The notes under the pieces were generated by a model. The model was not told the DNA's origin, did not search any database, and was given only the letters and a program-made list of their open reading frames with translations. The position numbers were made by a program, and so were the translations under genes. From Terriglobia bacterium (GTDB taxonomy: Bacteria > Acidobacteriota > Vicinamibacteria > Vicinamibacterales > CAVVIG01), in NCBI GenBank assembly GCA_020073005.1, contig JAIQFX010000013.1, forward strand, positions 1 to 64,000: a stretch of DNA of 64,000 nucleotides. Reading direction: 5' to 3'. Below are positions 1 through 64,000 of the stretch, one piece after another (positions within the stretch are counted from its first letter, which is position 1; each line of letters opens with the position of its first letter).

Positions 1-5
1 AACGA

Positions 6-404
6 CTATGCGCTGGCTCGCGTCTGCTCCACGGCCGCGCGCCGCGGATCGACCATCAGTCGGAGCGCCAGCCCCTGCGGCTGCGACGCCCCGGGCGGCG
101 ATACTCGATAGACGGCCGAGAGCACGCGGCCCTGCTGAAGCGCGGGCGGGAGCGCCGCCGTCTGGCGGACGTCGGGCTCGAGCTGCAATTGCACGAGGCG
201 GAAGAGGGGGATCGAGACGGGCGAGTGGCATTCCACGTAGACGCCGAACTCGCTGACGTTGTGGGTCATCACCGACGCGAATCGGGTCGCCCCGCGCTGG
301 TCCTTCCAGGTGAGGCGGGCGGGCAGTTGGACGGCGCGCCGCTCGGCGCTCCGCTTGTCGTGATCCGTGCGTTTCGGCGTGTCATTGAAACGGATGTTCT
401 TCAC
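6..404 (-). CDS. PilZ-like domain protein
   Basis: A 132-residue protein with a PilZ-like core. It has an early basic ERRAVQLPARL stretch followed by a NVSEFGVYVE segment, which resembles the RR...N.S..G pattern of PilZ c-di-GMP receptors. The family match is moderate because the second motif is loose, so binding of c-di-GMP is inferred. I chose the GTG at 404 because a G-run (GGGGGG) lies just upstream at a good distance; the frame stays open to 446. No signal peptide or membrane segment is visible, so a cytoplasmic role is likely. It lies about 200 bases beyond the stop of the large sigma54 regulator on the same strand. Confidence 0.6.
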   Translation of the reverse strand: MKNIRFNDTPKRTDHDKRSAERRAVQLPARLTWKDQRGATRFASVMTHNVSEFGVYVECHSPVSIPLFRLVQLQLEPDVRQTAALPPALQQGRVLSAVYRVSPPGASQPQGLALRLMVDPRRAAVEQTRASA

Positions 405-542
405 CGACCCCCCAGTCAGCGTTGGAGCTGCCGGTATACGTATCAAGGTCCGCGCCTGCTCCGATCGGGGACGGTCCTGGGCCTCAGTACGGCAGGTAAG
501 ATCCTGAATCTAAGAGAGTTGAAGAAACTGTGCAGTTGGACC

Positions 543-594
543 AGTAATCGTGCAAGTCGATTACTTAGTATCCAACTATGCCAGTTTTTGGATA
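543..594. repeat. Two adjacent intergenic hairpins between PilZ-like gene and sigma54 regulator
   Basis: The gene-free stretch 405-605 is AT-richer than its surroundings. It holds a perfect 8-bp inverted repeat, AGTAATCG (543-550) and CGATTACT (558-565), with a 7-base loop. A second inverted repeat follows, TATCCAA (569-575) and TTGGATA (588-594). Lying just past the stop of the minus-strand regulator gene, they could act as its transcription terminator, but neither has a clear T-run. The GTAATCG/CGATTAC core recurs in the hairpin before ftsY. Confidence 0.5.
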
Positions 595-605
595 GTTAGT
601 ATACG

Positions 606-3542
606 TCAATGAGTATCGGCCTCGACTCTCACGTCCAGGCCCAGCCGCCTCATCTTCAAGTACAGGCCTCGCCGGGTGAGGCCCAGCGCTCTCGCGGTTT
701 CGGAGATGTTGCCGCTCGCGCGGTCCAGCGCCGCCTGGATCATCTCGCGTTCCACGTGCTCGACCGCTGACGCCAGGTGCTGATCGGCGGTCAGCGACCG
801 TGACGGGCCCATTGCCGTTGACGACGCCTGTGCCGAGCCGAGCTCGGGCGAGAGGTGCGCCGGCTCGATGGTGCCGCCTGGCGCGGAGAGCGCCACGGCG
901 CGCTGGATTTCGTTCTTGAGCTGCCGGACGTTGCCCGGCCACCAGTACTGCGAAAAGACGTCGAGCGTCTCCGAGCTCAGATGGATGTCCGGCTTGCCGA
1001 GCCGTTCGATGGCTTCGCGAAGGAAGAACGTGCTGAGGTGGGGAATCTCCTCGCGCCGTTCGCGAAGCGGCGGGACGTGAATGCGGATGACGGCGAGACG
1101 ATAGTACAAATCCTCGCGGAACTTGCCTTCCGCCACGCGCTGCTCGAGGTCGGCGTTGGTCGCGGCGAGCACGCGCACGTCGACCCGCTGCGGCTTGGTC
1201 TCGCCGATTGGCATGATCTCCTGCTGCTCGAGAAAGCGCAGGAGCTTCGGCTGCACGTCGAGCGAGAGATCGCCGATCTCGTCCAGAAAGAGGGTGCCGC
1301 CCGCCGCCGTGCGCACGAGGCCCGGCTGATCCGAGACGGCGCCGGTGAAGCTGCCGCGCCGGTGCCCGAACAACTGACTGTCGGCCAGCTCGCGGCCCGT
1401 CGTCGTGCAGTTGTACGGCAGGAACGTCGCCGCGCTGCGCTGCGATCCGACGTGGATGGCGCGCGCGACCAGCTCCTTGCCCGTGCCGCTCTCGCCCGTG
1501 ATGAGCACGGTCAGGTCGTTGCCCTGCAGCCGCTGAATCTGATCGACCACGCGCGTCATCGCCGCGCTCGCCGACAGGAATCCGGGCAGGAGCGGCTCGA
1601 GCGATCGATCGACCAGCAGGCCCGCCGACGGCGCCGGGCGATCGCGCGCGGCGCACAGCGCGAAGCCCTGCCGCGCGACGGCGGCAATCATCCGCAGCCG
1701 GCGCATGACCGGATGCCCGATCGGCCGCGGCGACGCGACGACCGCGAAGCGCGGGCCCTCGGGATCGCGCCCGAGCGGCTCGACGATGACGGCGCCGCGG
1801 CCGTACGAATTGCCGTGGACGGCGGCGCGGACGAGGGCCCTGGCGGCGGCCGGCTCGCATCCGGCGGCGGCGATGATGCGGACGTCGCCGCCCGGCATGT
1901 CGACGTAGACGACGGCGCAGTCGCCCGCCGCGGCCTCGAACAGCGCGGCCGCGGTCTCGCGTCCGAGGAGTTCCGGGAGCGCGGCCGCGTCCACGATGCG
2001 CCGGACGATCGCATCGTCGGCGTCGGCCGGCGAGATGACGTACTGGCCGGTGCCGACCGAGGTGAGCAGCGCCTGCGCCGCGCGCGTGTCGTCGAGATCG
2101 CGCTCCGCGCCCAGCTGCTGAAAGAGCGAGAGCGCGGTGTTCAAGTGGCGCTCGGCCACCGACCGCGCGCCGGTCTCGGCGACGAGGCGTCCCAGCGCGA
2201 GATGGCTCAGGCCCGATTGATAGCGCTCGCCGAGCAGATCGAGCAGCGTCGCGCTCTGCGAGAAATCGTGATACGCGTCGGCCGCGTTGCCGCTCTTCGC
2301 GTGCAGCGCGCCCCGCAGCCGCAGGAACTCGCCCCACGTCGCCGGCGCGACGCGCGGATCGAGCCGGTCGGCCGCGGCCGCGAGGCGCTGCTCGGCATCG
2401 ACGAGAAAGTTGCCGGCCGTGAGGGCTTCAGCCGCGATGAGCGTGGCCTGGAGCGCGTCGAACGGCGGGGCTCCGGCCTCGAGAATCTCGTCCGCGCCCG
2501 CCACGGCTTTCTCGAGCGAGCCGCCGCGCAGCGCGAGCCGGGCGCCGAGCACGCGCACCGACCATTCGTACCACTGGCTCGTCTGCCGGCCGTAGGCGCC
2601 GAACGCCTCGCTGGCGCGGCCGAGAAAATCGGCGGCCGTCTCGTACTGGCCGCGGATCATGTGAATCTGCGCGAGCGTGTCGAAGACCGCGCCCGTCGTC
2701 TCGTGGAACTGGATCGGGCTCCGCACGTCGAGCGCGCGGTGCAGCGCGTCCTCCGCGCGGACGAGATCGCCGAGCCGGACGCAGATCTGGCCCAGCGTCG
2801 CGAGCGCCACGGCGAGGCCGTGGCCCGATCCGTGCGCCTCGTGCAGCGACACGCTGCGTTCGGCGAGCGCGAGCGCCTGTTCGTAATGATGCTGCAGCAT
2901 CATCACGCTCGCCTGATTGCCGCAGACCGTCGCCAGCACGTCGTCGGCGTGGACCATCGCCGCGAGGCGCTCGGCCTGCCGCAGCGCGGCCATCGCTTCG
3001 TCGTACCGGCCGAGCTGCGCGAGCGCGATGCCCGAGAGCGAATGGACCAGCGCGAGGTGACGCCGGTCGCCGGCGGCGTGCAGCGCCGACGCGGCCTTGG
3101 CGATGTGCTCGCGGACGATCGCGATGTCGCCGACCTTGCGATAGCACTGGCCGAGCTCGTAGTGCGCGAGTCCGATCGCGAGCGAGTCGTGCGCGGCTTC
3201 GGCCTGTTTCAGCGCGCGGCCGTGCAGCGCGATGGCGCGCGACTGATCGCCGCGCGCCGAGGCGAGCCGGCCGTGCAGCCGCCAGAGCGTGGACAGGCGG
3301 CGGGGCGGCACGGTGTCGCGGAAGGTGTCCGGCGGCCGCCCGAGCGCGCTCGCGGCCTGATCGAGGTCGTCCTGCAACAGCGCGGCCTCGGCGAGCATCG
3401 ACCGCACGGCGAGCTCTTCGTCGCGCGTCATCGCCGACGAGCGCATGGCCGGCGCGAGCATCTGCGCCGCTTCGGCGCCGCGTCCGCGCTCGAGCGCCGC
3501 GCCGGCGCGCGCGAGGAGTCCCTGGAGAGAGGACGAGGGCAC
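606..3542 (-). CDS. TPR-containing sigma54-dependent transcriptional activator
   Basis: A 978-residue regulator. Residues about 1-490 are TPR-type helical repeats, probably a protein- or ligand-sensing module. About 520-640 is a GAF-like region. A sigma54 AAA+ domain follows with Walker A GESGTGKE near residue 682 and Walker B-type GGTLFLDEIGDL near 755, and a Fis-type helix-turn-helix occupies the last 45 residues. The sigma54-contacting loop reads GSFTGA (near 730) rather than the usual GAFTGA. There is no receiver domain, so control is not by a standard phosphorelay. The GTG start at 3542 has a TATACT box a few bases upstream, which itself lies in a heptamer repeat tract. What it senses and which genes it activates are unknown. 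Confidence 0.85.
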   Translation of the reverse strand: MPSSSLQGLLARAGAALERGRGAEAAQMLAPAMRSSAMTRDEELAVRSMLAEAALLQDDLDQAASALGRPPDTFRDTVPPRRLSTLWRLHGRLASARGDQSRAIALHGRALKQAEAAHDSLAIGLAHYELGQCYRKVGDIAIVREHIAKAASALHAAGDRRHLALVHSLSGIALAQLGRYDEAMAALRQAERLAAMVHADDVLATVCGNQASVMMLQHHYEQALALAERSVSLHEAHGSGHGLAVALATLGQICVRLGDLVRAEDALHRALDVRSPIQFHETTGAVFDTLAQIHMIRGQYETAADFLGRASEAFGAYGRQTSQWYEWSVRVLGARLALRGGSLEKAVAGADEILEAGAPPFDALQATLIAAEALTAGNFLVDAEQRLAAAADRLDPRVAPATWGEFLRLRGALHAKSGNAADAYHDFSQSATLLDLLGERYQSGLSHLALGRLVAETGARSVAERHLNTALSLFQQLGAERDLDDTRAAQALLTSVGTGQYVISPADADDAIVRRIVDAAALPELLGRETAAALFEAAAGDCAVVYVDMPGGDVRIIAAAGCEPAAARALVRAAVHGNSYGRGAVIVEPLGRDPEGPRFAVVASPRPIGHPVMRRLRMIAAVARQGFALCAARDRPAPSAGLLVDRSLEPLLPGFLSASAAMTRVVDQIQRLQGNDLTVLITGESGTGKELVARAIHVGSQRSAATFLPYNCTTTGRELADSQLFGHRRGSFTGAVSDQPGLVRTAAGGTLFLDEIGDLSLDVQPKLLRFLEQQEIMPIGETKPQRVDVRVLAATNADLEQRVAEGKFREDLYYRLAVIRIHVPPLRERREEIPHLSTFFLREAIERLGKPDIHLSSETLDVFSQYWWPGNVRQLKNEIQRAVALSAPGGTIEPAHLSPELGSAQASSTAMGPSRSLTADQHLASAVEHVEREMIQAALDRASGNISETARALGLTRRGLYLKMRRLGLDVRVEADTH

Positions 3543-3591
3543 GAATGAAGTATAGAACTTAGAAGTTAGAAGGCAGAAGTGAAGTTGGAAG
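3543..3591. repeat. Heptamer repeat tract upstream of the sigma54 regulator
   Basis: Seven consecutive degenerate 7-mers of the pattern A-rich-TAGA/CAGA: GAATGAA, GTATAGA, ACTTAGA, AGTTAGA, AGGCAGA, AGTGAAG, TTGGAAG. The tract fills the space between the regulator start (3542) and the stop of the next minus-strand gene (3609). A 17-base segment at 3568-3584 is identical to one at 41155-41171, at the end of the RNase R gene 37.6 kb away. Confidence 0.75.
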
Positions 3592-3608
3592 TCGGCGAGC
3601 GCGTCGAG

Positions 3609-3977
3609 TCAGGGCGTCAGGAACGGGCGGCCGCGTCTTGCGAGCCGCGCTTCGAGCCGCGCCGAGCAGTCGCAGTGGCCGCAGGCCCACGGTTCGGCGC
3701 CCGTCAGGTCGCGGCACCGGCTCCGCGCGTGCGCGTCGCGCACTTTCAGCAGGTCGAAGTACGGCGCCCAGTACTCGCGCTCCTCCTGGAGCGGCGTCGG
3801 GCAGTAGCAGACTTCCACCCACTGCACGCGGCCATCGTCCAGCTGGCGCGCCGCCTCCATGTCGCGGAGGTACTCGCCGCCGGCCACGGAGCCGCGGCCG
3901 AGCGTCCCGGCGTCAATCGCGCGCGCGAGCGCCTCCGCTTGACCGGGCTTCACTCTGGCCGTGACCAGGTAGCGCAT
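3609..3977 (-). CDS. Conserved-looking Cys-rich protein of unknown function
   Basis: A 122-residue protein I do not recognise. It opens with MRYLVTARVKPG, resembling a small ferredoxin-like alpha/beta domain. It carries WVEVCYCPTPL in the middle and ends with a CGHCDCSARLEAR motif. The clustered Cys and His residues (C-x-H-C-x-C) suggest metal binding or redox chemistry, but no family can be named. There is no signal peptide or membrane helix. The ATG at 3977 has TACAAT about 8 bases upstream, which may be a -10 box. It sits between the pgi gene and the sigma54 regulator on the same strand. Codon use matches its neighbours, so it is probably a real native gene. Confidence 0.65.
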   Translation of the reverse strand: MRYLVTARVKPGQAEALARAIDAGTLGRGSVAGGEYLRDMEAARQLDDGRVQWVEVCYCPTPLQEEREYWAPYFDLLKVRDAHARSRCRDLTGAEPWACGHCDCSARLEARLARRGRPFLTP

Positions 3978-3995
3978 GGGCGAAATTGTAGCGCG

Positions 3996-5747
3996 CTACG
4001 ACTTCTCCAATACGGCGTTCAGGATCCGGTCGAGCAGGCGGGGATCCGGCGATGGCAGGTGGATGTGCAGCGCCCGGCGGCCCGTCTGGTCGAGCGACGC
4101 GAAATCGCCGAGCGCCTGCGCGCGCTCGAGCGTGCCGAACGAAAACTGTTCGCCCGGGATCGGCAGATCCTCGACCGGCGTCGCGGAGATGAGGACAAAG
4201 ACGCCCGTATTCGGACCGCCCTTATGCAATTGCCCGGTCGAGTGCAGATAGCGCGGACCGTACCCGAACATCGTGGCCACGCGCGTGCGATCGCGCACGC
4301 CGCTCCGGAATGCGTGAAGCGATCGCTCGATCGCGTCGTCCGGACCCAGATAGGCGAGCAGCGCGACGTAGTCGCCCGCGTGCAGCAACGACAGCACGGC
4401 CTCGGGATCCCGATTTCCCAGCTGGGCACGAGCCATGCGGCTCATCGTCAAGTGGATCTCGCCGTCGCGTGCACGATCGGCCGCGGGGGCGGGCAGCTGA
4501 TGCGTCGTCTTGTACTGATCGAGGAGCGTTCGCGTCGCGTCCTTCGCCTGCTGCACGTTCGGCTCATCGAACGGATTGATGCCCAGGAGCGCGCCCGCGA
4601 CGGCCGTCGCGATCTCCCAGCGCATGAACTCGGCGGCGAGCGCCGCCGGCGCCGGCATGTCGAGCTCGACGACGGGCGCGTTCGAGGGCAGCGGACCGCT
4701 GTCGCTCGCGGGTCGATCGGCGCCCTCCAATCGCGCACGGACGAACAATCGGTCGCTTCCGTACGCGGCCGCGCCGCCGACGGGCTCGCCCGCGATCGGC
4801 ACGACGCCCACGCCGTTCTTGCCCGTGCTCTCCGCGACGAGTTGTTCCACCCACAATCCGAACGGCTCGAGTCTTGGCGGAACGATCAGGGTGAGCTTGT
4901 CGCGGCCGGCGCGCGCGCCGACGGCCATCGCCAGTCCGAGCGCGATCGACGGATGCGTCGACGCGTCCGCGGCGGGTTCGGACGCCGACAGCATCGCGAG
5001 GCCCCAGCCGACGAGATCCGCGACGTCGTGGCCCATCAGCGCGGCCGGTACGAGTCCGACGAACGACAGCGCCGAGTACCGGCCGCCGATATCCGACGGG
5101 TTGATGAAGACGTCGCGGAAGCCCTCGGCGCGCGCGCGGCGTGACAGCTCGGTGTCAGCATCCGTGATCGCGACAAAGTGGCCGGCCCAGCGCGAGACGC
5201 CTGCCTGCTCGAGCCGGTGACGGAAATGCGCGGCGAGGGAGTTCGGCTCGATCGTCGTGCCGGATTTGCTGGACAGCAGGTACAACGTGGTCTGTGGCGG
5301 CGTCGCGGCGGCGCGGACGGCGGCGGGATCCGTCGAATCGAGCATGCGGAAGCGCGGCCAACCGGCGCTGACGCCGAGAACGGCGCGCAGCACTTCCGGC
5401 GCGAGACTCGATCCGCCCATGCCGAGCAGAACGACGTCGGTGAAGCCGTCGCGCTTCACGCCATCGGCGAACGTGACGATGCGATCGACGTGGCCGGCCA
5501 TCAGCGCGGGCGATTTCATCCACCCGAGGCGATTGGCGATCTTCTGCTGGACGGCCGCGTCCGTGCTCCACGCGGCCGGATCGGCGCGCCAGAGTTGCTC
5601 GGCGGCGCGCATGGCCGCGGGGCTCGCCTCGCGCAGCGCGGCCGCGAGGGCGCCGGGCGCGAGCCGCAGCGAGCCGCGCAGCCGATCCCGCCGGGCGGCG
5701 ATGTCGATCGCCGGCCAGCGCGTCATCAGGTCTCGCGTGCGGTCCAT
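3996..5747 (-). CDS. pgi: Glucose-6-phosphate isomerase (transaldolase-fusion type)
   Basis: A 583-residue enzyme interconverting glucose-6-phosphate and fructose-6-phosphate in the cytoplasm. Two SIS-type sugar isomerase domains are visible: GMGGSSLAPEVL and SSKSGTTIEPN in the first, GGRYSALSFVG and ESTGKNGVGVVP in the second. The sequence resembles the isomerase half of the bifunctional transaldolase/isomerase proteins found in several phyla more than classical E. coli Pgi; here it stands alone with no transaldolase part. The reading frame stays open to 6224, but that extension covers the opposite-strand gene at 5772, so I start at ATG 5747 (MDRTRDLMTRWP). Confidence 0.9.
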   Translation of the reverse strand: MDRTRDLMTRWPAIDIAARRDRLRGSLRLAPGALAAALREASPAAMRAAEQLWRADPAAWSTDAAVQQKIANRLGWMKSPALMAGHVDRIVTFADGVKRDGFTDVVLLGMGGSSLAPEVLRAVLGVSAGWPRFRMLDSTDPAAVRAAATPPQTTLYLLSSKSGTTIEPNSLAAHFRHRLEQAGVSRWAGHFVAITDADTELSRRARAEGFRDVFINPSDIGGRYSALSFVGLVPAALMGHDVADLVGWGLAMLSASEPAADASTHPSIALGLAMAVGARAGRDKLTLIVPPRLEPFGLWVEQLVAESTGKNGVGVVPIAGEPVGGAAAYGSDRLFVRARLEGADRPASDSGPLPSNAPVVELDMPAPAALAAEFMRWEIATAVAGALLGINPFDEPNVQQAKDATRTLLDQYKTTHQLPAPAADRARDGEIHLTMSRMARAQLGNRDPEAVLSLLHAGDYVALLAYLGPDDAIERSLHAFRSGVRDRTRVATMFGYGPRYLHSTGQLHKGGPNTGVFVLISATPVEDLPIPGEQFSFGTLERAQALGDFASLDQTGRRALHIHLPSPDPRLLDRILNAVLEKS

Positions 5748-5771
5748 CCCGGTAGGATACTGTAGACAGCG

Positions 5772-6011
5772 ATGGCGAGAGGCTTCGAGAGCAAGGACGT
5801 CGAGTTCCAGCAGGCCGAAGCCGAGCGGAAGAAGGCCGCCGGCCACGCGCTGACGAAGGACGAGCGCGACGCGCTCGCGAAACGGCGGACCGTCGAGCTC
5901 TCGCTGGCCCGCGCGCGCGCCGACCTCGAGAAGGCCCGCACGCCCGCCCATCGCCAGATGCTCGCGGACGCCATCGCCACGCTGGAGAGTCAGCTTGCGC
6001 GAAAGACGTAA
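5772..6011 (+). CDS. Small charged helical protein, unknown function
   Basis: A 79-residue, highly charged protein starting MARGFESKDVEFQQ. It is predicted to be almost entirely helical, with heptad-like Ala/Leu/Arg/Glu spacing that could form a coiled coil. There is no signal peptide, Cys or catalytic motif. It starts 24 bases from the divergent pgi start and ends 10 bases before the esterase gene. Codon use and third-position GC match the neighbours, which supports a real gene. The function is unknown. Confidence 0.6.
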   Translation: MARGFESKDVEFQQAEAERKKAAGHALTKDERDALAKRRTVELSLARARADLEKARTPAHRQMLADAIATLESQLARKT

Positions 6012-6021
6012 CATAGAGGTG

Positions 6022-6789
6022 ATGAAGCGCTTCGGGCGTGAGCACGTCGCACTGCTAGCGCTCGCGGTCGTCCTGATGACGGGTGCGTGCGGTTCGCGCG
6101 CCGCGCGCGAGGACGAACGGGACGGCGCCGGCGCACGCGGGCCGGCGGCCGCGTCGACGCCACCGAAATCATCGTCGATCGCGCCCGCGACGATGGGCGC
6201 GAAGGCCGGGCCCAGACCGCGCATCGCGATCCTCGGCGACAGTCTGACGGCGGGCCTCGGGCTTCGGCAGAGTCAGGCGTACCCGACGCTGCTCCAGCAG
6301 CGGCTCGACGACGAGGGGCTGAACTACGAAGTGGTGAATGCGGGCGTGTCCGGCGACACGTCGGCCGGCGGGCTCGCGCGGCTGGACTGGGCGCTGCAGG
6401 GCGACGTGCGGATCCTGATCGTGGCGCTCGGCGGCAACGATGCGTTGCGCGCACTGCCGACGGATCAGCTGCGGGACAACCTCGCGACCGTCATCGAGCG
6501 CGCGCAGGCGCGCGGCGTCACCGTCGTCCTCGCGGGAATGGAGGCGCCGCCGAATTTCGGCCGCGACTACATCGTCGCCTTTCACCAGGTCTACCCGGCG
6601 CTCGTCGCCAAGTATCACGTGGCGTTCGTGCCGTTCCTGCTGGCGGGCGTCGCGGGCATCGATTCACTCAACCAGCCGGACGGGATGCATCCGACCGCGA
6701 CCGGCGCGCGCATCGTCGCCGACAACGTGTGGAAGGTCCTCGAGCCGATCGCGAAAGAGAAGCGCGTGGAGACACGCTCCGGCACATGA
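6022..6789 (+). CDS. SGNH/GDSL esterase, TesA-like, exported
   Basis: A 255-residue secreted or lipid-anchored hydrolase. Residues 1-20 form a signal sequence ending in a relaxed lipobox (LMTGAC). The SGNH blocks are all present: AILGDSLTAGLG (nucleophile Ser), the block II Gly in NAGVSGDTS, ALGGNDALR (block III Asn) and DGMHPTATGA (block V Asp-x-x-His). This matches TesA/arylesterase enzymes acting on acyl esters or thioesters. I chose ATG 6022 because AGAGGT lies just upstream and it begins the signal peptide. The stop overlaps the next start (ATGA). tesA next to ybbA/ybbP is also seen in enterobacteria, where tesA is divergent; here all three run in one operon. Confidence 0.85.
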   Translation: MKRFGREHVALLALAVVLMTGACGSRAAREDERDGAGARGPAAASTPPKSSSIAPATMGAKAGPRPRIAILGDSLTAGLGLRQSQAYPTLLQQRLDDEGLNYEVVNAGVSGDTSAGGLARLDWALQGDVRILIVALGGNDALRALPTDQLRDNLATVIERAQARGVTVVLAGMEAPPNFGRDYIVAFHQVYPALVAKYHVAFVPFLLAGVAGIDSLNQPDGMHPTATGARIVADNVWKVLEPIAKEKRVETRSGT

Positions 6790-7451
6790 TCGAACTGCGC
6801 GACGTGTCCAAGACCGTCGTGAGCGGCACCGAGCCCCTCACGATCCTCCATCCGCTCACGCTCACCATTCCCCGCGGACAGTTCACGGCGATCGTGGGGC
6901 CCTCGGGCAGCGGGAAGTCGACGCTCCTCGGCCTCATCGCCGGCCTGGACTCGCCGTCCTCGGGCAGCGTGCTGATCGACGGCGTGGACATCACGCGGCT
7001 CGACGAGGACGCGCTCGCGAAGCTGCGCGGCGAGAAGATCGGCTTCGTGTTCCAGTTCTTCCATCTCATCCCGTCGCTGACCGCGTACGAGAACGTGGCC
7101 GTCCCGATGGAGATCGCCGGCGCGTCCGACGCGCGCGCGCGCGCCGAGGCGCTGCTGGAGGAAGTCGGCCTGACGGGCCGCGCGCACCACTATCCCTCGC
7201 AGTTGTCCGGCGGCGAGCAGCAGCGCGTGGCGCTGGCGCGGGCGCTGGCCAACGATCCGCCGCTCGTGCTCGCGGACGAGCCGACGGGAAATCTCGACAG
7301 CACGAACGGCCGGCACATCATGGAGCTGCTGCGGAACATTCATGACACGCGGCGGACGACGGTCGTGCTCGTCACGCACGATGCGGAACTGGCGGCCCGG
7401 GCCGATGCGCGTCTCGTCCTGCGCGACGGCCGCGTCGTGGAGCGAAGCTGA
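6786..7451 (+). CDS. ABC transporter ATP-binding protein, YbbA-like
   Basis: A 221-residue ATPase of the LolD/MacB/YbbA group. The motifs are Walker A GPSGSGKST, Q-loop FVFQFFHL, signature LSGGEQQRVALARAL, Walker B LVLADEPTG and the switch His in VLVTHD. It starts inside the esterase stop codon (ATGA) and ends in a TGATG overlap with the FtsX-type permease, so all three are translationally coupled. By analogy with YbbA-YbbP it probably powers a mechanotransmission or lipid-related export complex at the inner membrane. The substrate is unknown. Confidence 0.88.
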   Translation: MIELRDVSKTVVSGTEPLTILHPLTLTIPRGQFTAIVGPSGSGKSTLLGLIAGLDSPSSGSVLIDGVDITRLDEDALAKLRGEKIGFVFQFFHLIPSLTAYENVAVPMEIAGASDARARAEALLEEVGLTGRAHHYPSQLSGGEQQRVALARALANDPPLVLADEPTGNLDSTNGRHIMELLRNIHDTRRTTVVLVTHDAELAARADARLVLRDGRVVERS

Positions 7452-9991
7452 TGATGTTCGTCCTGAGAATGGCGGCGCGCGAAACGCGGTCGTCGTGGCG
7501 GCGGCTCCTGTTCTTCTTCATCTGCATCGCCGTCGGCGTCGCGGCGATCGTGACGCTGCGCTCGGTGATCCAGAGCGTGCGCCAGGTCTTCGGCACGGAA
7601 GCGAAGGCGCTGATCGCGGGCGATCTGCTGATTGCGACCAACCGCGAGTGGACGCCGGAGGCGCGGCAGACGATCGACCGGCGGCTGGCCGATGCCGGCG
7701 TGACGGATCGCACCGAGACGATGGAAACGCCGACCATGGTGCGGCCGGCGGACCGGACTCGCCAGGTCGCGAAGATGGCGGAGTTGCGCGCCGTCCAGCG
7801 GGGATTTCCGCTCTACGGCGCGGTCGAGCTGCAGGGCGGTCAGACCTACTCGCACGCGCTGCTCGAGGGCCACGGCGCGCTCGTCCGGCCCGAGCTGCTG
7901 ACGTCCATCGGCGTCGCCGTCGGCGATCAGATCATCATCGGACAAACGGCGTTCACGATTCGCGGCGTGATCGCGCGCGAGCCTGGACGCGGGATGGGCG
8001 AGTTCAGCCTCGGCCCGCGCGTCATCATCGATTTCGACGATCTGCCGTCGACCGGGCTGCTGAGCTTCGGCAGCCGCGCGCGGCGCGTCGTGCTCGTGAA
8101 GCTGCCGGATGAATCGCGCATCGAGGCGCTGGTGACGACGCTCCGCGACGACTTCAGGGACGACTTCATCAACACGCGGTCGTTCCGCTCGACGGAGGAT
8201 CAGGTCGGACGGGATTTCGATCGCGCGGAGAACTATCTCAGCCTCGTCGGACTGATCATCGTGATCCTCGGCGGGATCGCCGTCTCGAGCGTCACCCGCG
8301 TCTTCATCCTGCAGAAGATCCGGAGCATCGCCGTTCTCAAGTGCGTCGGCGCGCGCAGCACGCAAATCGTGGCGGTCTACCTCCTGCAGGTCGTCACGCT
8401 CGGCCTGGCGGGCAGCCTGCTCGGCGTCGCGCTCGCGCGCGGCGTCGTCGCCGCGATCCCGATGGCGCTCGGCGGATCGACGTCGCTGCTCGCGACCGTG
8501 CACTACGGCGTGACCTGGAGCGCGGCGACACAGGGCGTCGGCATCGGCGTGCTCGTCTCGCTGCTGTTCTCCGTCGTGCCGCTGCTGCACGTGCGGTTCA
8601 TCAAACCGTCGCTGCTGCTGCGCGACGAGACGGTCCGGCGCCGCATGGACTGGCTGGGCCTGGGCGTGCTCGTCGCCGTGTCAGCCGCGCTGGTCGCGCT
8701 GACCGCGTGGCAAGCCGCCTCGCTCAAGGCCGGCCTCGTCGTCTGCGCCGGCTTCGCCGGCCTCGCGTTCGTGCTGCAACTGGCGGGACAGGGCCTCATC
8801 ACGCTCGTCAAGCCGCTCGCGATGTCGAAATCGTTTCCGCTGCGCCACGCCGTGCTGCACCTGTCGCGGCCGGGCAACCAGACACGCGTCATCCTGCTCG
8901 CCGTCGGTCTGGGCGCGTTCTTCATCGTCGGCGTCCGATCGCTGCAGGGGAGTCTCCTGAGCGAGTTCTCGGTGCAGGTGGCGGCCGACGGCCCGGACAT
9001 GTTCCTGCTGGACGTGCAGCGCGCGCAGGCCGACGGCGTGCGGGCGTTCCTCGCCGATCCGGCCCGGGACATCGGCGACTTTCAGCTGATTCCGGTGCTG
9101 CGCGGCCGCGTCGTCGGCGTCTCGGGCCGCGAGACGAACCTCGAGGGCGCCGACGAGGTCCGGCAGAGGGGCAACTCGATTGGGCGGGAGTTCACGCTGA
9201 CGTACCGCGATCGTCTGGAGTCGAACGAGCGGGTCGTCGACGGCGCATTCTGGAACGGGCCGTCGACGGAGCCGGAAGTGTCGATCGAAAAACAGATCGC
9301 CGAGCGCGCGAAGATCCATGTGGGCGACACGATGCGGTTCGACATTCTCGGCCAGACGGTCAGCCCGAAGGTGACGAGCATCCGCGATGTCGAGTGGCGC
9401 GAGTCGCGCAACGGCGGCTTCGTCTTCGTGTTCCGGCCGGGCGTGCTCGACAAAGCGCCGCAGACGTTCGTCGCGCCGTTCCGGGGACCGCACGACGTCA
9501 CGGCGCGGGCGCGGTTCCAGCACGATCTGGTCGAACGGTTTCCCAATGTGTCCGTCATCGACTTTCACGAAGTGCTCGAGACCATTCGCGACGTCATGTC
9601 GAAAGTGACGCTGGCGATCACCGTGGTCGGCGGCCTCGTTCTGCTGAGCGGCGTGCTGATTCTGATCGGCGCCGTGGCGATGACGAAGTTCCAGCGCGTC
9701 TACGAAGCCGCCGTCTTCAAGACGCTCGGCGCCAACACGCGCACGATCGCGAAGATGCTGTTGATCGAGTACGGCGTGCTGGGGTCGCTCGCGGGCCTGA
9801 TCGGCTCGCTCGGCGCGGTTGCGCTGACGTGGGGCGTCAGCAAGTACGCGCTCGAGATTCCCTGGCGGATCTTCCCGAGCGAGCACACCGCCGGCGTCCT
9901 GCTCACGGCGCTGCTGGTCGCCGTCATCGGCGTGCTGTCCAGCCTCGAGGTGCTCAGAAACAAGCCGCTCGCCACGCTGCGCGCGGAGTAG
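7451..9991 (+). CDS. ABC transporter permease, YbbP-like (two FtsX domains)
   Basis: An 846-residue inner-membrane protein. One N-terminal membrane helix (residues about 17-40) is followed by a periplasmic MacB-core-like region. Three helices (about 255-390) form the first FtsX unit, then come a central pair and a second periplasmic region. A C-terminal FtsX unit (about 715-835) carries the typical AVFKTLGANTRTIAKMLL coupling segment. This double-FtsX layout and size match YbbP. The ATG at 7451 overlaps the ATPase stop by one base. It is expected to pair with the upstream ATPase as a dimer. Confidence 0.88.
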   Translation: MMFVLRMAARETRSSWRRLLFFFICIAVGVAAIVTLRSVIQSVRQVFGTEAKALIAGDLLIATNREWTPEARQTIDRRLADAGVTDRTETMETPTMVRPADRTRQVAKMAELRAVQRGFPLYGAVELQGGQTYSHALLEGHGALVRPELLTSIGVAVGDQIIIGQTAFTIRGVIAREPGRGMGEFSLGPRVIIDFDDLPSTGLLSFGSRARRVVLVKLPDESRIEALVTTLRDDFRDDFINTRSFRSTEDQVGRDFDRAENYLSLVGLIIVILGGIAVSSVTRVFILQKIRSIAVLKCVGARSTQIVAVYLLQVVTLGLAGSLLGVALARGVVAAIPMALGGSTSLLATVHYGVTWSAATQGVGIGVLVSLLFSVVPLLHVRFIKPSLLLRDETVRRRMDWLGLGVLVAVSAALVALTAWQAASLKAGLVVCAGFAGLAFVLQLAGQGLITLVKPLAMSKSFPLRHAVLHLSRPGNQTRVILLAVGLGAFFIVGVRSLQGSLLSEFSVQVAADGPDMFLLDVQRAQADGVRAFLADPARDIGDFQLIPVLRGRVVGVSGRETNLEGADEVRQRGNSIGREFTLTYRDRLESNERVVDGAFWNGPSTEPEVSIEKQIAERAKIHVGDTMRFDILGQTVSPKVTSIRDVEWRESRNGGFVFVFRPGVLDKAPQTFVAPFRGPHDVTARARFQHDLVERFPNVSVIDFHEVLETIRDVMSKVTLAITVVGGLVLLSGVLILIGAVAMTKFQRVYEAAVFKTLGANTRTIAKMLLIEYGVLGSLAGLIGSLGAVALTWGVSKYALEIPWRIFPSEHTAGVLLTALLVAVIGVLSSLEVLRNKPLATLRAE

Positions 9992-10003
9992 AATCCCGCG
10001 GAC

Positions 10004-11329
10004 GTGCGCATCCTCGAAGACCGGTTCGCGCTGACCGCGAACGGCACCACCGTCAGCACCGAAATCCTCGCCGGCGTCACGACGTTTCTGACGATGGCGT
10101 ACATCATCTTCGTACAGCCGGCGGTGCTGAGCGCCGCCGGGATGGACTTCGGCGCGGTGCTCGTGGCGACGTGCCTGGCGACGGCCTTCGCGACCGCGCT
10201 GATGGCGCTGATGGCCAACTATCCGATCGCCGTGGCGCCGGCGATGGGCCACAACTTCTTCTTCGCGTATTCGGTCGTGCTCGGCATGAAGGTGCCGTGG
10301 CGGGTCGCGCTCGGCGGCGTGGCGATCGCCGGGATCATCTTCGTGTTGACCGCCGGGATCGGCTTGCGTGAACGCTTGATCACCGCGATTCCCGCGTCGC
10401 TCAAGCATGCGATCGCCGCGGGCATCGGCTTGCTCATCGCGACCGTGGGTCTGCAGTGGGCCGGTCTCGTTGTCGCTTCGCCCGGGACGCTGGTCACGCT
10501 CGGCAACCTTCATAGTCCGCCCGTCCTGCTGGCGCTTGGCGCGCTGACGCTGACGTCGATCCTGATGGTCCGCCGCGTGCCGGGCGCGTTTCTGTGGGGC
10601 ATCCTCGCCAGCACGATCGCCGGCCTGCCGCTCGGCCTCGTGCAGTATCACGGCGTCGCGAGCCGGCCGCCGTCGCTGGCGCCCACGTTCATGCAGCTCG
10701 ACGTGACCGGCGCGTTCGCGCCCGGCATGATCGCCGTCGTCTTCGTGTTCTTCTTTCTCGCGCTGTTCGATTCCGTGGGGACACTGGTTGGCGTCGGCGA
10801 ACAGGCCGGGCTCATGCGGAACGGCACGTTGCCGCGCGCGCGGGAGGCGCTGCTGGCCGATGCGATCGGGACCGTCGCGGGCGCGGCGCTGGGGACGTCG
10901 ACGGTGACCGCGTACATCGAGAGCGGCGCCGGCGTCGCGGCCGGCGGACGCACGGGGCTGGCGAGCCTGGTCACGGCCGCGCTGTTCCTGCTTTCGCTGC
11001 TGTTCGCGCCGCTCGTCCGGATGATCGGCGGAGGCACCGTGTCCGGCGCGGCGACGCTGTATCCCGTGATCGCGCCGCCGCTGATTCTCGTCGGCACGAT
11101 GATGATCGGCGGACTGCGGCACGTGACGTGGGACGATCCGACCGAGTCGATTCCCGCGTTTCTGACGCTCATCATGATGCCGCTCGCCGTCAGCATCACG
11201 GAAGGCGTCGCGTTCGGCTTCCTCGCGCACGCCGTCCTGAAGCTCGGCGCGGGCCGCGGCCGGGAGGTGCACCCGCTGGTGTACGTGTTCGCGGCGCTCT
11301 TCCTGGGCCGCTACATGTTCCTCCGGTGA
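10004..11329 (+). CDS. NCS2-family nucleobase permease (AzgA type)
   Basis: A 441-residue inner-membrane transporter with about 12-14 hydrophobic segments. The start RFALTANGTTVSTEILAG and the early TTFLTMAYIIFVQP match the AzgA/AdeQ/GhxP branch, which imports adenine, guanine or hypoxanthine with protons. The substrate-site segment reads PAMGHNFFFAY, where most relatives have PGMGLNAYFAY, so specificity may differ. The later ALFDSVGTLVGVGEQAG and TSTVTAYIESGAGVAAGGRTGL segments are typical. The start is GTG 10004, 12 bases after ybbP, with only a weak ribosome-binding site. The same direction and short gap suggest co-transcription, though the functional link is unclear. Confidence 0.88.
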   Translation: MRILEDRFALTANGTTVSTEILAGVTTFLTMAYIIFVQPAVLSAAGMDFGAVLVATCLATAFATALMALMANYPIAVAPAMGHNFFFAYSVVLGMKVPWRVALGGVAIAGIIFVLTAGIGLRERLITAIPASLKHAIAAGIGLLIATVGLQWAGLVVASPGTLVTLGNLHSPPVLLALGALTLTSILMVRRVPGAFLWGILASTIAGLPLGLVQYHGVASRPPSLAPTFMQLDVTGAFAPGMIAVVFVFFFLALFDSVGTLVGVGEQAGLMRNGTLPRAREALLADAIGTVAGAALGTSTVTAYIESGAGVAAGGRTGLASLVTAALFLLSLLFAPLVRMIGGGTVSGAATLYPVIAPPLILVGTMMIGGLRHVTWDDPTESIPAFLTLIMMPLAVSITEGVAFGFLAHAVLKLGAGRGREVHPLVYVFAALFLGRYMFLR

Positions 11330-11394
11330 CAGTGCTATGATCCAGTGTTACGCGGGCCCGCTCGGTCGTTGCAGGGGCAGGAGTCTCATATCCC

Positions 11395-11730
11395 ATGGAA
11401 GAGCAGACGTACAAGGACGCCCTCCTCAAGAAGCGCACGGAGATCCTCGGCACGGGCGGAATCAAGCCGCTGCAGGCGTCGATGGAAAACAACACTCGCC
11501 AGGGCGACATGGCCGACCAGGCGAGCGGCAACAACGAAGTCCACATCCAGCTGAAGCTGAAACAGACGGACGCGAAGATCCTCCAGGCAATCGAAGAGGC
11601 GCTGTGGCGCCTCGAGAAGGGTACCTACGGCGTCTGCCGCGATTGCGGCGAGCCGATCGCGCCCGCGCGCCTCAACGCGATCCCGTGGACGCGCGTCTGC
11701 ATCAGCTGCAAGGAAAAGCAGAACGCGTGA
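11395..11730 (+). CDS. DksA/TraR-type zinc-finger protein
   Basis: A 111-residue cytoplasmic protein with an N-terminal helical hairpin and a C-terminal C4 zinc finger (Cys81, Cys84, Cys102, Cys105 in CRDC...CISC). This is the layout of DksA/TraR proteins that enter the RNA polymerase secondary channel and tune transcription, often with ppGpp. It is shorter than E. coli DksA (151 aa), and the acidic tip is not the usual DxxDxA, so it may be a DksA-like variant. GGCAGGAG lies 11 bases before the ATG. An extended -10-like TGCTATGAT lies near 11333. The stop overlaps the next gene's GTG (GTGA). Confidence 0.85.
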   Translation: MEEQTYKDALLKKRTEILGTGGIKPLQASMENNTRQGDMADQASGNNEVHIQLKLKQTDAKILQAIEEALWRLEKGTYGVCRDCGEPIAPARLNAIPWTRVCISCKEKQNA

Positions 11731-12215
11731 CCGATCTCGTCCCGCTGCTTCAGGAATTCCACCGCGAGAAGCTGGCGATGCTGCTGCGGCATCAGGCCGG
11801 CGCGCGTCTGGTCGCGCAATACGACGCGAACAACACGTACCAGTACATCATCAACCGCGAAGAGGTGCAGCTGTCCTGGCTGGCCGTGGCGCTCACGGAG
11901 CTGCACGCCGACATTCCCGACGACGCCACCGAGCCGGACCGGTCCGGGGCGGGGAAGGGCACGGCCGCGGCCCAGGCCATCTTCGGCGAAGACGCCCGCG
12001 ACGCGCAGGCGTTCGTCGATCGCTGGAAGCCGCGCGTCGACGCGATGCCCAACGCGCGCCACGCGAAGATGCTGCGCGTGATTCTCGGCGAGACGCTCGA
12101 GCAGAAACGCTTCTTCGAGCAGGCGCTGGCCGGCCGGATGGACCTGCTCGGCCGCCGCGGCGACGCGGTCGGCGTCCGAGTGGGTTCAGTCCTGTCCACT
12201 CGATGGATTGAGTAG
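11727..12215 (+). CDS. Helical ferritin-like protein of unknown function
   Basis: A 162-residue, mostly helical protein (start VTDLVPLLQEFHREKL). Paired segments such as REEVQLSWLAVALTELH and LGETLEQKRFFEQA look like the E-x-x-H helices of a ferritin-like bundle, but the match is by eye only. There is no signal peptide. The GTG start overlaps the stop of the DksA-like gene (GTGA), so the two are probably made together. The last residues (VGSVLSTRWIE) run up to an octamer repeat tract that begins with its TAG stop. Confidence 0.55.
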   Translation: MTDLVPLLQEFHREKLAMLLRHQAGARLVAQYDANNTYQYIINREEVQLSWLAVALTELHADIPDDATEPDRSGAGKGTAAAQAIFGEDARDAQAFVDRWKPRVDAMPNARHAKMLRVILGETLEQKRFFEQALAGRMDLLGRRGDAVGVRVGSVLSTRWIE

Positions 12216-12240
12216 TGGGGTAGTTGGGTAATTGGGTAAG
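12213..12240. repeat. Octamer repeat tract spanning a stop and the folK start
   Basis: Three and a half 8-mers: TAGTGGGG, TAGTTGGG, TAATTGGG, TAAG. The first TAG is the stop of the upstream gene, and a TTG in the third unit is the only usable start codon for folK. It belongs to the same sequence family as the tracts at 58133-58215 and 61690-61805. Confidence 0.7.
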
Positions 12241-12693
12241 CCCGCCGTCGTTGCGATCTCGCTCGGGAGCAACCTCGGCGACCGACGCGCGCATCTGGAC
12301 TTCGCCGTCGCCGGACTCCGCGCGCTCCTCAGCCGCGCCCGTGTTTCCGCCTATTACGAAACGGAACCCGTCGATACGCCCGGCGTCCAGCCGCTGTTCC
12401 TGAACGCGGCCGCCGTGGGCGAGACGTCGCTGTCAGCCCGCGATCTGCTGAACGCGCTGCGCGTCATGGAAGATGCGCGCCAGCGGCAGCGGCCGCATCC
12501 GAACGCGCCGCGGACGCTCGATCTCGATCTCATTCTGTTTGGAGACGCGATGATCGACGAAGCCGGGCTGATCGTCCCGCACCCGCGCTTTCGCGCGCGC
12601 CAGTTCGTGCTCGAGCCGCTGGCCGAGATTGCGCCGGATCTGATCGATCCGGCGACCGGCAAGTCGGTGGCGGAGCTGCTGAAGATCGCTTAG
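12232..12693 (+). CDS. folK: 6-hydroxymethyl-7,8-dihydropterin pyrophosphokinase
   Basis: A 153-residue HPPK that transfers pyrophosphate from ATP to 6-hydroxymethyl-dihydropterin in folate synthesis. Family motifs are clear: SLGSNLGDRRAHL near the N-terminus, YETEPVDTPGVQPLFLNAA, and RTLDLDLILFGD, whose Asp residues bind the two Mg ions, followed by LIVPHPRFRARQFVLEPLAE. A TAA lies directly before TTG 12232, so this TTG, inside the repeat tract, is the only reasonable start. The stop overlaps that of the convergent DUF4097-like gene. No other folate gene is nearby. Confidence 0.92.
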   Translation: MGKPAVVAISLGSNLGDRRAHLDFAVAGLRALLSRARVSAYYETEPVDTPGVQPLFLNAAAVGETSLSARDLLNALRVMEDARQRQRPHPNAPRTLDLDLILFGDAMIDEAGLIVPHPRFRARQFVLEPLAEIAPDLIDPATGKSVAELLKIA

Positions 12694-13805
12694 CGCGGGT
12701 CCGGACGCGGCCTCGGCACGGCGCGGGGCATCGCGAGCCGCAGCGCATCCTGCGCGGCGGCGATCGCGTCCGGAATCGCCGCCTGCGCCTCGGCGAGCGC
12801 TTCGGCGACGACAGCATCGACGTCGATGCCGAACCCGGCGAGCCCGAACTGGTCGCCCTTGCCCTTCTCCTTACTCTTGTCCTTCTCTTTCGCGTCCTCG
12901 ATCGCCTTCTCGAGCACCTTGTTGACCATATCGCGCGTGCGTTTCCGTTCGGTCTCCGGCCGCGCTTCGCCGGGCCGGCGCAGCGCGATCGCGCCGCCGA
13001 AGGACTCCAGCTCGATGTGGGCGCTGCCGTTGCCCAGCGTCAGCGTCAGCCGCTTGCCGCGCCGCTCCGGCGTGTCGCCAGGCAGCGTGAACGTGGATCG
13101 AATCGATCCGTTGTACGTCCGCGCCGTCAGCGTCGCGTTGACGCGCTCGGCGATGGGCATCGCAATCATCCCGTTGTGCGTCGTCAGTCGATAGACGCCC
13201 TTGTCCCTGACCGGACCGTCGTACGAAATGTTGCCGTTGACCGTGTACAGGTCCACGTTGCCAGAATCGATGCGGTCCAGGATGATGCTGCCGTTGGTCG
13301 ATTCAGCCGAGAGATCGCCGTTGATGTCGGCGAGGTGGATGCTCTCGTTCACGTCGCGCACTTCGACCCGGCCCTTGGCTTTTTCGAGCGTGATCTCGCC
13401 CATCACCGTCTTGAGCGAGACGAAGCCGGAGCCGCCGCGGACTTTGATGTCGCCGTGCGTGGTATCCACCGTGACGTCGCCGCCGACGCCTTCCATCGTC
13501 ACGTCCGCGTAGTTGCCGCTGACGTTGACCGCCATCCAGCCCGGCACCGTGATGTTGTAGTCGAGCGATCGCAGGGGCCCGCGCGACGACCGCCCGCGGA
13601 CGGTGAGCGTCTGGTCGTTCTGCTTGATGTCGATCGTCTCGCGGTCGGAGTGATTGACCTCGACGCGCACGGCGTCCTTGTCCCACGTCTTGATGACCAC
13701 GTCGCCGGCGAAGTTGTTGACGTCGAGCTTCGTCCCCTTGGCGACCTGCACGGTCTGATCGGTGGGAGCCATCAGGAGAAGCGCGAGGATGAGATGTGCT
13801 GGCAT
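12690..13805 (-). CDS. Exported DUF4097-type beta-strand repeat protein
   Basis: A 371-residue protein with a short N-terminal hydrophobic signal (MPAHLILALLLMAP) and a long beta-solenoid-like region (about 20-270). There, short strands repeat in the pattern G-D-V/I-x-V-x-T-x-x-G, as in GGDVTVDTTHGDIKVRGG; this is typical of DUF4097/adhesin-like proteins. A charged Lys/Glu/Asp-rich stretch (about 300-318) and an Ala-rich tail follow. Such genes often sit next to ECF sigma/anti-sigma pairs, as here, suggesting the three form an envelope-stress unit. The molecular role is unknown. The stop overlaps that of folK on the other strand. Confidence 0.78.
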   Translation of the reverse strand: MPAHLILALLLMAPTDQTVQVAKGTKLDVNNFAGDVVIKTWDKDAVRVEVNHSDRETIDIKQNDQTLTVRGRSSRGPLRSLDYNITVPGWMAVNVSGNYADVTMEGVGGDVTVDTTHGDIKVRGGSGFVSLKTVMGEITLEKAKGRVEVRDVNESIHLADINGDLSAESTNGSIILDRIDSGNVDLYTVNGNISYDGPVRDKGVYRLTTHNGMIAMPIAERVNATLTARTYNGSIRSTFTLPGDTPERRGKRLTLTLGNGSAHIELESFGGAIALRRPGEARPETERKRTRDMVNKVLEKAIEDAKEKDKSKEKGKGDQFGLAGFGIDVDAVVAEALAEAQAAIPDAIAAAQDALRLAMPRAVPRPRPDPR

Positions 13806-13821
13806 GGTGTCCTTCGAAATT

Positions 13822-13859
13822 AGTCGAGAGTCAGTAGTCGATAGTCGGTAGTCGCTAGT
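13822..13859. repeat. Heptamer repeat tract (AGTCGNN) between DUF4097-like and anti-sigma genes
   Basis: Five exact-length 7-mers, AGTCGAG, AGTCAGT, AGTCGAT, AGTCGGT and AGTCGCT, followed by AGT. The anti-sigma stop codon (13855-13857) is inside the last unit. The tract fills most of the 49-base gap before the DUF4097-like start. Confidence 0.8.
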
Positions 13860-14616
13860 TCGATTCGCTCGTCAGCGCGGTCGCGCGGCGCAGCAGGTCG
13901 AGTTTCCGCCGGCGGGCCTCCACGAGATGCCCGCTCAAGTAACTGTTCGCCGGATCGCCCGCCAGGGCTTCACGCGCCTGGGCGATCGCTTGATCGATGA
14001 TCTGCAGGTTGTGCTCGACGATGGCGATCGTCGACGCGTCGAGCCGCCCGCGGCCCTGCTTGAGCGCCTTCTCGAGGTCGGCGACGGCCGCGTCGTACTG
14101 CGCGTCGGCATAGCCGACCTGGGCGATCGCTGCTCCTGACGCTGCGTCGCGATCCGGCGCCGCCAGGAGCGCCGGCGCCGACGCATCACGCGCGCCGTCG
14201 CTCGGCTGCGCGCCGGCGGCCGCCGTCGCGGCGCTGTTCGTGTTCCGGCCGGACCGATCCGCGATCTGCCACGCGACGCCCGCCGACACCGCCATCAGGA
14301 CGACGGCCGCGGCGGCGAGTTGCGGCATCGTGAACGCGAAGCGAACGGGGACGGGCCGACGGAAGGGGACGCGTGTCGAGTGATGTGTGCCGTCGACACC
14401 CGTCCCCCTAAACTGTGCGGCGATGCCGGCCCACAGGTCGGCCTGCGGAGGACGGGGCGGCATGCTTTGCGCCTGCGCCACGACGCGCTTCAGATCGTTG
14501 AGCACGGCGCGGCAGTCCGCGCAGCCGCGCAGGTGCTGTTCGACCGCCTCGCGCTCGGCGCCGCCGAGCTCGTCGTCGAAATAGTCCGACAGCTGGTCCG
14601 TCCATTCCTCGTGCAC
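13855..14616 (-). CDS. zf-HC2 anti-sigma factor
   Basis: A 253-residue membrane anti-sigma factor. The N-terminal zinc-binding domain has His28-x3-Cys32-x2-Cys35 (HLRGCADC). A linker and one membrane helix (near residues 95-112, QLAAAAVVLMAVSAGVAW) follow, then an Ala-rich periplasmic part and a C-terminal helical region (ALAGDPANSYLSGHLVEARRRKLDLLRRA). I start at GTG 14616 because GGGGG lies 5 bases before it and it follows the sigma factor stop by one base; a GTG at 14628 is also possible. The linker before the membrane helix is encoded by a REP-like palindrome (14365-14407). It should hold the upstream ECF factor inactive until an envelope signal. Confidence 0.85.
   Translation of the reverse strand: MHEEWTDQLSDYFDDELGGAEREAVEQHLRGCADCRAVLNDLKRVVAQAQSMPPRPPQADLWAGIAAQFRGTGVDGTHHSTRVPFRRPVPVRFAFTMPQLAAAAVVLMAVSAGVAWQIADRSGRNTNSAATAAAGAQPSDGARDASAPALLAAPDRDAASGAAIAQVGYADAQYDAAVADLEKALKQGRGRLDASTIAIVEHNLQIIDQAIAQAREALAGDPANSYLSGHLVEARRRKLDLLRRATALTSESN
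14365..14407. repeat. REP-like palindrome inside the anti-sigma factor gene
   Basis: The arms GGGGACGCGTGTCGA (14365-14379) and TCGACACCCGTCCCC (14393-14407) pair at 14 of 15 positions around a 13-base loop. A further GGGGACGGG copy lies just before it at 14347. The core resembles the perfect palindrome at 38608-38653. It encodes the linker between the zinc domain and the membrane helix. Confidence 0.65.
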
Positions 14617-14617
14617 G

Positions 14618-15169
14618 TCAACCCCCACTCAGATATTCCCGCAGCAGCATCCGCGCCCGATGCAGTTGCCGCTTCGATGTCCCCGTCGCGATGTCGAGCA
14701 TCGCCGCGATCTCGCGGTGCTTGTAGCCTTCCACGTCGTGCAGCACGAAGATCTCGCGCGCGCCCGGCGGCAACTGATCGATGGCGTGTTCCATGTCCAC
14801 GGTGAGATCGGCCCGGGCCGGCGCGACGCTCACGTTGTCGAGCGCCCCGACGTCGTCCGACATCCGGTCGCGCTGGATGGCGAAGCTCCGGCGTCGCTCG
14901 ATGACGACGTTGATCGCGAGCCGGTGGAGCCAGGTCGAGAAGGCCGACTCGCCGCGGAACTGTCCGAGCTTCTGCCAGGTCCGCACGAAGATGTCCTGCG
15001 TGACCTCGTCCGCTTCCTGGCCGCCCAGCATCCGGCGGGTCAGGTTGTGAATCCGGACCACGTGAGTCTGGTAAAGCCGCTCGAAGGCAGACGCGTCGCC
15101 AGCCGCCGCGAGGGCGACGTCCGGGTCGCCGGTTCTCGTCTGGATCGAGGTGTCGCCGCTGAACGCCAT
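14618..15169 (-). CDS. ECF-type RNA polymerase sigma factor
   Basis: A 183-residue sigma-70 family factor of the RpoE-like ECF group. Region 2 is visible as FERLYQTHVVRIHNLTRRML and QEADEVTQDIFVRTWQKL with FSTWLHRLAINVV. Region 4 appears as LPPGAREIFVLHDVEGYKHREIAAMLDIATGTSKRQLHRAR. I place the start at ATG 15169; GTG 15184, with GGTGG upstream, is an alternative. The anti-sigma factor follows at once and the DUF4097-like gene after that, forming a regulator operon just downstream of the efflux block. It probably controls its own operon; no clear autoregulatory promoter was identified. Confidence 0.88.
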   Translation of the reverse strand: MAFSGDTSIQTRTGDPDVALAAAGDASAFERLYQTHVVRIHNLTRRMLGGQEADEVTQDIFVRTWQKLGQFRGESAFSTWLHRLAINVVIERRRSFAIQRDRMSDDVGALDNVSVAPARADLTVDMEHAIDQLPPGAREIFVLHDVEGYKHREIAAMLDIATGTSKRQLHRARMLLREYLSGG

Positions 15170-15252
15170 CGCTACGGTTGCCACGGTACCACCGTTCAAC
15201 CGATTGGATGGAGAGGGGTTGAAGAAGGTTGAAAGAGCTGAGGGCTGAGGGC

Positions 15253-18359
<3,107 letters not shown>

Positions 18360-18360
<1 letters not shown>

Positions 18361-19652
18361 TAGCGTGCTCCCTCACCGCCGCCGCCGCGGCGGCCGCGTC
18401 CCGCGCTCTCGTCAGCGGCGGTGCCCACGCGCACGCCCGTCGCGAGCTGGCTGAGATTGGTCGTGGCCAGCGATTCTTCGCCTTTCAGTCCGCCGGTGAT
18501 TTCCACCAGGTTGTTCGCGCGCGCGCCGAGCGTCACCTGCTGCTGGCGCGCCTTGCCGTCCTCGATGACGTACACGGTCGAGACGCCGGCGAGCGTGGAG
18601 ATCGCGTCCTCCGGAACCGCCAGGACATCCTTGTCGACCTTGGTCTGGACCGTGCCTTTCGCGAAGAAGCCCGGCTTGAGCTGCCGATCGACGTTTTCCA
18701 CGAGCGCCTCGACCGGGAACGTGCGCGTCGCCTGATCGACGGCCGGGCTCACGTACGCCACGCGCCCCGCGAAGCTGCGGTCGGGGAACGCCTCGACCGT
18801 GAACTCGATCGTCTGGCCGACCCGGATCAGACTCGCGTGCTTCTCCTGGATCGCCGTCTTCAGCTTGAGCGGGTGCATCTGCACGATCGTCGCGACCGGC
18901 GTGTTCTCGCGGATGTACTCGCCCGGCTGCACGAGGCGCTCGGCGATGGAGCCGGCGACCGGCGCGCGGACGACGGCGTCGGCGAGCTTCTTCTGCGCGA
19001 GCTCGAAGGACGCGCGGCGATCCTGCAGGCTCGCCTTCAGACTCCGCACCGTGTCGATAGCGGCCTGGTAGTTCGCCTCGGTCACCTTCAGCCGCGTATC
19101 GGCCGTGTCGCGGTCGACCTGCGACAGAAGGCCGCGGCTGTTCAGCTGCTGCGCCCGCGCGAAGGCGGCGCGCGCATCGTCGCGATTGGCGATCGCCTGG
19201 CGGACCGACGCGATCTCCTCGTCGGACGGCGGCTCGCGATCCTGCGACCGCGAGATGCCGAGCTGCGCCTCGACCTGGCGCAGCGCGCTCTCCGCGCGAT
19301 CGAGCGCGAGCTGCAGCTCGCGCGGCTCGAGTCGGACCAGCACGTCGCCGGCCTTGACTTCCGTGCCGAGCTGAATCGGAACGTCGCGCACGATGCCGGC
19401 GACTTCGCTGCTGACTTTCGCTTGATCCGGAGAGAGCAGCGTGCCCTGCAGGTCGACCTGGCGCTGCACGGACATGCGTCTCACGGTGGTCGTTTGCGTC
19501 GCGACGGTCTGACCGCCGCGGCCGCGCCCCCGGCCGGCGGCGGCGGCGGCGCCGGCAGCGCCGCCGTTCGGCGACGAGGAGGAGAGTCTCTCGCACGCGC
19601 CGGCGAGCGCGGCGGCGACGATGATGACGGTGAGGAGGCGGTAGGTCTGCAC
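18360..19652 (-). CDS. RND efflux periplasmic adaptor (HlyD/MFP family)
   Basis: A 430-residue membrane-fusion protein. The N-terminus is a lipoprotein-like signal (LLTVIIVAAALAGAC), followed by a Gly/Ala/Arg-rich linker, a barrel-sandwich (lipoyl) half near VPIQLGTEVKAGDVLVRLEP, a long helical hairpin, and the second lipoyl half VVRAPVAGSIAERLVQPGEY. Beta-barrel and membrane-proximal domains complete it. I choose GTG 19652 because AAGGA lies just before it and it opens the signal peptide; the frame runs open to 19700. It joins the RND pump encoded next to an outer-membrane channel. Confidence 0.9.
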
Positions 19653-19727
19653 GTGATCCTTATGAACTGTGCTTAGTGTTTCCTTATCCGATGATCGCAC
19701 GAACTCGCTCCCGCAATTCGTCTCGGA

Positions 19728-22700
19728 CTACGCGCGTCCGGTTGAATCCGCTGCGACGCCGTGCACGTCCAGCGGCGACGTGGCGGGAGCGCGCCGGCGC
19801 GCCAGTTTCTGGCGCGCGGTTTCGATGTACACGTAGTAAACGGGCGTGATGTAGAGGGTCAGGAGCTGCGAGACCAGCAGGCCGCCGACGACCGCGAGAC
19901 CGAGCGGCCGCCGCGATTCCGCGCCCGCGCCCCAGCCGAGGGCGATCGGCAGCGTGCCGACGAGCGCCGACATCGTCGTCATCATGATCGGGCGGAAGCG
20001 GACCAGACAGGCCTCGTGAATCGCCTCGCGCGGCGTCTTCCCGTGCTGGCGCTGCGCTTCGACGGCGAAGTCCACCATCATGATGCCGTTCTTCTTCACG
20101 ATCCCGACGAGCATGATGATGCCGACAAACGCGTACAGGCTCAGCTCGGTCTTGAAGATCAGCAGCGTCAGCAGGGCGCCGAAGCCGGCCGACGGCAGGC
20201 CGGAGAGAATCGTCAACGGGTGCGTGAAGCTCTCGTACAGGATCCCGAGGACGATGTAGATGACCACGATCGCCATCAGCAGGATGAGGCCGAGTCCCTT
20301 GAGCGAATCCTGGAACGCCTGCGCGGTGCCTTGGAACGTCGTCGTGATCGTGGAGGGCACCGTCGCCGCCGCAACCTGCTTGATGACCTCGACCGCGTCA
20401 CCGAGGGCGTAGCCCGTCTTCAGGTTGAACGAGATCGTGACCGACGGCAGTTGACCCGTGTGGCTGATGACCGAGGGCCCGACGTTGGTGCGGACGCTGG
20501 CGACGGTGTTGAGCGGGATGAGCGGGCCGTTCGACGATCGGACGTAGAGCATCGACAGGGCCGCCGGATTGTTCTGGAATTCCGGCGCCACTTGCATGAC
20601 CACCTGGTACTGATTGCTCGGCGCGTAGATCTGCGAGACCTGCCGCGTGCCGTAAGCGTTGTACAGCGCGGTTTCGACCTGATTGACGGACAGGCCGAGC
20701 GCTGAAATCTTGTCGCGGTCCATGTCGATGTGCACCTGCGGGTTTTTGATCTGGAGGTCGCTGTTGACGTCCTCGAGCCCGGGCGTCTCGCGCAGTTTCG
20801 CTTCCAGAACCGGCGCCCACTGGTACAACTCGTCGGTGTCCGTGTCCTGCAGCGTGAACTGGTACAACGACCGCGCGCCGCCCTGACCGCCGAGATTGAT
20901 CGGCGGCTGGTTCACCATGAACACGCGAATGCCCGGGATCTGCGCGAGCTTCGGCCTTAGCTCCGCCATGATCTGATCGACGTTCAGCTTCCGCTCGGAG
21001 CGCGGCTTGAGGTCGACCGTAATCTGTCCGGTGTTGAGCGCGCCGCCGCGCGGACCGCCGCCCGCGTTGTTGCTGAACGCCTGGACGTTGGGATCCTTGG
21101 CGACGATGTCCGCCACCTGCAACTGATGGCGCACCATCTCGTCGAAGCTGATGCCCTGAATCGCCTCGGTGCTGATGTTGAACCGGCCTTGATCCTCGCT
21201 CGGCAGGAAGCCCTTCGGGACCCGGCCGAACAGGTAGACGGTGCCCACGAGAAGGGCGATCGAGATCGCAAACGTCACCGCGTGAAAGCGGAGGCTCGCG
21301 CGCAGCGTCACGTCGTAGAAGCGCAGCCACGCGTCGAACATCTTTTCCGTCGCGTTGTAGAACCAGCCGTGCTTCTGGCTGTGCGGCGGCTTCAGGAAGC
21401 GGCTGCACAGCATCGGCGTCAGGCTGATCGAGACGAAGCCCGAGACCAGAATGGCGACGCCGATCGTCACGGCGAACTCGTGGAGGAGCCGCCCGACGAT
21501 GCCGCCCATGAAGAGCACGGGGATGAAGACGGCGGCGAGCGAGAGCGTCATCGACACGATCGTGAACGCGACTTCCTTCGATCCGTCGAACGCCGCTTCC
21601 ATGGGCGTCTTGCCCATCTCCATGTGCCGGACGATGTTCTCGAGCATGACGATGGCGTCGTCGACGACGAAGCCCACGCAGAGCGTGAGGGCCATCAGCG
21701 AGAGATTGTCCAGGCTGTAGTCCAACAGGTACATGACCGCGAATGTCGCGACGATCGACGCGGGCAGCGCCAGGCTCGGGATGATCGTCGCCGACACGTT
21801 GCGCAGGAACTCGCGGATCGACTCGCGGATGGCGACCGAGCGGTCCGTGCGGATGTCGAGCGACACGGCCGCCGGCATCTGCTCGCGGAACGCCGGCAGG
21901 AGCGCCTTGACCGCGTCCACGACGGCCACGACGTTGGTGCCGGGCTGCTTCTGGATCGCCAGGTAGATCGTGCGCTGGCCCATGTACCAGGCCGCGTTCT
22001 TGTCGTTCTCGATCCCGTCGTAGACGTGGGCCACCTCGTCGAGATGGACGGGGTTGCCGTTGCGATACGCGATGATCGCGGGTCCGTACGCCGCGGCGCG
22101 GAAGAGCTGTCCGTTGGCGAGGACCGTGAACGTCTGCTGCGCTCCGTATATCGTACCGGTGGGCAGCGACACGTTCGCGTTCTGAATCGCCGTGGCGACC
22201 TCGTCGATGCCGATGCCGTGCGCCGACAGCCGGCGCGGGTCGAGATCCACGCGCACGGCGTACTTCGCCGCGCCGAAGACCTGCACCTGCGCGACGCCGC
22301 TGACCATCGAAATCCGCTGCGCGATCGTCGACTCGGCGTATTCGTCGATCACCGGCAGCGGCAGCGTCGCCGAGCGCAGGACGAGGAACAGCACCGGCTG
22401 GTCGCCGGGATTCACCTTCTGATACGACGGCGGCACCGGCATCTGCGGCGGCAGCTGGCGCCCGGCCCGCGCGATCATCGACTGGACGTCCTGCGCCGCC
22501 GCGTCGATGTTCCGGCTCAGATCGAACTGCAAGGTGATGTTCGTGCCGCCCTGCGAGCTGGACGAGTTGATGGCGGTCAGGCCGGCGATCGTCGCGAACT
22601 GTTTCTCGAGCGGCAGCGCCACGGCCGAGGCCAGCGTCTCGGGGCTCGCGCCGGGCAGGCTGGCATTGACCTGAATCGTGGGGTAGTCCACCGTCGGCAG

Positions 22701-22808
22701 ATCGCTCACCGGCAGCTGCCGGTACGACATCACGCCGAACACGATGATGCCCAGCATGATGAGCGTCGTCGTGATCGGCCGCTTGATGAACAGTTCGGCG
22801 ATATTCAT
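19728..22808 (-). CDS. RND multidrug efflux pump, inner-membrane subunit (MdtB/MdtC-like)
   Basis: A 1026-residue RND exporter. The N-terminus MNIAELFIKRPITTTLIMLG and the RQLPVSDLPTVDYPTI segment resemble MdtB/MdtC-type pumps. The proton-relay helix reads CVGFVVDDAIVMLENIVRHME, and the C-terminal half has GIIMLVGIVKKNGIMMVDFA. Length and domain order match the family. The start ATG 22808 overlaps the upstream adaptor stop by four bases. Two complete RND pumps of different subtypes therefore sit in tandem here, each with its own adaptor. Confidence 0.92.
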   Translation of the reverse strand: MNIAELFIKRPITTTLIMLGIIVFGVMSYRQLPVSDLPTVDYPTIQVNASLPGASPETLASAVALPLEKQFATIAGLTAINSSSSQGGTNITLQFDLSRNIDAAAQDVQSMIARAGRQLPPQMPVPPSYQKVNPGDQPVLFLVLRSATLPLPVIDEYAESTIAQRISMVSGVAQVQVFGAAKYAVRVDLDPRRLSAHGIGIDEVATAIQNANVSLPTGTIYGAQQTFTVLANGQLFRAAAYGPAIIAYRNGNPVHLDEVAHVYDGIENDKNAAWYMGQRTIYLAIQKQPGTNVVAVVDAVKALLPAFREQMPAAVSLDIRTDRSVAIRESIREFLRNVSATIIPSLALPASIVATFAVMYLLDYSLDNLSLMALTLCVGFVVDDAIVMLENIVRHMEMGKTPMEAAFDGSKEVAFTIVSMTLSLAAVFIPVLFMGGIVGRLLHEFAVTIGVAILVSGFVSISLTPMLCSRFLKPPHSQKHGWFYNATEKMFDAWLRFYDVTLRASLRFHAVTFAISIALLVGTVYLFGRVPKGFLPSEDQGRFNISTEAIQGISFDEMVRHQLQVADIVAKDPNVQAFSNNAGGGPRGGALNTGQITVDLKPRSERKLNVDQIMAELRPKLAQIPGIRVFMVNQPPINLGGQGGARSLYQFTLQDTDTDELYQWAPVLEAKLRETPGLEDVNSDLQIKNPQVHIDMDRDKISALGLSVNQVETALYNAYGTRQVSQIYAPSNQYQVVMQVAPEFQNNPAALSMLYVRSSNGPLIPLNTVASVRTNVGPSVISHTGQLPSVTISFNLKTGYALGDAVEVIKQVAAATVPSTITTTFQGTAQAFQDSLKGLGLILLMAIVVIYIVLGILYESFTHPLTILSGLPSAGFGALLTLLIFKTELSLYAFVGIIMLVGIVKKNGIMMVDFAVEAQRQHGKTPREAIHEACLVRFRPIMMTTMSALVGTLPIALGWGAGAESRRPLGLAVVGGLLVSQLLTLYITPVYYVYIETARQKLARRRAPATSPLDVHGVAADSTGRA

Positions 22809-23971
22809 GGCGTCGCCTTCGCTCCGGGACCCGACTTCACGCTGACGCGCGTGCCCGGGACGAGACGCAGCTGGCCGTCGGTGACGACGGTCTCGCCCGG
22901 CTTCAGCCCGTCCTGGATGACGGACTCGGTGCCCGACGCGCGCGCCACGGTGACGGTCCGCAAATCCACCGTCTGGTCGGTCTTGACGATGAACACGTAC
23001 TGGCCCTGCTGGCCGGTCTGCACGGCCGTCGTCGGCACGACGATGGCGTTCGGATCCGTCGTGAGCGTCACCACGACGTTGACGAACTGCCCGGGCCAGA
23101 GGCGGCGGTCCTCGTTGGGGAAGGTGCCTTTGATCTTGATGGTGCCCGTCGTCGGATCGACCTGGTTATCCACGAAGCTGATCCGGCCCGTCGACTCTGA
23201 TCCGCTGTCGGAAGGCGGCTGGGCCGCGACCTTCAGTGATCCGAGCGCCATGTACCGCTTCAGCTCCGGCAGCCGCGCTTCGGGAATCGCGAAGGTGACG
23301 TTCATCGGCGTCACCTGGTTGATGATCACGAGCGGCGTGACGTCGTTGGCGCGGACGAGATTGCCTTCGTGCACCATGAGCGCGCCCGTGCGGCCGGTGA
23401 GCGGCGCTTCGATCGTCGCGTACTGCAACTGGACTTTGGCGTTCTCGACGGCGGCGCGGTCGGCGCCGACGGTCGCGTCGAGCGCGGTGGCCTGCGTGCG
23501 CGCCGTGTCGAGCTGCTCGCGCGTGGCGATCCCGCGGTTGGCGAGGTCCTCGTAGCGCCGGGCCTGCGCGCGCGCGTTGGCGGCCTGGGCCAGGTCGCGA
23601 TCGAGGTTCGCCTGCGCCTGCTGCAACGCGGCCTCGAGCGGACGCCGATCGAGCGTGAAGAGCACGTCGCCCTTCTTCACGTCGTCGCCTTCCTTGAAGG
23701 TGACCGACGTGAGCTGGCCGGTGATCTGCGCGTGCACCGCGACGGTGGAGTAGGGCTCGGCTGAGCCGATGACCCCAATCTCGATCGGCAGCGGTTTCTG
23801 CGTGACGAGGGCCGTCGTGACCGGCACGGCGGCGGCGGCGCCGCCGCCGCGGCCCGACGCGGCGGCGCCCTGCACGGTTTCGCCGCCCGTACAGGCCACT
23901 GCCATCATGGCCGCCCACAGGGCGGCGCCGACCATTCCGAGAGCGTGAACGCGCATCCGCACCATTCCCAT
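22805..23971 (-). CDS. RND efflux periplasmic adaptor (MdtA-like)
   Basis: A 388-residue membrane-fusion protein with an N-terminal signal region (ALGMVGAALWAAMMAVAC, probable lipoprotein), a short Gly/Ala linker, then the lipoyl half VHAQITGQLTSVTFKEGDDVKKGDVL, a helical hairpin, and the matching half ATIEAPLTGRTGALMV. The late PGQFVNVVVTL stretch is typical of the MdtA barrel. The start is uncertain: ATG 23971, 23965 and 23956 are all possible, and the open frame extends to 24016, overlapping the MacB-like permease stop. It partners the RND pump that follows with a 4-base overlap. Confidence 0.88.
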   Translation of the reverse strand: MGMVRMRVHALGMVGAALWAAMMAVACTGGETVQGAAASGRGGGAAAAVPVTTALVTQKPLPIEIGVIGSAEPYSTVAVHAQITGQLTSVTFKEGDDVKKGDVLFTLDRRPLEAALQQAQANLDRDLAQAANARAQARRYEDLANRGIATREQLDTARTQATALDATVGADRAAVENAKVQLQYATIEAPLTGRTGALMVHEGNLVRANDVTPLVIINQVTPMNVTFAIPEARLPELKRYMALGSLKVAAQPPSDSGSESTGRISFVDNQVDPTTGTIKIKGTFPNEDRRLWPGQFVNVVVTLTTDPNAIVVPTTAVQTGQQGQYVFIVKTDQTVDLRTVTVARASGTESVIQDGLKPGETVVTDGQLRLVPGTRVSVKSGPGAKATP

Positions 23972-23996
23972 GCCGGCGCCCGCGGCGCCGGCGGAT

Positions 23997-25217
23997 TTAT
24001 TCAAATCGCAGCGCATCGATCGGATCGAGCGCCGCCGCTTTCCGCGCCGGGTAGAAGCCGAAGAACACGCCCGTCAGCGCCGCGAAGCCGAACGCGACCG
24101 CGACGGCGTTGGCCGACACGGCTGTCGGCCATTGCATCCAGAACGTGACGCCTTGCGATAACGCGAAGCCGAGCGCGATGCCGATCGAGCCGCCGAACAG
24201 GCTGAGCACGACGGCTTCGACGAGGAACTGCAGCAGCACGTCGCGCCCGCGCGCGCCGATCGCCATGCGCAGGCCGATCTCCCGCGTCCGCTCGGTCACC
24301 GACACCAGCATGATGTTCATGATGCCGATGCCGCCGACGAGCAGCGACACTCCGGCGATGCTCGCGAGCAGCGCCGTCATCGTCTGCGTCGCCTGGACGC
24401 GGACGCTCGCCATTTCTTCCATCGTGCGCACCATGAAGTCGTCCGGATCGCCGTTCTGGATCTTGTGGCGCGTGCGCAGGAGCGCGGCGATGCGGTCCGC
24501 CGTGGCCGTCGTGTCCGACGCCGAGACCGCCGAGACCGTCACCTGCTGAATGAACGTGACGCCGCGCAGCTTCTTCATCACCGTCGTGTACGGGACGAAG
24601 ATCGTGTCGTCCTGATCCTGGCCCATTCCGGACTGGCCCTTGCTCGCCATCACGCCGACGACCGTGAACGGCTGATGCGTGATGCGGATGACCTGGCCGA
24701 CGGGGTTCGTGTCCGGCAACGGGAACAGCTGATCCCGGACGACGCTGCCGAGCACGGCGACTTTGGCCGCGGTCGTCACGTCCTGGGCCGTGAAGAACGC
24801 GCCCTGCGCGACCGGCCACGACCGGATCAGCGGAAGGTCGACGTCGGTCCCCTGGACCTGCGTATTCCAGTTCTGGTTGCCGGCGATGATCTGCCCGCGC
24901 ATGTTCGAGCTGGCGGCGACGTACTGCACGCCCTGCACGCGCGTGATCGCCACGGCGTCGTCGGGAATGAGCGTGCTGGCGTTGCCCTGTCCCTGGCGCA
25001 CGCCGCCCTGGGAGAAGTTGCCCGCCGACACCATGATCATGTTGGTGCCGGCCGATTGAATCTGCGACTCGATCGACGTCTGCGCGCCGGTGCCCAGCGC
25101 CACCATGGTGATGACCGCCGCGACGCCGATGATCATGCCGAGCATGGTCAGCGCCGTGCGCATCTTGTTGCGACCGAGCGCCTTGAGCGCGATGCGGAAG
25201 ATCATGAAGACTGACAT
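23997..25217 (-). CDS. MacB-like ABC exporter permease
   Basis: A 406-residue inner-membrane protein of the MacB/FtsX type. One N-terminal helix (TALTMLGMIIGVAAVITMVA, about 22-42) is followed by a MacB periplasmic domain starting ALGTGAQTSIESQI. Three C-terminal helices include the SLLVGGIGIMNIMLVSVTERTREIGLRMAIGA block characteristic of MacB. E. coli MacB carries its ATPase on the same chain; here the ATPase is a separate gene just upstream. It should form a tripartite exporter with the MacA-like adaptor and TolC-like channel encoded upstream. Confidence 0.9.
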   Translation of the reverse strand: MSVFMIFRIALKALGRNKMRTALTMLGMIIGVAAVITMVALGTGAQTSIESQIQSAGTNMIMVSAGNFSQGGVRQGQGNASTLIPDDAVAITRVQGVQYVAASSNMRGQIIAGNQNWNTQVQGTDVDLPLIRSWPVAQGAFFTAQDVTTAAKVAVLGSVVRDQLFPLPDTNPVGQVIRITHQPFTVVGVMASKGQSGMGQDQDDTIFVPYTTVMKKLRGVTFIQQVTVSAVSASDTTATADRIAALLRTRHKIQNGDPDDFMVRTMEEMASVRVQATQTMTALLASIAGVSLLVGGIGIMNIMLVSVTERTREIGLRMAIGARGRDVLLQFLVEAVVLSLFGGSIGIALGFALSQGVTFWMQWPTAVSANAVAVAFGFAALTGVFFGFYPARKAAALDPIDALRFE

Positions 25218-25226
25218 GCCCGCTCC

Positions 25227-25973
25227 TTAGACGGCCTCGGCCGCCGGCAACGCGGCCAGCTCTTCCAGGGCGACGCGGCGCTGCGTGACGGCTTTGTCCG
25301 CCACGACCAGTCCGTCGCGGAACGATACGATGCGCGTGCCGTACTCCGCGATGTCGTGCTCGTGCGTGATGAGGACCACCGTGATGCCGCGCTCCTTGTT
25401 CAAACGCTGGAAGATGCCCATCACTTCGATGCTGGTCCGCGTGTCGAGGTTCCCAGTCGGCTCGTCGGCCAGCAGAATCGACGGGTTGTTGATCAGCGCG
25501 CGCGCGATCGCGACGCGCTGCTGCTGACCGCCCGACAGCTGATTCGGGTGGTGATCGGTCCGGTTGCCGAGCCCCACGGCCGTCAGCACTTCGATCGCCC
25601 GTTTGTGACGCTCGGAGGACTTGAGTCCGCCCTGGTAGAGCAGCGGCAGCTCGACGTTGTCCAGCGCCGACGTGCGCGACAGCAGGTTGAACCCCTGGAA
25701 CACGAACCCGATCTTCCGGTTGCGCACGGCGGCCAGCGCGTCCTTCGACATGCGCGACACGTCCTGCCCGTCGAGAAAGTACTGGCCCGACGTCGGACGA
25801 TCGAGACATCCGATGATGTGCATGAACGTCGACTTGCCGGACCCCGACGGCCCGGTGACGGCGAGAAACTCGCCGCGTTCCACGTCGAGGTTCACGCCGC
25901 GAAGCGCCTTGACCTCCACCTCGCCGACCACGTAGGTCTTAACCAGGCCTTTGACGCCGATGACCGTCGACAT
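25227..25973 (-). CDS. MacB/LolD-type ABC ATPase
   Basis: A 248-residue ATPase with Walker A GPSGSGKSTF, Q-loop FVFQGFNLL, signature LSGGQQQRVAIARAL, Walker B ILLADEPTG and switch His VLITHEHD. It is the motor for the MacB-like permease encoded 9 bases downstream. It starts one base after the stop of the adaptor gene. The C-terminal 25 residues (QRRVALEELAALPAAEAV) extend past the core domain. The usual MacAB-TolC cargo is macrolides, peptides or lipoproteins; the cargo here is unknown. Confidence 0.9.
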   Translation of the reverse strand: MSTVIGVKGLVKTYVVGEVEVKALRGVNLDVERGEFLAVTGPSGSGKSTFMHIIGCLDRPTSGQYFLDGQDVSRMSKDALAAVRNRKIGFVFQGFNLLSRTSALDNVELPLLYQGGLKSSERHKRAIEVLTAVGLGNRTDHHPNQLSGGQQQRVAIARALINNPSILLADEPTGNLDTRTSIEVMGIFQRLNKERGITVVLITHEHDIAEYGTRIVSFRDGLVVADKAVTQRRVALEELAALPAAEAV

Positions 25974-25974
25974 G

Positions 25975-27672
25975 CTAGCGTCCGCCGCCGCGCCCGCCGG
26001 GCCCTCCCGGCGGCCCGCCGCGCTGCGGGATCAGCGGATTGCCCGTGCCCTGCTGTCCGCCGATGTTGCGCGTCGTGCCGAGGCCCGTCACGCTGGTGAC
26101 GACCTCCATGTTCTGCTGCAGCTCGTCGCTCAGCAGCTCCGTGTTGGTCCCGTCGGTGATGCCGAGCCGGAGGTTCACGGACTTCAACTGATGGTCCATG
26201 AACACCCACGCGCGCCCGCGGCTTTCGACCGGCGGAAGCGGAGCGAACAACGCGTCGATCGTCTGCGCCGACTGCGGCGCGCCGTACTTCGACTTGAGCG
26301 CCGACGACGCGCTCGTCGACTTGGCCGCTTTCTCGAAGGCGCTCGTATCCTGCCCGCGGTCCTTCATGCGCGCGATGAACTGCTTCTGCTCGTCTGGCGA
26401 CATCGCCTGGAAGCGCTCCAGCTGGCGTGCCGGATCGAACCCGCCGCGTCCGCCGAAGCGTCCGCCGCCGGAGGCCGCGCCCGCGCCGCCGGGCGCCGCG
26501 CGCGATCCGGGCGACACGCCTTGCTGTGCCGAGGCCGCGGGCGCCGATGGGGCAGGCGCCGCGCCCGCATTGCGGCCGCCGCCGTTGCGGCCGCCGCCAC
26601 CCTGACCGCCGCGTCCGCCGCGCCCGCCGGTGAACTGCACTTCCGGCGGAATGGGCTGGTTCAGCGCGGCGAAGATCTCCGCCGTCGGACGGAAGCGCAG
26701 AGCGGCGTTCGGCAACCGCAGCGCGTCCGTGCGCTTCGCGATCTCGACCTTCACGTTCGCGGTCATGCCGGGCTTGAGCTTGAGCTCGCCGTTCGGCACG
26801 TCGATGACGGTGCCGTAGGTCGTGACGTTCTGAATCACCTGCGGCTGCAGCCGGATCTGCGAGACCGTGCCCTCGAAGGTGTCCGTCGGGTACGCGTCGA
26901 CGCGGAACGTGACGTGCTGTCCGGGCCGGATGCGGCCGACGTCGGACTCGTCGATGTTGGCCGTCACCTGCATCTTGGTCAGGTCCGCTGCGATGATGAA
27001 CAGCGTGGGCGCCTGCATGCTGGCGGCGACCGTCTGCCCGACGTCGACGCTGCGCTGCGTGATGATGCCGTCAATCGGCGCCGTGATGATCGTGTGGTCG
27101 AGGTTGACCTGATTCTGGTTGACCGACGCCTCGGACTGGCTGACCGCGGCCGCCGTCTGCGCGACGGTCGCCTGCTGGGAGGCGAGGCTCGCCTGCGCCG
27201 AATCCACGGCGATCTTTGCGGCGTCGAGGTCGCTCTGCGGCACGAGGTTCCTGGCCGCCAGCTCCTTGGACCGCGTGTACTTCTGCTGCGCGTCGAGCAG
27301 CATGACCTTGCTGCGCTCGAGATCGCTCAGCGCCTTGGTCTGGTTCGCGCGCGCCTGGCTCAGGTTCGCGCGCGCCTGCTGCAACTGCGCGTCGAAGAGC
27401 GACGGGTCGAGTTTGGCGATGACCTGATCCTTCTTGACGATCGAATTGAAATCGGCGCCCAGCCAGGCGATGTTGCCCGAGACCTGGCTGCCGACCTGGA
27501 CGGTCGTCACGGCCTGCAGCGTGCCGGTCGCGCCGACCGTGTCGATGATGTCCCCGCGCGTGATCGGAGACGTGTTGACCGAGATCTCCGGCCCGCCGCG
27601 CCGAATGTAATACGCGCCGGCGCCCGCGCCGATCGCGGCGATGATCAAGAGGACGGTGATAGCTCGCTTCAT
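25975..27672 (-). CDS. MacA-like periplasmic adaptor with long Gly-rich insert
   Basis: A 565-residue HlyD-type adaptor. It has a single N-terminal membrane anchor (ITVLLIIAAIGAGAGAYYI), lipoyl half VGSQVSGNIAWLGADFNSIVKKDQVI, a long alpha-hairpin, the second half ITAPIDGIITQRSVDVGQTV and a barrel (ANIDESDVGRIRPGQHVTF). Most relatives have about 380-420 residues. Here an insert of roughly 120 residues (about 350-470), rich in Gly, Arg, Asn, Ala and Pro, interrupts the membrane-proximal domain, and the C-terminus is another Gly/Pro-rich tail. The insert includes ERFQAMSPDEQKQFIARM, which looks helical. It precedes the MacB-type ATPase by one base. Confidence 0.88.
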   Translation of the reverse strand: MKRAITVLLIIAAIGAGAGAYYIRRGGPEISVNTSPITRGDIIDTVGATGTLQAVTTVQVGSQVSGNIAWLGADFNSIVKKDQVIAKLDPSLFDAQLQQARANLSQARANQTKALSDLERSKVMLLDAQQKYTRSKELAARNLVPQSDLDAAKIAVDSAQASLASQQATVAQTAAAVSQSEASVNQNQVNLDHTIITAPIDGIITQRSVDVGQTVAASMQAPTLFIIAADLTKMQVTANIDESDVGRIRPGQHVTFRVDAYPTDTFEGTVSQIRLQPQVIQNVTTYGTVIDVPNGELKLKPGMTANVKVEIAKRTDALRLPNAALRFRPTAEIFAALNQPIPPEVQFTGGRGGRGGQGGGGRNGGGRNAGAAPAPSAPAASAQQGVSPGSRAAPGGAGAASGGGRFGGRGGFDPARQLERFQAMSPDEQKQFIARMKDRGQDTSAFEKAAKSTSASSALKSKYGAPQSAQTIDALFAPLPPVESRGRAWVFMDHQLKSVNLRLGITDGTNTELLSDELQQNMEVVTSVTGLGTTRNIGGQQGTGNPLIPQRGGPPGGPGGRGGGR

Positions 27673-27690
27673 GATGCTCCGTGTCGCCGG

Positions 27691-29376
27691 TTACTGCGGG
27701 CTGAGGATCGAGATGTTCAGGTTCTGCAGCGTGGTCTGCTGCAGCCGCTCGAGCTCGACCAGGGCCTTCCGGTAATTGAGGATCGACTGCAGCTCGTTGT
27801 TCTGCGCGGTCGCCAGATCGCGCTGCGACTGAATCACGTTGTAGTTCGTCGACATGCCGACTTCGAACTTGCTGGTTTCGGCCTCGAGTTGCTTCTGGGC
27901 GAGCTCCCGCGCGGCCTGCGCCGCCTGCACCCGCTCGGCGCCGCTCTGCACGGTGATCGCCGCGTTGGTCACGTCGGTCGCCACCTGCAGCTCGATCTGC
28001 TTCATCTGCGCCTGCACCTGATTCAACTGCACGCGCGCGCGCGCGACGGACGCTTCCTGCGAGCTCAGGCCGAGCGGGTACGAAAAGTTCACCTGCGCCG
28101 TCCACCGTGGAAAATTGTTGTGCACGAGCGTTGACAGCGCGTCACCGTATCCCCCGGGGACCGTCCCGCTGACGGTGCTGTTGACGCTGGTCCCGCTCTT
28201 GATGAGCTGCGTGCCGCCGAGGCCCACGAGACCGTAGGTCGCCACGAAATCCGCCTGCGGCTTCAGCTGGTCCCTGAGGTAGCTCAGCGTTGCGTCATTC
28301 GACGAGACGTTCTTCTTCGCAATCTCCAGATCCGTGCGCTCGCTCAACGCGCGGCGGACCGCGGCTTCGACGTCGATGGGCTCGGGCCGGAAATCCGGGC
28401 GGTCGACCGGGTCGATTTGGACGTTCCAGTTCGGGTCCGCCGTGCCGGACACGATGAGGCGCTTGAGGGCGAGCTCGGCGGTCCGCATCGCACCCTGCGC
28501 CACGACGAGGTTCTGCCGCTGTGCCGCGGACTGCGATTGCGCCTGGACGACGTCGATCGGCGCCATCGTGCCGACCTCGACCCTGGTCTGGTTGTCCTTC
28601 ACGAGCTGTTCGGCCAGGTCGAGGGACCGCTGCGCCACGTCGACCGACTGGACGGCGAAGACGTAGTCCCAGTACGCGTTGCGCACGTTGGACACCGTGT
28701 TCGTGATGGTCGCCCGGAGCTGTACGTCCGAGATGTCACGACTGATCCTGGTGACCGCGATCTGCTGCCGTGTCGAGTCGACCTGTCTGTTCCTCAACAG
28801 CGGCTGCGTGTACTGGCCCGACCAGTTGGTGTTGTACGTCGGGTCGTACAGAGTGTTGAGGCTGGTCGTCGTGGTTCGATTGTTGTTCAACAGCACGTTG
28901 AAGTTGCCTCCACCCCAGGGCACGGCTTGGGTGAGTCCGCCGTTGTAGGTCGACAGTCCAGCGACGACGGCGGCGCCGGCGGTATTGCTTCCGGCCAGCG
29001 TGCTGTTCGCCGGCGTCGTCGTCGACTGCGTGGCGAGCGTCGAAGTCAGCGACGGGTGGTACACCGACCGGATTTTGGCGACCGAGATGTCGTTGATTTC
29101 CGGACTGAGCCGCTGTACCGCGATGTCGAGGTTGCGATCCAGCGTCAACTTGACCGCGTCGTCGAGCGTCATCCGCACCACGGGCCGATTGGCTCCCGGC
29201 GTGGCGGCGGCGGGCTGCTGCGGGTCGACGGCCACGCCGATCGCGGTGCGCTCGGCGGCCTGCTTGATCAGTTCGCGAATGCGCGCTTCCGACAGCTGCT
29301 GCGCGCGGGCGGTCGTGGCGAGGCTCGCGCACACGAGCGCAGCCGTCAGTGTCCAGATCGTTCCAGTCCGTGTCAT
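27691..29376 (-). CDS. TolC-family outer-membrane efflux channel
   Basis: A 561-residue outer-membrane factor. A signal peptide (MTRTGTIWTLTAALVCASLATTARA) precedes a mature part with two TolC-type repeats. Long helices such as NAYWDYVFAVQSVDVAQRSLDLAEQLVKDNQ and QVQAQMKQIELQVATDV are seen in pieces, and a beta-rich segment lies near YPLGLSSQEA. I choose ATG 29376: AAGGAG lies 9 bases before it, whereas an ATG at 29385 would overlap the ribosome-binding site. It is the only channel gene in the block, so it probably serves the MacAB-like and both RND exporters. Confidence 0.88.
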   Translation of the reverse strand: MTRTGTIWTLTAALVCASLATTARAQQLSEARIRELIKQAAERTAIGVAVDPQQPAAATPGANRPVVRMTLDDAVKLTLDRNLDIAVQRLSPEINDISVAKIRSVYHPSLTSTLATQSTTTPANSTLAGSNTAGAAVVAGLSTYNGGLTQAVPWGGGNFNVLLNNNRTTTTSLNTLYDPTYNTNWSGQYTQPLLRNRQVDSTRQQIAVTRISRDISDVQLRATITNTVSNVRNAYWDYVFAVQSVDVAQRSLDLAEQLVKDNQTRVEVGTMAPIDVVQAQSQSAAQRQNLVVAQGAMRTAELALKRLIVSGTADPNWNVQIDPVDRPDFRPEPIDVEAAVRRALSERTDLEIAKKNVSSNDATLSYLRDQLKPQADFVATYGLVGLGGTQLIKSGTSVNSTVSGTVPGGYGDALSTLVHNNFPRWTAQVNFSYPLGLSSQEASVARARVQLNQVQAQMKQIELQVATDVTNAAITVQSGAERVQAAQAARELAQKQLEAETSKFEVGMSTNYNVIQSQRDLATAQNNELQSILNYRKALVELERLQQTTLQNLNISILSPQ

Positions 29377-29405
29377 CGAGTCCATCTCCTTAATTTCACG
29401 TCGCT

Positions 29406-29858
29406 TTATTTCACGTCGCCGCGCGGCCTGGTGTTCGTGGTGGGCGGGTGATCCTTCACCCACTGCTCGTGGAGCTTGTTCAATTTGACCCGCTGATCCG
29501 GCGTCAGCACCTGACGCTCGTGCAGCAGCATGAGGGTCCGCGTCTTGTTCAGGTGCGCCCGCGTGCCTTCGACCTTGTCGACCTGCGTCACGATGACGCT
29601 CTCGTCGGCGTTCGACGCAATCATCCGCGAGAGCTCGTCCTCCTGATGGGTGAGCTCCTGATTCTGATGACGAAGCTTGGTGAGGGCGTCCTGGAAGATC
29701 GTGTCGATCCGGGTGCGCTGCTCGGCCGTGAGCGCGAGTTCCCGCTGGAACTGCGCGTCCCGCCACCACGGGAATCCGAACGATTGTGCGCGAACCGGGG
29801 CCGCCAGCGCCAGCAGCAGCGCGGCCAGCCCGATCCGCCTCAGCCATTTGGACGTCAT
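29406..29858 (-). CDS. Spy/CpxP-like periplasmic chaperone
   Basis: A 150-residue exported protein. A signal peptide (LLALAAPVRAQS) is followed by a helical domain with two LTxxQ motifs, LTAEQ and LTPDQ, the hallmark of Spy/CpxP/CnrX-like periplasmic stress proteins. The helices are highly charged. These proteins act as ATP-independent chaperones or as metal sensors at the inner membrane. It is the first gene of the efflux block; AGAGG lies 7 bases before the ATG. Its stop lies in one copy of a 15-base direct repeat, and the second copy carries the tolC ribosome-binding site. Confidence 0.85.
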   Translation of the reverse strand: MTSKWLRRIGLAALLLALAAPVRAQSFGFPWWRDAQFQRELALTAEQRTRIDTIFQDALTKLRHQNQELTHQEDELSRMIASNADESVIVTQVDKVEGTRAHLNKTRTLMLLHERQVLTPDQRVKLNKLHEQWVKDHPPTTNTRPRGDVK

Positions 29859-29908
29859 GCGTAAACCTCTGGAAAGCTGTTACTTGAAGGAATACGACGC
29901 AAGTCCGG

Positions 29909-29922
29909 CCTCTATTTAGAGG
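29909..29922. promoter_or_regulatory. Short palindrome upstream of the efflux block
   Basis: CCTCT-ATTT-AGAGG is a perfect 5-bp palindrome in the 91-base gap between ispH and the Spy-like gene. It may be an operator for the efflux operon or a short terminator for ispH. I found no convincing -35/-10 pair here. Confidence 0.3.
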
Positions 29923-29949
29923 GAGACAACTTTTTACCTTCGCCTCAGC

Positions 29950-31122
29950 TCAGGCGCACAGGGTCGTGAGGGTGGCGATGGCGGCGCCCACGAGGTTGTC
30001 CGGGGTGGACGCGCCGGAGGTCAGACCGATGGTCAGCGGGCCCGCAGACGGAAGCCACCCGGAACTGGTGACCTCGGTCTTGATCCCGACCGGTCGATGC
30101 CGGATCTGGTCGGCCGACACCAGGCACTCGGGATCGGCGATGTGATACGTGGGACGCGAGGCGGCGCAAATCCGCGCGAGGTTCGCCGTGTTGCTGCTGT
30201 TGTACCCGCCGATGACGATCATCAAGTCGACGGCGTGCTGCTTCAGCAGCCCGACGACCGCATCCTGCCGATCCTGCGTCGCGCTGCAAATCGTGTCGAA
30301 CGCCTGATACCGATCGGCGAGTCCGGCCTCGCCGTAGCGCGCGACCATGGCCGATCGGACCATCTCTCCGATGTCGAGCGACTCGGCCATCAACATCGTC
30401 GTCTGGTTCGCCAGGCCGATGCGATCGAGATCGCGCGAGGGATCGAAGCCGGGCGAGGCCGCCTTCCCGAACCGCTCCGCGAAGGCGTCGCGGTCGCCGC
30501 CGTTCCTGATGAAGTCGCACATGACGCCGGCCTCGGCGCGGTCGAAGACGACGATGTACTTGCCGCCGTACTCGACGGCTTGCGACGCCGTCGCCTGTGT
30601 CTCCTCGTGCCAGACCTTCCCGTGGATCACCGACGTGTACCCGCCCTCGGCGTATCGCCGCACGTTCTTCCACACGTTGAGCACGGATCCGCAGGTCGTG
30701 TCGATGAGCGTGCACCCGCGCCGTTCCAACTGCTGGAGCGCGGCGACGCTGACGCCGAAGGCCGGCAGGATCACGACGTCGGCCGCGTCGAGGCGCTCGA
30801 CGTCCTCGCCGGGATCGCTGAGAAACCGGATGCCCATGGCCCGCAGCTTGTCGTTCACGTGCGGGTTGTGAATGATCTCGCCGGTGAGAAACACCTGCCG
30901 GTCGGGGAAACGCTCGCGGGTCTGATACGCGTAGTCGACGGCGCGGTCCACGCCGTAACAGAATCCGAACTCGCGCGCGAGATGCACCGTCAGACGGCCG
31001 GCGCGATAGGTGAAATCCTCGGCTTTGATGCGCTCGACGATGGCGCTGTGGTAACTCTCGGCGAGCATGCCGGCGACGGCATGCTTGAGATCGAGACCCT
31101 TACGGAAGATCAGGGACGGCAC
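29950..31122 (-). CDS. ispH: 4-hydroxy-3-methylbut-2-enyl diphosphate reductase, long type
   Basis: A 390-residue iron-sulfur enzyme making IPP and DMAPP in the last step of the MEP isoprenoid pathway. The three cluster cysteines are seen in GFCYGVDRAV (Cys55), IDTTCGSVLNVW and DTICSATQDRQ, together with EIIHNPHVN and GKVWHEET. It is the longer plant/cyanobacterium-like form, not the 310-residue E. coli form, with an N-terminal extension. I choose GTG 31122, just past the stop of the anti-sigma gene; the frame stays open to 31245 but that part overlaps that gene. It probably shares a transcript with the sigma/anti-sigma pair. Confidence 0.9.
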   Translation of the reverse strand: MPSLIFRKGLDLKHAVAGMLAESYHSAIVERIKAEDFTYRAGRLTVHLAREFGFCYGVDRAVDYAYQTRERFPDRQVFLTGEIIHNPHVNDKLRAMGIRFLSDPGEDVERLDAADVVILPAFGVSVAALQQLERRGCTLIDTTCGSVLNVWKNVRRYAEGGYTSVIHGKVWHEETQATASQAVEYGGKYIVVFDRAEAGVMCDFIRNGGDRDAFAERFGKAASPGFDPSRDLDRIGLANQTTMLMAESLDIGEMVRSAMVARYGEAGLADRYQAFDTICSATQDRQDAVVGLLKQHAVDLMIVIGGYNSSNTANLARICAASRPTYHIADPECLVSADQIRHRPVGIKTEVTSSGWLPSAGPLTIGLTSGASTPDNLVGAAIATLTTLCA

Positions 31123-31132
31123 ACCCCTGATT

Positions 31133-31774
31133 CTATCTGGTCTGGTCGCGGACTTCGCGCACGTGCGGCGTGAACGCGTCGAAGGCCTGGAGCTCCCGCG
31201 TGTGGGGACGCTCCAGCGCGATTTCCAGCTCCGACAGGAAGACATCGTCGGCGAGGTCGGACGCCGAGTCGCCGCGCGCGGTCACGGGGGCGACGCGCGT
31301 CGACCGTCCGGCGTCGGCGGCCAGGCTCGGCCGCGCGCTGCGGGCGGACACGCTGCGCGCGTGCGCGCCCCACTCGTAGCCGGCGCCGAGCGCGACGCCG
31401 ACGAACAATCCGGCCGCGGCCGTTGCGGCCACCCAGCGCGGCGCCATGCGCGACGTCGACGCGCTGATCGTGCGGCGGACCAGCCGTCGCGGGAAGCTGA
31501 TGACGCGCGCCGGCCGCGCGATCGCTTCGAGCCGCCGCGCGATCTGCTGGTGCTGCGCGCGCAGGCGTTCCGGCGTGAACAACGCGTCGGCTTCCGCGTC
31601 GCCCTCCTCGCGCAACCCGTCCAGGAACTGCGCAAGTTCGAGGTACCGCGCGCTGCACGACGGGCAGTCGCTGAGGTGCTCCGCGACCGGCGGGTCGAGG
31701 GCCTCGCCGTGCCGTTCGGTCACGTAGCAGTCGACCAGACGATCATCATGGAGGTGGCGTGCTCGAGCGATCAC
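31133..31774 (-). CDS. zf-HC2 anti-sigma factor (second pair)
   Basis: A 213-residue protein. The zinc-binding motif is His33-x3-Cys37-x2-Cys40 (HLSDCPSC). A helical region (FLDGLREEGDAEADALFTPE) and a basic stretch precede one membrane helix (near 137-156, WVAATAAAGLFVGVALGAGY). The C-terminus is polar and presumably periplasmic. The start is GTG 31774, which overlaps the sigma factor stop (GTGA) and has a strong GGGAGG six bases upstream. It should restrain the ECF factor encoded just before it; the inducing signal is unknown. Confidence 0.85.
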   Translation of the reverse strand: MIARARHLHDDRLVDCYVTERHGEALDPPVAEHLSDCPSCSARYLELAQFLDGLREEGDAEADALFTPERLRAQHQQIARRLEAIARPARVISFPRRLVRRTISASTSRMAPRWVAATAAAGLFVGVALGAGYEWGAHARSVSARSARPSLAADAGRSTRVAPVTARGDSASDLADDVFLSELEIALERPHTRELQAFDAFTPHVREVRDQTR

Positions 31775-32301
31775 AGCTTGCCTCCCAGGAGCCCGCGCAG
31801 CTTGCGCGCGGCGCGAAACAAGTGAACGCGAACCGTCGATTCGTTGAGCCCCGTCATCGCGCTGACTTCGCGCGGCGTGCAGTCGCCGTAGTGGCAGAGC
31901 GTGAACACCGTGCGTTGCCGGCCGTCGAGGCGTTCGATCGCGGCCGCCAGGCGCGCGCGCCGTTCGCGCGCGAGCAGCCGGCGTTCCGGATCCGGCGCGC
32001 CGTCGGCCGCCGCCAGCCGCGCCTCGTCGGCGCTCGACGCCTCGCCCGCGACGAACCATCGATCGCGCCGCGTGCGAGCCTTGCGTCGATCGAGACAGCC
32101 GTTGATCAGAATCCGCGTGAACCACACCTCGAAGGGCCAGGCTTCGCGGTACGACGGAAGATGCGAGAAGACCTTGAGGAAGGCGTCTTGAACCGCTTCG
32201 TCGGCGTCGGCGGAGTCGCGGAGATACTGGTACGCGATGCGCGCCGCGCGACGCTGGTGCAGCACGACGAGCTCGCCGAACCGCTGCCGCGCCTCCTCCA
32301 T
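31771..32301 (-). CDS. ECF-type RNA polymerase sigma factor (second pair)
   Basis: A 176-residue sigma factor. Region 2 appears as RIAYQYLRDSADADEAVQDAFLKVF and WPFEVWFTRILINGCLDRRK. Region 4 appears as LDGRQRTVFTLCHYGDCTPREVSAMTGLNESTVRVHLFRAARKL. GGGGCGAG lies just before the ATG. It is translationally coupled to its anti-sigma factor. It starts about 230 bases from the divergent pckA gene; I could not find a confident promoter for it in that gap. Confidence 0.88.
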   Translation of the reverse strand: MEEARQRFGELVVLHQRRAARIAYQYLRDSADADEAVQDAFLKVFSHLPSYREAWPFEVWFTRILINGCLDRRKARTRRDRWFVAGEASSADEARLAAADGAPDPERRLLARERRARLAAAIERLDGRQRTVFTLCHYGDCTPREVSAMTGLNESTVRVHLFRAARKLRGLLGGKL

Positions 32302-32450
32302 CTCGCCCCGTTCGATCAGGCAGAGGAGCGGCGGGGCCGGGCTCGACGCGAGGCGAAGCGGTGTCGGGAAGTGTCCGCATATCGCTGTTCATAAGGTTCT
32401 TACGACGGGATCGCGACGTTGTTTACAGTGTAGCCGATGCGCGGTCGTTA

Positions 32451-32480
32451 TTGACTCGACGGATCCCGCACAGTTACGAT
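32451..32480 (+). promoter_or_regulatory. Likely sigma70-type promoter of pckA
   Basis: TTGACT (32451-32456) and TACGAT (32475-32480) are separated by 18 bases. They lie 50 bases upstream of the pckA ATG. This is a good match to a housekeeping promoter, in the gap 32302-32529, which otherwise holds no gene. Confidence 0.55.
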
Positions 32481-32529
32481 TCGAGGATTCCGTGTATCTG
32501 GCTGGGTCTGCATACGTTAGGAGTCGTTG

Positions 32530-34128
32530 ATGGGCATCGGAGGGGTCGTCCGGGCAAGGGGGCTCGAGCGCGAGGGCATTCGGACCGATCGGGTCCGGTG
32601 GAATTTGTCGGTGGCCGCGCTCTACGAAGAAGCCGTCCGGCGCAACGAGGGCGAGATTGCCGCCGAGGGCCCGCTGGCTTGCCGGACGGGGCAGCATACC
32701 GGGCGGTCGCCGAATGACAAGTTCGTCGTGCGCGAGCCGTCGAGCGAGGCGCACGTGGCGTGGGGCAACGTCAACCGGCCGATGACCGAGGCCCACTTCG
32801 ACGTGCTCCGTACGGATCTGCTGAACGCACTCGCGGGACGGGAACTGTTCGTCCAGGACTGCTACGCCGGCGCGGATGCCACGTATCGGTTGCCGGTTCG
32901 CGTGATCACCGAGTACGCGTGGCACAGTCTGTTCGCGCGGCACATGTTCATCGACGATCCGGAGGCGCCCTCCGAATCCACGCACGTGCCCGAGTTCACG
33001 GTCATCAGCATCCCGAGCTTCACGGCCGACCCCGCGCGTCACGGCACCAACGGCGACACGGTGATTGCCGTGCATTTCGGCAAGAAGCTCGTGCTCATCG
33101 GCGGGACGAGCTACGCGGGCGAGATCAAGAAGTCCATCTTCACGATCCTCAACTACCTGCTGCCGCTGAAAGGCGTCCTGCCGATGCATTGTTCGGCGAA
33201 CATCGGCACGGGCGGCGACACCGCGCTGTTCTTCGGCCTCTCGGGCACGGGCAAGACGACGCTCTCGAGCGATCCGGATCGCCTGCTGATCGGCGACGAC
33301 GAGCACGGCTGGAGCGATCGGGGCGTCTTCAACTTCGAAGGCGGCTGTTACGCGAAGACGATCCGTCTGTCCGCCGAGGCCGAGCCGCAGATCTACGCGA
33401 CCACGCGTCGCTTCGGCACGGTGCTGGAGAACGTGGTCGTCGATCCCGACACGCGCGCGCTGAATCTGGACGACGATTGCCTGACGGAAAACACGCGGGC
33501 CGCGTACCCGATCTCGTTCATCGACAACGCCGTGCCATCCGGACAGGGCGGTCACCCGCGCAACATCGTCATGCTGACGGCCGACGCGTTCGGCGTGCTG
33601 CCGCCCATCGCGCGGCTGGCGCCGGCGGCCGCGATGTATCACTTCCTCTCGGGCTATACGGCCAAAGTCGCCGGGACGGAGAAGGGCCTGACGGAACCCA
33701 AGGCGACGTTCAGCACGTGCTTCGGCGCGCCGTTTCTTCCGCTGCCGCCGAGCCGCTACGCGCGGATGCTCGGCGAGAAGATCGCGCGACATGGGGCGCG
33801 CGTCTGGCTGGTGAATACCGGGTGGACCGGCGGCCCGCACGGGGTGGGCTCGCGGATGAAGATCGCCCATACGCGCGCGATGATTCGCGCCGCGGTGTCC
33901 GGGACGCTCGACGCGGTCGCGTACGAAAAGGATCCGATCTTCAACCTGGATATTCCGAGGAGCTGCCCGGAGGTTCCCGCGGGCGTGCTGACGCCCCGGT
34001 CCACGTGGGCGAACGGCGCGGACTACGATCGGCAGGCGCGGCAACTGGCGCGCATGTTCGCCGAGAACTTCAAGGCGTTCGAAGGCGGCGTGACCGCCGA
34101 GGTCCTCGCGGCGGGTCCTCACGCGTGA
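32530..34128 (+). CDS. pckA: Phosphoenolpyruvate carboxykinase (ATP)
   Basis: A 532-residue enzyme converting oxaloacetate and ATP to phosphoenolpyruvate, CO2 and ADP, the entry to gluconeogenesis. ATP-type motifs are clear: [17 protein letters not shown] near the N-terminus, the P-loop [14 protein letters not shown], the metal-binding GDDEHGWSD, and [21 protein letters not shown]. Length and order match the ATP-dependent family rather than the GTP-dependent one. The ATG at 32530 has AGGAG seven bases upstream; a TTG just before it is unlikely. Its stop overlaps the gatB GTG (GTGA). Confidence 0.95.
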
Positions 34129-35567
34129 TTGAGTACGAACCCGTCATCGGGCTCGAGATCCACGCGCAGCTGCTGACGGCCACGAAGATCTTCTGCGGCT
34201 GCAGCGCCGCGTTCGGAGCCGAACCGAACACGCATATCTGTCCGGTCTGCCTCGGACTGCCCGGCGCGCTGCCCGTGCTGAACCGCGCCGCGGTGGATCA
34301 CGCGATTCGCGCGGCGCTCGCGCTGGGCTGCACGATTCACGATCGATCGATCTTCGCGCGGAAGAACTATTTCTATCCGGACCTGCCGAAGGGGTACCAG
34401 ATCTCGCAGTACGAGCTGCCGCTGGCCACGCGCGGCGCGGTGGAACTCACCCGCGACGGGCAGACGCGGCGCGTCGGGATCACGCGCGTCCACCTCGAAG
34501 AAGACGCGGGCAAATCGCTGCACGAGGGCTTCGTCGACTCCGATCGCAAGACCTACGTCGACTACAACCGGAGCGGCGTGCCGCTCATCGAAATCGTGAC
34601 GGAACCCGATCTGCGGTCGGCCGCCGACGCCGCGGAATTCTTCACGCGCCTGCGCGCGCTGCTCGTCTGGCTCGGCGTGAACGACGGCAACATGGAAGAG
34701 GGCAGCCTGCGGTGCGACGCGAACGTGTCGGTGCGCCCCGCGGGCGCCTCCGCGCTCGGCACGAAAGCGGAAGTGAAGAACCTGAACTCCTTCCGGTTCC
34801 TGGAACAGGCGCTCGCGTACGAGATCGACCGCCAGATCGCCGAGCTGCGCGACGGCGGACGCATCGTGCAGGAGACTCGCCTGTGGGACTCCGCGGCGGG
34901 GCGCACGATCTCGATGCGCAGCAAGGAAGAAGCGCACGATTATCGCTACTTTCCCGATCCGGATCTCCCCGCCGTCGCCGTCGACGCCGCGCGCGTGCGG
35001 CGAATCCAGTCGGCCATGCCCGAGCTCCCCGACGCTCGGCGCCGGCGCTTCGTCGCCGCGTTCGGGTTGCCGGAGTACGACGCGAGCCAGCTGACGCAAT
35101 CGCCTGCCGTCGCCGAGTACTTCGAGCGCACGGTCGCGGCCGGCGCGCCGCCCAAGCAGGCGGCCAACTGGATGATGGGCGAGCTGGCGCGCGCGCTGAA
35201 GGACGCGGGCGCCGACGCCGGATCGTCGCCGCTCGGGCCGGCGCAGCTCGCGGGTCTGATCGCGCTGGTGGAGAAGGGGACGATCAGCGGATCGATTGCG
35301 AAAGGCGTCTTCGAGACGATGTTCGCCACCGGCCGTTCCGCCGACGACATCGTCGCCGCGGAGGGCTTGACGCAGATCAGCGACGAGTCGCAGATCGCCG
35401 CGCTCGTGGCGGACGTCCTCGCGACGCATGCCGACGCGGTTGCGCAGTACCGGGCGGGCAAGACGACGACGTTCGGCTTCCTCGTCGGACAGGTGATGAA
35501 GGCGGCCGGCGGCAAAGCCAACCCGAAACGCGTGAACGATCTCCTCAAGCGCGCGCTGGAGCCGTGA
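34125..35567 (+). CDS. gatB: Aspartyl/glutamyl-tRNA amidotransferase subunit B
   Basis: A 480-residue subunit of the GatCAB complex, which amidates misacylated Glu-tRNA(Gln) and Asp-tRNA(Asn). The start [14 protein letters not shown], the zinc-binding CGCS...[27 protein letters not shown], the [15 protein letters not shown] signature and a C-terminal GatB/Yqey helical domain (near 335-480) are all present. The GTG start at 34125 overlaps the pckA stop. Neither gatA nor gatC lies nearby, so the complex is encoded at dispersed loci. Confidence 0.95.
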
Positions 35568-35573
35568 TATGCT

Positions 35574-36263
35574 GTGCCCACCGTCGGGGACAGTTCGACT
35601 CCGTTGATTGAAACTTCCCACCTGTCCAAGTTCTACAGCCGCGGCGTCTACGCGCTGCGTAATCTCTCGCTCACCGTCGACAAAGGCGAATTCCTGTTCC
35701 TGACCGGCCCGAGCGGCGCGGGCAAGTCCACGTTTCTCCGGCTCCTGCTGCGCGAGGATCTGCCGAGCGAGGGCGAGCTGACGGTCCTCGGGCGCGATCT
35801 CAAAACGCTCCGGCCGTCGCAGGTGCAGGCGTACCGCCGCAGCGTCGGCTTCGTGTTTCAGGACTTCCGTCTCATCCCGCGCTTCACGGTGTTTCAGAAC
35901 GTCGCGTTCGTGATGCGCGTGCTCGGGCTGCCGCTCGTGACACAGCAGCGCAAGACCTTTCAAGTGCTGAAGTGGGTGGGGCTGCAGCACCGGATGAATG
36001 CGTATCCCGAGGAGCTGTCGGGCGGCGAACAGCAGCGGATCGCGATCGCCCGCGCGCTGGTGAACGAGCCGCAGCTGATCCTGGCCGACGAGCCGACGGG
36101 CAACCTCGATCCGGATCTGTCGCTCGAGATCATGAACCTGTTCCGCGAAATCAACGCGCGCGGCACGACGGTGCTCGTCGCCACGCACGACCGCGAGCTG
36201 ATTCGCCGCGTCGGCCGCCGATCGATCACGCTCGATCACGGCCAGGTCGTCGAGGTGGCCTGA
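35574..36263 (+). CDS. ftsE: Cell division ATP-binding protein
   Basis: A 229-residue ABC ATPase that works with FtsX at the septum to activate cell-wall hydrolases. It shows Walker A GPSGAGKST, Q-loop FVFQDFRLI, signature LSGGEQQRIAIARAL, Walker B LILADEPTG and VLVATHD. The FYSRGVYALRNLSL start is typical of FtsE. GTG 35574 is the annotated start; a TTG at 35604 (LIETSHLSKFY) would align better with the usual family N-terminus. It is followed after four bases by ftsX. Confidence 0.92.
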   Translation: MPTVGDSSTPLIETSHLSKFYSRGVYALRNLSLTVDKGEFLFLTGPSGAGKSTFLRLLLREDLPSEGELTVLGRDLKTLRPSQVQAYRRSVGFVFQDFRLIPRFTVFQNVAFVMRVLGLPLVTQQRKTFQVLKWVGLQHRMNAYPEELSGGEQQRIAIARALVNEPQLILADEPTGNLDPDLSLEIMNLFREINARGTTVLVATHDRELIRRVGRRSITLDHGQVVEVA

Positions 36264-36267
36264 GCGT

Positions 36268-37152
36268 ATGCGTGCGCTGCGCTACGCGTTCGACGAAGCG
36301 CTCGCCAGCCTGGGCCGCGGCTGGCACTCCGGATTGTTGTCCACGGCCACGATCGCGCTGGCGCTCTTCGTGCTCGGCGCGTTCCTGCTGGTGACGGCGA
36401 ACCTGGAGCGGCTCGGCGCGGAGTGGAGCGGCGCCGCCGAAATGTCCGTGTACCTGAAGGACGGTGTGACGGACGCGGAGCGGCGCGCGATTGAGGCGGC
36501 CCTGGCGCCGAGCGGCGTCATCGTCTCGCACGAGTACGTGTCGAAGACGGCCGCGCTCGCCCGGTTCAAGCGGACGTTCGGCGAACTGGCCACGGCCATC
36601 GACGCGCTCGGCGACAATCCGCTGCCCGCGTCATTTGAAGTGCGCCTGCGCGCGGGACCGGCCGCGACGGACGGGCTCGATGCGCTCGGCCGGCGCCTGC
36701 AGCAGACCGCGGGCGTCGTCGACGTCCGGTACGATCGGCAGTGGCTCGACCGGCTGCTCGACGCGATCGCCGTCGTGCGCGGCGTCGGGCTGGTCCTCGG
36801 ATCGGTGCTGACGTTCGCGGCGGCGCTGACGGTGGCGAATGTCGTCCGCCTCGCGCTCTATGCTCGCCGTGACGAGCTGGACATCATGCAACTGGTCGGC
36901 GCGCCGCAGATCTATGTCCGCGGGCCGTTCGTGATGGAAGGGATGCTCCAGGGCGGGATCGGGGCCGCGGCCGCTCTGATCGGCCTGGCGGTCGCCTTCC
37001 TGGCGCTCCGCGGCCGGTACCTGATCCCGCTGGCGTCCGCGATCAACCTCAGTTCAGTCCACTTTCTGCCGGCGAGTGTCTGCGTGCTGCTGGTGGTGGG
37101 TGGGATGGCCGTCGGGTGTCTAGGCGGGCTGGTCGCGGCCTGGAGGAGCTGA
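36268..37152 (+). CDS. ftsX: Cell division protein, FtsX family
   Basis: A 294-residue inner-membrane protein with one N-terminal helix (LLSTATIALALFVLGAFLLV), a periplasmic domain (about 50-170) beginning AEMSVYLKDGVTDAERRAI, and three C-terminal helices including GLVLGSVLTFAAALTVANVVRLALYARRDELDIMQLVGA. This matches FtsX in size and order. It pairs with FtsE encoded just upstream. No terminator is obvious after it; a consensus promoter for the next gene starts about 45 bases beyond the stop. Confidence 0.92.
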   Translation: MRALRYAFDEALASLGRGWHSGLLSTATIALALFVLGAFLLVTANLERLGAEWSGAAEMSVYLKDGVTDAERRAIEAALAPSGVIVSHEYVSKTAALARFKRTFGELATAIDALGDNPLPASFEVRLRAGPAATDGLDALGRRLQQTAGVVDVRYDRQWLDRLLDAIAVVRGVGLVLGSVLTFAAALTVANVVRLALYARRDELDIMQLVGAPQIYVRGPFVMEGMLQGGIGAAAALIGLAVAFLALRGRYLIPLASAINLSSVHFLPASVCVLLVVGGMAVGCLGGLVAAWRS

Positions 37153-37194
37153 CGACCGACAGGAATCGTAATCGGCCGACCCCCTTTCACAATC

Positions 37195-37224
37195 TTGACA
37201 CTTCTTTTCCGGGGGCACTACACT
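37195..37224 (+). promoter_or_regulatory. Strong sigma70-type promoter
   Basis: A consensus TTGACA (37195-37200) and TACACT (37219-37224) are 18 bases apart, 37 bases before the ATG of the small gene at 37262. It probably drives that gene and the overlapping glycerate kinase. Confidence 0.7.
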
Positions 37225-37261
37225 GGACGTATCGCGCTCGACAATTCACCTGAGGACCTGC

Positions 37262-37546
37262 ATGCCACGCTTGGTTCGTGAATCAAGGCCGATTAGCGCG
37301 CAGCACCCCATCGCAGAGTTCTACCGGGAAGAATTTGCCAGGCACCGCCGGTGCCTTCAGCACCAGCGCCCGTACTATTCGGAGAGCGCGATTACGGATG
37401 TCGAGGCGGCGCTCACGAAGATCATGGGACAGCTCGAACAACTCTCCTCACAAGATAACGCCCCTCAATTGGTCAGCTCACTCCTCAAGAAATTCGACGT
37501 CGTGACCGGGCTTTCGGCCTGGTCGGATCCAAGACAGACACACTGA
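37262..37546 (+). CDS. Small protein of unknown function
   Basis: A 94-residue protein I do not recognise (MPRLVRESRPISAQHP...). It is polar and mostly helical, with FYREEFARHRRCLQHQ and DVEAALTKIMGQLEQL segments, and no signal peptide, membrane helix or clear metal site. Support as a real gene is good: a consensus promoter upstream, GAGGA five bases before the ATG, and native codon use. Its stop overlaps a CTG that probably starts glycerate kinase, so the two may be coupled. Confidence 0.6.
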   Translation: MPRLVRESRPISAQHPIAEFYREEFARHRRCLQHQRPYYSESAITDVEAALTKIMGQLEQLSSQDNAPQLVSSLLKKFDVVTGLSAWSDPRQTH

Positions 37547-38880
37547 CGCGTTCGCTCTCCGATCTTCGTACTGACCTCCTGGGCATTGTCCGGGCCGGCA
37601 TTCGCGCGTGCGACGCGGCCGAGATGACTCGCTTCAGACTGGCAGATCTCGACGCGGCGCAGGGCCGTGAGGGCAGCGCGGGTCTCGACCGCCAACGCTA
37701 CGTTTGTATCGCCGCTGGAAAAGCCGCGGCGCCGATGGCCAAGGCCGCGGCGAGCGTCCTCAAGAATCGGCTGCGCGCTGGCCTCCTCGCGGCGCCGGCG
37801 GCGGAGGCGTTCGGCAGTTTCGACGCCATCCCGGCGGGGCATCCGGTCCCTGACGCGGGGAGCGAGCGCGCGGGGCGGCAGGCGCTGGACATGGCGGCCT
37901 CGCTTCAGCCGGACGAAACGCTCCTCGTGCTGTTGTCCGGCGGCGCCTCGGCGCTTCTCGCCGTGCCGGCCGACGGCCTGTCGCTCGACGACAAGCAACG
38001 CGCGACGGTCCAGCTCCTGAGGGCCGGCGCCGACATCCACGCGCTGAACACCGTCCGCAAGCACCTGTCGGCGATCAAGGGCGGATGGCTCGCGAGCCGA
38101 TCGGCCGGTCCCGTGCGAACGTTCGTCATCTCCGACGTCGTCGGCGACGACGTGAGCGTGATTGCGTCCGGGCCGACGGTGCCGGACCCATCGACGTTTG
38201 CGGAGGCGCGACAGCTCCTCGATCGTTACGGCGGCGCGCCGGCGTATCCGGCGGCCGTCGTCGCGCGGCTGGATCGGGGCGCGCGCGGCGAGGTGCCCGA
38301 GACGCCGAAGCCCATGTATCCGCGTCTGGTGCGGTCCGACATCAAGGTCATCGGCAGCCGGCGCGACGCGATGCTTGGGGCGCAGGGACGCGCGCTGGGT
38401 CTGGGCTACGAGGTCGTGCGGATTGAGGAGCCGGTGATCGGCGAAGCGCGCGTCTCGGCGCTCGCGCACGTTCGGGCTGCGGTCGCGTCGGCCCAGGATC
38501 GGCCGAGGCCGCTGTGCATCGTCTCCAGCGGCGAGACGACGGTCAACGTGACCGGGCACGGGAAGGGCGGCCGCAACCAGGAGTTTGCGCTGGCGGCGGC
38601 GGAACTCTTGGGGACGGGTCTCGGGTCGTCCCCAGGCCGAGACCCGTCCCCAATGGCCCTCGCCAGCGTCGGCACCGATGGCGTCGACGGTCCGACGGAC
38701 GCAGCCGGGGCGATGGTCGACTCGACCACGATCGCGCGCGCCGAGCGCGAAGGGCTCCGGCCCGATCGGTTTCTTTCGGACAACAATGCCTACGCGTTTT
38801 TCAGCGCGCTGGGCGATCTCATTCACACGGGGCCGACCGGCACCAACGTCGGCGACCTCCAGGTAATTCTGTTAGCCTAG
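37543..38880 (+). CDS. Glycerate 2-kinase (GckA/TtuD, MOFRL family)
   Basis: About 445 residues. It phosphorylates D-glycerate to 2-phosphoglycerate. The N-terminal DUF4147 domain shows CIAAGKAAAPMAKAA, LSGGASALLAVPADGLSL and RKHLSAIKGGWLA. The C-terminal MOFRL domain has SSGETTVNV, GGRNQEFALAAAE and ASVGTDGVDGPTDAAGA. The first ATG (37624) would remove a conserved-looking helix (LRTDLLGIVRAGIRACDAA). No ATG, GTG or TTG exists upstream before a stop at 37456, so I propose CTG 37543, which overlaps the previous stop as CTGA. A perfect 17-bp palindrome lies inside the gene (38608-38653) and adds a Gly/Ser/Pro loop before ASVGTDG. Confidence 0.82.
   Translation: MTRSLSDLRTDLLGIVRAGIRACDAAEMTRFRLADLDAAQGREGSAGLDRQRYVCIAAGKAAAPMAKAAASVLKNRLRAGLLAAPAAEAFGSFDAIPAGHPVPDAGSERAGRQALDMAASLQPDETLLVLLSGGASALLAVPADGLSLDDKQRATVQLLRAGADIHALNTVRKHLSAIKGGWLASRSAGPVRTFVISDVVGDDVSVIASGPTVPDPSTFAEARQLLDRYGGAPAYPAAVVARLDRGARGEVPETPKPMYPRLVRSDIKVIGSRRDAMLGAQGRALGLGYEVVRIEEPVIGEARVSALAHVRAAVASAQDRPRPLCIVSSGETTVNVTGHGKGGRNQEFALAAAELLGTGLGSSPGRDPSPMALASVGTDGVDGPTDAAGAMVDSTTIARAEREGLRPDRFLSDNNAYAFFSALGDLIHTGPTGTNVGDLQVILLA
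38608..38653. repeat. REP-like perfect palindrome inside glycerate kinase gene
   Basis: The arms TTGGGGACGGGTCTCGG (38608-38624) and CCGAGACCCGTCCCCAA (38637-38653) are perfectly complementary over 17 bp around a 12-base loop. It is read in frame as a loop (LGTGLGSSPGRDPSP) between the two conserved MOFRL blocks. The core is shared with the palindrome at 14365-14407. Size and structure resemble REP elements mobilised by RAYT transposases; no RAYT gene is in the window. Confidence 0.7.
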
Positions 38881-38892
38881 TTTTTCAACACA

Positions 38893-41169
38893 ATGTATTC
38901 ACGCGATTCTGTACTCGCGCTGATGCGGGAACGGGTGCATCACCCGGCCGGCATGCGCGAGCTTCTTCAAGTTCTCAAGGTTCCCCGCGACGAACGCACG
39001 ACGTTCAAGCGTCACATCAAAGCGCTCGTCGCCTCGGGCGATCTCATTCACATCCGCGGCCATCGGTTCGGTTTGCCCGAAAAGATGGACCTCTACGTCG
39101 GCCGGTTGCAGACGCATCCGGCCGGCTACGGATTCGTCACGCCGGAGCGCGCGCTCGACGCCGGCGGCGACATCTACGTGCCGGCGCACCATCTCAGCGA
39201 GGCGATGCACGGCGACCGCGTCGTCGTGCGCATCGAGCGCCTCAAGGAAGGCGGGCGCGCCGAAGGGCGCGTCATCCGCATTCTCGAGCGCGGCAACGAG
39301 CGCATCGTCGGGCGCTACGACCGCGAGGCGGTCCGCGGCGAGTCGAGGTCGAGCGGCGCCGGTCACGTCGTGCCGTTCGATCGGCGGCTGCTGATGGACA
39401 TCGCGGTGCCGGCCGGCCAGGAAGGCGGCGCGTCGCCCGGCGAGATGGTGATCGTCGAACTGACGCGCTGGCCGACGGCCACGCGCGGCGCCGTCGGTCG
39501 CGTCGCGGAAGTGCTCGGGGACATCGATGCGCCCGGCGTCGACACCGAGATCATCATTCGCAAGTGGGGGATTCCGGACGAGCACTCGCCCGAGTCCGTT
39601 GCCGAGGCCGTACGTCTGGGCGGCGCCGTGTCGGAGCGTGACATCCGCGGCCGCACCGATTTCCGGACCGTTCCGACGGTGACGATCGACGGCGAGCACG
39701 CCCGCGACTTCGACGATGCCATCACGATCAAGAAGCTGCCGAACGGCAACTACTGGCTGGGCGTCCATATCGCGGACGTCTCGCACTACGTCGAGGAAGG
39801 CAGCGCCCTCGATCGCGACGCCTACGACCGCGGGACGTCGGTGTACTTCCCCGAACGCGCCGTGCACATGTTTCCGTCCGAGCTGGCGACGGGCCTGTGC
39901 AGCCTGAATCCGCGCGTCGATCGCCTCGTCCAGACCTGTCTGATGGAGATCGATCGCGACGGCACCGTCGTCCGGCACGAGTTCCACGACGGCGTCATCA
40001 ACAGCAACGAGCGGATGACGTACACGGCCGTGAACGGCATCCTGACGGAGAGGGATCCGGCCCTGCTCGAGCAATACGCGCCGCTCGTGCCGATGTTCGA
40101 GCAGATGCACGAGCTGTTTCGCATTCTCAACGACGCGCGGCGCCGCCGCGGGTCGATCGACTTCGATTTGAACGAAGCCGAGGTGATCATCGACGAAGGC
40201 GGGGTCGTCGAGGCGATCATCGCGCTCCAGCGCAACGTGGCGCACCGGCTGATCGAGGAGTTCATGCTCCTGGCGAACGAAACCGTGGCCTCGTACCTGG
40301 AGGCGCACGACGCGCCCGCGCTCTACCGTGTTCACGAAGAGCCGGACATCATGAAGGTCGCGAAGTTCGAGGAGTTCATCTCGGGCTTCGGGTACAGCCT
40401 TGCGGCGCCCGTCAACGCGCTGAAGCCGCACCATTTTCAGAAACTGATCGAGCGGATCCACGGCAAGCCGGAAGAGAAGCCGATCGCGTTCCTGATGCTC
40501 CGCACGATGCAGAAAGCGCGGTACGCGCCGGAGAATCTCGGGCACTTCGGCCTGGCGTCGCCGAGTTACACCCATTTCACGTCGCCGATCCGACGTTACC
40601 CAGACCTGGTGGTGCATCGCGCGCTGCGGGCCGCGCGGCATGCGCAGCTGACGGCGGAGACGCGCGAGGAGTGGATCGAGGAGCTGCCCGAAACCGCGCG
40701 TCACACGTCGGAGATGGAGCGGCGGGCGGACGAAGCGGAGCGCGAGCTGCTGCAGTGGAAGAAGGTCAAGTTCATGGCCGACAAGGTCGGCGATGAATTC
40801 GAGGGCTACGTCACGGGGGTTGCCGCGTTCGGCTTGTTCATCGAGCTCATCGAACACTTCGTCGAGGGAATGGTGCACGTCTCGACGATGGCCGACGACT
40901 ACTACAAGTTCATCGAGGGCGCGCATCTGCTGCGCGGCGAGAACACGCAGAAGGTCTATCGCCTCGGCGACAAGGTGAAGGTGCAGGTCATCCGGGTCAA
41001 CATGGACACGCGCCAGGTCGATCTCGGACTGGTCGAGATCCTCGAACGCGTGCGCGACGGCGAGCGCGGGCCGAGGCACACGAAAGCCCGGCCCAAGCAC
41101 GAGCGGCGGCGCAAGGGAAGACCCGGACGGAACGAAAGGCAGAAGGCAAAGGGCAGAAGGCAGAAGTGA
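38893..41169 (+). CDS. rnr: Ribonuclease R
   Basis: A 758-residue 3'-5' exoribonuclease that degrades structured RNA. An N-terminal helix-turn-helix and cold-shock-like domains (PAGYGFVTPE near 77) precede the RNB catalytic domain, whose metal-binding Asp cluster is in DGEHARDFDDAI. SYTHFTSPIRRYPDLVVHR ends that domain. The S1 domain near 630 begins GDEFEGYVTGVAAFGLFIEL. The basic C-terminal tail ([13 protein letters not shown]) is encoded by a heptamer repeat tract. The ATG follows the glycerate kinase stop by 12 bases without an obvious ribosome-binding site. The stop overlaps the selB GTG. Confidence 0.95.
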   Translation: MYSRDSVLALMRERVHHPAGMRELLQVLKVPRDERTTFKRHIKALVASGDLIHIRGHRFGLPEKMDLYVGRLQTHPAGYGFVTPERALDAGGDIYVPAHHLSEAMHGDRVVVRIERLKEGGRAEGRVIRILERGNERIVGRYDREAVRGESRSSGAGHVVPFDRRLLMDIAVPAGQEGGASPGEMVIVELTRWPTATRGAVGRVAEVLGDIDAPGVDTEIIIRKWGIPDEHSPESVAEAVRLGGAVSERDIRGRTDFRTVPTVTIDGEHARDFDDAITIKKLPNGNYWLGVHIADVSHYVEEGSALDRDAYDRGTSVYFPERAVHMFPSELATGLCSLNPRVDRLVQTCLMEIDRDGTVVRHEFHDGVINSNERMTYTAVNGILTERDPALLEQYAPLVPMFEQMHELFRILNDARRRRGSIDFDLNEAEVIIDEGGVVEAIIALQRNVAHRLIEEFMLLANETVASYLEAHDAPALYRVHEEPDIMKVAKFEEFISGFGYSLAAPVNALKPHHFQKLIERIHGKPEEKPIAFLMLRTMQKARYAPENLGHFGLASPSYTHFTSPIRRYPDLVVHRALRAARHAQLTAETREEWIEELPETARHTSEMERRADEAERELLQWKKVKFMADKVGDEFEGYVTGVAAFGLFIELIEHFVEGMVHVSTMADDYYKFIEGAHLLRGENTQKVYRLGDKVKVQVIRVNMDTRQVDLGLVEILERVRDGERGPRHTKARPKHERRRKGRPGRNERQKAKGRRQK

Positions 41170-41171
41170 AG
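41134..41171. repeat. Heptamer repeat tract encoding the RNase R tail
   Basis: Five 7-mers, GAAAGGC, AGAAGGC, AAAGGGC, AGAAGGC and AGAAGTG, end at the rnr stop/selB start. Bases 41155-41171 are identical over 17 bases to 3568-3584. Because the period is 7 and not a multiple of 3, the protein tail is not a simple peptide repeat. Confidence 0.75.
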
Positions 41172-43103
41172 AGCGTCGTCGTCGGCACCGCCGGGCACAT
41201 CGATCACGGGAAGAGCGCGCTGGTCCTCGCGCTGACCGGGACCGATCCGGACCGCCTCAAAGAAGAAAAAGCCCGCGGCATCACGATCGACCTGGGCTTC
41301 GCCCATCAGACGCTCGCCGACATCAACGTCGCGTTCGTCGACGTGCCGGGGCACGAGCGCTTCGTCAAGAACATGCTCGCCGGCGTCGGCGGGATCGATC
41401 TCGTCGTCCTCGTCGTCGCCGCCGATGAATCGGTGATGCCGCAGACGCGCGAGCACTTCGCGATCTGCCGTTTGCTGCGCGTGCCGGCCGGCGTCGTGGC
41501 GCTGACGAAGGCGGACCTCGTGGACGCCGACACGCTCGCGATCGCGCGGCTCGAGGTGCAGGAACTCGTCGCCGGCTCGTTTCTCGAAGGCGCTCCGATC
41601 GTCCCGGTCTCGTCGAAGACCGGCGAAGGCCTCGACGCGCTGCGCGAAGCCCTGGTTGCGGCGAGCCGGCGCGTCAGCGGCCGGCCCATCGACGCCGTTA
41701 CGCGCCTGCCCGTCGATCGCGTGTTCTCGATGAAGGGATTCGGCACGGTCGTCACCGGCACGCTCGTCTCGGGCCGCATCGCGACGGGCGATGCGCTTCT
41801 TCTGGCGCCGGGCGATCGCCGTGTGACGGTGCGCGGCGTGCAGGTTCACGGGCAAAAACACGCCGGCGCCGTCGCGGGCCAGCGCACCGCGATCAATCTC
41901 GCCGGCGTCGACGTGCAGGACGTGCAGCGCGGGCAGACGCTGGTCACGCCCGGCGTGTTCGAGGAAACGCGCATCGTCGACGCGTCGGTCGAGCTCCTGG
42001 CGGATGCGAAGCCACTGAAGCATGGCGCGCGCGTGCGCTTTCACCAGGGCACGGTGGAACTCATGGGGCGCGTGGCCGTCGTCGGCCCGGTGGGCGAGTC
42101 GGGAGGGGTGCCGGTCGTCGCGCCAGGATCGCGGGCGTTCGTGCGGCTCCGGCTCGAAGCGCCGGCGGTGCTCGCGCGCGGCGATCGCTACATCCTGCGC
42201 GCGTACTCGCCGCCGATCACGATCGCCGGCGGCCTGATTCTCGATCCGCGTCCGCCGCGGACCGCGCTGCGCAGCGCGGCGACGCTCGAGCGGTGCCGGG
42301 CGCTGGCGTTCGATCCGGCGACCGACGATCGTGCCGTGGCCGCGCGCGCGGCCGCGCGCGTGATGATCGACGTCGCGGGCGCAGCCGCCCTTCCCGTGAG
42401 CGCGTTGACGTCGCGAGCGGGCATCGATCCGCGTGAGCGCGATGCGCACGTCGACGCGCTGGTCGCCGCCGGACACGCCGTGCGCGCCGCGGACGTGCTG
42501 GTCGCGCCGCGCATTCTGAAGGCGCTGAGCGACGCGATCGTGGCGGCGCTCGCCGAGCACCATCGCGCCGAGCCGCTGTCGGACGGCGTCCCGCGCGAGG
42601 CGCTGCGCGAGCGCGTGTTCCGGCGCGGTCACAGCGCCGTCTTCGATCGCGCGCTGGCCGATCTCGTGGACGCGCAGAAGGTCGCGGTCCGCGATCGCGT
42701 CGCGCTGACGACGCACCGTCCCGCGCTTTCCGCGGAGGAGGAGCGCACGCGGCTCGCGATCGAACGGGCGCTGCGAGACGGCGGTCTCACGCCGCCGGAC
42801 GCGGCCGCGATCGCGGCGTCGAGCGGCGCGTCAGCGGCCGTCGTGGACAAGATTCTGAAGCTGCTCACGCGACAGAAGCTGCTGGTGCGGGTGGACACGC
42901 TCGTCTTTCACGACGAGGCGCTCAAGCGGCTGAAGGCTGAAGTGGCGGGGCTGAAGGCGGCGGCCGGCGCTGGAGCGCGCATCGACGTCGCCACCTTCAA
43001 GGAGCGGTTCGGCGTGACGCGCAAGTTCGCGATCCCGTTGCTCGAGTACCTGGATCGCGAGCGCGTCACGCGGCGCGTCGGAGACGCGCGCGTGATTCTA
43101 TGA
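41166..43103 (+). CDS. selB: Selenocysteine-specific translation elongation factor
   Basis: A 645-residue GTPase that carries Sec-tRNA to UGA codons marked by a SECIS element. The G-domain start [19 protein letters not shown], the switch [30 protein letters not shown] and ALTKADLVD are typical of SelB. Domains II-III follow (about 175-350), and the last 250 residues are the winged-helix repeats that bind SECIS RNA. The GTG start overlaps the rnr stop (GTGA). It implies the organism makes selenoproteins; I see no selA, selD, selC tRNA or selenoprotein in this window. Confidence 0.93.
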
Positions 43104-43259
43104 CTTGCGGTCGACGGTGTCGTCCTTCATGCCTTCCTTGAAGTTCTTGACCGCGCTGCCCATGCCGCGCGCGAGCCCGGGCAGGCGGTTCGCGCCGAAG
43201 ATCAGAATCACGATCACGAGAATGATCAGCAGTTCGGGCAGTCCAAGTGAACCAAACAT
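43098..43259 (-). CDS. tatA: Sec-independent translocase subunit TatA/E
   Basis: A 53-residue membrane protein of the Tat export system. MFGSLGLPELLIILVIVILIF is the short N-terminal helix, followed by the FGANRLPGLARGMG hinge and amphipathic helix and a charged tail. The Gly after the hydrophobic stretch and the LPxLARxxG motif are diagnostic. GGAG lies 6 bases before the ATG. Its stop overlaps the convergent selB stop by six bases. It is small compared with E. coli TatA (89 aa) but normal for TatA/E of this type. tatB and tatC are not nearby. Confidence 0.9.
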   Translation of the reverse strand: MFGSLGLPELLIILVIVILIFGANRLPGLARGMGSAVKNFKEGMKDDTVDRKS

Positions 43260-43308
43260 GTCGTGCTCCAAGGAAAGTGTAAACGTCGGAACTGCAGAGA
43301 TTGTACCA

Positions 43309-44493
43309 CTAATGTCCGGGGAGCCCGGACCGCCGTCGTTCCCGAAGAACCCGCCACGCCAGGCCCAATTCCAGCGTGCGGAGCAGCCGCCACTTGAGCG
43401 TGGCGTAGCTCTGGCGTCCCGCGACGAGGTCCGCCATCACGGCTCGCACGGCGGCACTCTGCTGCAGCGCTCGCATCAAGAGCCGGACGAACGCCGGCCG
43501 GAAGAATCCCGCCTTCAGCCGGGCCGCCCGCGACAGCTCGGGGATCGCTTCGTCGCGCACGCGCGCCGCAAACGCCTGCTCAGGCGCGTCGCCCGACAGC
43601 GCGTCAGCCGCCCATTCGCCGGACGCCAGCGCGAAATAGATGCCTTCACGCGTGATCGGATCGACCAGACCCGCGGCATCGCCGAGCAGGCACCACCGTG
43701 GGCCGGAGACAATCAGAGCGTCCAGATCCTGCGCTTTCAACGACGGAATCGGCCACGAATAGGGCGCGAGCGTGGCATGCCCGGCGATCCGCGTCGCGCG
43801 AATCCAGTCCGCCGTGCGTGCGCGCAGCGCCGCGGACGTAACGCCGGCATCCGCTTCCACGCAAACTCCGATCGCGAGATGATTCGGCCGCGGGAACGAC
43901 CAGATGTAGCCGGGCGGATCCGCGAGCAGCTCGATGACGATCTCGTCGCTCGTGATGCCGTCCGCGAAGAAACCCGTGGCGATGGACAGCTGATCGCGCT
44001 GGAACGGCTGCGCGACCGTGCGGCGCAGCAGACTGTTCGCGCCATCGGCTCCGATCGCGAAGTCCGCGCGATGCACGCCGCGCGTCGTCGAAATCCGGAC
44101 GCCGCTCCCGCCAACGTCGACGGTCGTCACGCGCGACACGTCATGAACGGCGCCGGCTCGAATGGCGGCGGCCAGCAGCGCCGCATCGAACGTCGCCCGG
44201 CTCGCGACGAGCAACGCGCTCGCCGAGGTCGGCCCGCAATCTTCGAGCGGCACGACGGCGGATTCGCCGCGGCGCGAATCCGTGAAGCGTGCGGTCCGGA
44301 TCACCGACACCGGCACTCCCGCGTCCCGGACCGTATCGGCGACGAGCGCCAGCGCGCGCCCGGTCACGCCGCCGCCGCAGGGCTTCTCACGCGGATGCGA
44401 CGGATCGAAAAGCGTGACGCGCGCGCCTCTGGCGGCGAGCCGCTGCGCCGCGCGGCAGCCCGCCGGTCCGGCGCCGATGATCGCCACGTCCAT
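43309..44493 (-). CDS. Geranylgeranyl reductase-family FAD oxidoreductase
   Basis: A 394-residue flavoprotein. The N-terminal dinucleotide fold GAGPAGCRAAQRLAARG, the PCGGGVTGRAL segment characteristic of geranylgeranyl reductases, GADGANSLLRR and the C-terminal FAD motif LLGDAAGLVDPITREGIYFALASG are all present. The family reduces double bonds in isoprenoid chains of quinones, lipids or chlorophyll, or acts as halogenase-like monooxygenases. The substrate is unknown here; reduction of a prenyl side chain is a fair guess. Its start is only 19 bases from the start of the divergent gene at 44513. A hairpin (GTCCGGG-GAG-CCCGGAC, 43314-43330) overlaps the last codons. Confidence 0.85.
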   Translation of the reverse strand: MDVAIIGAGPAGCRAAQRLAARGARVTLFDPSHPREKPCGGGVTGRALALVADTVRDAGVPVSVIRTARFTDSRRGESAVVPLEDCGPTSASALLVASRATFDAALLAAAIRAGAVHDVSRVTTVDVGGSGVRISTTRGVHRADFAIGADGANSLLRRTVAQPFQRDQLSIATGFFADGITSDEIVIELLADPPGYIWSFPRPNHLAIGVCVEADAGVTSAALRARTADWIRATRIAGHATLAPYSWPIPSLKAQDLDALIVSGPRWCLLGDAAGLVDPITREGIYFALASGEWAADALSGDAPEQAFAARVRDEAIPELSRAARLKAGFFRPAFVRLLMRALQQSAAVRAVMADLVAGRQSYATLKWRLLRTLELGLAWRVLRERRRSGLPGH

Positions 44494-44512
44494 CGTGATA
44501 CATTACACGGCC

Positions 44513-44971
44513 ATGATTGAAGCTGAAGTCGGACGCTTTACCGTGGGCGTTTTCCAGGACGTGGCCTGGGCGACGAACGGTCTGGACGCGCTCAGGCAGG
44601 CGGGATTTCCTGCTGACTCGCTGACGATTCTTGCGAAGGAGAGCCCCGAGGCATCCGCGCTGATCGAGAAGACGTTCGGATCGGCCGGCACTCGCCTGGA
44701 CGTCGCCGCCCTTGGCGGCGTCGTCGTCCACGGACCGCTGGTGGATGCGCTCCAGGGCGCTGCGCGCGACCTGTCGAAGCGCGGTCTCGCCGGCACGATG
44801 CAGCGCATCGGCTTCCAGGCGCACGACGGACGGATCTTCGAAGCGCTGGCCGGCCGCGGCGGAATCCTCGTGGCGATCTTGAGCGAACCGCGTGCCGCCG
44901 ACGCCCTGGCGATCCTGCATTCGTATGGCGGCGGCAACGCCGCGATCGGCGCCTGGACCGGACGCGTCTAG
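44513..44971 (+). CDS. Stress-type domain protein of unknown function
   Basis: A 152-residue soluble protein (MIEAEVGRFTVGVFQDVAWA). The pattern of a strand (FTVGVFQD), a helix (ATNGLDALRQAGF) and a strand (SLTILAKES) resembles the N-terminal half of general stress protein 17M/YflT-like domains, which bind nothing known. A Gly-rich middle (ALGGVVVHGPLVDALQGAA) follows. There is no signal peptide. Its ATG is 19 bases from the divergent flavoprotein start, so their promoters must overlap or lie in the coding parts. No clear ribosome-binding site is seen. Confidence 0.55.
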   Translation: MIEAEVGRFTVGVFQDVAWATNGLDALRQAGFPADSLTILAKESPEASALIEKTFGSAGTRLDVAALGGVVVHGPLVDALQGAARDLSKRGLAGTMQRIGFQAHDGRIFEALAGRGGILVAILSEPRAADALAILHSYGGGNAAIGAWTGRV

Positions 44972-45189
44972 GCCGCAAACGCGACCGTCCGCGCCCGCCA
45001 ATCTGTCCCACCAGCGCTTCCGGACGATCAGCCAGTCTGTCGGTACGTCATTCAAAGGAATCGGCTGACGCTTACGCGGTTTGAATGCGCTGACGCTGGC
45101 GGAGGACAGGGCAGACCAGCCGCAGGCGTTTGGCGTCGAAAATGGCGATACGCGGCGAGGCACTTCTTTTGCTTGCCTGCAAGGACGAC

Positions 45190-46137
45190 GTGCGGGAAAA
45201 TGTAACCACTCCGTTTGCAATGAGCGACACAAGCCCGACGGTCCCTGAACCTGTCAATGTTTCCGCGGGGCATCTCGCGGTCCACTTTGAGGGTGAGCAT
45301 CCAGTCGAGATCCCGTTCCTCTTCGAGCAACGGGAGAAACGGATTGCGCCCGCCGCGGCCGCATCACTCGGCTCGCATGTGCTCGCGGTCGTGCTCTTCC
45401 TGCTCGTCGTGCGCTACGGCGCGCGGCCCTCGGCGACCTCGGCCATCCTGCCCGAGCAACCGAACAACAACATCATCTGGCTGAACCAGCCGGGTCCTGG
45501 CGGCGGCGGCGGTGGCGGCGGCAATCGGATGAAGGAGCCGCCGCGCAAAGCGGAGCTCCCCGGGAAAGACAAGATCACCGTGCCGGTGCAGAAGCCGCCG
45601 ACACTTGAAATGCAGCAGGCCAAGGTCGAGCCGAATCCTGTCGAGCAGCTGAACATCCCGGCCAAGAGTCTCGCAGCGGCGCAGGATTCTTTGCCCGGCG
45701 CGATTGAAGCGCCGCCTGGACCTCCGACGTTGTCGCAGGGATCGGGCAGCGGCGGCGGCGCGGGTACTGGCACTGGTTCCGGCGTCGGCCCTGGCACCGG
45801 ATCAGGATTGGGGCCCGGCAGTGGCGGCGGCACGGGCGGTGGAGTCTACCGGCCCGGCAACGGCGTCCAGCTGCCGCGTCTGCTTCGCGAGGTTCGCCCG
45901 CAGTACACGTCGGATGCGATGCGCGCGAAGGTGCAGGGCACGGTGCTCCTCGAATGCGTGGTCAGACCTGATGGGTCGGTTGGCGACGTGCAGGTGGCGC
46001 GCTCACTCGATCCGACGTTCGGTCTCGATCAGGAAGCGATCAAAGCGGCGAAGCAGTGGCGGTTCGCGCCGGGCACGCGCCTTGGTGAACCTGTGTCGGT
46101 GCTCATCACGATCGAACTGACGTTCACGCTGCGATAG
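45190..46137 (+). CDS. TonB-family energy-transducing protein
   Basis: About 315 residues. A cytoplasmic head precedes one membrane helix (AAASLGSHVLAVVLFLLVV), a long periplasmic linker rich in Pro, Gly and Ser (with GSGVGPGTGSGLGPG), and a C-terminal TonB domain: PRLLREVRPQYTSDAMRAKVQGTVLLE and AIKAAKQWRFAPGTRLGEPV. TonB couples inner-membrane proton force to outer-membrane receptors; this solitary form lacks ExbB/ExbD neighbours. I choose GTG 45190 because AAGGA lies four bases before it; ATG 45220 (MSDTSPTVPEP) is a close alternative. The 218 bases before it contain nothing I can name. Confidence 0.8.
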   Translation: MRENVTTPFAMSDTSPTVPEPVNVSAGHLAVHFEGEHPVEIPFLFEQREKRIAPAAAASLGSHVLAVVLFLLVVRYGARPSATSAILPEQPNNNIIWLNQPGPGGGGGGGGNRMKEPPRKAELPGKDKITVPVQKPPTLEMQQAKVEPNPVEQLNIPAKSLAAAQDSLPGAIEAPPGPPTLSQGSGSGGGAGTGTGSGVGPGTGSGLGPGSGGGTGGGVYRPGNGVQLPRLLREVRPQYTSDAMRAKVQGTVLLECVVRPDGSVGDVQVARSLDPTFGLDQEAIKAAKQWRFAPGTRLGEPVSVLITIELTFTLR

Positions 46138-46191
46138 GCGGGTGCGGCGCGTAAGCCAGGTGGGGCAGGTGGGTCAAAGCGGCAAACAGAA

Positions 46192-46221
46192 AGGCCCGGC
46201 GAGCGTGAGCTCACCGGGCCT
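46192..46221 (-). terminator. Rho-independent-type terminator after groEL
   Basis: AGGCCCGG and CCGGGCCT pair over 8 bp, then after a C/A mismatch GAGC pairs with GCTC around a GTGA loop. On the minus strand it is followed by TTTCTGTTT, so it best ends the groES-groEL transcript; it may also stop the TonB-like gene from the other side. Confidence 0.7.
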
Positions 46222-46224
46222 CTT

Positions 46225-46287
46225 GAATTGGGAATTGAGAATTAGGAATTAAGAATTCTTCACTCTCAATTCTCCATTCTTAATTTC
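46225..46287. repeat. Inverting heptamer repeat tract downstream of groEL
   Basis: Nine 7-mers: GAATTGG, GAATTGA, GAATTAG, GAATTAA, GAATTCT, then TCACTCT, CAATTCT, CCATTCT, TAATTTC. The second half is roughly the reverse complement of the first; AATTAAGAAT (46247-46256) and ATTCTTAATT (46276-46285) are perfectly complementary. It is AT-rich in GC-rich DNA and lies between the groEL stop and its terminator. Confidence 0.8.
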
Positions 46288-46293
46288 GACTCC

Positions 46294-47931
<1,638 letters not shown>

Positions 47932-47954
47932 TTAAATCGAAAGAATCGTTCGGC

Positions 47955-48269
47955 TTACTTCTTGGATTTCTTGGTCTCGCCGCCCTCGATCACCGCCAGG
48001 ACTTCGTCCTCGCGCATGATGAGGTATTCCTCGCCGTCGAGCTTGATTTCCTGGCCCGAGTACTTGCCGAAGAGGATGAGATCGCCGGCTTTGACATCGA
48101 GGGGGATGCGCTTGCCGTCGTCCTTGGACTTCCCGTTGCCGGCGGCGATGACCTTGCCCTGCTGGGGCTTTTCCTTGGCGGAATCCGGGATGATGATGCC
48201 GCCGATCTTCTGCTCGCCTTCTTCGATACGCTGAACAATGATGCGGTCGTGGAGCGGTCTGACGTTCAT
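47955..48269 (-). CDS. groS: 10 kDa co-chaperonin GroES
   Basis: A 104-residue lid protein for GroEL. The N-terminus [38 protein letters not shown] (seen in pieces) shows the mobile loop, and [32 protein letters not shown] ends the fold. I choose ATG 48269: GGAG lies 8 bases before it; the frame stays open to 48377 through the promoter and operator, which cannot be coding. Confidence 0.97.
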
Positions 48270-48339
48270 GCTCTTTACTCCGTCTGGCGTGAGGTTGGAG
48301 ATGCCTTCGAGTCCTCTGGAAGCTGAGGCGCTAGGGAGG

Positions 48340-48366
48340 TTAGCACTCGCCCTGCGCGACTGCCAA
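48340..48366 (-). promoter_or_regulatory. CIRCE operator (HrcA site) of groES-groEL
   Basis: TTAGCACTC (48340-48348), nine bases, then GACTGCCAA (48358-48366). The left half is identical to the CIRCE consensus and the right half matches GAGTGCTAA at 7 of 9. It covers the expected transcription start, so HrcA should repress the operon until heat stress. Confidence 0.85.
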
Positions 48367-48393
48367 TTATATGTCACGGACTGGCAGTGTCAA
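48366..48393 (-). promoter_or_regulatory. Consensus sigma70 promoter of groES-groEL
   Basis: On the minus strand TTGACA (48393-48388) and TATAAT (48371-48366) are both perfect and are spaced 16 bases apart. The -10 box overlaps the outer base of the CIRCE element, giving a leader of about 90 bases before groES. Confidence 0.9.
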
Positions 48394-48422
48394 GACCGGA
48401 CTGCCAGCGTTGGAGCCCGCGA

Positions 48423-48635
48423 TCAGGCCCGGCGTTTCAGTTTGTACTGCCGCATTTTCCGCGTGAGCGTGTTGCGGTGGATGCCGAGGGTGCCGGCGCT
48501 CTTGGTCAGGCTGCCGTCGCACCGGCCCAGGATGCGCGAGATGAACCGCTTCTCGAATTCGTGGACGGCATCGTCGAAATGGACGCCGCGGTCCACCATC
48601 TCTTCGACGAGCTTCTCGAGGCGCTCGCTGATCAT
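48423..48635 (-). CDS. Stand-alone Fis-type DNA-binding protein
   Basis: A 70-residue protein. The first half (MISERLEKLVEEMVDRGVHFDDAVHEFEKRF, seen in pieces) is helical. The second half is a Fis helix-turn-helix, ILGRCDGSLTKSAGTLGIHRNTLTRKM. It resembles the C-terminal domain of NtrC-type activators without their AAA+ part. The ATG overlaps the purC stop (ATGA), so it is made with purC. It may be a nucleoid or promoter-bending factor; its targets are unknown. Confidence 0.8.
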   Translation of the reverse strand: MISERLEKLVEEMVDRGVHFDDAVHEFEKRFISRILGRCDGSLTKSAGTLGIHRNTLTRKMRQYKLKRRA

Positions 48636-49558
48636 GCGAGGGCGCGACCGGTGAGGCGCTGATAGGCCTCGACGTACTTCTCCCGCGTGCGGGCGACGAC
48701 GTCGTCGGGCAGCGACGGGACGGGCGGTTGTTTGTTCCAGCGGATCCGTTCGAGGTAATCGCGCACGAACTGCTTGTCGAAGCTGGGCTGGGCGCCGCCC
48801 GGCTTGTAGCCGTCGCGCGGCCAGAACCGCGACGAGTCGGGCGTGAGCATTTCGTCGATCAGGATGACCCGCTCCTCGGCCGGGCGGCGATCGCCGTCGC
48901 CGGCAGGAAGAAGACCGAACTCGAATTTCGTGTCCGCGATGATGATGCCGCAGGACTCGGCGTACGCCGTGCCTTCCACGTAGAGCCGCAGCGTGAGATC
49001 GCGGACGCGGTTCAGCAGCGGCGCGCCGATCATGCCGGCCGCGTCCCGTTCGCTGATGTTGATGTCGTGCCCGCTCTGCGCCTTGGTGGCCGGCGTGAAG
49101 ATCGGCTGCGGCAGACGGTCCGATTCGCGCAGGCCGGCGGGCAGCCGGATGCCGCAGACCTCGCCGCTCGCCTGATAGTCCTTCCATCCGGACCCTGACA
49201 AGTATCCGCGCGCGACGCATTCGATCGGCAGCGGCTCGGTGCGCGTGACGAGCATCGATCGTCCGCGCAGCATCTCGGCGTCGCCGCGCGCCGCGGCCGG
49301 ATAGTCGGCCGGGTCGGTGGACAACACGTGATTCGCGACGAGCGCGCGCGTCCGATCGAACCAGAAGCTCGAAATCTGCGTGAGCACCTTGCCCTTGTCC
49401 GGGATGCCCGATCCGAGGACGTAGTCGAAAGCGGAGATGCGATCGGTCGCCACCAGGATCAGACGATCGCCGAACTCGTAGATGTCACGTACTTTGCCCT
49501 GGCGATCGGGCGGGCGGCCGGCGAGTGTGGTGTGGAGAACGGGAGCGGCGAGCGGCAA
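48632..49558 (-). CDS. purC: Phosphoribosylaminoimidazole-succinocarboxamide synthase
   Basis: A 308-residue ligase joining CAIR and aspartate in purine synthesis. The SAICAR synthetase motifs are RQGKVRDIYEFGDRLILVATDRISAFDYVL, RSMLVTRTEPLPIECVARGYLSGSGWKDY and DEMLTPDSSRFWP (in pieces). Of two near TTG starts (49564, 49558), I choose 49558 because GAGG lies six bases upstream. No ATG fits. Length is typical of the larger, eukaryote-like bacterial form. It is followed by the coupled Fis-like gene. Confidence 0.93.
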   Translation of the reverse strand: MPLAAPVLHTTLAGRPPDRQGKVRDIYEFGDRLILVATDRISAFDYVLGSGIPDKGKVLTQISSFWFDRTRALVANHVLSTDPADYPAAARGDAEMLRGRSMLVTRTEPLPIECVARGYLSGSGWKDYQASGEVCGIRLPAGLRESDRLPQPIFTPATKAQSGHDINISERDAAGMIGAPLLNRVRDLTLRLYVEGTAYAESCGIIIADTKFEFGLLPAGDGDRRPAEERVILIDEMLTPDSSRFWPRDGYKPGGAQPSFDKQFVRDYLERIRWNKQPPVPSLPDDVVARTREKYVEAYQRLTGRALA

Positions 49559-49660
49559 CGGCAACCTCGGTCAGAGAAGTCTGGCATCTTACAAGGAGCG
49601 CGCCGCTCTGACAACAACAACATGTGGTGGGGCGGTATAGTAGAAGCCGCCCAAGTCGAC

Positions 49661-50704
49661 ATGCGAGCTTCTTTCCGGACGGCGATTGTTCTCGCGCTGG
49701 CCATCGCCCTGGTCGCGCTGTTTCTCCACAACGTGGATCTCTGGCGCGTGGCCGCCGAGATCGCCGAAGCACGTCCCGAGTGGCTGGCGTTGTCGCTGGC
49801 GACGATGATCGTGAATCTGGCGATTCGAGCCCTTCGGTGGCAGGTCCTGCTCGAGCCGCTCGGGCCGACGACGTTCGGCCGCGCGTTTCGGGCGACCGCC
49901 GTGGGCTTTGCCGCGAGCAGCATCCTCCCGGCTCGCGCCGGCGAGTTCATTCGCCCCTATTTTCTTGCCCGTCAGACCCGCCATGCCCATGCCGAGGGAC
50001 TGAGCGCGACCGGCGCATTCGCCACGATTGTGCTCGAGCGGCTGCTGGATGTCGTGACGGTTCTGTGTCTGCTCGCGTCCTACGTGTTCTTCTTCGGCCG
50101 GGACCTCGCGGCCGCCAACCCGGCGCTGTTCGGCGTCGTGAAGTGGGCGGGCGCCAGCGCGGGCGCCGTCGCCGTCGCGGGCCTCGTCGTGCTGTTTGTG
50201 CTCGCGGGCCATCCCGCGTGGCTGGGGTTGGCGATCGGCCGGCTCGAGCAGCATCTGCCCGCGTCCCTCGGCGGACTTGTGGCCCGCGTGGCCGAGAGAT
50301 TCGCCCGCGGACTCGGCGTCATTCGCCGGCCGGAGCCGCTGCTTCTGGCGCTGGCGTGGTCGATTCCGTTGTGGCTGTCGATCGCCGTCGGCATCTGGGC
50401 CGTCGCGATGGCGTTCCGCCTTACTGTGCCGTTCACCGGATCGTTCGTGCTGATCGCGATGCTCGTGCTCGGCGTGATCGTGCCGACGCCGGGCGCCGTC
50501 GGAGGATTCCACGAAGCCTTTCGCATCGGCGCCACGCTGTTCTTCGGCGCGCCGGAGGCCACGGCCGTCGGCGCCGCGATCCTTCTGCACTTGTTCTCGA
50601 TCGGGCCGTCGCTGCTGCTGGGCGTCGTGTTCGCGGCGCAGGAAGGCCTGAATCTCAGCGGGATGCGACGGCTCGCCGAACAGGCCGAGCAGGGGCAGGC
50701 GTAG
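49661..50704 (+). CDS. Integral membrane flippase-like protein (UPF0104/LPG synthase TM type)
   Basis: A 347-residue protein with about eight hydrophobic segments, beginning TAIVLALAIALVALFLHNVDLW. Motifs SLATMIVNLAIRALRWQVLLEP, SILPARAGEFIRPYFLAR and VIVPTPGAVGGFHEAFRIG match the lysylphosphatidylglycerol-synthase transmembrane (DUF/UPF0104) family. Many members lack the synthase domain, as here, and are thought to flip lipids or prenyl-linked molecules. The substrate is unknown. I choose ATG 49661, which starts the first helix; a TATAGT -10-like box lies 20 bases upstream. nrdR follows 6 bases after its stop. Confidence 0.8.
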   Translation: MRASFRTAIVLALAIALVALFLHNVDLWRVAAEIAEARPEWLALSLATMIVNLAIRALRWQVLLEPLGPTTFGRAFRATAVGFAASSILPARAGEFIRPYFLARQTRHAHAEGLSATGAFATIVLERLLDVVTVLCLLASYVFFFGRDLAAANPALFGVVKWAGASAGAVAVAGLVVLFVLAGHPAWLGLAIGRLEQHLPASLGGLVARVAERFARGLGVIRRPEPLLLALAWSIPLWLSIAVGIWAVAMAFRLTVPFTGSFVLIAMLVLGVIVPTPGAVGGFHEAFRIGATLFFGAPEATAVGAAILLHLFSIGPSLLLGVVFAAQEGLNLSGMRRLAEQAEQGQA

Positions 50705-50710
50705 CCGCTC

Positions 50711-51169
50711 ATGAAGTGTCCGTACTGCAGTCATCTCGGCGACAAGGTCGTGGATTCGCGCGAGTCGAAGGAGGGCGACGTCATTCGCCGCCGCCGCGAA
50801 TGCCTGGAGTGCGGCAAGCGATTCACCAGCTACGAGCGGATCGACGAGATTCCGTACATGGTGGTGAAGAAGGACGGCACGCGCGAGCGCTTCGATCGGC
50901 AGAAGCTGATTACGGGTCTGCTGAAAGCGTGCGAGAAGCGCCCGGTCAAGGTCTCGGACCTCGAGGCCGTCGCCGATCGCGTCGAGGCCACGCTGCAGGA
51001 GCGGCCCGAGAAGGAAATCGCGACCGCCGACATCGGCGCGTTCGTGATGGAGGAGCTCAAGAAGCTCGACAAGGTCGCCTACGTGCGATTCGCGTCCGTG
51101 TACCGGCATTTCCGCGACCTGGGCGAATTCATGAGCGAGCTCAAGGATCTGCTCAACGTCAAAGAGTGA
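50711..51169 (+). CDS. nrdR: Ribonucleotide reductase regulator NrdR
   Basis: A 152-residue repressor of nrd genes that senses ATP/dATP. The N-terminal zinc ribbon uses Cys3, Cys6, Cys31 and Cys34 (CPYC...CLEC), followed by [19 protein letters not shown], and an ATP-cone (about 48-140) starting [16 protein letters not shown]. The C-terminal [19 protein letters not shown] is typical. No nrd gene or clear NrdR box is in this window, so it acts elsewhere. Confidence 0.95.
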
Positions 51170-51206
51170 TCGCGCCGATCGCAGACGACGACCAGCAACG
51201 ACATCT

Positions 51207-53479
51207 ATGCCCGCGACAGTGACGTCGATGACGCCGAAACGGGCCAGCGGATCGGGGCCGGCCCGCCCCGCCGCGCGACGCCCGTTCCGCGACAACCCGC
51301 GGCTGATTCTCGCCGGCATCGGCGTGCTGGTCGTCCTGTTCGTCGCGCTCGTCGTCATCGCCCGCGGCACGTCCGGCTTTTCCCCCGACTTCCTGAGCGA
51401 GTTCGTCCTGTACGCGCTGACGGCGGCCGACCTGACGATGCTGGTCGCGCTCGTGTTCGTCCTGGCGCGCACCATGATCAAGCTCGTCGTCGAGCGGCGG
51501 AAGGCGCTGCCGTTCGCGCGATTCCGCGCCAAGCTCGTCGTCCTGCTGCTGACGCTGACGTTCGTGCCGTCCGTGGTCGTCCTGATCGTCGGCAGCGATC
51601 TCATCAGCACGAGCGTCGACCGATGGTTCAACGCGCCGATGGACGACGTGCTGTCGTCGGCGAACCAGATCGCGGGCGACTACTACCACGAGCGCCAGAC
51701 GCTGGTGAGCGATTACGCGCTTCGACTGGCGCGCGCGCTGTCACAGGTCGATCTCGCGGCCGCCGACGTGAGCGCTGTGCGCGACCTGCTGACGCCGGAG
51801 GTCGTCTCGCCGCGCGTGCAGGTCGTGCAGGTGTATCGCGTCGCGCCCGCGACGCAGACGCCGCCGGGTCTCGAGCCGGTGGTCGAGGTGGTCGCGGCCC
51901 AACCGCCGCCAGGGTATGGCCGGGCGGCCACCGATCGACTCGCCGCGCAGGCCCTCGAGGGGTCCGCGACAACGGCGGGCGAGTCGATGGGAAACAAGGG
52001 CGATCTGTTGCGCGCGGCCGCGGTCATTCACGCCAGGGACGGCCAGCCGATTGGCGTCGTCGTCGCGACGGATCACTTGACGGCCGATCTGACCGCTCGC
52101 TCGCGTCGTCTCACGAAAGCCTTCGAGGACTACACGCAACTGCGCGTCCTCAAGCGGCCGCTGGCCGGCGTGTACCTGTCCTTCTTCTTGATGGTCACGC
52201 TGACGATTCTCGTGGGCTCGACGTGGATGGGCCTGTTCATGGCGAAGCGGATCACGGGCCCTGTCCAGCAACTGGCCGTCGCCGCGCGCGAGATCGGTGC
52301 GGGCCGTCTCGATCAGCGCGTCGAGCCGCAGAGCCACGACGAATTCGGGTCGCTTGTCGAGGCGTTCAACACCATGGCCAGCGAACTGGCCACCAGCCGC
52401 CGCAGGGTCGAGCGCAGCACGGTCGAGCTCGAGCGCAAGCACCTGGAAGTCGAAGGCCGCCGCCGGTACATCGAGACGATCCTCGAGCGCATCACGACGG
52501 GCGTCGTCTCGGTCGATCGGGCGGGCGTCATCACCACCATCAACAACGCGGCCGCGCGGCTCCTCGGGCTCGATCAGCAGATCGTCGGGCAGCCGGCGCT
52601 GATGGTATTCAACCGGCAGGACCTGGAACCGTTCGGCCGACTGCTGGCTCGCACGGCCCGCGAAGGCACGGAGCCGACCGCGCAGGAAATCGCGCTCGCG
52701 CGCGAGGGGCAGGAGCTCCATCTGGCGGCGGTGGCCGCCGCGCTCGTCGGCGACAGCGGCGCCCCCGAGGGCGTCGTGCTCGTCATCGACGACGTCACGC
52801 CGCTGATTCGCGCGCAGAAGGTGGCGGCCTGGCGCGAAGTGGCGCGGCGTCTCGCGCACGAGATCAAGAATCCGCTCACGCCCATTCAGCTGTCGGCGGA
52901 GCGCCTGCGCCGGCATTTCGCGGGCGCGCCCGTCGACACGCGCGCGCTCGTCGACGAGTGCACCGAAACGATCGTCGGCGAAGTGGAATCGCTGAAAGGC
53001 CTCGTGGACGAATTCTCGCAGTTCGCGCGGATGCCCTCGCCGCGAACCGTGCCGACCGATCTCGCCCAGCTTCTGACGGACACGATCGCCTTGTACAATG
53101 GGATCTTCACCGACGTGCGCATCGACCAGCGCTACGCGACCGGCGTGCCGCTCGTGAAGCTCGACGCCGAGCAGATCCGCCGCGTGATCATCAACCTCGT
53201 CGACAACGCCATCGAAGCCATGGAGCGCCGCGGTCACATCGTGCTCGAGACTCAGCTGGACGCGGCCAACAGCGTGGTGCGCGTCATCGTCGCCGACGAT
53301 GGTCCGGGGATTCCCCCGGCCGAGCGTGAGAAATTGTTCCTGCCGTACTACTCCACGAAGCGGCGGGGCAGCGGGCTCGGGCTGGCGATCGTGCGCCGGA
53401 TCATCGCGGAGCACGGCGGCAGCATCGACGTCGGTGACAACACCCCGCGCGGCACGCGCTTCACGATCGAGTTGCCCTG

Positions 53480-53483
<4 letters not shown>
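51207..53483 (+). CDS. NtrY-like membrane sensor histidine kinase
   Basis: A 758-residue inner-membrane kinase. Membrane helices near 32-54, 66-85 and 108-130 precede a sensor domain and a helix near 318-340, followed by HAMP (KRITGPVQQLAVAAREIG), a PAS domain (about 420-530, beginning ERITTGVVSVDRAG), HisKA with the phospho-His in RLAHEIKNPLTPIQL, and HATPase with DDGPGIPPAEREKLFLPYYSTKRRGSGLGLAIV (in pieces). This is the NtrY order. The response regulator starts within its stop codon (TTGA). The role could be nitrogen or envelope sensing. Confidence 0.9.
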
Positions 53484-54871
<1,388 letters not shown>

Positions 54872-54887
54872 TGGAAGGCGCGCGGCT

Positions 54888-54903
54888 CTCGGCACCCGCC
54901 GAG
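54888..54903. terminator. Possible bidirectional terminator hairpin
   Basis: CTCGGC-ACCC-GCCGAG is a 6-bp hairpin in the 39-base gap between the convergent response regulator and formiminotransferase genes. No T-run follows on either side, so this is a weak call. Confidence 0.3.
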
Positions 54904-54910
54904 CGTCCGC

Positions 54911-55807
54911 TCAATCGGCCCGTCTGAGTCTGGTTTCCAGGATCTGATCCTGGCTGAAGCGCCCGAGCTGCAGATAGAACTCCGCGGCGCCGGTCAGCGC
55001 CGCCGACGGCACCAGCCCGACGATTTCACTTTCGAGGATCGCCACGCCGTACCGTGCGGCTTCGTGCTTGACGGTTTCGAAGACGCGGAAGATCGGCGTC
55101 TTCTCGAAGTTCGTCAGGTTCATCGACACCTGGACGATGCCGCGATCCTCAAGCGCCACTCCCATCGCCTTCACGTAGCGGTACCCGCCGCTGCTGTGAC
55201 GAATCGCCGCGGCGATCTTCTTGGCCACGTCGAGGCGGTCGGTCGCGAGGTTGATGTTGTACGCGATGAGCGGCATCCGCGCGCCGACGACCGTGGCGCC
55301 GGCGCTGGGATGGGGCGTCGAGGGCCCGAAGTCCGGCGCCCAGCCCGGCGTCGCCATCTTCGCGGCGAGCCCTTCGAATTCGCCGCGGCGGATGTCCTCG
55401 AGATTCTTCCTGGCGGGATTCGCCGACGCGTCCTCGTACAGATAGATCGGCACGCCGTGACGCTCGGCGATCGCGGCGCCGACCTTCTTCGCCAGCGCCA
55501 CGCAATCGGCCATCGTCGCGCCTTCGATCGGGATGAACGGCACGACGTCCACGGCGCCGAGCCGGGGATGCTCGCCGCGATGCGTCCGCAGATCGATGTC
55601 GGCGACCGCGCGCCCGGCGAGCGCGAGCACGGCGCTTTCGACGGCCGTCGCGTCGCCGGCGAGCGTGAAGACCGAGCGGTTGTGCGATGGATCGGAGGAG
55701 ACGTCGAGGAGGCGCGCGCCGGGAACGCGGCGAATGGCGTCCGACATCGCCGCGATGATCTCGGGCCGGCGCCCCTCGCTCACGTTCGGTACGCATTCGA
55801 TCAGCAT
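54911..55807 (-). CDS. ftcD: Glutamate formimidoyltransferase
   Basis: A 298-residue folate-dependent enzyme moving a formimino group from formiminoglutamate to tetrahydrofolate in histidine breakdown. Motifs are IECVPNVSEGRRPEIIAAM at the start, SDPSHNRSVFTLAG, THRGEHPRLGAVDVVPFIP with the catalytic His, and AYNINLATDRLDVAKKIA. It lacks the cyclodeaminase domain of the fused eukaryotic form. I start at ATG 55807; the frame stays open much further but overlaps the plus-strand genes. No hut genes are adjacent. Confidence 0.92.
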   Translation of the reverse strand: MLIECVPNVSEGRRPEIIAAMSDAIRRVPGARLLDVSSDPSHNRSVFTLAGDATAVESAVLALAGRAVADIDLRTHRGEHPRLGAVDVVPFIPIEGATMADCVALAKKVGAAIAERHGVPIYLYEDASANPARKNLEDIRRGEFEGLAAKMATPGWAPDFGPSTPHPSAGATVVGARMPLIAYNINLATDRLDVAKKIAAAIRHSSGGYRYVKAMGVALEDRGIVQVSMNLTNFEKTPIFRVFETVKHEAARYGVAILESEIVGLVPSAALTGAAEFYLQLGRFSQDQILETRLRRAD

Positions 55808-55885
55808 GCGGTGAAGCGATTCTATCTCTCGGCGCTGTACTTCTGCCAGACGCTGTGCTATGCTGGCCGCCGATTCGTTTTTCCC

Positions 55886-56758
55886 ATGTCTGATCCACTT
55901 CGCACCGACGGTACGCAAGGCAACGACGTCGAGTCGGAAGCGGATCGCCACGCCAAAATCGAGCAGCTCCTCCTCGTCGGTCTCGACCACTACTTCGCGG
56001 CGCGCTACGACCACGCCATCAACGTGTGGACGCGCGCGCTGTTCATCGATCGCGGTCACGCGCGGGCGCGCGCGTACATCGAGCGGGCGCGCAGCGCGCT
56101 CGCCGAGCGCCAGCGCGAGTCCGAGGAGCTTCTGCAGCACGGCGTCGCGGCGTTCGATCGCGGCGAGGGAGAGGAGGCGCGGCGTCTGCTTCAAGCCGCG
56201 ATCGACGGCGGCGCGCCATCCGAGGAAGCGCTGGCCGTGCTCGACCGGCTCACGCGGCTCGAGGCGGCGTCCGTGCCGTCGATGCCCGCACGCAGCCCGG
56301 AGGAGAGTCCGGCGAGACGCACGGCGCGCGTGTCGGGCCGCCGCCGCTGGACGGTCACCGTGGCGATCGCGGGCGCTGGCCTGGCGTTCGTTGTCGTCGT
56401 CTTCGGCGTGCTGGCGCTGACGTCGTCGGAGCGCTTCGAGTGGCGATCGCTGCTCGCCCTGGTCGGCGCCCCTGGAAGCGACGACGCGCCGGCGGCCGCC
56501 GCCGCGCCGGTGACGCGCGAGCCGGTGCTGGCGCTGCCGCGCCGCGGCGAGATCAGCCTCGCGCGCGCGCGATCGCTGGCGGCCGGCGGACATCTTCATG
56601 ACGCGTTACTCGAGCTCGATTCGGTCCGGCCCACGGACCCGCAGAAGGCCGACGCCGATCGCCTGCGGGCCGAGATCCAGCATCAACTTCTGGCGCTCAC
56701 CGATCTGCCGGGCACGTTTCCGGCCGATCGGGAGAAAGGAGATCGTCGCATCCCATGA
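55886..56758 (+). CDS. Membrane-anchored TPR-like protein
   Basis: A 290-residue protein. A TPR-like helical N-terminal part (LLVGLDHYFAARYDHAINVWTRALFIDRGHARARAYIERA in pieces) precedes a polar linker, a membrane helix (TVTVAIAGAGLAFVVVVFGVLAL) and a periplasmic C-terminal part with ARSLAAGGHLHDALLELDSV. A TGCTATGCT extended -10-like box lies about 25 bases upstream. It may be a complex-assembly factor; the partner is unknown. It ends in an ATGA overlap with the RDD protein gene. Confidence 0.7.
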   Translation: MSDPLRTDGTQGNDVESEADRHAKIEQLLLVGLDHYFAARYDHAINVWTRALFIDRGHARARAYIERARSALAERQRESEELLQHGVAAFDRGEGEEARRLLQAAIDGGAPSEEALAVLDRLTRLEAASVPSMPARSPEESPARRTARVSGRRRWTVTVAIAGAGLAFVVVVFGVLALTSSERFEWRSLLALVGAPGSDDAPAAAAAPVTREPVLALPRRGEISLARARSLAAGGHLHDALLELDSVRPTDPQKADADRLRAEIQHQLLALTDLPGTFPADREKGDRRIP

Positions 56759-57684
56759 AATGCGCGAAATGCGGTTACCTCGGATTCGAGCACGCCGATC
56801 GGTGTCGGAACTGCGGGTACGATTTCTCGCTGGCCTCCGCTCCCGGGCCGGAGCTCTCGCTGCGTTCGACGTCCGCCGCGGCGGAGCCGATGGACGACCT
56901 TTCGTTGATCGATGCGGCGCTGGCCGTGCCGGGCACGACTGGCGGCGGCGAGCTCGATCTCGATCGCGTCTTTGGCGCGCCCGAGCCCGCGTCGCCCGCG
57001 CCGCCGGTGCGCATCGTGAGGGAACCGACGCTGTTCGGCGCGCCGATCCCGGACGACGAGCCGCTCATCAAGAGAGCGTCGCCGCCGCGGCCGCCGCTCG
57101 CCGTCCGGAGGCCCACGCCGGAAGTGGCGCGCCTTCGCGCGGAACAGCCGCGCGTCCAGACGCTCGACCTCGCGCTCGAGATGGCGAGCGCGGCGCCCGC
57201 GGCCACCGTCAGCCCGGCCGCGCGCGCGACCGGGCAGCCCTGGCCTGACGCCCCGGAGCCGCCGGCCGAAGATGCCACTGTCGGCGCGCGCGCCGTGGCG
57301 ATGGCCCTCGACCTCACGATCCTCGCGGCCATCGACGCGCTCGTGATCTACTTCACGATGCAGATTTGCGGCATCAGCCTGGCCGATCTGAACATCGTGC
57401 CGAAGGGTCCGCTGTTCGCGTTCCTGTTCACGCAGAACTTCGGCTACTTCATCGCGTTCACGGCCGGCGGCCAGACGCTCGGCAAGATGGCGGCCGGCAT
57501 CCGCGTCGTGCCCAACGAGTCGCGATCGTCGCTCGACGTGGGCCGCGCGTGCGTGCGGTCGCTCGTGTGGCTCGTGCTGGCGGTTCCCGCGGGCCTGGGG
57601 TTCACGACCGCGTTCTTCCGTCGCGACCATCGCGGGATCCACGACCGGTTCGCCGGCACTCGTGTCGTCCGAGCCTCCGCGTAG
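56755..57684 (+). CDS. RDD-family membrane protein with N-terminal zinc ribbon
   Basis: A 309-residue protein. The N-terminus MKCAKCGYLGFEHADRCRNCG is a four-Cys zinc ribbon. A long Pro/Ala-rich linker (about 30-175) leads to an RDD domain with two to three helices: RAVAMALDLTILAAIDALVIYF, FTAGGQTLGKMAAGIRVV and RRDHRGIHDRFAGTRVV. The RDD function is unknown; zinc ribbons in such proteins often act as docking modules. Its 3' end overlaps pgpA by 23 bases. Confidence 0.8.
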   Translation: MKCAKCGYLGFEHADRCRNCGYDFSLASAPGPELSLRSTSAAAEPMDDLSLIDAALAVPGTTGGGELDLDRVFGAPEPASPAPPVRIVREPTLFGAPIPDDEPLIKRASPPRPPLAVRRPTPEVARLRAEQPRVQTLDLALEMASAAPAATVSPAARATGQPWPDAPEPPAEDATVGARAVAMALDLTILAAIDALVIYFTMQICGISLADLNIVPKGPLFAFLFTQNFGYFIAFTAGGQTLGKMAAGIRVVPNESRSSLDVGRACVRSLVWLVLAVPAGLGFTTAFFRRDHRGIHDRFAGTRVVRASA

Positions 57685-58156
57685 CCCGTCGCGGCGTCGT
57701 CTTCTGATTCCGCTCGCCCTGGCGACCGCGCTCGGCGTGGGATACATCCCGTTCGCGCCCGGCACGTTCGGGTCGGCCGCGGGATTGCTCCTGTGGGCCG
57801 TGCTTCCGGCCTCGCCGCTCGTCCAACTCGCCACGATTCTGGCGCTCTTCGTCCTCGGATCGTGGAGCGGCAGCGTCGCCGAGCGTCACTTCGGCCGGAC
57901 CGATCCTGGACAAGTCGTCCTCGACGAGGTCATGGGCATGCTCATCACCTTGTTCATGAATCCTGTCGGCGCCTGGGGCGTCTTCGGTGCATTCCTTCTG
58001 TTCCGGATCGCGGACATCATCAAGCCGTTCCCGGCGAACAAGCTGGAGCGCCTCCCGGGCGGCGTCGGTGTCATGGCCGACGATGCGATGGCCGCGGTCT
58101 ACGCCAATCTGGCGTTGCGCCTGGCGCTGGCATTGGGTAATAGAGTATTCGGGTAA
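57662..58156 (+). CDS. pgpA: Phosphatidylglycerophosphatase A
   Basis: A 164-residue membrane phosphatase removing phosphate from phosphatidylglycerophosphate to give phosphatidylglycerol. Motifs YIPFAPGTFGSAAG, DPGQVVLDEVMGM and FRIADIIKPFPANKLERLPGGVGVMADD are typical. The GTG start at 57662 lies inside the RDD gene. The last residues (LGNRVFG) and the stop codon come from an octamer repeat tract, so the native tail may have been changed by the tract. plsY and gpsA, also for phospholipids, lie downstream. Confidence 0.92.
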   Translation: MSSEPPRSPSRRRLLIPLALATALGVGYIPFAPGTFGSAAGLLLWAVLPASPLVQLATILALFVLGSWSGSVAERHFGRTDPGQVVLDEVMGMLITLFMNPVGAWGVFGAFLLFRIADIIKPFPANKLERLPGGVGVMADDAMAAVYANLALRLALALGNRVFG

Positions 58157-58215
58157 TCTGGTATCGAAGACTCCGTTCGATTACTCAATTACCCAACCAC
58201 CCAATTCCCCGATTC
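58133..58215. repeat. Inverting octamer repeat tract between pgpA and cinA
   Basis: The left half has TTGGGTAA, TAGAGTAT, TCGGGTAA, TCTGGTAT. A loop, CGAAGACTCCGTTCG, follows. The right half has ATTACTCA, ATTACCCA, ACCACCCA, ATTCCCCG, ATTC and then the cinA ATG. TCGAA...TTCGA pair perfectly at the hinge. The pgpA stop is in the third unit, and cinA has no ribosome-binding site because the tract occupies that place. Confidence 0.8.
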
Positions 58216-59472
58216 ATGAACGCCTGCATCCTCGCCGTCGGCAGCGAAATGCTCACGCCGTTTCGCGTCGACACCAACTCGCTGACCATCACCGAGCGGC
58301 TGAACGCGATCGGGTACGACGTCCGGCTGAAGGCGGTCGTGGCGGATCACGTCGACGAACTGGCGCGCGTGATCGACGGCGCGCTCACGTGGGCGGACCT
58401 CATCGTGATCACCGGCGGGCTCGGGCCAACTGAAGATGACATCACGCGCGACGCGGTCGCGCGCGTGCTCGATGCGCCGCTGGCGATCGACGAGCGCATC
58501 GTCGATCGCATCAAGGAACGGTTCGCGAAACGCGGGCTGACGATGGCCGCGATCAACCGGCGGCAGGCGATGGTGCCGCGCGGCGCGGTCGTCCTCGAGA
58601 ACGCGAACGGCACGGCGCCGGGATTGTGGCTGGAGCGGGGCAGGACCGCGATCGTGCTCCTGCCCGGACCGCCGCGCGAGATGACGCCGATGTTCGACGC
58701 GGTCGTTCGCGAGCGGCTGGCGCCGAAGATGGCCGGGCGCGGACTGTTCCGGCGCGTGCTGAAGATCACCGGCCGATCGGAGTCGGACGTGGATGCGAAC
58801 GTGCAGCCGATCTACAGCCGCTGGACGTCCCAGACCGTGCCCATCCACACTACGATCCTCGCGGCGCTCGGTCAGACGGAACTGCATCTGACCGCGCATG
58901 CTCCGAGCCGCGCGGACGCCGAGACTGTGCTCGAGTCCGCCGTCGGTGAATTGCTCGAGGTGCTCGGGTCCGCGGTGTATTGCGTGGACGGCCGGCCGCT
59001 CGAAGCGGTCGTGGGCGCGCTGCTGAGCGATCGCGGGCTCACCATCGCCGTGGCCGAATCGTGCACGGGCGGGTTGCTGATGTCGCGCCTCACCGATGTG
59101 GCGGGCAGTTCCCGGTACGTCGAGCGCGGAGTCGTCTGCTACAGCAATCGCGCGAAGACTGAACTGGCGGGCGTGCCGGAGTCGCTCATCGCCGGGCACG
59201 GGGCGGTCAGCGAGCCGGTCGCGCGCGCGATGGCGGAGGGAATTCGGCAGCGCGCGGGCACGAACGTCGGCGTGGGCATCACCGGAATCGCCGGCCCCGG
59301 CGGCGGCACGCCGGAGAAGCCCGTGGGAACGGTCGCCGTGGCCGTCATCGTTGACGGCGAAGCGCGCGTGCGGACGTTCCAGTTCGTCGGCCCGCGCGAG
59401 ATGGTGAAGTACCAGGCCGCTCAGGCTGCGATGAACATGTTGCGGCTCATCCTGTTGAAGTCGGAGACGTGA
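58216..59472 (+). CDS. cinA: CinA-family nicotinamide-nucleotide amidohydrolase
   Basis: A 418-residue protein. An N-terminal molybdopterin-binding-type domain (ILAVGSEMLTPFRVDTNS, TGGLGPTEDDITRDAVA) is followed by the C-terminal CinA amidohydrolase domain with AESCTGGLLMSRLTDV, YSNRAKTELAGVPE and GVGITGIAGPGGGTPEKPVGTV. It hydrolyses NMN to NaMN in NAD salvage. The ATG at 58216 directly follows the repeat tract. A short gap leads to thpR in the same direction. Confidence 0.92.
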   Translation: MNACILAVGSEMLTPFRVDTNSLTITERLNAIGYDVRLKAVVADHVDELARVIDGALTWADLIVITGGLGPTEDDITRDAVARVLDAPLAIDERIVDRIKERFAKRGLTMAAINRRQAMVPRGAVVLENANGTAPGLWLERGRTAIVLLPGPPREMTPMFDAVVRERLAPKMAGRGLFRRVLKITGRSESDVDANVQPIYSRWTSQTVPIHTTILAALGQTELHLTAHAPSRADAETVLESAVGELLEVLGSAVYCVDGRPLEAVVGALLSDRGLTIAVAESCTGGLLMSRLTDVAGSSRYVERGVVCYSNRAKTELAGVPESLIAGHGAVSEPVARAMAEGIRQRAGTNVGVGITGIAGPGGGTPEKPVGTVAVAVIVDGEARVRTFQFVGPREMVKYQAAQAAMNMLRLILLKSET

Positions 59473-59478
59473 CCGGCG

Positions 59479-60102
59479 GTGCGGCTGTTCCTCGCGGTCG
59501 ATCCGGACGACGAGGCGCGGCGGGCGATCGCCGCCGAACAAAAGCGACTCCTGTCCGCGCTCGGCGACGCCGCCGATCAGATCCGGCCGGTGCGGCCGGA
59601 GCACATGCACATGACTCTGGTCTTCCTCGGTGACGTCGACGACTCGCGGGTCGCAGCAGTGGTTGATGCGTGCGGCCGGCCCATCGACGCCCGGCCCTTC
59701 GACATGGCATTCGCCGGCGTGGGCGTCTTTCCGCCGCGCGGCGCGCCGCGCGCGCTGTGGATCGGCGTCGACGCCGGCGCGAGCGAGTTGACCGCCGTTC
59801 AGCAGGAGATGGCCGCGCGTGTCGGGCGTCTCGGGTTCGCGGAGGAAGGCGGCGCGTTCCGCCCGCATCTGACGCTGGGACGCTGGCGTCGCTCGCGGCC
59901 GTCGGATCGCGGACGTGTGCTGGCGCAGGCCTCGCACACGCCGGCGGCGCGGTGCCGCGTCGATCGCGTGACCCTGTATCGCAGCGAGCTGCCATCGGCT
60001 CCGCACGCCGGCCCGACCTACACGGCGCTGGCGCATGCTAATCTGACCCGCGGGCCGTCGCCGACAGGGCCGCCCGCGCCCGGCCGCGCGACCGTTACAT
60101 GA
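59479..60102 (+). CDS. thpR: RNA 2',3'-cyclic phosphodiesterase
   Basis: A 207-residue 2H phosphoesterase of the LigT/ThpR type. The two catalytic H-x-T motifs are HMT (His44, Thr46) in PEHMHMTLVFLG and HLT in FRPHLTLGRW. The start is GTG 59479 (MRLFLAVDPDDEARRAI), 6 bases after cinA. The C-terminal 20 residues (GPSPTGPPAPGRATVT) extend past the domain. The stop overlaps the plsY ATG (ATGA). Confidence 0.9.
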   Translation: MRLFLAVDPDDEARRAIAAEQKRLLSALGDAADQIRPVRPEHMHMTLVFLGDVDDSRVAAVVDACGRPIDARPFDMAFAGVGVFPPRGAPRALWIGVDAGASELTAVQQEMAARVGRLGFAEEGGAFRPHLTLGRWRRSRPSDRGRVLAQASHTPAARCRVDRVTLYRSELPSAPHAGPTYTALAHANLTRGPSPTGPPAPGRATVT

Positions 60103-60683
60103 CCGCGATCATCATCGCCGCCTATCTCATCGGGTCGATCCCGTTCGCGCTGATCACGGCGCGCCGCTGGGGCGCGATCGATCTGCGTCAGATGGGCAGC
60201 GGCAATCTCGGCGCCGCGAACGTGATGCGCGCGACAGGCATCACCGCGGGCGCGGTGGTGGCGGCGCTCGACATGGCGAAAGGCGCCGCGAGCGTGTGGC
60301 TCGCCGGGCGCCTGAGCGGAGAGCCGGCCGCGCCGGCCGTCGCCGGGCTCGCGGCGATCCTCGGTCACATCTATCCGATCTGGCTGCGGTTCCGCGGCGG
60401 CAAAGGCGTGGCGACCGCGTGCGGCGCGTTTGCGGTGCTCGCGCCCGCGGCCGTCATGCCGGCGCTCGCGCTGTTTGTCGGCGTCGTCTGGCTGACGAAG
60501 TACATCTCGCTCGGATCGATGCTCGCGTCGATCGCGCTGCCGCCCCTGGCGTACGCGCTCGGCAGTTCCGACCCGGTCGTCGTGGTCGCGACGGCGGCAG
60601 CGGCGATCATCGTCTTCCGTCATCGATCCAATCTGGCCCGGTTGCGCGCGCGTACCGAGCGGCGGCTCGGAGCGCGGGCCTGA
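60099..60683 (+). CDS. plsY: Acyl-phosphate glycerol-3-phosphate acyltransferase
   Basis: A 194-residue membrane enzyme that makes lysophosphatidate from glycerol-3-phosphate and acyl-phosphate. The three loops are IDLRQMGSGNLGAANVMR, FRGGKGVATACGAF and RHRSNLARL, as in PlsY, with five to six helices. The ATG overlaps the thpR stop and its own stop overlaps the gpsA start by one base (TGATG). plsY-gpsA adjacency provides substrate and enzyme together. Confidence 0.95.
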   Translation: MTAIIIAAYLIGSIPFALITARRWGAIDLRQMGSGNLGAANVMRATGITAGAVVAALDMAKGAASVWLAGRLSGEPAAPAVAGLAAILGHIYPIWLRFRGGKGVATACGAFAVLAPAAVMPALALFVGVVWLTKYISLGSMLASIALPPLAYALGSSDPVVVVATAAAAIIVFRHRSNLARLRARTERRLGARA

Positions 60684-61690
60684 TGCGCGCCGTCAGCGTC
60701 CTCGGTGCGGGAAGCTGGGGCACGGCGCTCGCCGCGCACCTGGGTCGCGTCGGCCACGACGTCCAGCTGTGGGCGCGCGATCGCGCGCTCGTCGACGACA
60801 TGAACGTCCGCAGGTTCAACGCGACCTACCTTCCGGAGATCGTCCTTCCACGCACCGTCACCGTGACGCATGCGTTGTCCGACGCGCTGCGTGACAGCGA
60901 CCTGGTCGTTCTGGCGATCCCTTCGCACGGCCTGCGCGCGGTCGTCCGCGAGGCCGCGGCGTCGGTGACGCCGGGGGCGGTACTGGTGAGCGCGGCGAAG
61001 GGTCTCGAGAGCGGAACGCTGCTGCGGATGTCGGAAGTGATCGGGCAGGAAGCTGGATCCGGACATCCGGTCGTCGTGCTGTCGGGGCCGAGCTTCGCGC
61101 TCGAGGTCGCGCGGCAGCAACCGACCGCGGTGCTGGCGGCGTCCGTGCACGTCGCGGCGATGGAACTGGTCCAGGCGGAATTCCGCGGCCCGTCGCTGCG
61201 CCTCTACGGCAGCGACGATGTCGTTGGCGTCGAGATCGGCGGAGCGTTGAAGAACACCATCGCGATCGCCGCGGGCGTCGTGGAGGGGCTGGGGCTCGGT
61301 CACAACGCGCTGGCCGCGCTCATCACGCGCGGGCTCGCCGAACTGACACGCCTGGCGTGCGCCGCCGGCGGCCGGCGCGAAACGCTGGCCGGGCTGAGCG
61401 GGCTCGGCGATCTCGTGCTCACGTGCACGGGTGACCTGAGCCGCAATCGCCGCGTCGGCGTCGAACTGGCGCGCGGCCGCGCGCTGCTGGAGATTCTGGC
61501 CGGGATGAAAATGGTGGCGGAAGGGGTGCGGACGACCGGCGCGGCGCTCGCCCTGGGCGCGCGCTACGGTGTGGAGCTCCCGATCGCCACGCAGATGGCG
61601 GAAGTCCTCGACGGGCGATCCGACGTCCGCACGGCGCTCGAGGCGCTCATGCTGCGGCGCCAGCGCTCCGAAGCCGACAGCGCAGGGTGA
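60683..61690 (+). CDS. gpsA: Glycerol-3-phosphate dehydrogenase [NAD(P)+]
   Basis: A 335-residue enzyme that reduces dihydroxyacetone phosphate to glycerol-3-phosphate for lipid synthesis. The cofactor motif GAGSWGTALAAHL, VSAAKGLESGT, LSGPSFALEVARQQPTAV, GGALKNTIAIAAGVVEGL with the catalytic Lys, and GLSGLGDLVLTCTGDLSRNR are present. ATG 60683 is the start; the longer open frame upstream is plsY in another frame. Its stop is next to an inverting octamer tract. Confidence 0.95.
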   Translation: MRAVSVLGAGSWGTALAAHLGRVGHDVQLWARDRALVDDMNVRRFNATYLPEIVLPRTVTVTHALSDALRDSDLVVLAIPSHGLRAVVREAAASVTPGAVLVSAAKGLESGTLLRMSEVIGQEAGSGHPVVVLSGPSFALEVARQQPTAVLAASVHVAAMELVQAEFRGPSLRLYGSDDVVGVEIGGALKNTIAIAAGVVEGLGLGHNALAALITRGLAELTRLACAAGGRRETLAGLSGLGDLVLTCTGDLSRNRRVGVELARGRALLEILAGMKMVAEGVRTTGAALALGARYGVELPIATQMAEVLDGRSDVRTALEALMLRRQRSEADSAG

Positions 61691-61805
61691 ATTGGGCAAG
61701 TGGGTAATCTGGTAATCTGGTAATCGTCCGGTTCAACACGGAGCGGTTCGCTCGATTACCAATTACCCAACTACCCAACTACCCAACTACTCAATTACCA
61801 GATTC
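61690..61805. repeat. Inverting octamer repeat tract between gpsA and ftsY
   Basis: The left half has AATTGGGC, AAGTGGGT, AATCTGGT, AATCTGGT, AATCG. A loop of 26 bases follows. The right half has CGATTACC, AATTACCC, AACTACCC, AACTACCC, AACTACTC, AATTACCA. TGGTAATCG (61718-61726) and CGATTACCA (61753-61761) pair perfectly over 9 bp. It fills the 120-base gap, leaving no ribosome-binding site for ftsY. Confidence 0.85.
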
Positions 61806-61810
61806 TTCCT

Positions 61811-62734
61811 GTGGGTTTCTTCGGCCGCATCCGCGACGGTCTCTCGCGCACCACGCAGCAGATTGTCGCGCGCTTCGACGACATCGCGCGGCGCGTCGAC
61901 GCGCCCGAGCAGCGCTCGCGCCCCGTCGAGGCCGCGACGCTCGACGCGCTTGAAGAGCTGCTCATCTCGGCTGACATCGGCGTCGGCGCGACCGATCGCA
62001 TCATCGCGGCCGTGAGGATGCGCTCGCGCAACGGCGCGAGCCTGCGCGATCTGGTGAAGCAGGAGATCCGCGATGTCTTCGCCGCGGTCGACCGGCCGAT
62101 CGTCGTCGCGCAGCATCCGAAGGTGACGCTCATCGTCGGCGTCAACGGGACCGGCAAGACGACGACCGTCGGCAAGCTGGCGAATCTCCTCAAGAAAGAG
62201 GGTCACGCGCCGCTCGTCTGCGCGGCCGACACGTTTCGCGCGGCGGCGGTGGAGCAGCTCGAGATCTGGGCGACGCGCGCCGGCGTCGACCTCATACGCG
62301 CGCGCGAAGGCGCGGATCCCGCGGCGGTCGTGTTCGACGCGATTTCCTCGGGCAAAGCGAAGGGCCGCGATCCGATCCTCGTCGATACGGCCGGCCGGCT
62401 GCACACGCGCGTGAACTTGATGAACGAGCTCGACAAGATCCGGCGCATCGCGGCGCGCGAAGTGCCCGGCGCGCCGCAGGAAGTGCTGCTCGTGCTCGAC
62501 GCGACCGTCGGCCAGAACGGCGTGACGCAGGCGCGCGAGTTCATGAGCGCGGCCGGCGTGAACGGCATCGTGCTGACGAAGCTCGACGGGACCGCCAAGG
62601 GCGGCGTCGCCGTCGCGATTGCGCACGATCTGAAGCTGCCGATCCGCTACGTGGGTGTCGGCGAAGGCATCGACGATCTGGTTCCGTTCTCCGCCGACGA
62701 GTACGTCGACGGGCTGTTCGAGGAGAAGTGGTAG
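61811..62734 (+). CDS. ftsY: Signal recognition particle receptor
   Basis: A 307-residue SRP-family GTPase that docks ribosomes making membrane proteins. It shows the N domain (ALEELLISADIGVGATDRII), P-loop GVNGTGKTTTVGKLANLL, DTFRAAAVEQLEIW, VDTAGRLHTRVNLMNEL and LTKLDGTAKGG. The acidic A domain of E. coli FtsY is missing, as in many compact forms. The GTG start at 61811 has no clear ribosome-binding site; the sequence just upstream is pyrimidine-rich. Its end overlaps ribD by 7 bases. Confidence 0.95.
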   Translation: MGFFGRIRDGLSRTTQQIVARFDDIARRVDAPEQRSRPVEAATLDALEELLISADIGVGATDRIIAAVRMRSRNGASLRDLVKQEIRDVFAAVDRPIVVAQHPKVTLIVGVNGTGKTTTVGKLANLLKKEGHAPLVCAADTFRAAAVEQLEIWATRAGVDLIRAREGADPAAVVFDAISSGKAKGRDPILVDTAGRLHTRVNLMNELDKIRRIAAREVPGAPQEVLLVLDATVGQNGVTQAREFMSAAGVNGIVLTKLDGTAKGGVAVAIAHDLKLPIRYVGVGEGIDDLVPFSADEYVDGLFEEKW

Positions 62735-63807
62735 ATCGCGACTACATGGAACGCGCGCTGTTCCACGCGGCCCGGGGCCGCGGCCGCACGAGTCCGAATC
62801 CGCTCGTGGGCGCGGTCGTCGTGTCGCCCGACGGCGTGATCGTCGGGCAGGGCTATCACGAGCAGGCGGGCGCGCCGCACGCGGAAGCGCACGCGCTCGC
62901 GGCCGCCGGCGCGCGCGCGCGCGGCGCGACGCTCTACTGCACGCTCGAGCCCTGCTGTCACCAGGGCCGCACCGGTCCCTGCGTGACGCGCATCGTCGAG
63001 GCGGGCATCGCGCGCGTCGTGGCCTCGGTCGAGGATCCGAATCCGGTCGTGCAGGGACGCGGGTTCGCGTATCTCCGCGAGCATGGTGTGACGGTTCACG
63101 TGGGAGAAGCGGCGGAGACGGCGACCGCGCTGAACCAGCCGTTCTTCACGCTGATGCACGAGCGGCGCCCGTTCGTGATCCTGAAAGCGGCGACCAGCCT
63201 CGACGGCCGGATCGCCGCGGCGCCTGGCCAGCGCACGCGGCTCACGTCGGCGCCGGCCAACCGCCACGCGCATCGCGTGCGGGCCGAAGTCGACGCGATC
63301 GCCGTGGGCGTGGGGACGATCCTGATCGACGATCCCGAGCTGAGCGCGCGCGGCGCGTACCGGGAGCGTCCGCTGACGCGGGTCATCTTCGACCGGCAGC
63401 TCCGCACGCCGCCGGACGCCCGGATACTCTCGACACGCGACGCCGGGCCTGTCATCATCGTGACCACGGCCGCTGCCGCCAGCCGTAAGGAACTTCTCAA
63501 AGCCCTCGAAGCGCGTGGCGCGGAGATTGAAGTGGCCGACGGGACGCTGCGGTCGGCGCTGCGGCGGCTCGGCGAGCGTCAGGTGGGCTCGCTGCTCCTC
63601 GAAGGCGGGGCGGCGATTCACGCGGCCGCCTGGGACGATCATCTGGTGGATTACGTGCGGCTGTACGTGACGCCCCACACGCTGGGCGAGGGCGGGGTGC
63701 CGCTGCTGCCGGGCCGGACGTTTTCTTCCGCTGAACTCCGCGACCGGCGCGCGTACGCGCTGGGGCCAGACACCGTGATTGAAGGTTATGTTCACCGGCC
63801 TCGTTGA
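62728..63807 (+). CDS. ribD: Bifunctional riboflavin deaminase/reductase
   Basis: A 359-residue enzyme for two steps of riboflavin synthesis. The N-terminal deaminase has the zinc motif HAEAHAL and CTLEPCCHQGRTGPC; most relatives have HAEVHAL. The C-terminal reductase starts ILKAATSLDGRIAAAPGQRTRLT and includes LLLEGGAAIHAAAWDDHLVD. The GTG start (62728) overlaps ftsY; ATG 62746 is possible but would shorten the first helix. The ribE start lies 20 bases before its stop. Confidence 0.94.
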   Translation: MVDRDYMERALFHAARGRGRTSPNPLVGAVVVSPDGVIVGQGYHEQAGAPHAEAHALAAAGARARGATLYCTLEPCCHQGRTGPCVTRIVEAGIARVVASVEDPNPVVQGRGFAYLREHGVTVHVGEAAETATALNQPFFTLMHERRPFVILKAATSLDGRIAAAPGQRTRLTSAPANRHAHRVRAEVDAIAVGVGTILIDDPELSARGAYRERPLTRVIFDRQLRTPPDARILSTRDAGPVIIVTTAAAASRKELLKALEARGAEIEVADGTLRSALRRLGERQVGSLLLEGGAAIHAAAWDDHLVDYVRLYVTPHTLGEGGVPLLPGRTFSSAELRDRRAYALGPDTVIEGYVHRPR

Positions 63808-64000
63808 ATACGTCGGCGAATTGATCGAGCGCAAGCCGACCAGCGGCGGTTTTCGTCTGCGCATCGGCTCGTCGCTGGCGCCGGAGCTCGCGCCCGGCGA
63901 CAGCGTCGCGGTCAATGGCGTCTGCCTGACGGTGATTCTCGCCGAGCAGCAGGAGATTCACGCCGACATCGGTCCGGAGACCGTCCGCGTGACGACGCTC
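63788..64000 (+). CDS. ribE: Riboflavin synthase alpha chain (partial, 5' part)
   Basis: The gene runs off the window. The first 71 residues show the typical start MFTGLVEYVGEL, RIGSSLAPELAPGDSVAVNGVCLTVI and ADIGPETVRVTTL, the first lumazine-binding domain. The enzyme converts two lumazines to riboflavin. The ATG with GAAGG just upstream overlaps the ribD 3' end, so the two are coupled. Other rib genes may follow beyond the window. Confidence 0.92.
   Translation, partial: MFTGLVEYVGELIERKPTSGGFRLRIGSSLAPELAPGDSVAVNGVCLTVILAEQQEIHADIGPETVRVTTL

Follow-up and report, generated by a model that had tools for sequence, protein, structure and literature searches.

Protein-coding palindromes of Rickettsia have long been known, and to our knowledge what moves them has not been identified. 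In the sections of the review by Di Nocera (2013, PMC3733652) drawn on here, Rickettsia elements and other intragenic REPs are described as sitting in frame within genes, the Rickettsia palindromes occurring in unrelated genes (including dnaE, a ligase and helicases) where they encode an extra peptide, and the CGTC-type elements (including RPE-4 and RPE-6) are given no associated transposase. REPINs, by comparison, are extragenic: conserved inverted arms, formed by GTAG-type REPs, enclose a poorly conserved spacer, compensatory changes preserve the pairing, a RAYT transposase is associated with them, and they are larger than the hairpins described here, with 71 bp between the 16-mers in P. fluorescens (Bertels & Rainey 2011, PMC3116915). 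A further relevant group is the TIRYTs or TIRtrons, Y1 transposases flanked by terminal repeats (TIRs) that start with GGGG and can form repeat families and dimers, including an Acidobacteria group (Di Nocera 2013, PMC3733652; subclass 2.1, Quentin 2018, PMC6006769); intragenic TIR dimers receive no mention in the sections of these two papers drawn on here.

The hairpin described below, found in a 64,000-nucleotide stretch of DNA (the window), belongs to a family that combines REPIN-like design, TIR-like arms at a transposase and an RPE-like location. As in REPINs (PMC3116915), there are two inverted arms, a variable spacer whose length and pairing are important, and a single-copy Y1 gene bounded by the same arms; unlike REPINs, 94% of the hairpins lie in coding frames, the arms start with GGGGAC and lack GTAG, and the loop is about 12 nt. 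As in the Rickettsia elements, one palindrome is found in frame in many unrelated genes and is absent from orthologues, although sequence, host and size differ from those described in the same sections of PMC3733652. About 100 intragenic hairpins occur in a quite different bacterium, one that also encodes a candidate Y1 transposase whose gene carries these arms, and a similar system with different arms exists in a sister genus; the spread of repeats inside genes becomes testable in this setting.

The hairpin in the glycerate 2-kinase gene

A preliminary description had reported a 17-bp perfect inverted repeat with a 12-base loop, in frame in a glycerate 2-kinase gene between two blocks of the MOFRL domain, and had read it as a likely mobile or recently inserted element. 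Repeat and position proved exact: the 46 bases at 38608-38653, just before the conserved GTDG block, comprise two 17-base arms (left, TTGGGGACGGGTCTCGG, 38608-38624; right, 38637-38653) that are 100% complementary, and the gene reads across them as ..AAAEL[LGTGLGSSPGRDPSP]MALASVGTDG.. (Table 1). One correction applies to the arm length: of the 17 bp, 15 form the arm common to the family, and the 2 outer base pairs vary between copies. Folded as single-stranded DNA, the hairpin had a free energy of -23.2 kcal/mol (z = -5.1), a stability equalled in 0 of 200 shuffles. The exact 17-mer pair was found again at C132:39080-39125 in the same genome (G000), which also holds 36 hairpins of the form GGGGACGGGTCTC-N-GAGACCCGTCCCC compared with 0 for a reversed-pattern control; the palindrome is therefore not a product of chance.

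Table 1. Positions of the hairpin parts, host gene and second family member in the window
Feature	Position	Strand	Remarks
gckA-type glycerate 2-kinase, 418 aa	37624..38880	+	DUF4147 and MOFRL (Pfam); open through the insert
Outer dinucleotide TT	38608..38609	+	Pairs with AA at 38652-38653; variable from copy to copy, complementarity usually kept
Left 15-bp arm, GGGGACGGGTCTCGG	38610..38624	+	13-bp core plus inner GG
12-nt loop, GTCGTCCCCAGG	38625..38636	+	Different in almost every copy, but A or G is favoured at the first position and G at the last
Right 15-bp arm	38637..38651	+	Reverse complement of the left arm
Outer dinucleotide AA	38652..38653	+	Pairs with TT at 38608..38609
Second family member, TGTC type, slightly decayed	14365..14407	-	GGGGACGCGTGTCGA / TCGACACCCGTCCCC, one mismatch

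Comparison with other GckA proteins (closest solved structures, 1x3l and 2b8n) showed that the insert is not conserved in the family. Among the 26 relatives with a readable linker, the NQExxL-GTDG linker was 17-18 residues long in 25 and 22 in one, compared with 26 in the window, and the insert in the one exception was both shorter and different. The absence of the insert from 25 of the 26 relatives, together with the many copies elsewhere in the genome, supports the mobile-element reading. The extra protein loop that had been proposed for GckA is indeed in frame, but the net gain is 8 residues and not the 14-15 encoded by the hairpin. Within the genus, the insert was absent from gckA of congener G022 (88% identical), and gckA of the more distant congener G023 (67%; L300 / L133) carried a near-identical hairpin at the same codon as the window. 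Judging from these sequences, either the site would have been struck twice by insertion, or one copy would have been cleanly lost.

A dispersed family in coding sequence

The family was counted in G000, a single 5.86-Mb MAG (completeness 100, contamination 4.6) whose congeners here are groundwater MAGs that carry the label Acidobacteria bacterium. The exact 13-mer core GGGGACGGG(A/T)(C/G)TC occurred 206 times (reversed-pattern control, 0), and 72 perfect hairpins were found, divided evenly between the TCTC type to which the window's hairpin belongs (36; arm GGGGACGGGTCTC) and an AGTC type (36; arm GGGGACGGGAGTC). TGTC-type and decayed copies were also present, and, with most of the 206 cores paired, we estimate the family at close to 100 hairpins. 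The window's second member is read in frame within a gene whose product may be an anti-sigma-like membrane protein (a name guessed from sequence); next to it, at 14347, is what is left of a further arm, GGGGACGGGCCG. Some hairpins are nested, with one arm pair inside another (L087, L088, L089 and L098); in L087 and L098 there are 6 nt per side between inner and outer arms.

Open frames whose base composition was that of coding DNA held 58 of the 62 hairpins with flanks, which is similar to the background for random 42-nt windows (317/338). All three start phases were represented (24, 23 and 11 copies). The uneven counts hint that the reading GDGSR..RPVP is less tolerated. The sequence of the arm cores contains no stop codon in any of the six frames, so hairpins can persist within genes. 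Host genes, named by inspection of their sequences, included putative dnaE, a DEAD-box helicase, an ATP-dependent ligase-like gene, thrB, alr, purL and mutS2, and one large helicase gene (C119) held several copies. In this way the hairpins add new loop peptides to important enzymes, among them the putative dnaE, DEAD-box helicase, ligase, thrB and alr products. At other sites, congeners either had decayed copies in common with G000, or were empty, or had unrelated palindromes in the same linker; the copies in common indicate that part of the hairpin population is old.

The anatomy of stem and loop was assessed in 49 isolated perfect hairpins. The outer two base pairs varied between copies and were complementary in 40/49 and 41/49 (expected 13.5 and 15.1), and the inner two positions were complementary in 48/49 each, whereas the next position inward, the first of the loop, paired in only 1/49 (expected 15.4). 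Such a pattern is characteristic of a stem in which pairing counts at the ends and the identity of the bases does not. With variable bases kept paired next to a first loop position that is nearly always unpaired, the data suggest that the hairpin is selected or processed in its folded form. Loop ends were also constrained: A or G was favoured at one of them, G at the opposite one (3.64 bits compared with a null of 1.98, sd 0.14). Apart from these ends, the loop differed in nearly every G000 copy, and similarity among G000 loops was no higher than among shuffles except in a neighbouring pair on C60 and a weak C20/C148 pair. The C60 copies (C60:13857/14023) are 166 bp apart and have different flanks, and share 10/11 loop bases and the AA/TT outer bases.

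A candidate transposase bounded by family arms

The preliminary description had suggested a likeness to the REP palindromes moved by RAYT transposases and a search for a Y1 gene. G000 has four Y1_Tnp genes, of which one, G000:C106:14091-14606, lies between purN and purM and encodes a protein with the motifs HWH and YVERN, the latter containing the tyrosine. This gene is bounded on its upstream side by an AGTC hairpin and on its downstream side by two AGTC arms. Pfam detected only Y1_Tnp in its product (P0001, 172 aa) and no C-terminal HTH domain, and neither PDB sequences nor PHROG gave a match; against the NCBI REP-transposase model NF047646 (REP_Tyr_transpos) it scored 68.7 bits, below the cut-off of 80. 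A second Y1 transposase, L194 (G000:C124:14659-15084), has palindromes of its own (GGTCCGACCCC, 20-22-bp arms) and is a separate system.

Relatives of the C106 transposase were found in G016 (60%), G010 (52%) and G021 (48%), each with other terminal repeats, and purN was again the neighbour in G016 and G021, and apparently in G010. The G016 relative, from the sister genus, is bounded by the TIRs GGGGACGGGAGCCCTTTT, and the G016 arm, GGGGACGGGAGCCC, formed 30 hairpins in G016 and 0 in the other 26 of the 27 family genomes searched. The relative in G010 also has terminal repeats, but the search pattern applied retrieved no exact hairpins from that genome. AGTC-type hairpins were likewise abundant only in G000 (36, compared with 4 in G022, 6 in G023 and 1 in G001), and in the congeners without a C106-type gene perfect TCTC and AGTC hairpins numbered 2 + 4 (G022) and 1 + 6 (G023) compared with 36 + 36 in G000. 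The arm populations are thus genome-specific and track the transposase. The correspondence between transposase ends and genome-specific hairpins in two genomes is the best evidence for the mechanism proposed below. The window's arm is of the ..TCTC.. sub-type and the arm at the C106 gene of the ..AGTC.. sub-type; as our searches yielded no transposase gene with TCTC arms at its ends, we infer from the common GGGGACGGG half and the common stem design that the C106 enzyme also moves the window's sub-type.

How far the likeness to REP and RAYT systems extends differed between features. A conserved inverted arm pair, a variable spacer and compensatory pairing are all present, as in REPINs, and a single-copy Y1/HUH gene is bounded by the same palindrome, as in REP/RAYT systems, both in G000 (C106, AGTC-type arms) and in G016 (own TIRs). 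However, the unpaired GTAG (GTRG) tag is absent from the arms, which are GGGGACGGG(TC/AG)TC with varied flanking dinucleotides, and the hairpins are intragenic, which, together with the NF047646 score below the cut-off, led us to reject formal REP status. A strict TIRYT assignment was rejected since the arm starts GGGGACGG (G000, G016) and GGGGTCGG (G010) do not match the motif GGGGWSAS, position 7 being G and not A, and the 172-aa product lacks the C-terminal HTH of subclass 2.1. Membership of the CGTC-type REPs, which have an unpaired CGTC end, a stem of 8-9 bp and a loop of 4-5 nt, was rejected on stem length (15-17 bp), loop length (mostly 11-14 nt) and the position of CGTC within the stem; G000 also differs from the CGTC-type elements in having a candidate transposase with the same arms. 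Given that the tags of REPs, CGTC-REPs and TIRYTs are lacking, we have not filed the hairpins under any of these classes.

Insertion outcomes and competing explanations

We consider it probable (roughly 0.8) that the window's palindrome is a hairpin that is mobile but not autonomous, with the Y1 (HUH) transposase of C106 as candidate mover, and that its insertion replaces or encloses host DNA. The mobile unit, about 45 nt long, would consist of two inverted 15-bp arms, outer pairs that vary and a short loop of variable sequence. Its arms, folded as single-stranded DNA, would be recognised by a Y1 (HUH) transposase of the single-strand type, for which the C106 gene product is the candidate; the enzyme would copy or move the hairpin, and a short host stretch would be replaced or enclosed at insertion, giving a net gain of about 24-33 nt. 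Within genes, only in-frame outcomes at linker positions would survive, read as Gly/Ser/Pro/Arg-rich peptides (GTGLG..RDPSP, GRVS..ETRP or GDGSR..RPVP), and tolerance of linkers may explain where the hairpins are found.

The replacement step is suggested by the lengths of orthologues. Although the hairpins measure 38-43 nt, the net gain per insertion at single-element sites with length-conserved outgroups was 24 (gckA), 27 (C171), 30 (helicase C119:51562, 5 orthologues; C9) or 33 nt (thrB; C122:59622), and two nested hairpins in the C12 ligase-like gene together added 60 nt relative to 3/4 outgroups. Plain insertion of the whole unit into unchanged host DNA was therefore rejected, and host codons would have been replaced or enclosed: some 5-20 nt of host DNA give way to the unit, or arms alone are added around host codons. 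In the latter case, which we regard as unlikely though it deserves weighing, the transposase would flank about 12 nt of native DNA with one 15-nt arm at each end, so that the loop is made of host codons and every insertion adds 30 nt in frame, however long the loop. The gains do centre on 30 at the length-conserved sites, frames stay open even in the 26/58 coding copies whose length is not a multiple of 3, and some loops resemble host residues (VGGA and VPGA at C119:51562; ALDG and AIDQ/AVDQ at C122:59622). However, several gains miss 30 by one or two codons, and loop-host similarity over all loci was not significant at either the DNA level (congener orthologues, p = 0.32) or the protein level (p = 0.15), and was suggestive only in the length-conserved subset, which was chosen afterwards. 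Loop ends are moreover conserved among copies, and some copies have a loop in common (the two in C60, and about nine hairpins in G016), which indicates that the loop can travel with the arms and leads us to prefer replacement. If the arms alone were mobile, they would constitute a half-element whose loop is supplied by the host gene at each site, and which spreads through coding sequence with the genes left intact.

Template switching, a known route for making and repairing palindromes, would copy a single inserted arm into a nearby reverse complement by fold-back replication and would keep the arms identical. It would account for the complementarity of the variable bases at both arm ends within each copy; however, the extents are too regular (outward extension of exactly 2 bp in 32/49 copies, loops of 11-13 nt in 43/49), the exact cores listed are nearly all in opposed pairs and seldom single, and the spread of one arm sequence over the genome is left unexplained, making this route very improbable. 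That the hairpin is a conserved functional structure under selection (an attenuator, structural RNA or protein motif) and not mobile would fit the constrained stem and loop closure, but this can be practically dismissed given the unrelated host genes, the use of all three phases, the empty sites in orthologues, and an arm sequence that depends on the genome and follows the terminal repeats of the transposase.

At L140, L166 and L120, G022 has unrelated palindromes (e.g. GGCGGGTCCTTTTGGACCCGCC and GGCCGAGCTTGCTCGGCC) where G000 has GGGGAC hairpins, and, from the sequences at these sites, certain linkers look as if they were insertion hotspots. The window itself contains palindromes of different sequence at 15233-15275, 46226-46285 and 58133-58196 (GGGCTGAGGGCT / AGCCCTCAGCCC; AT-rich GAATTGAGAATT; TTGGGTAATAGAG). 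The sequence AGCCCTCAGCCCT was also found in gene linkers of relatives (L153, L265), suggesting that more palindrome families may be mobile in this group.
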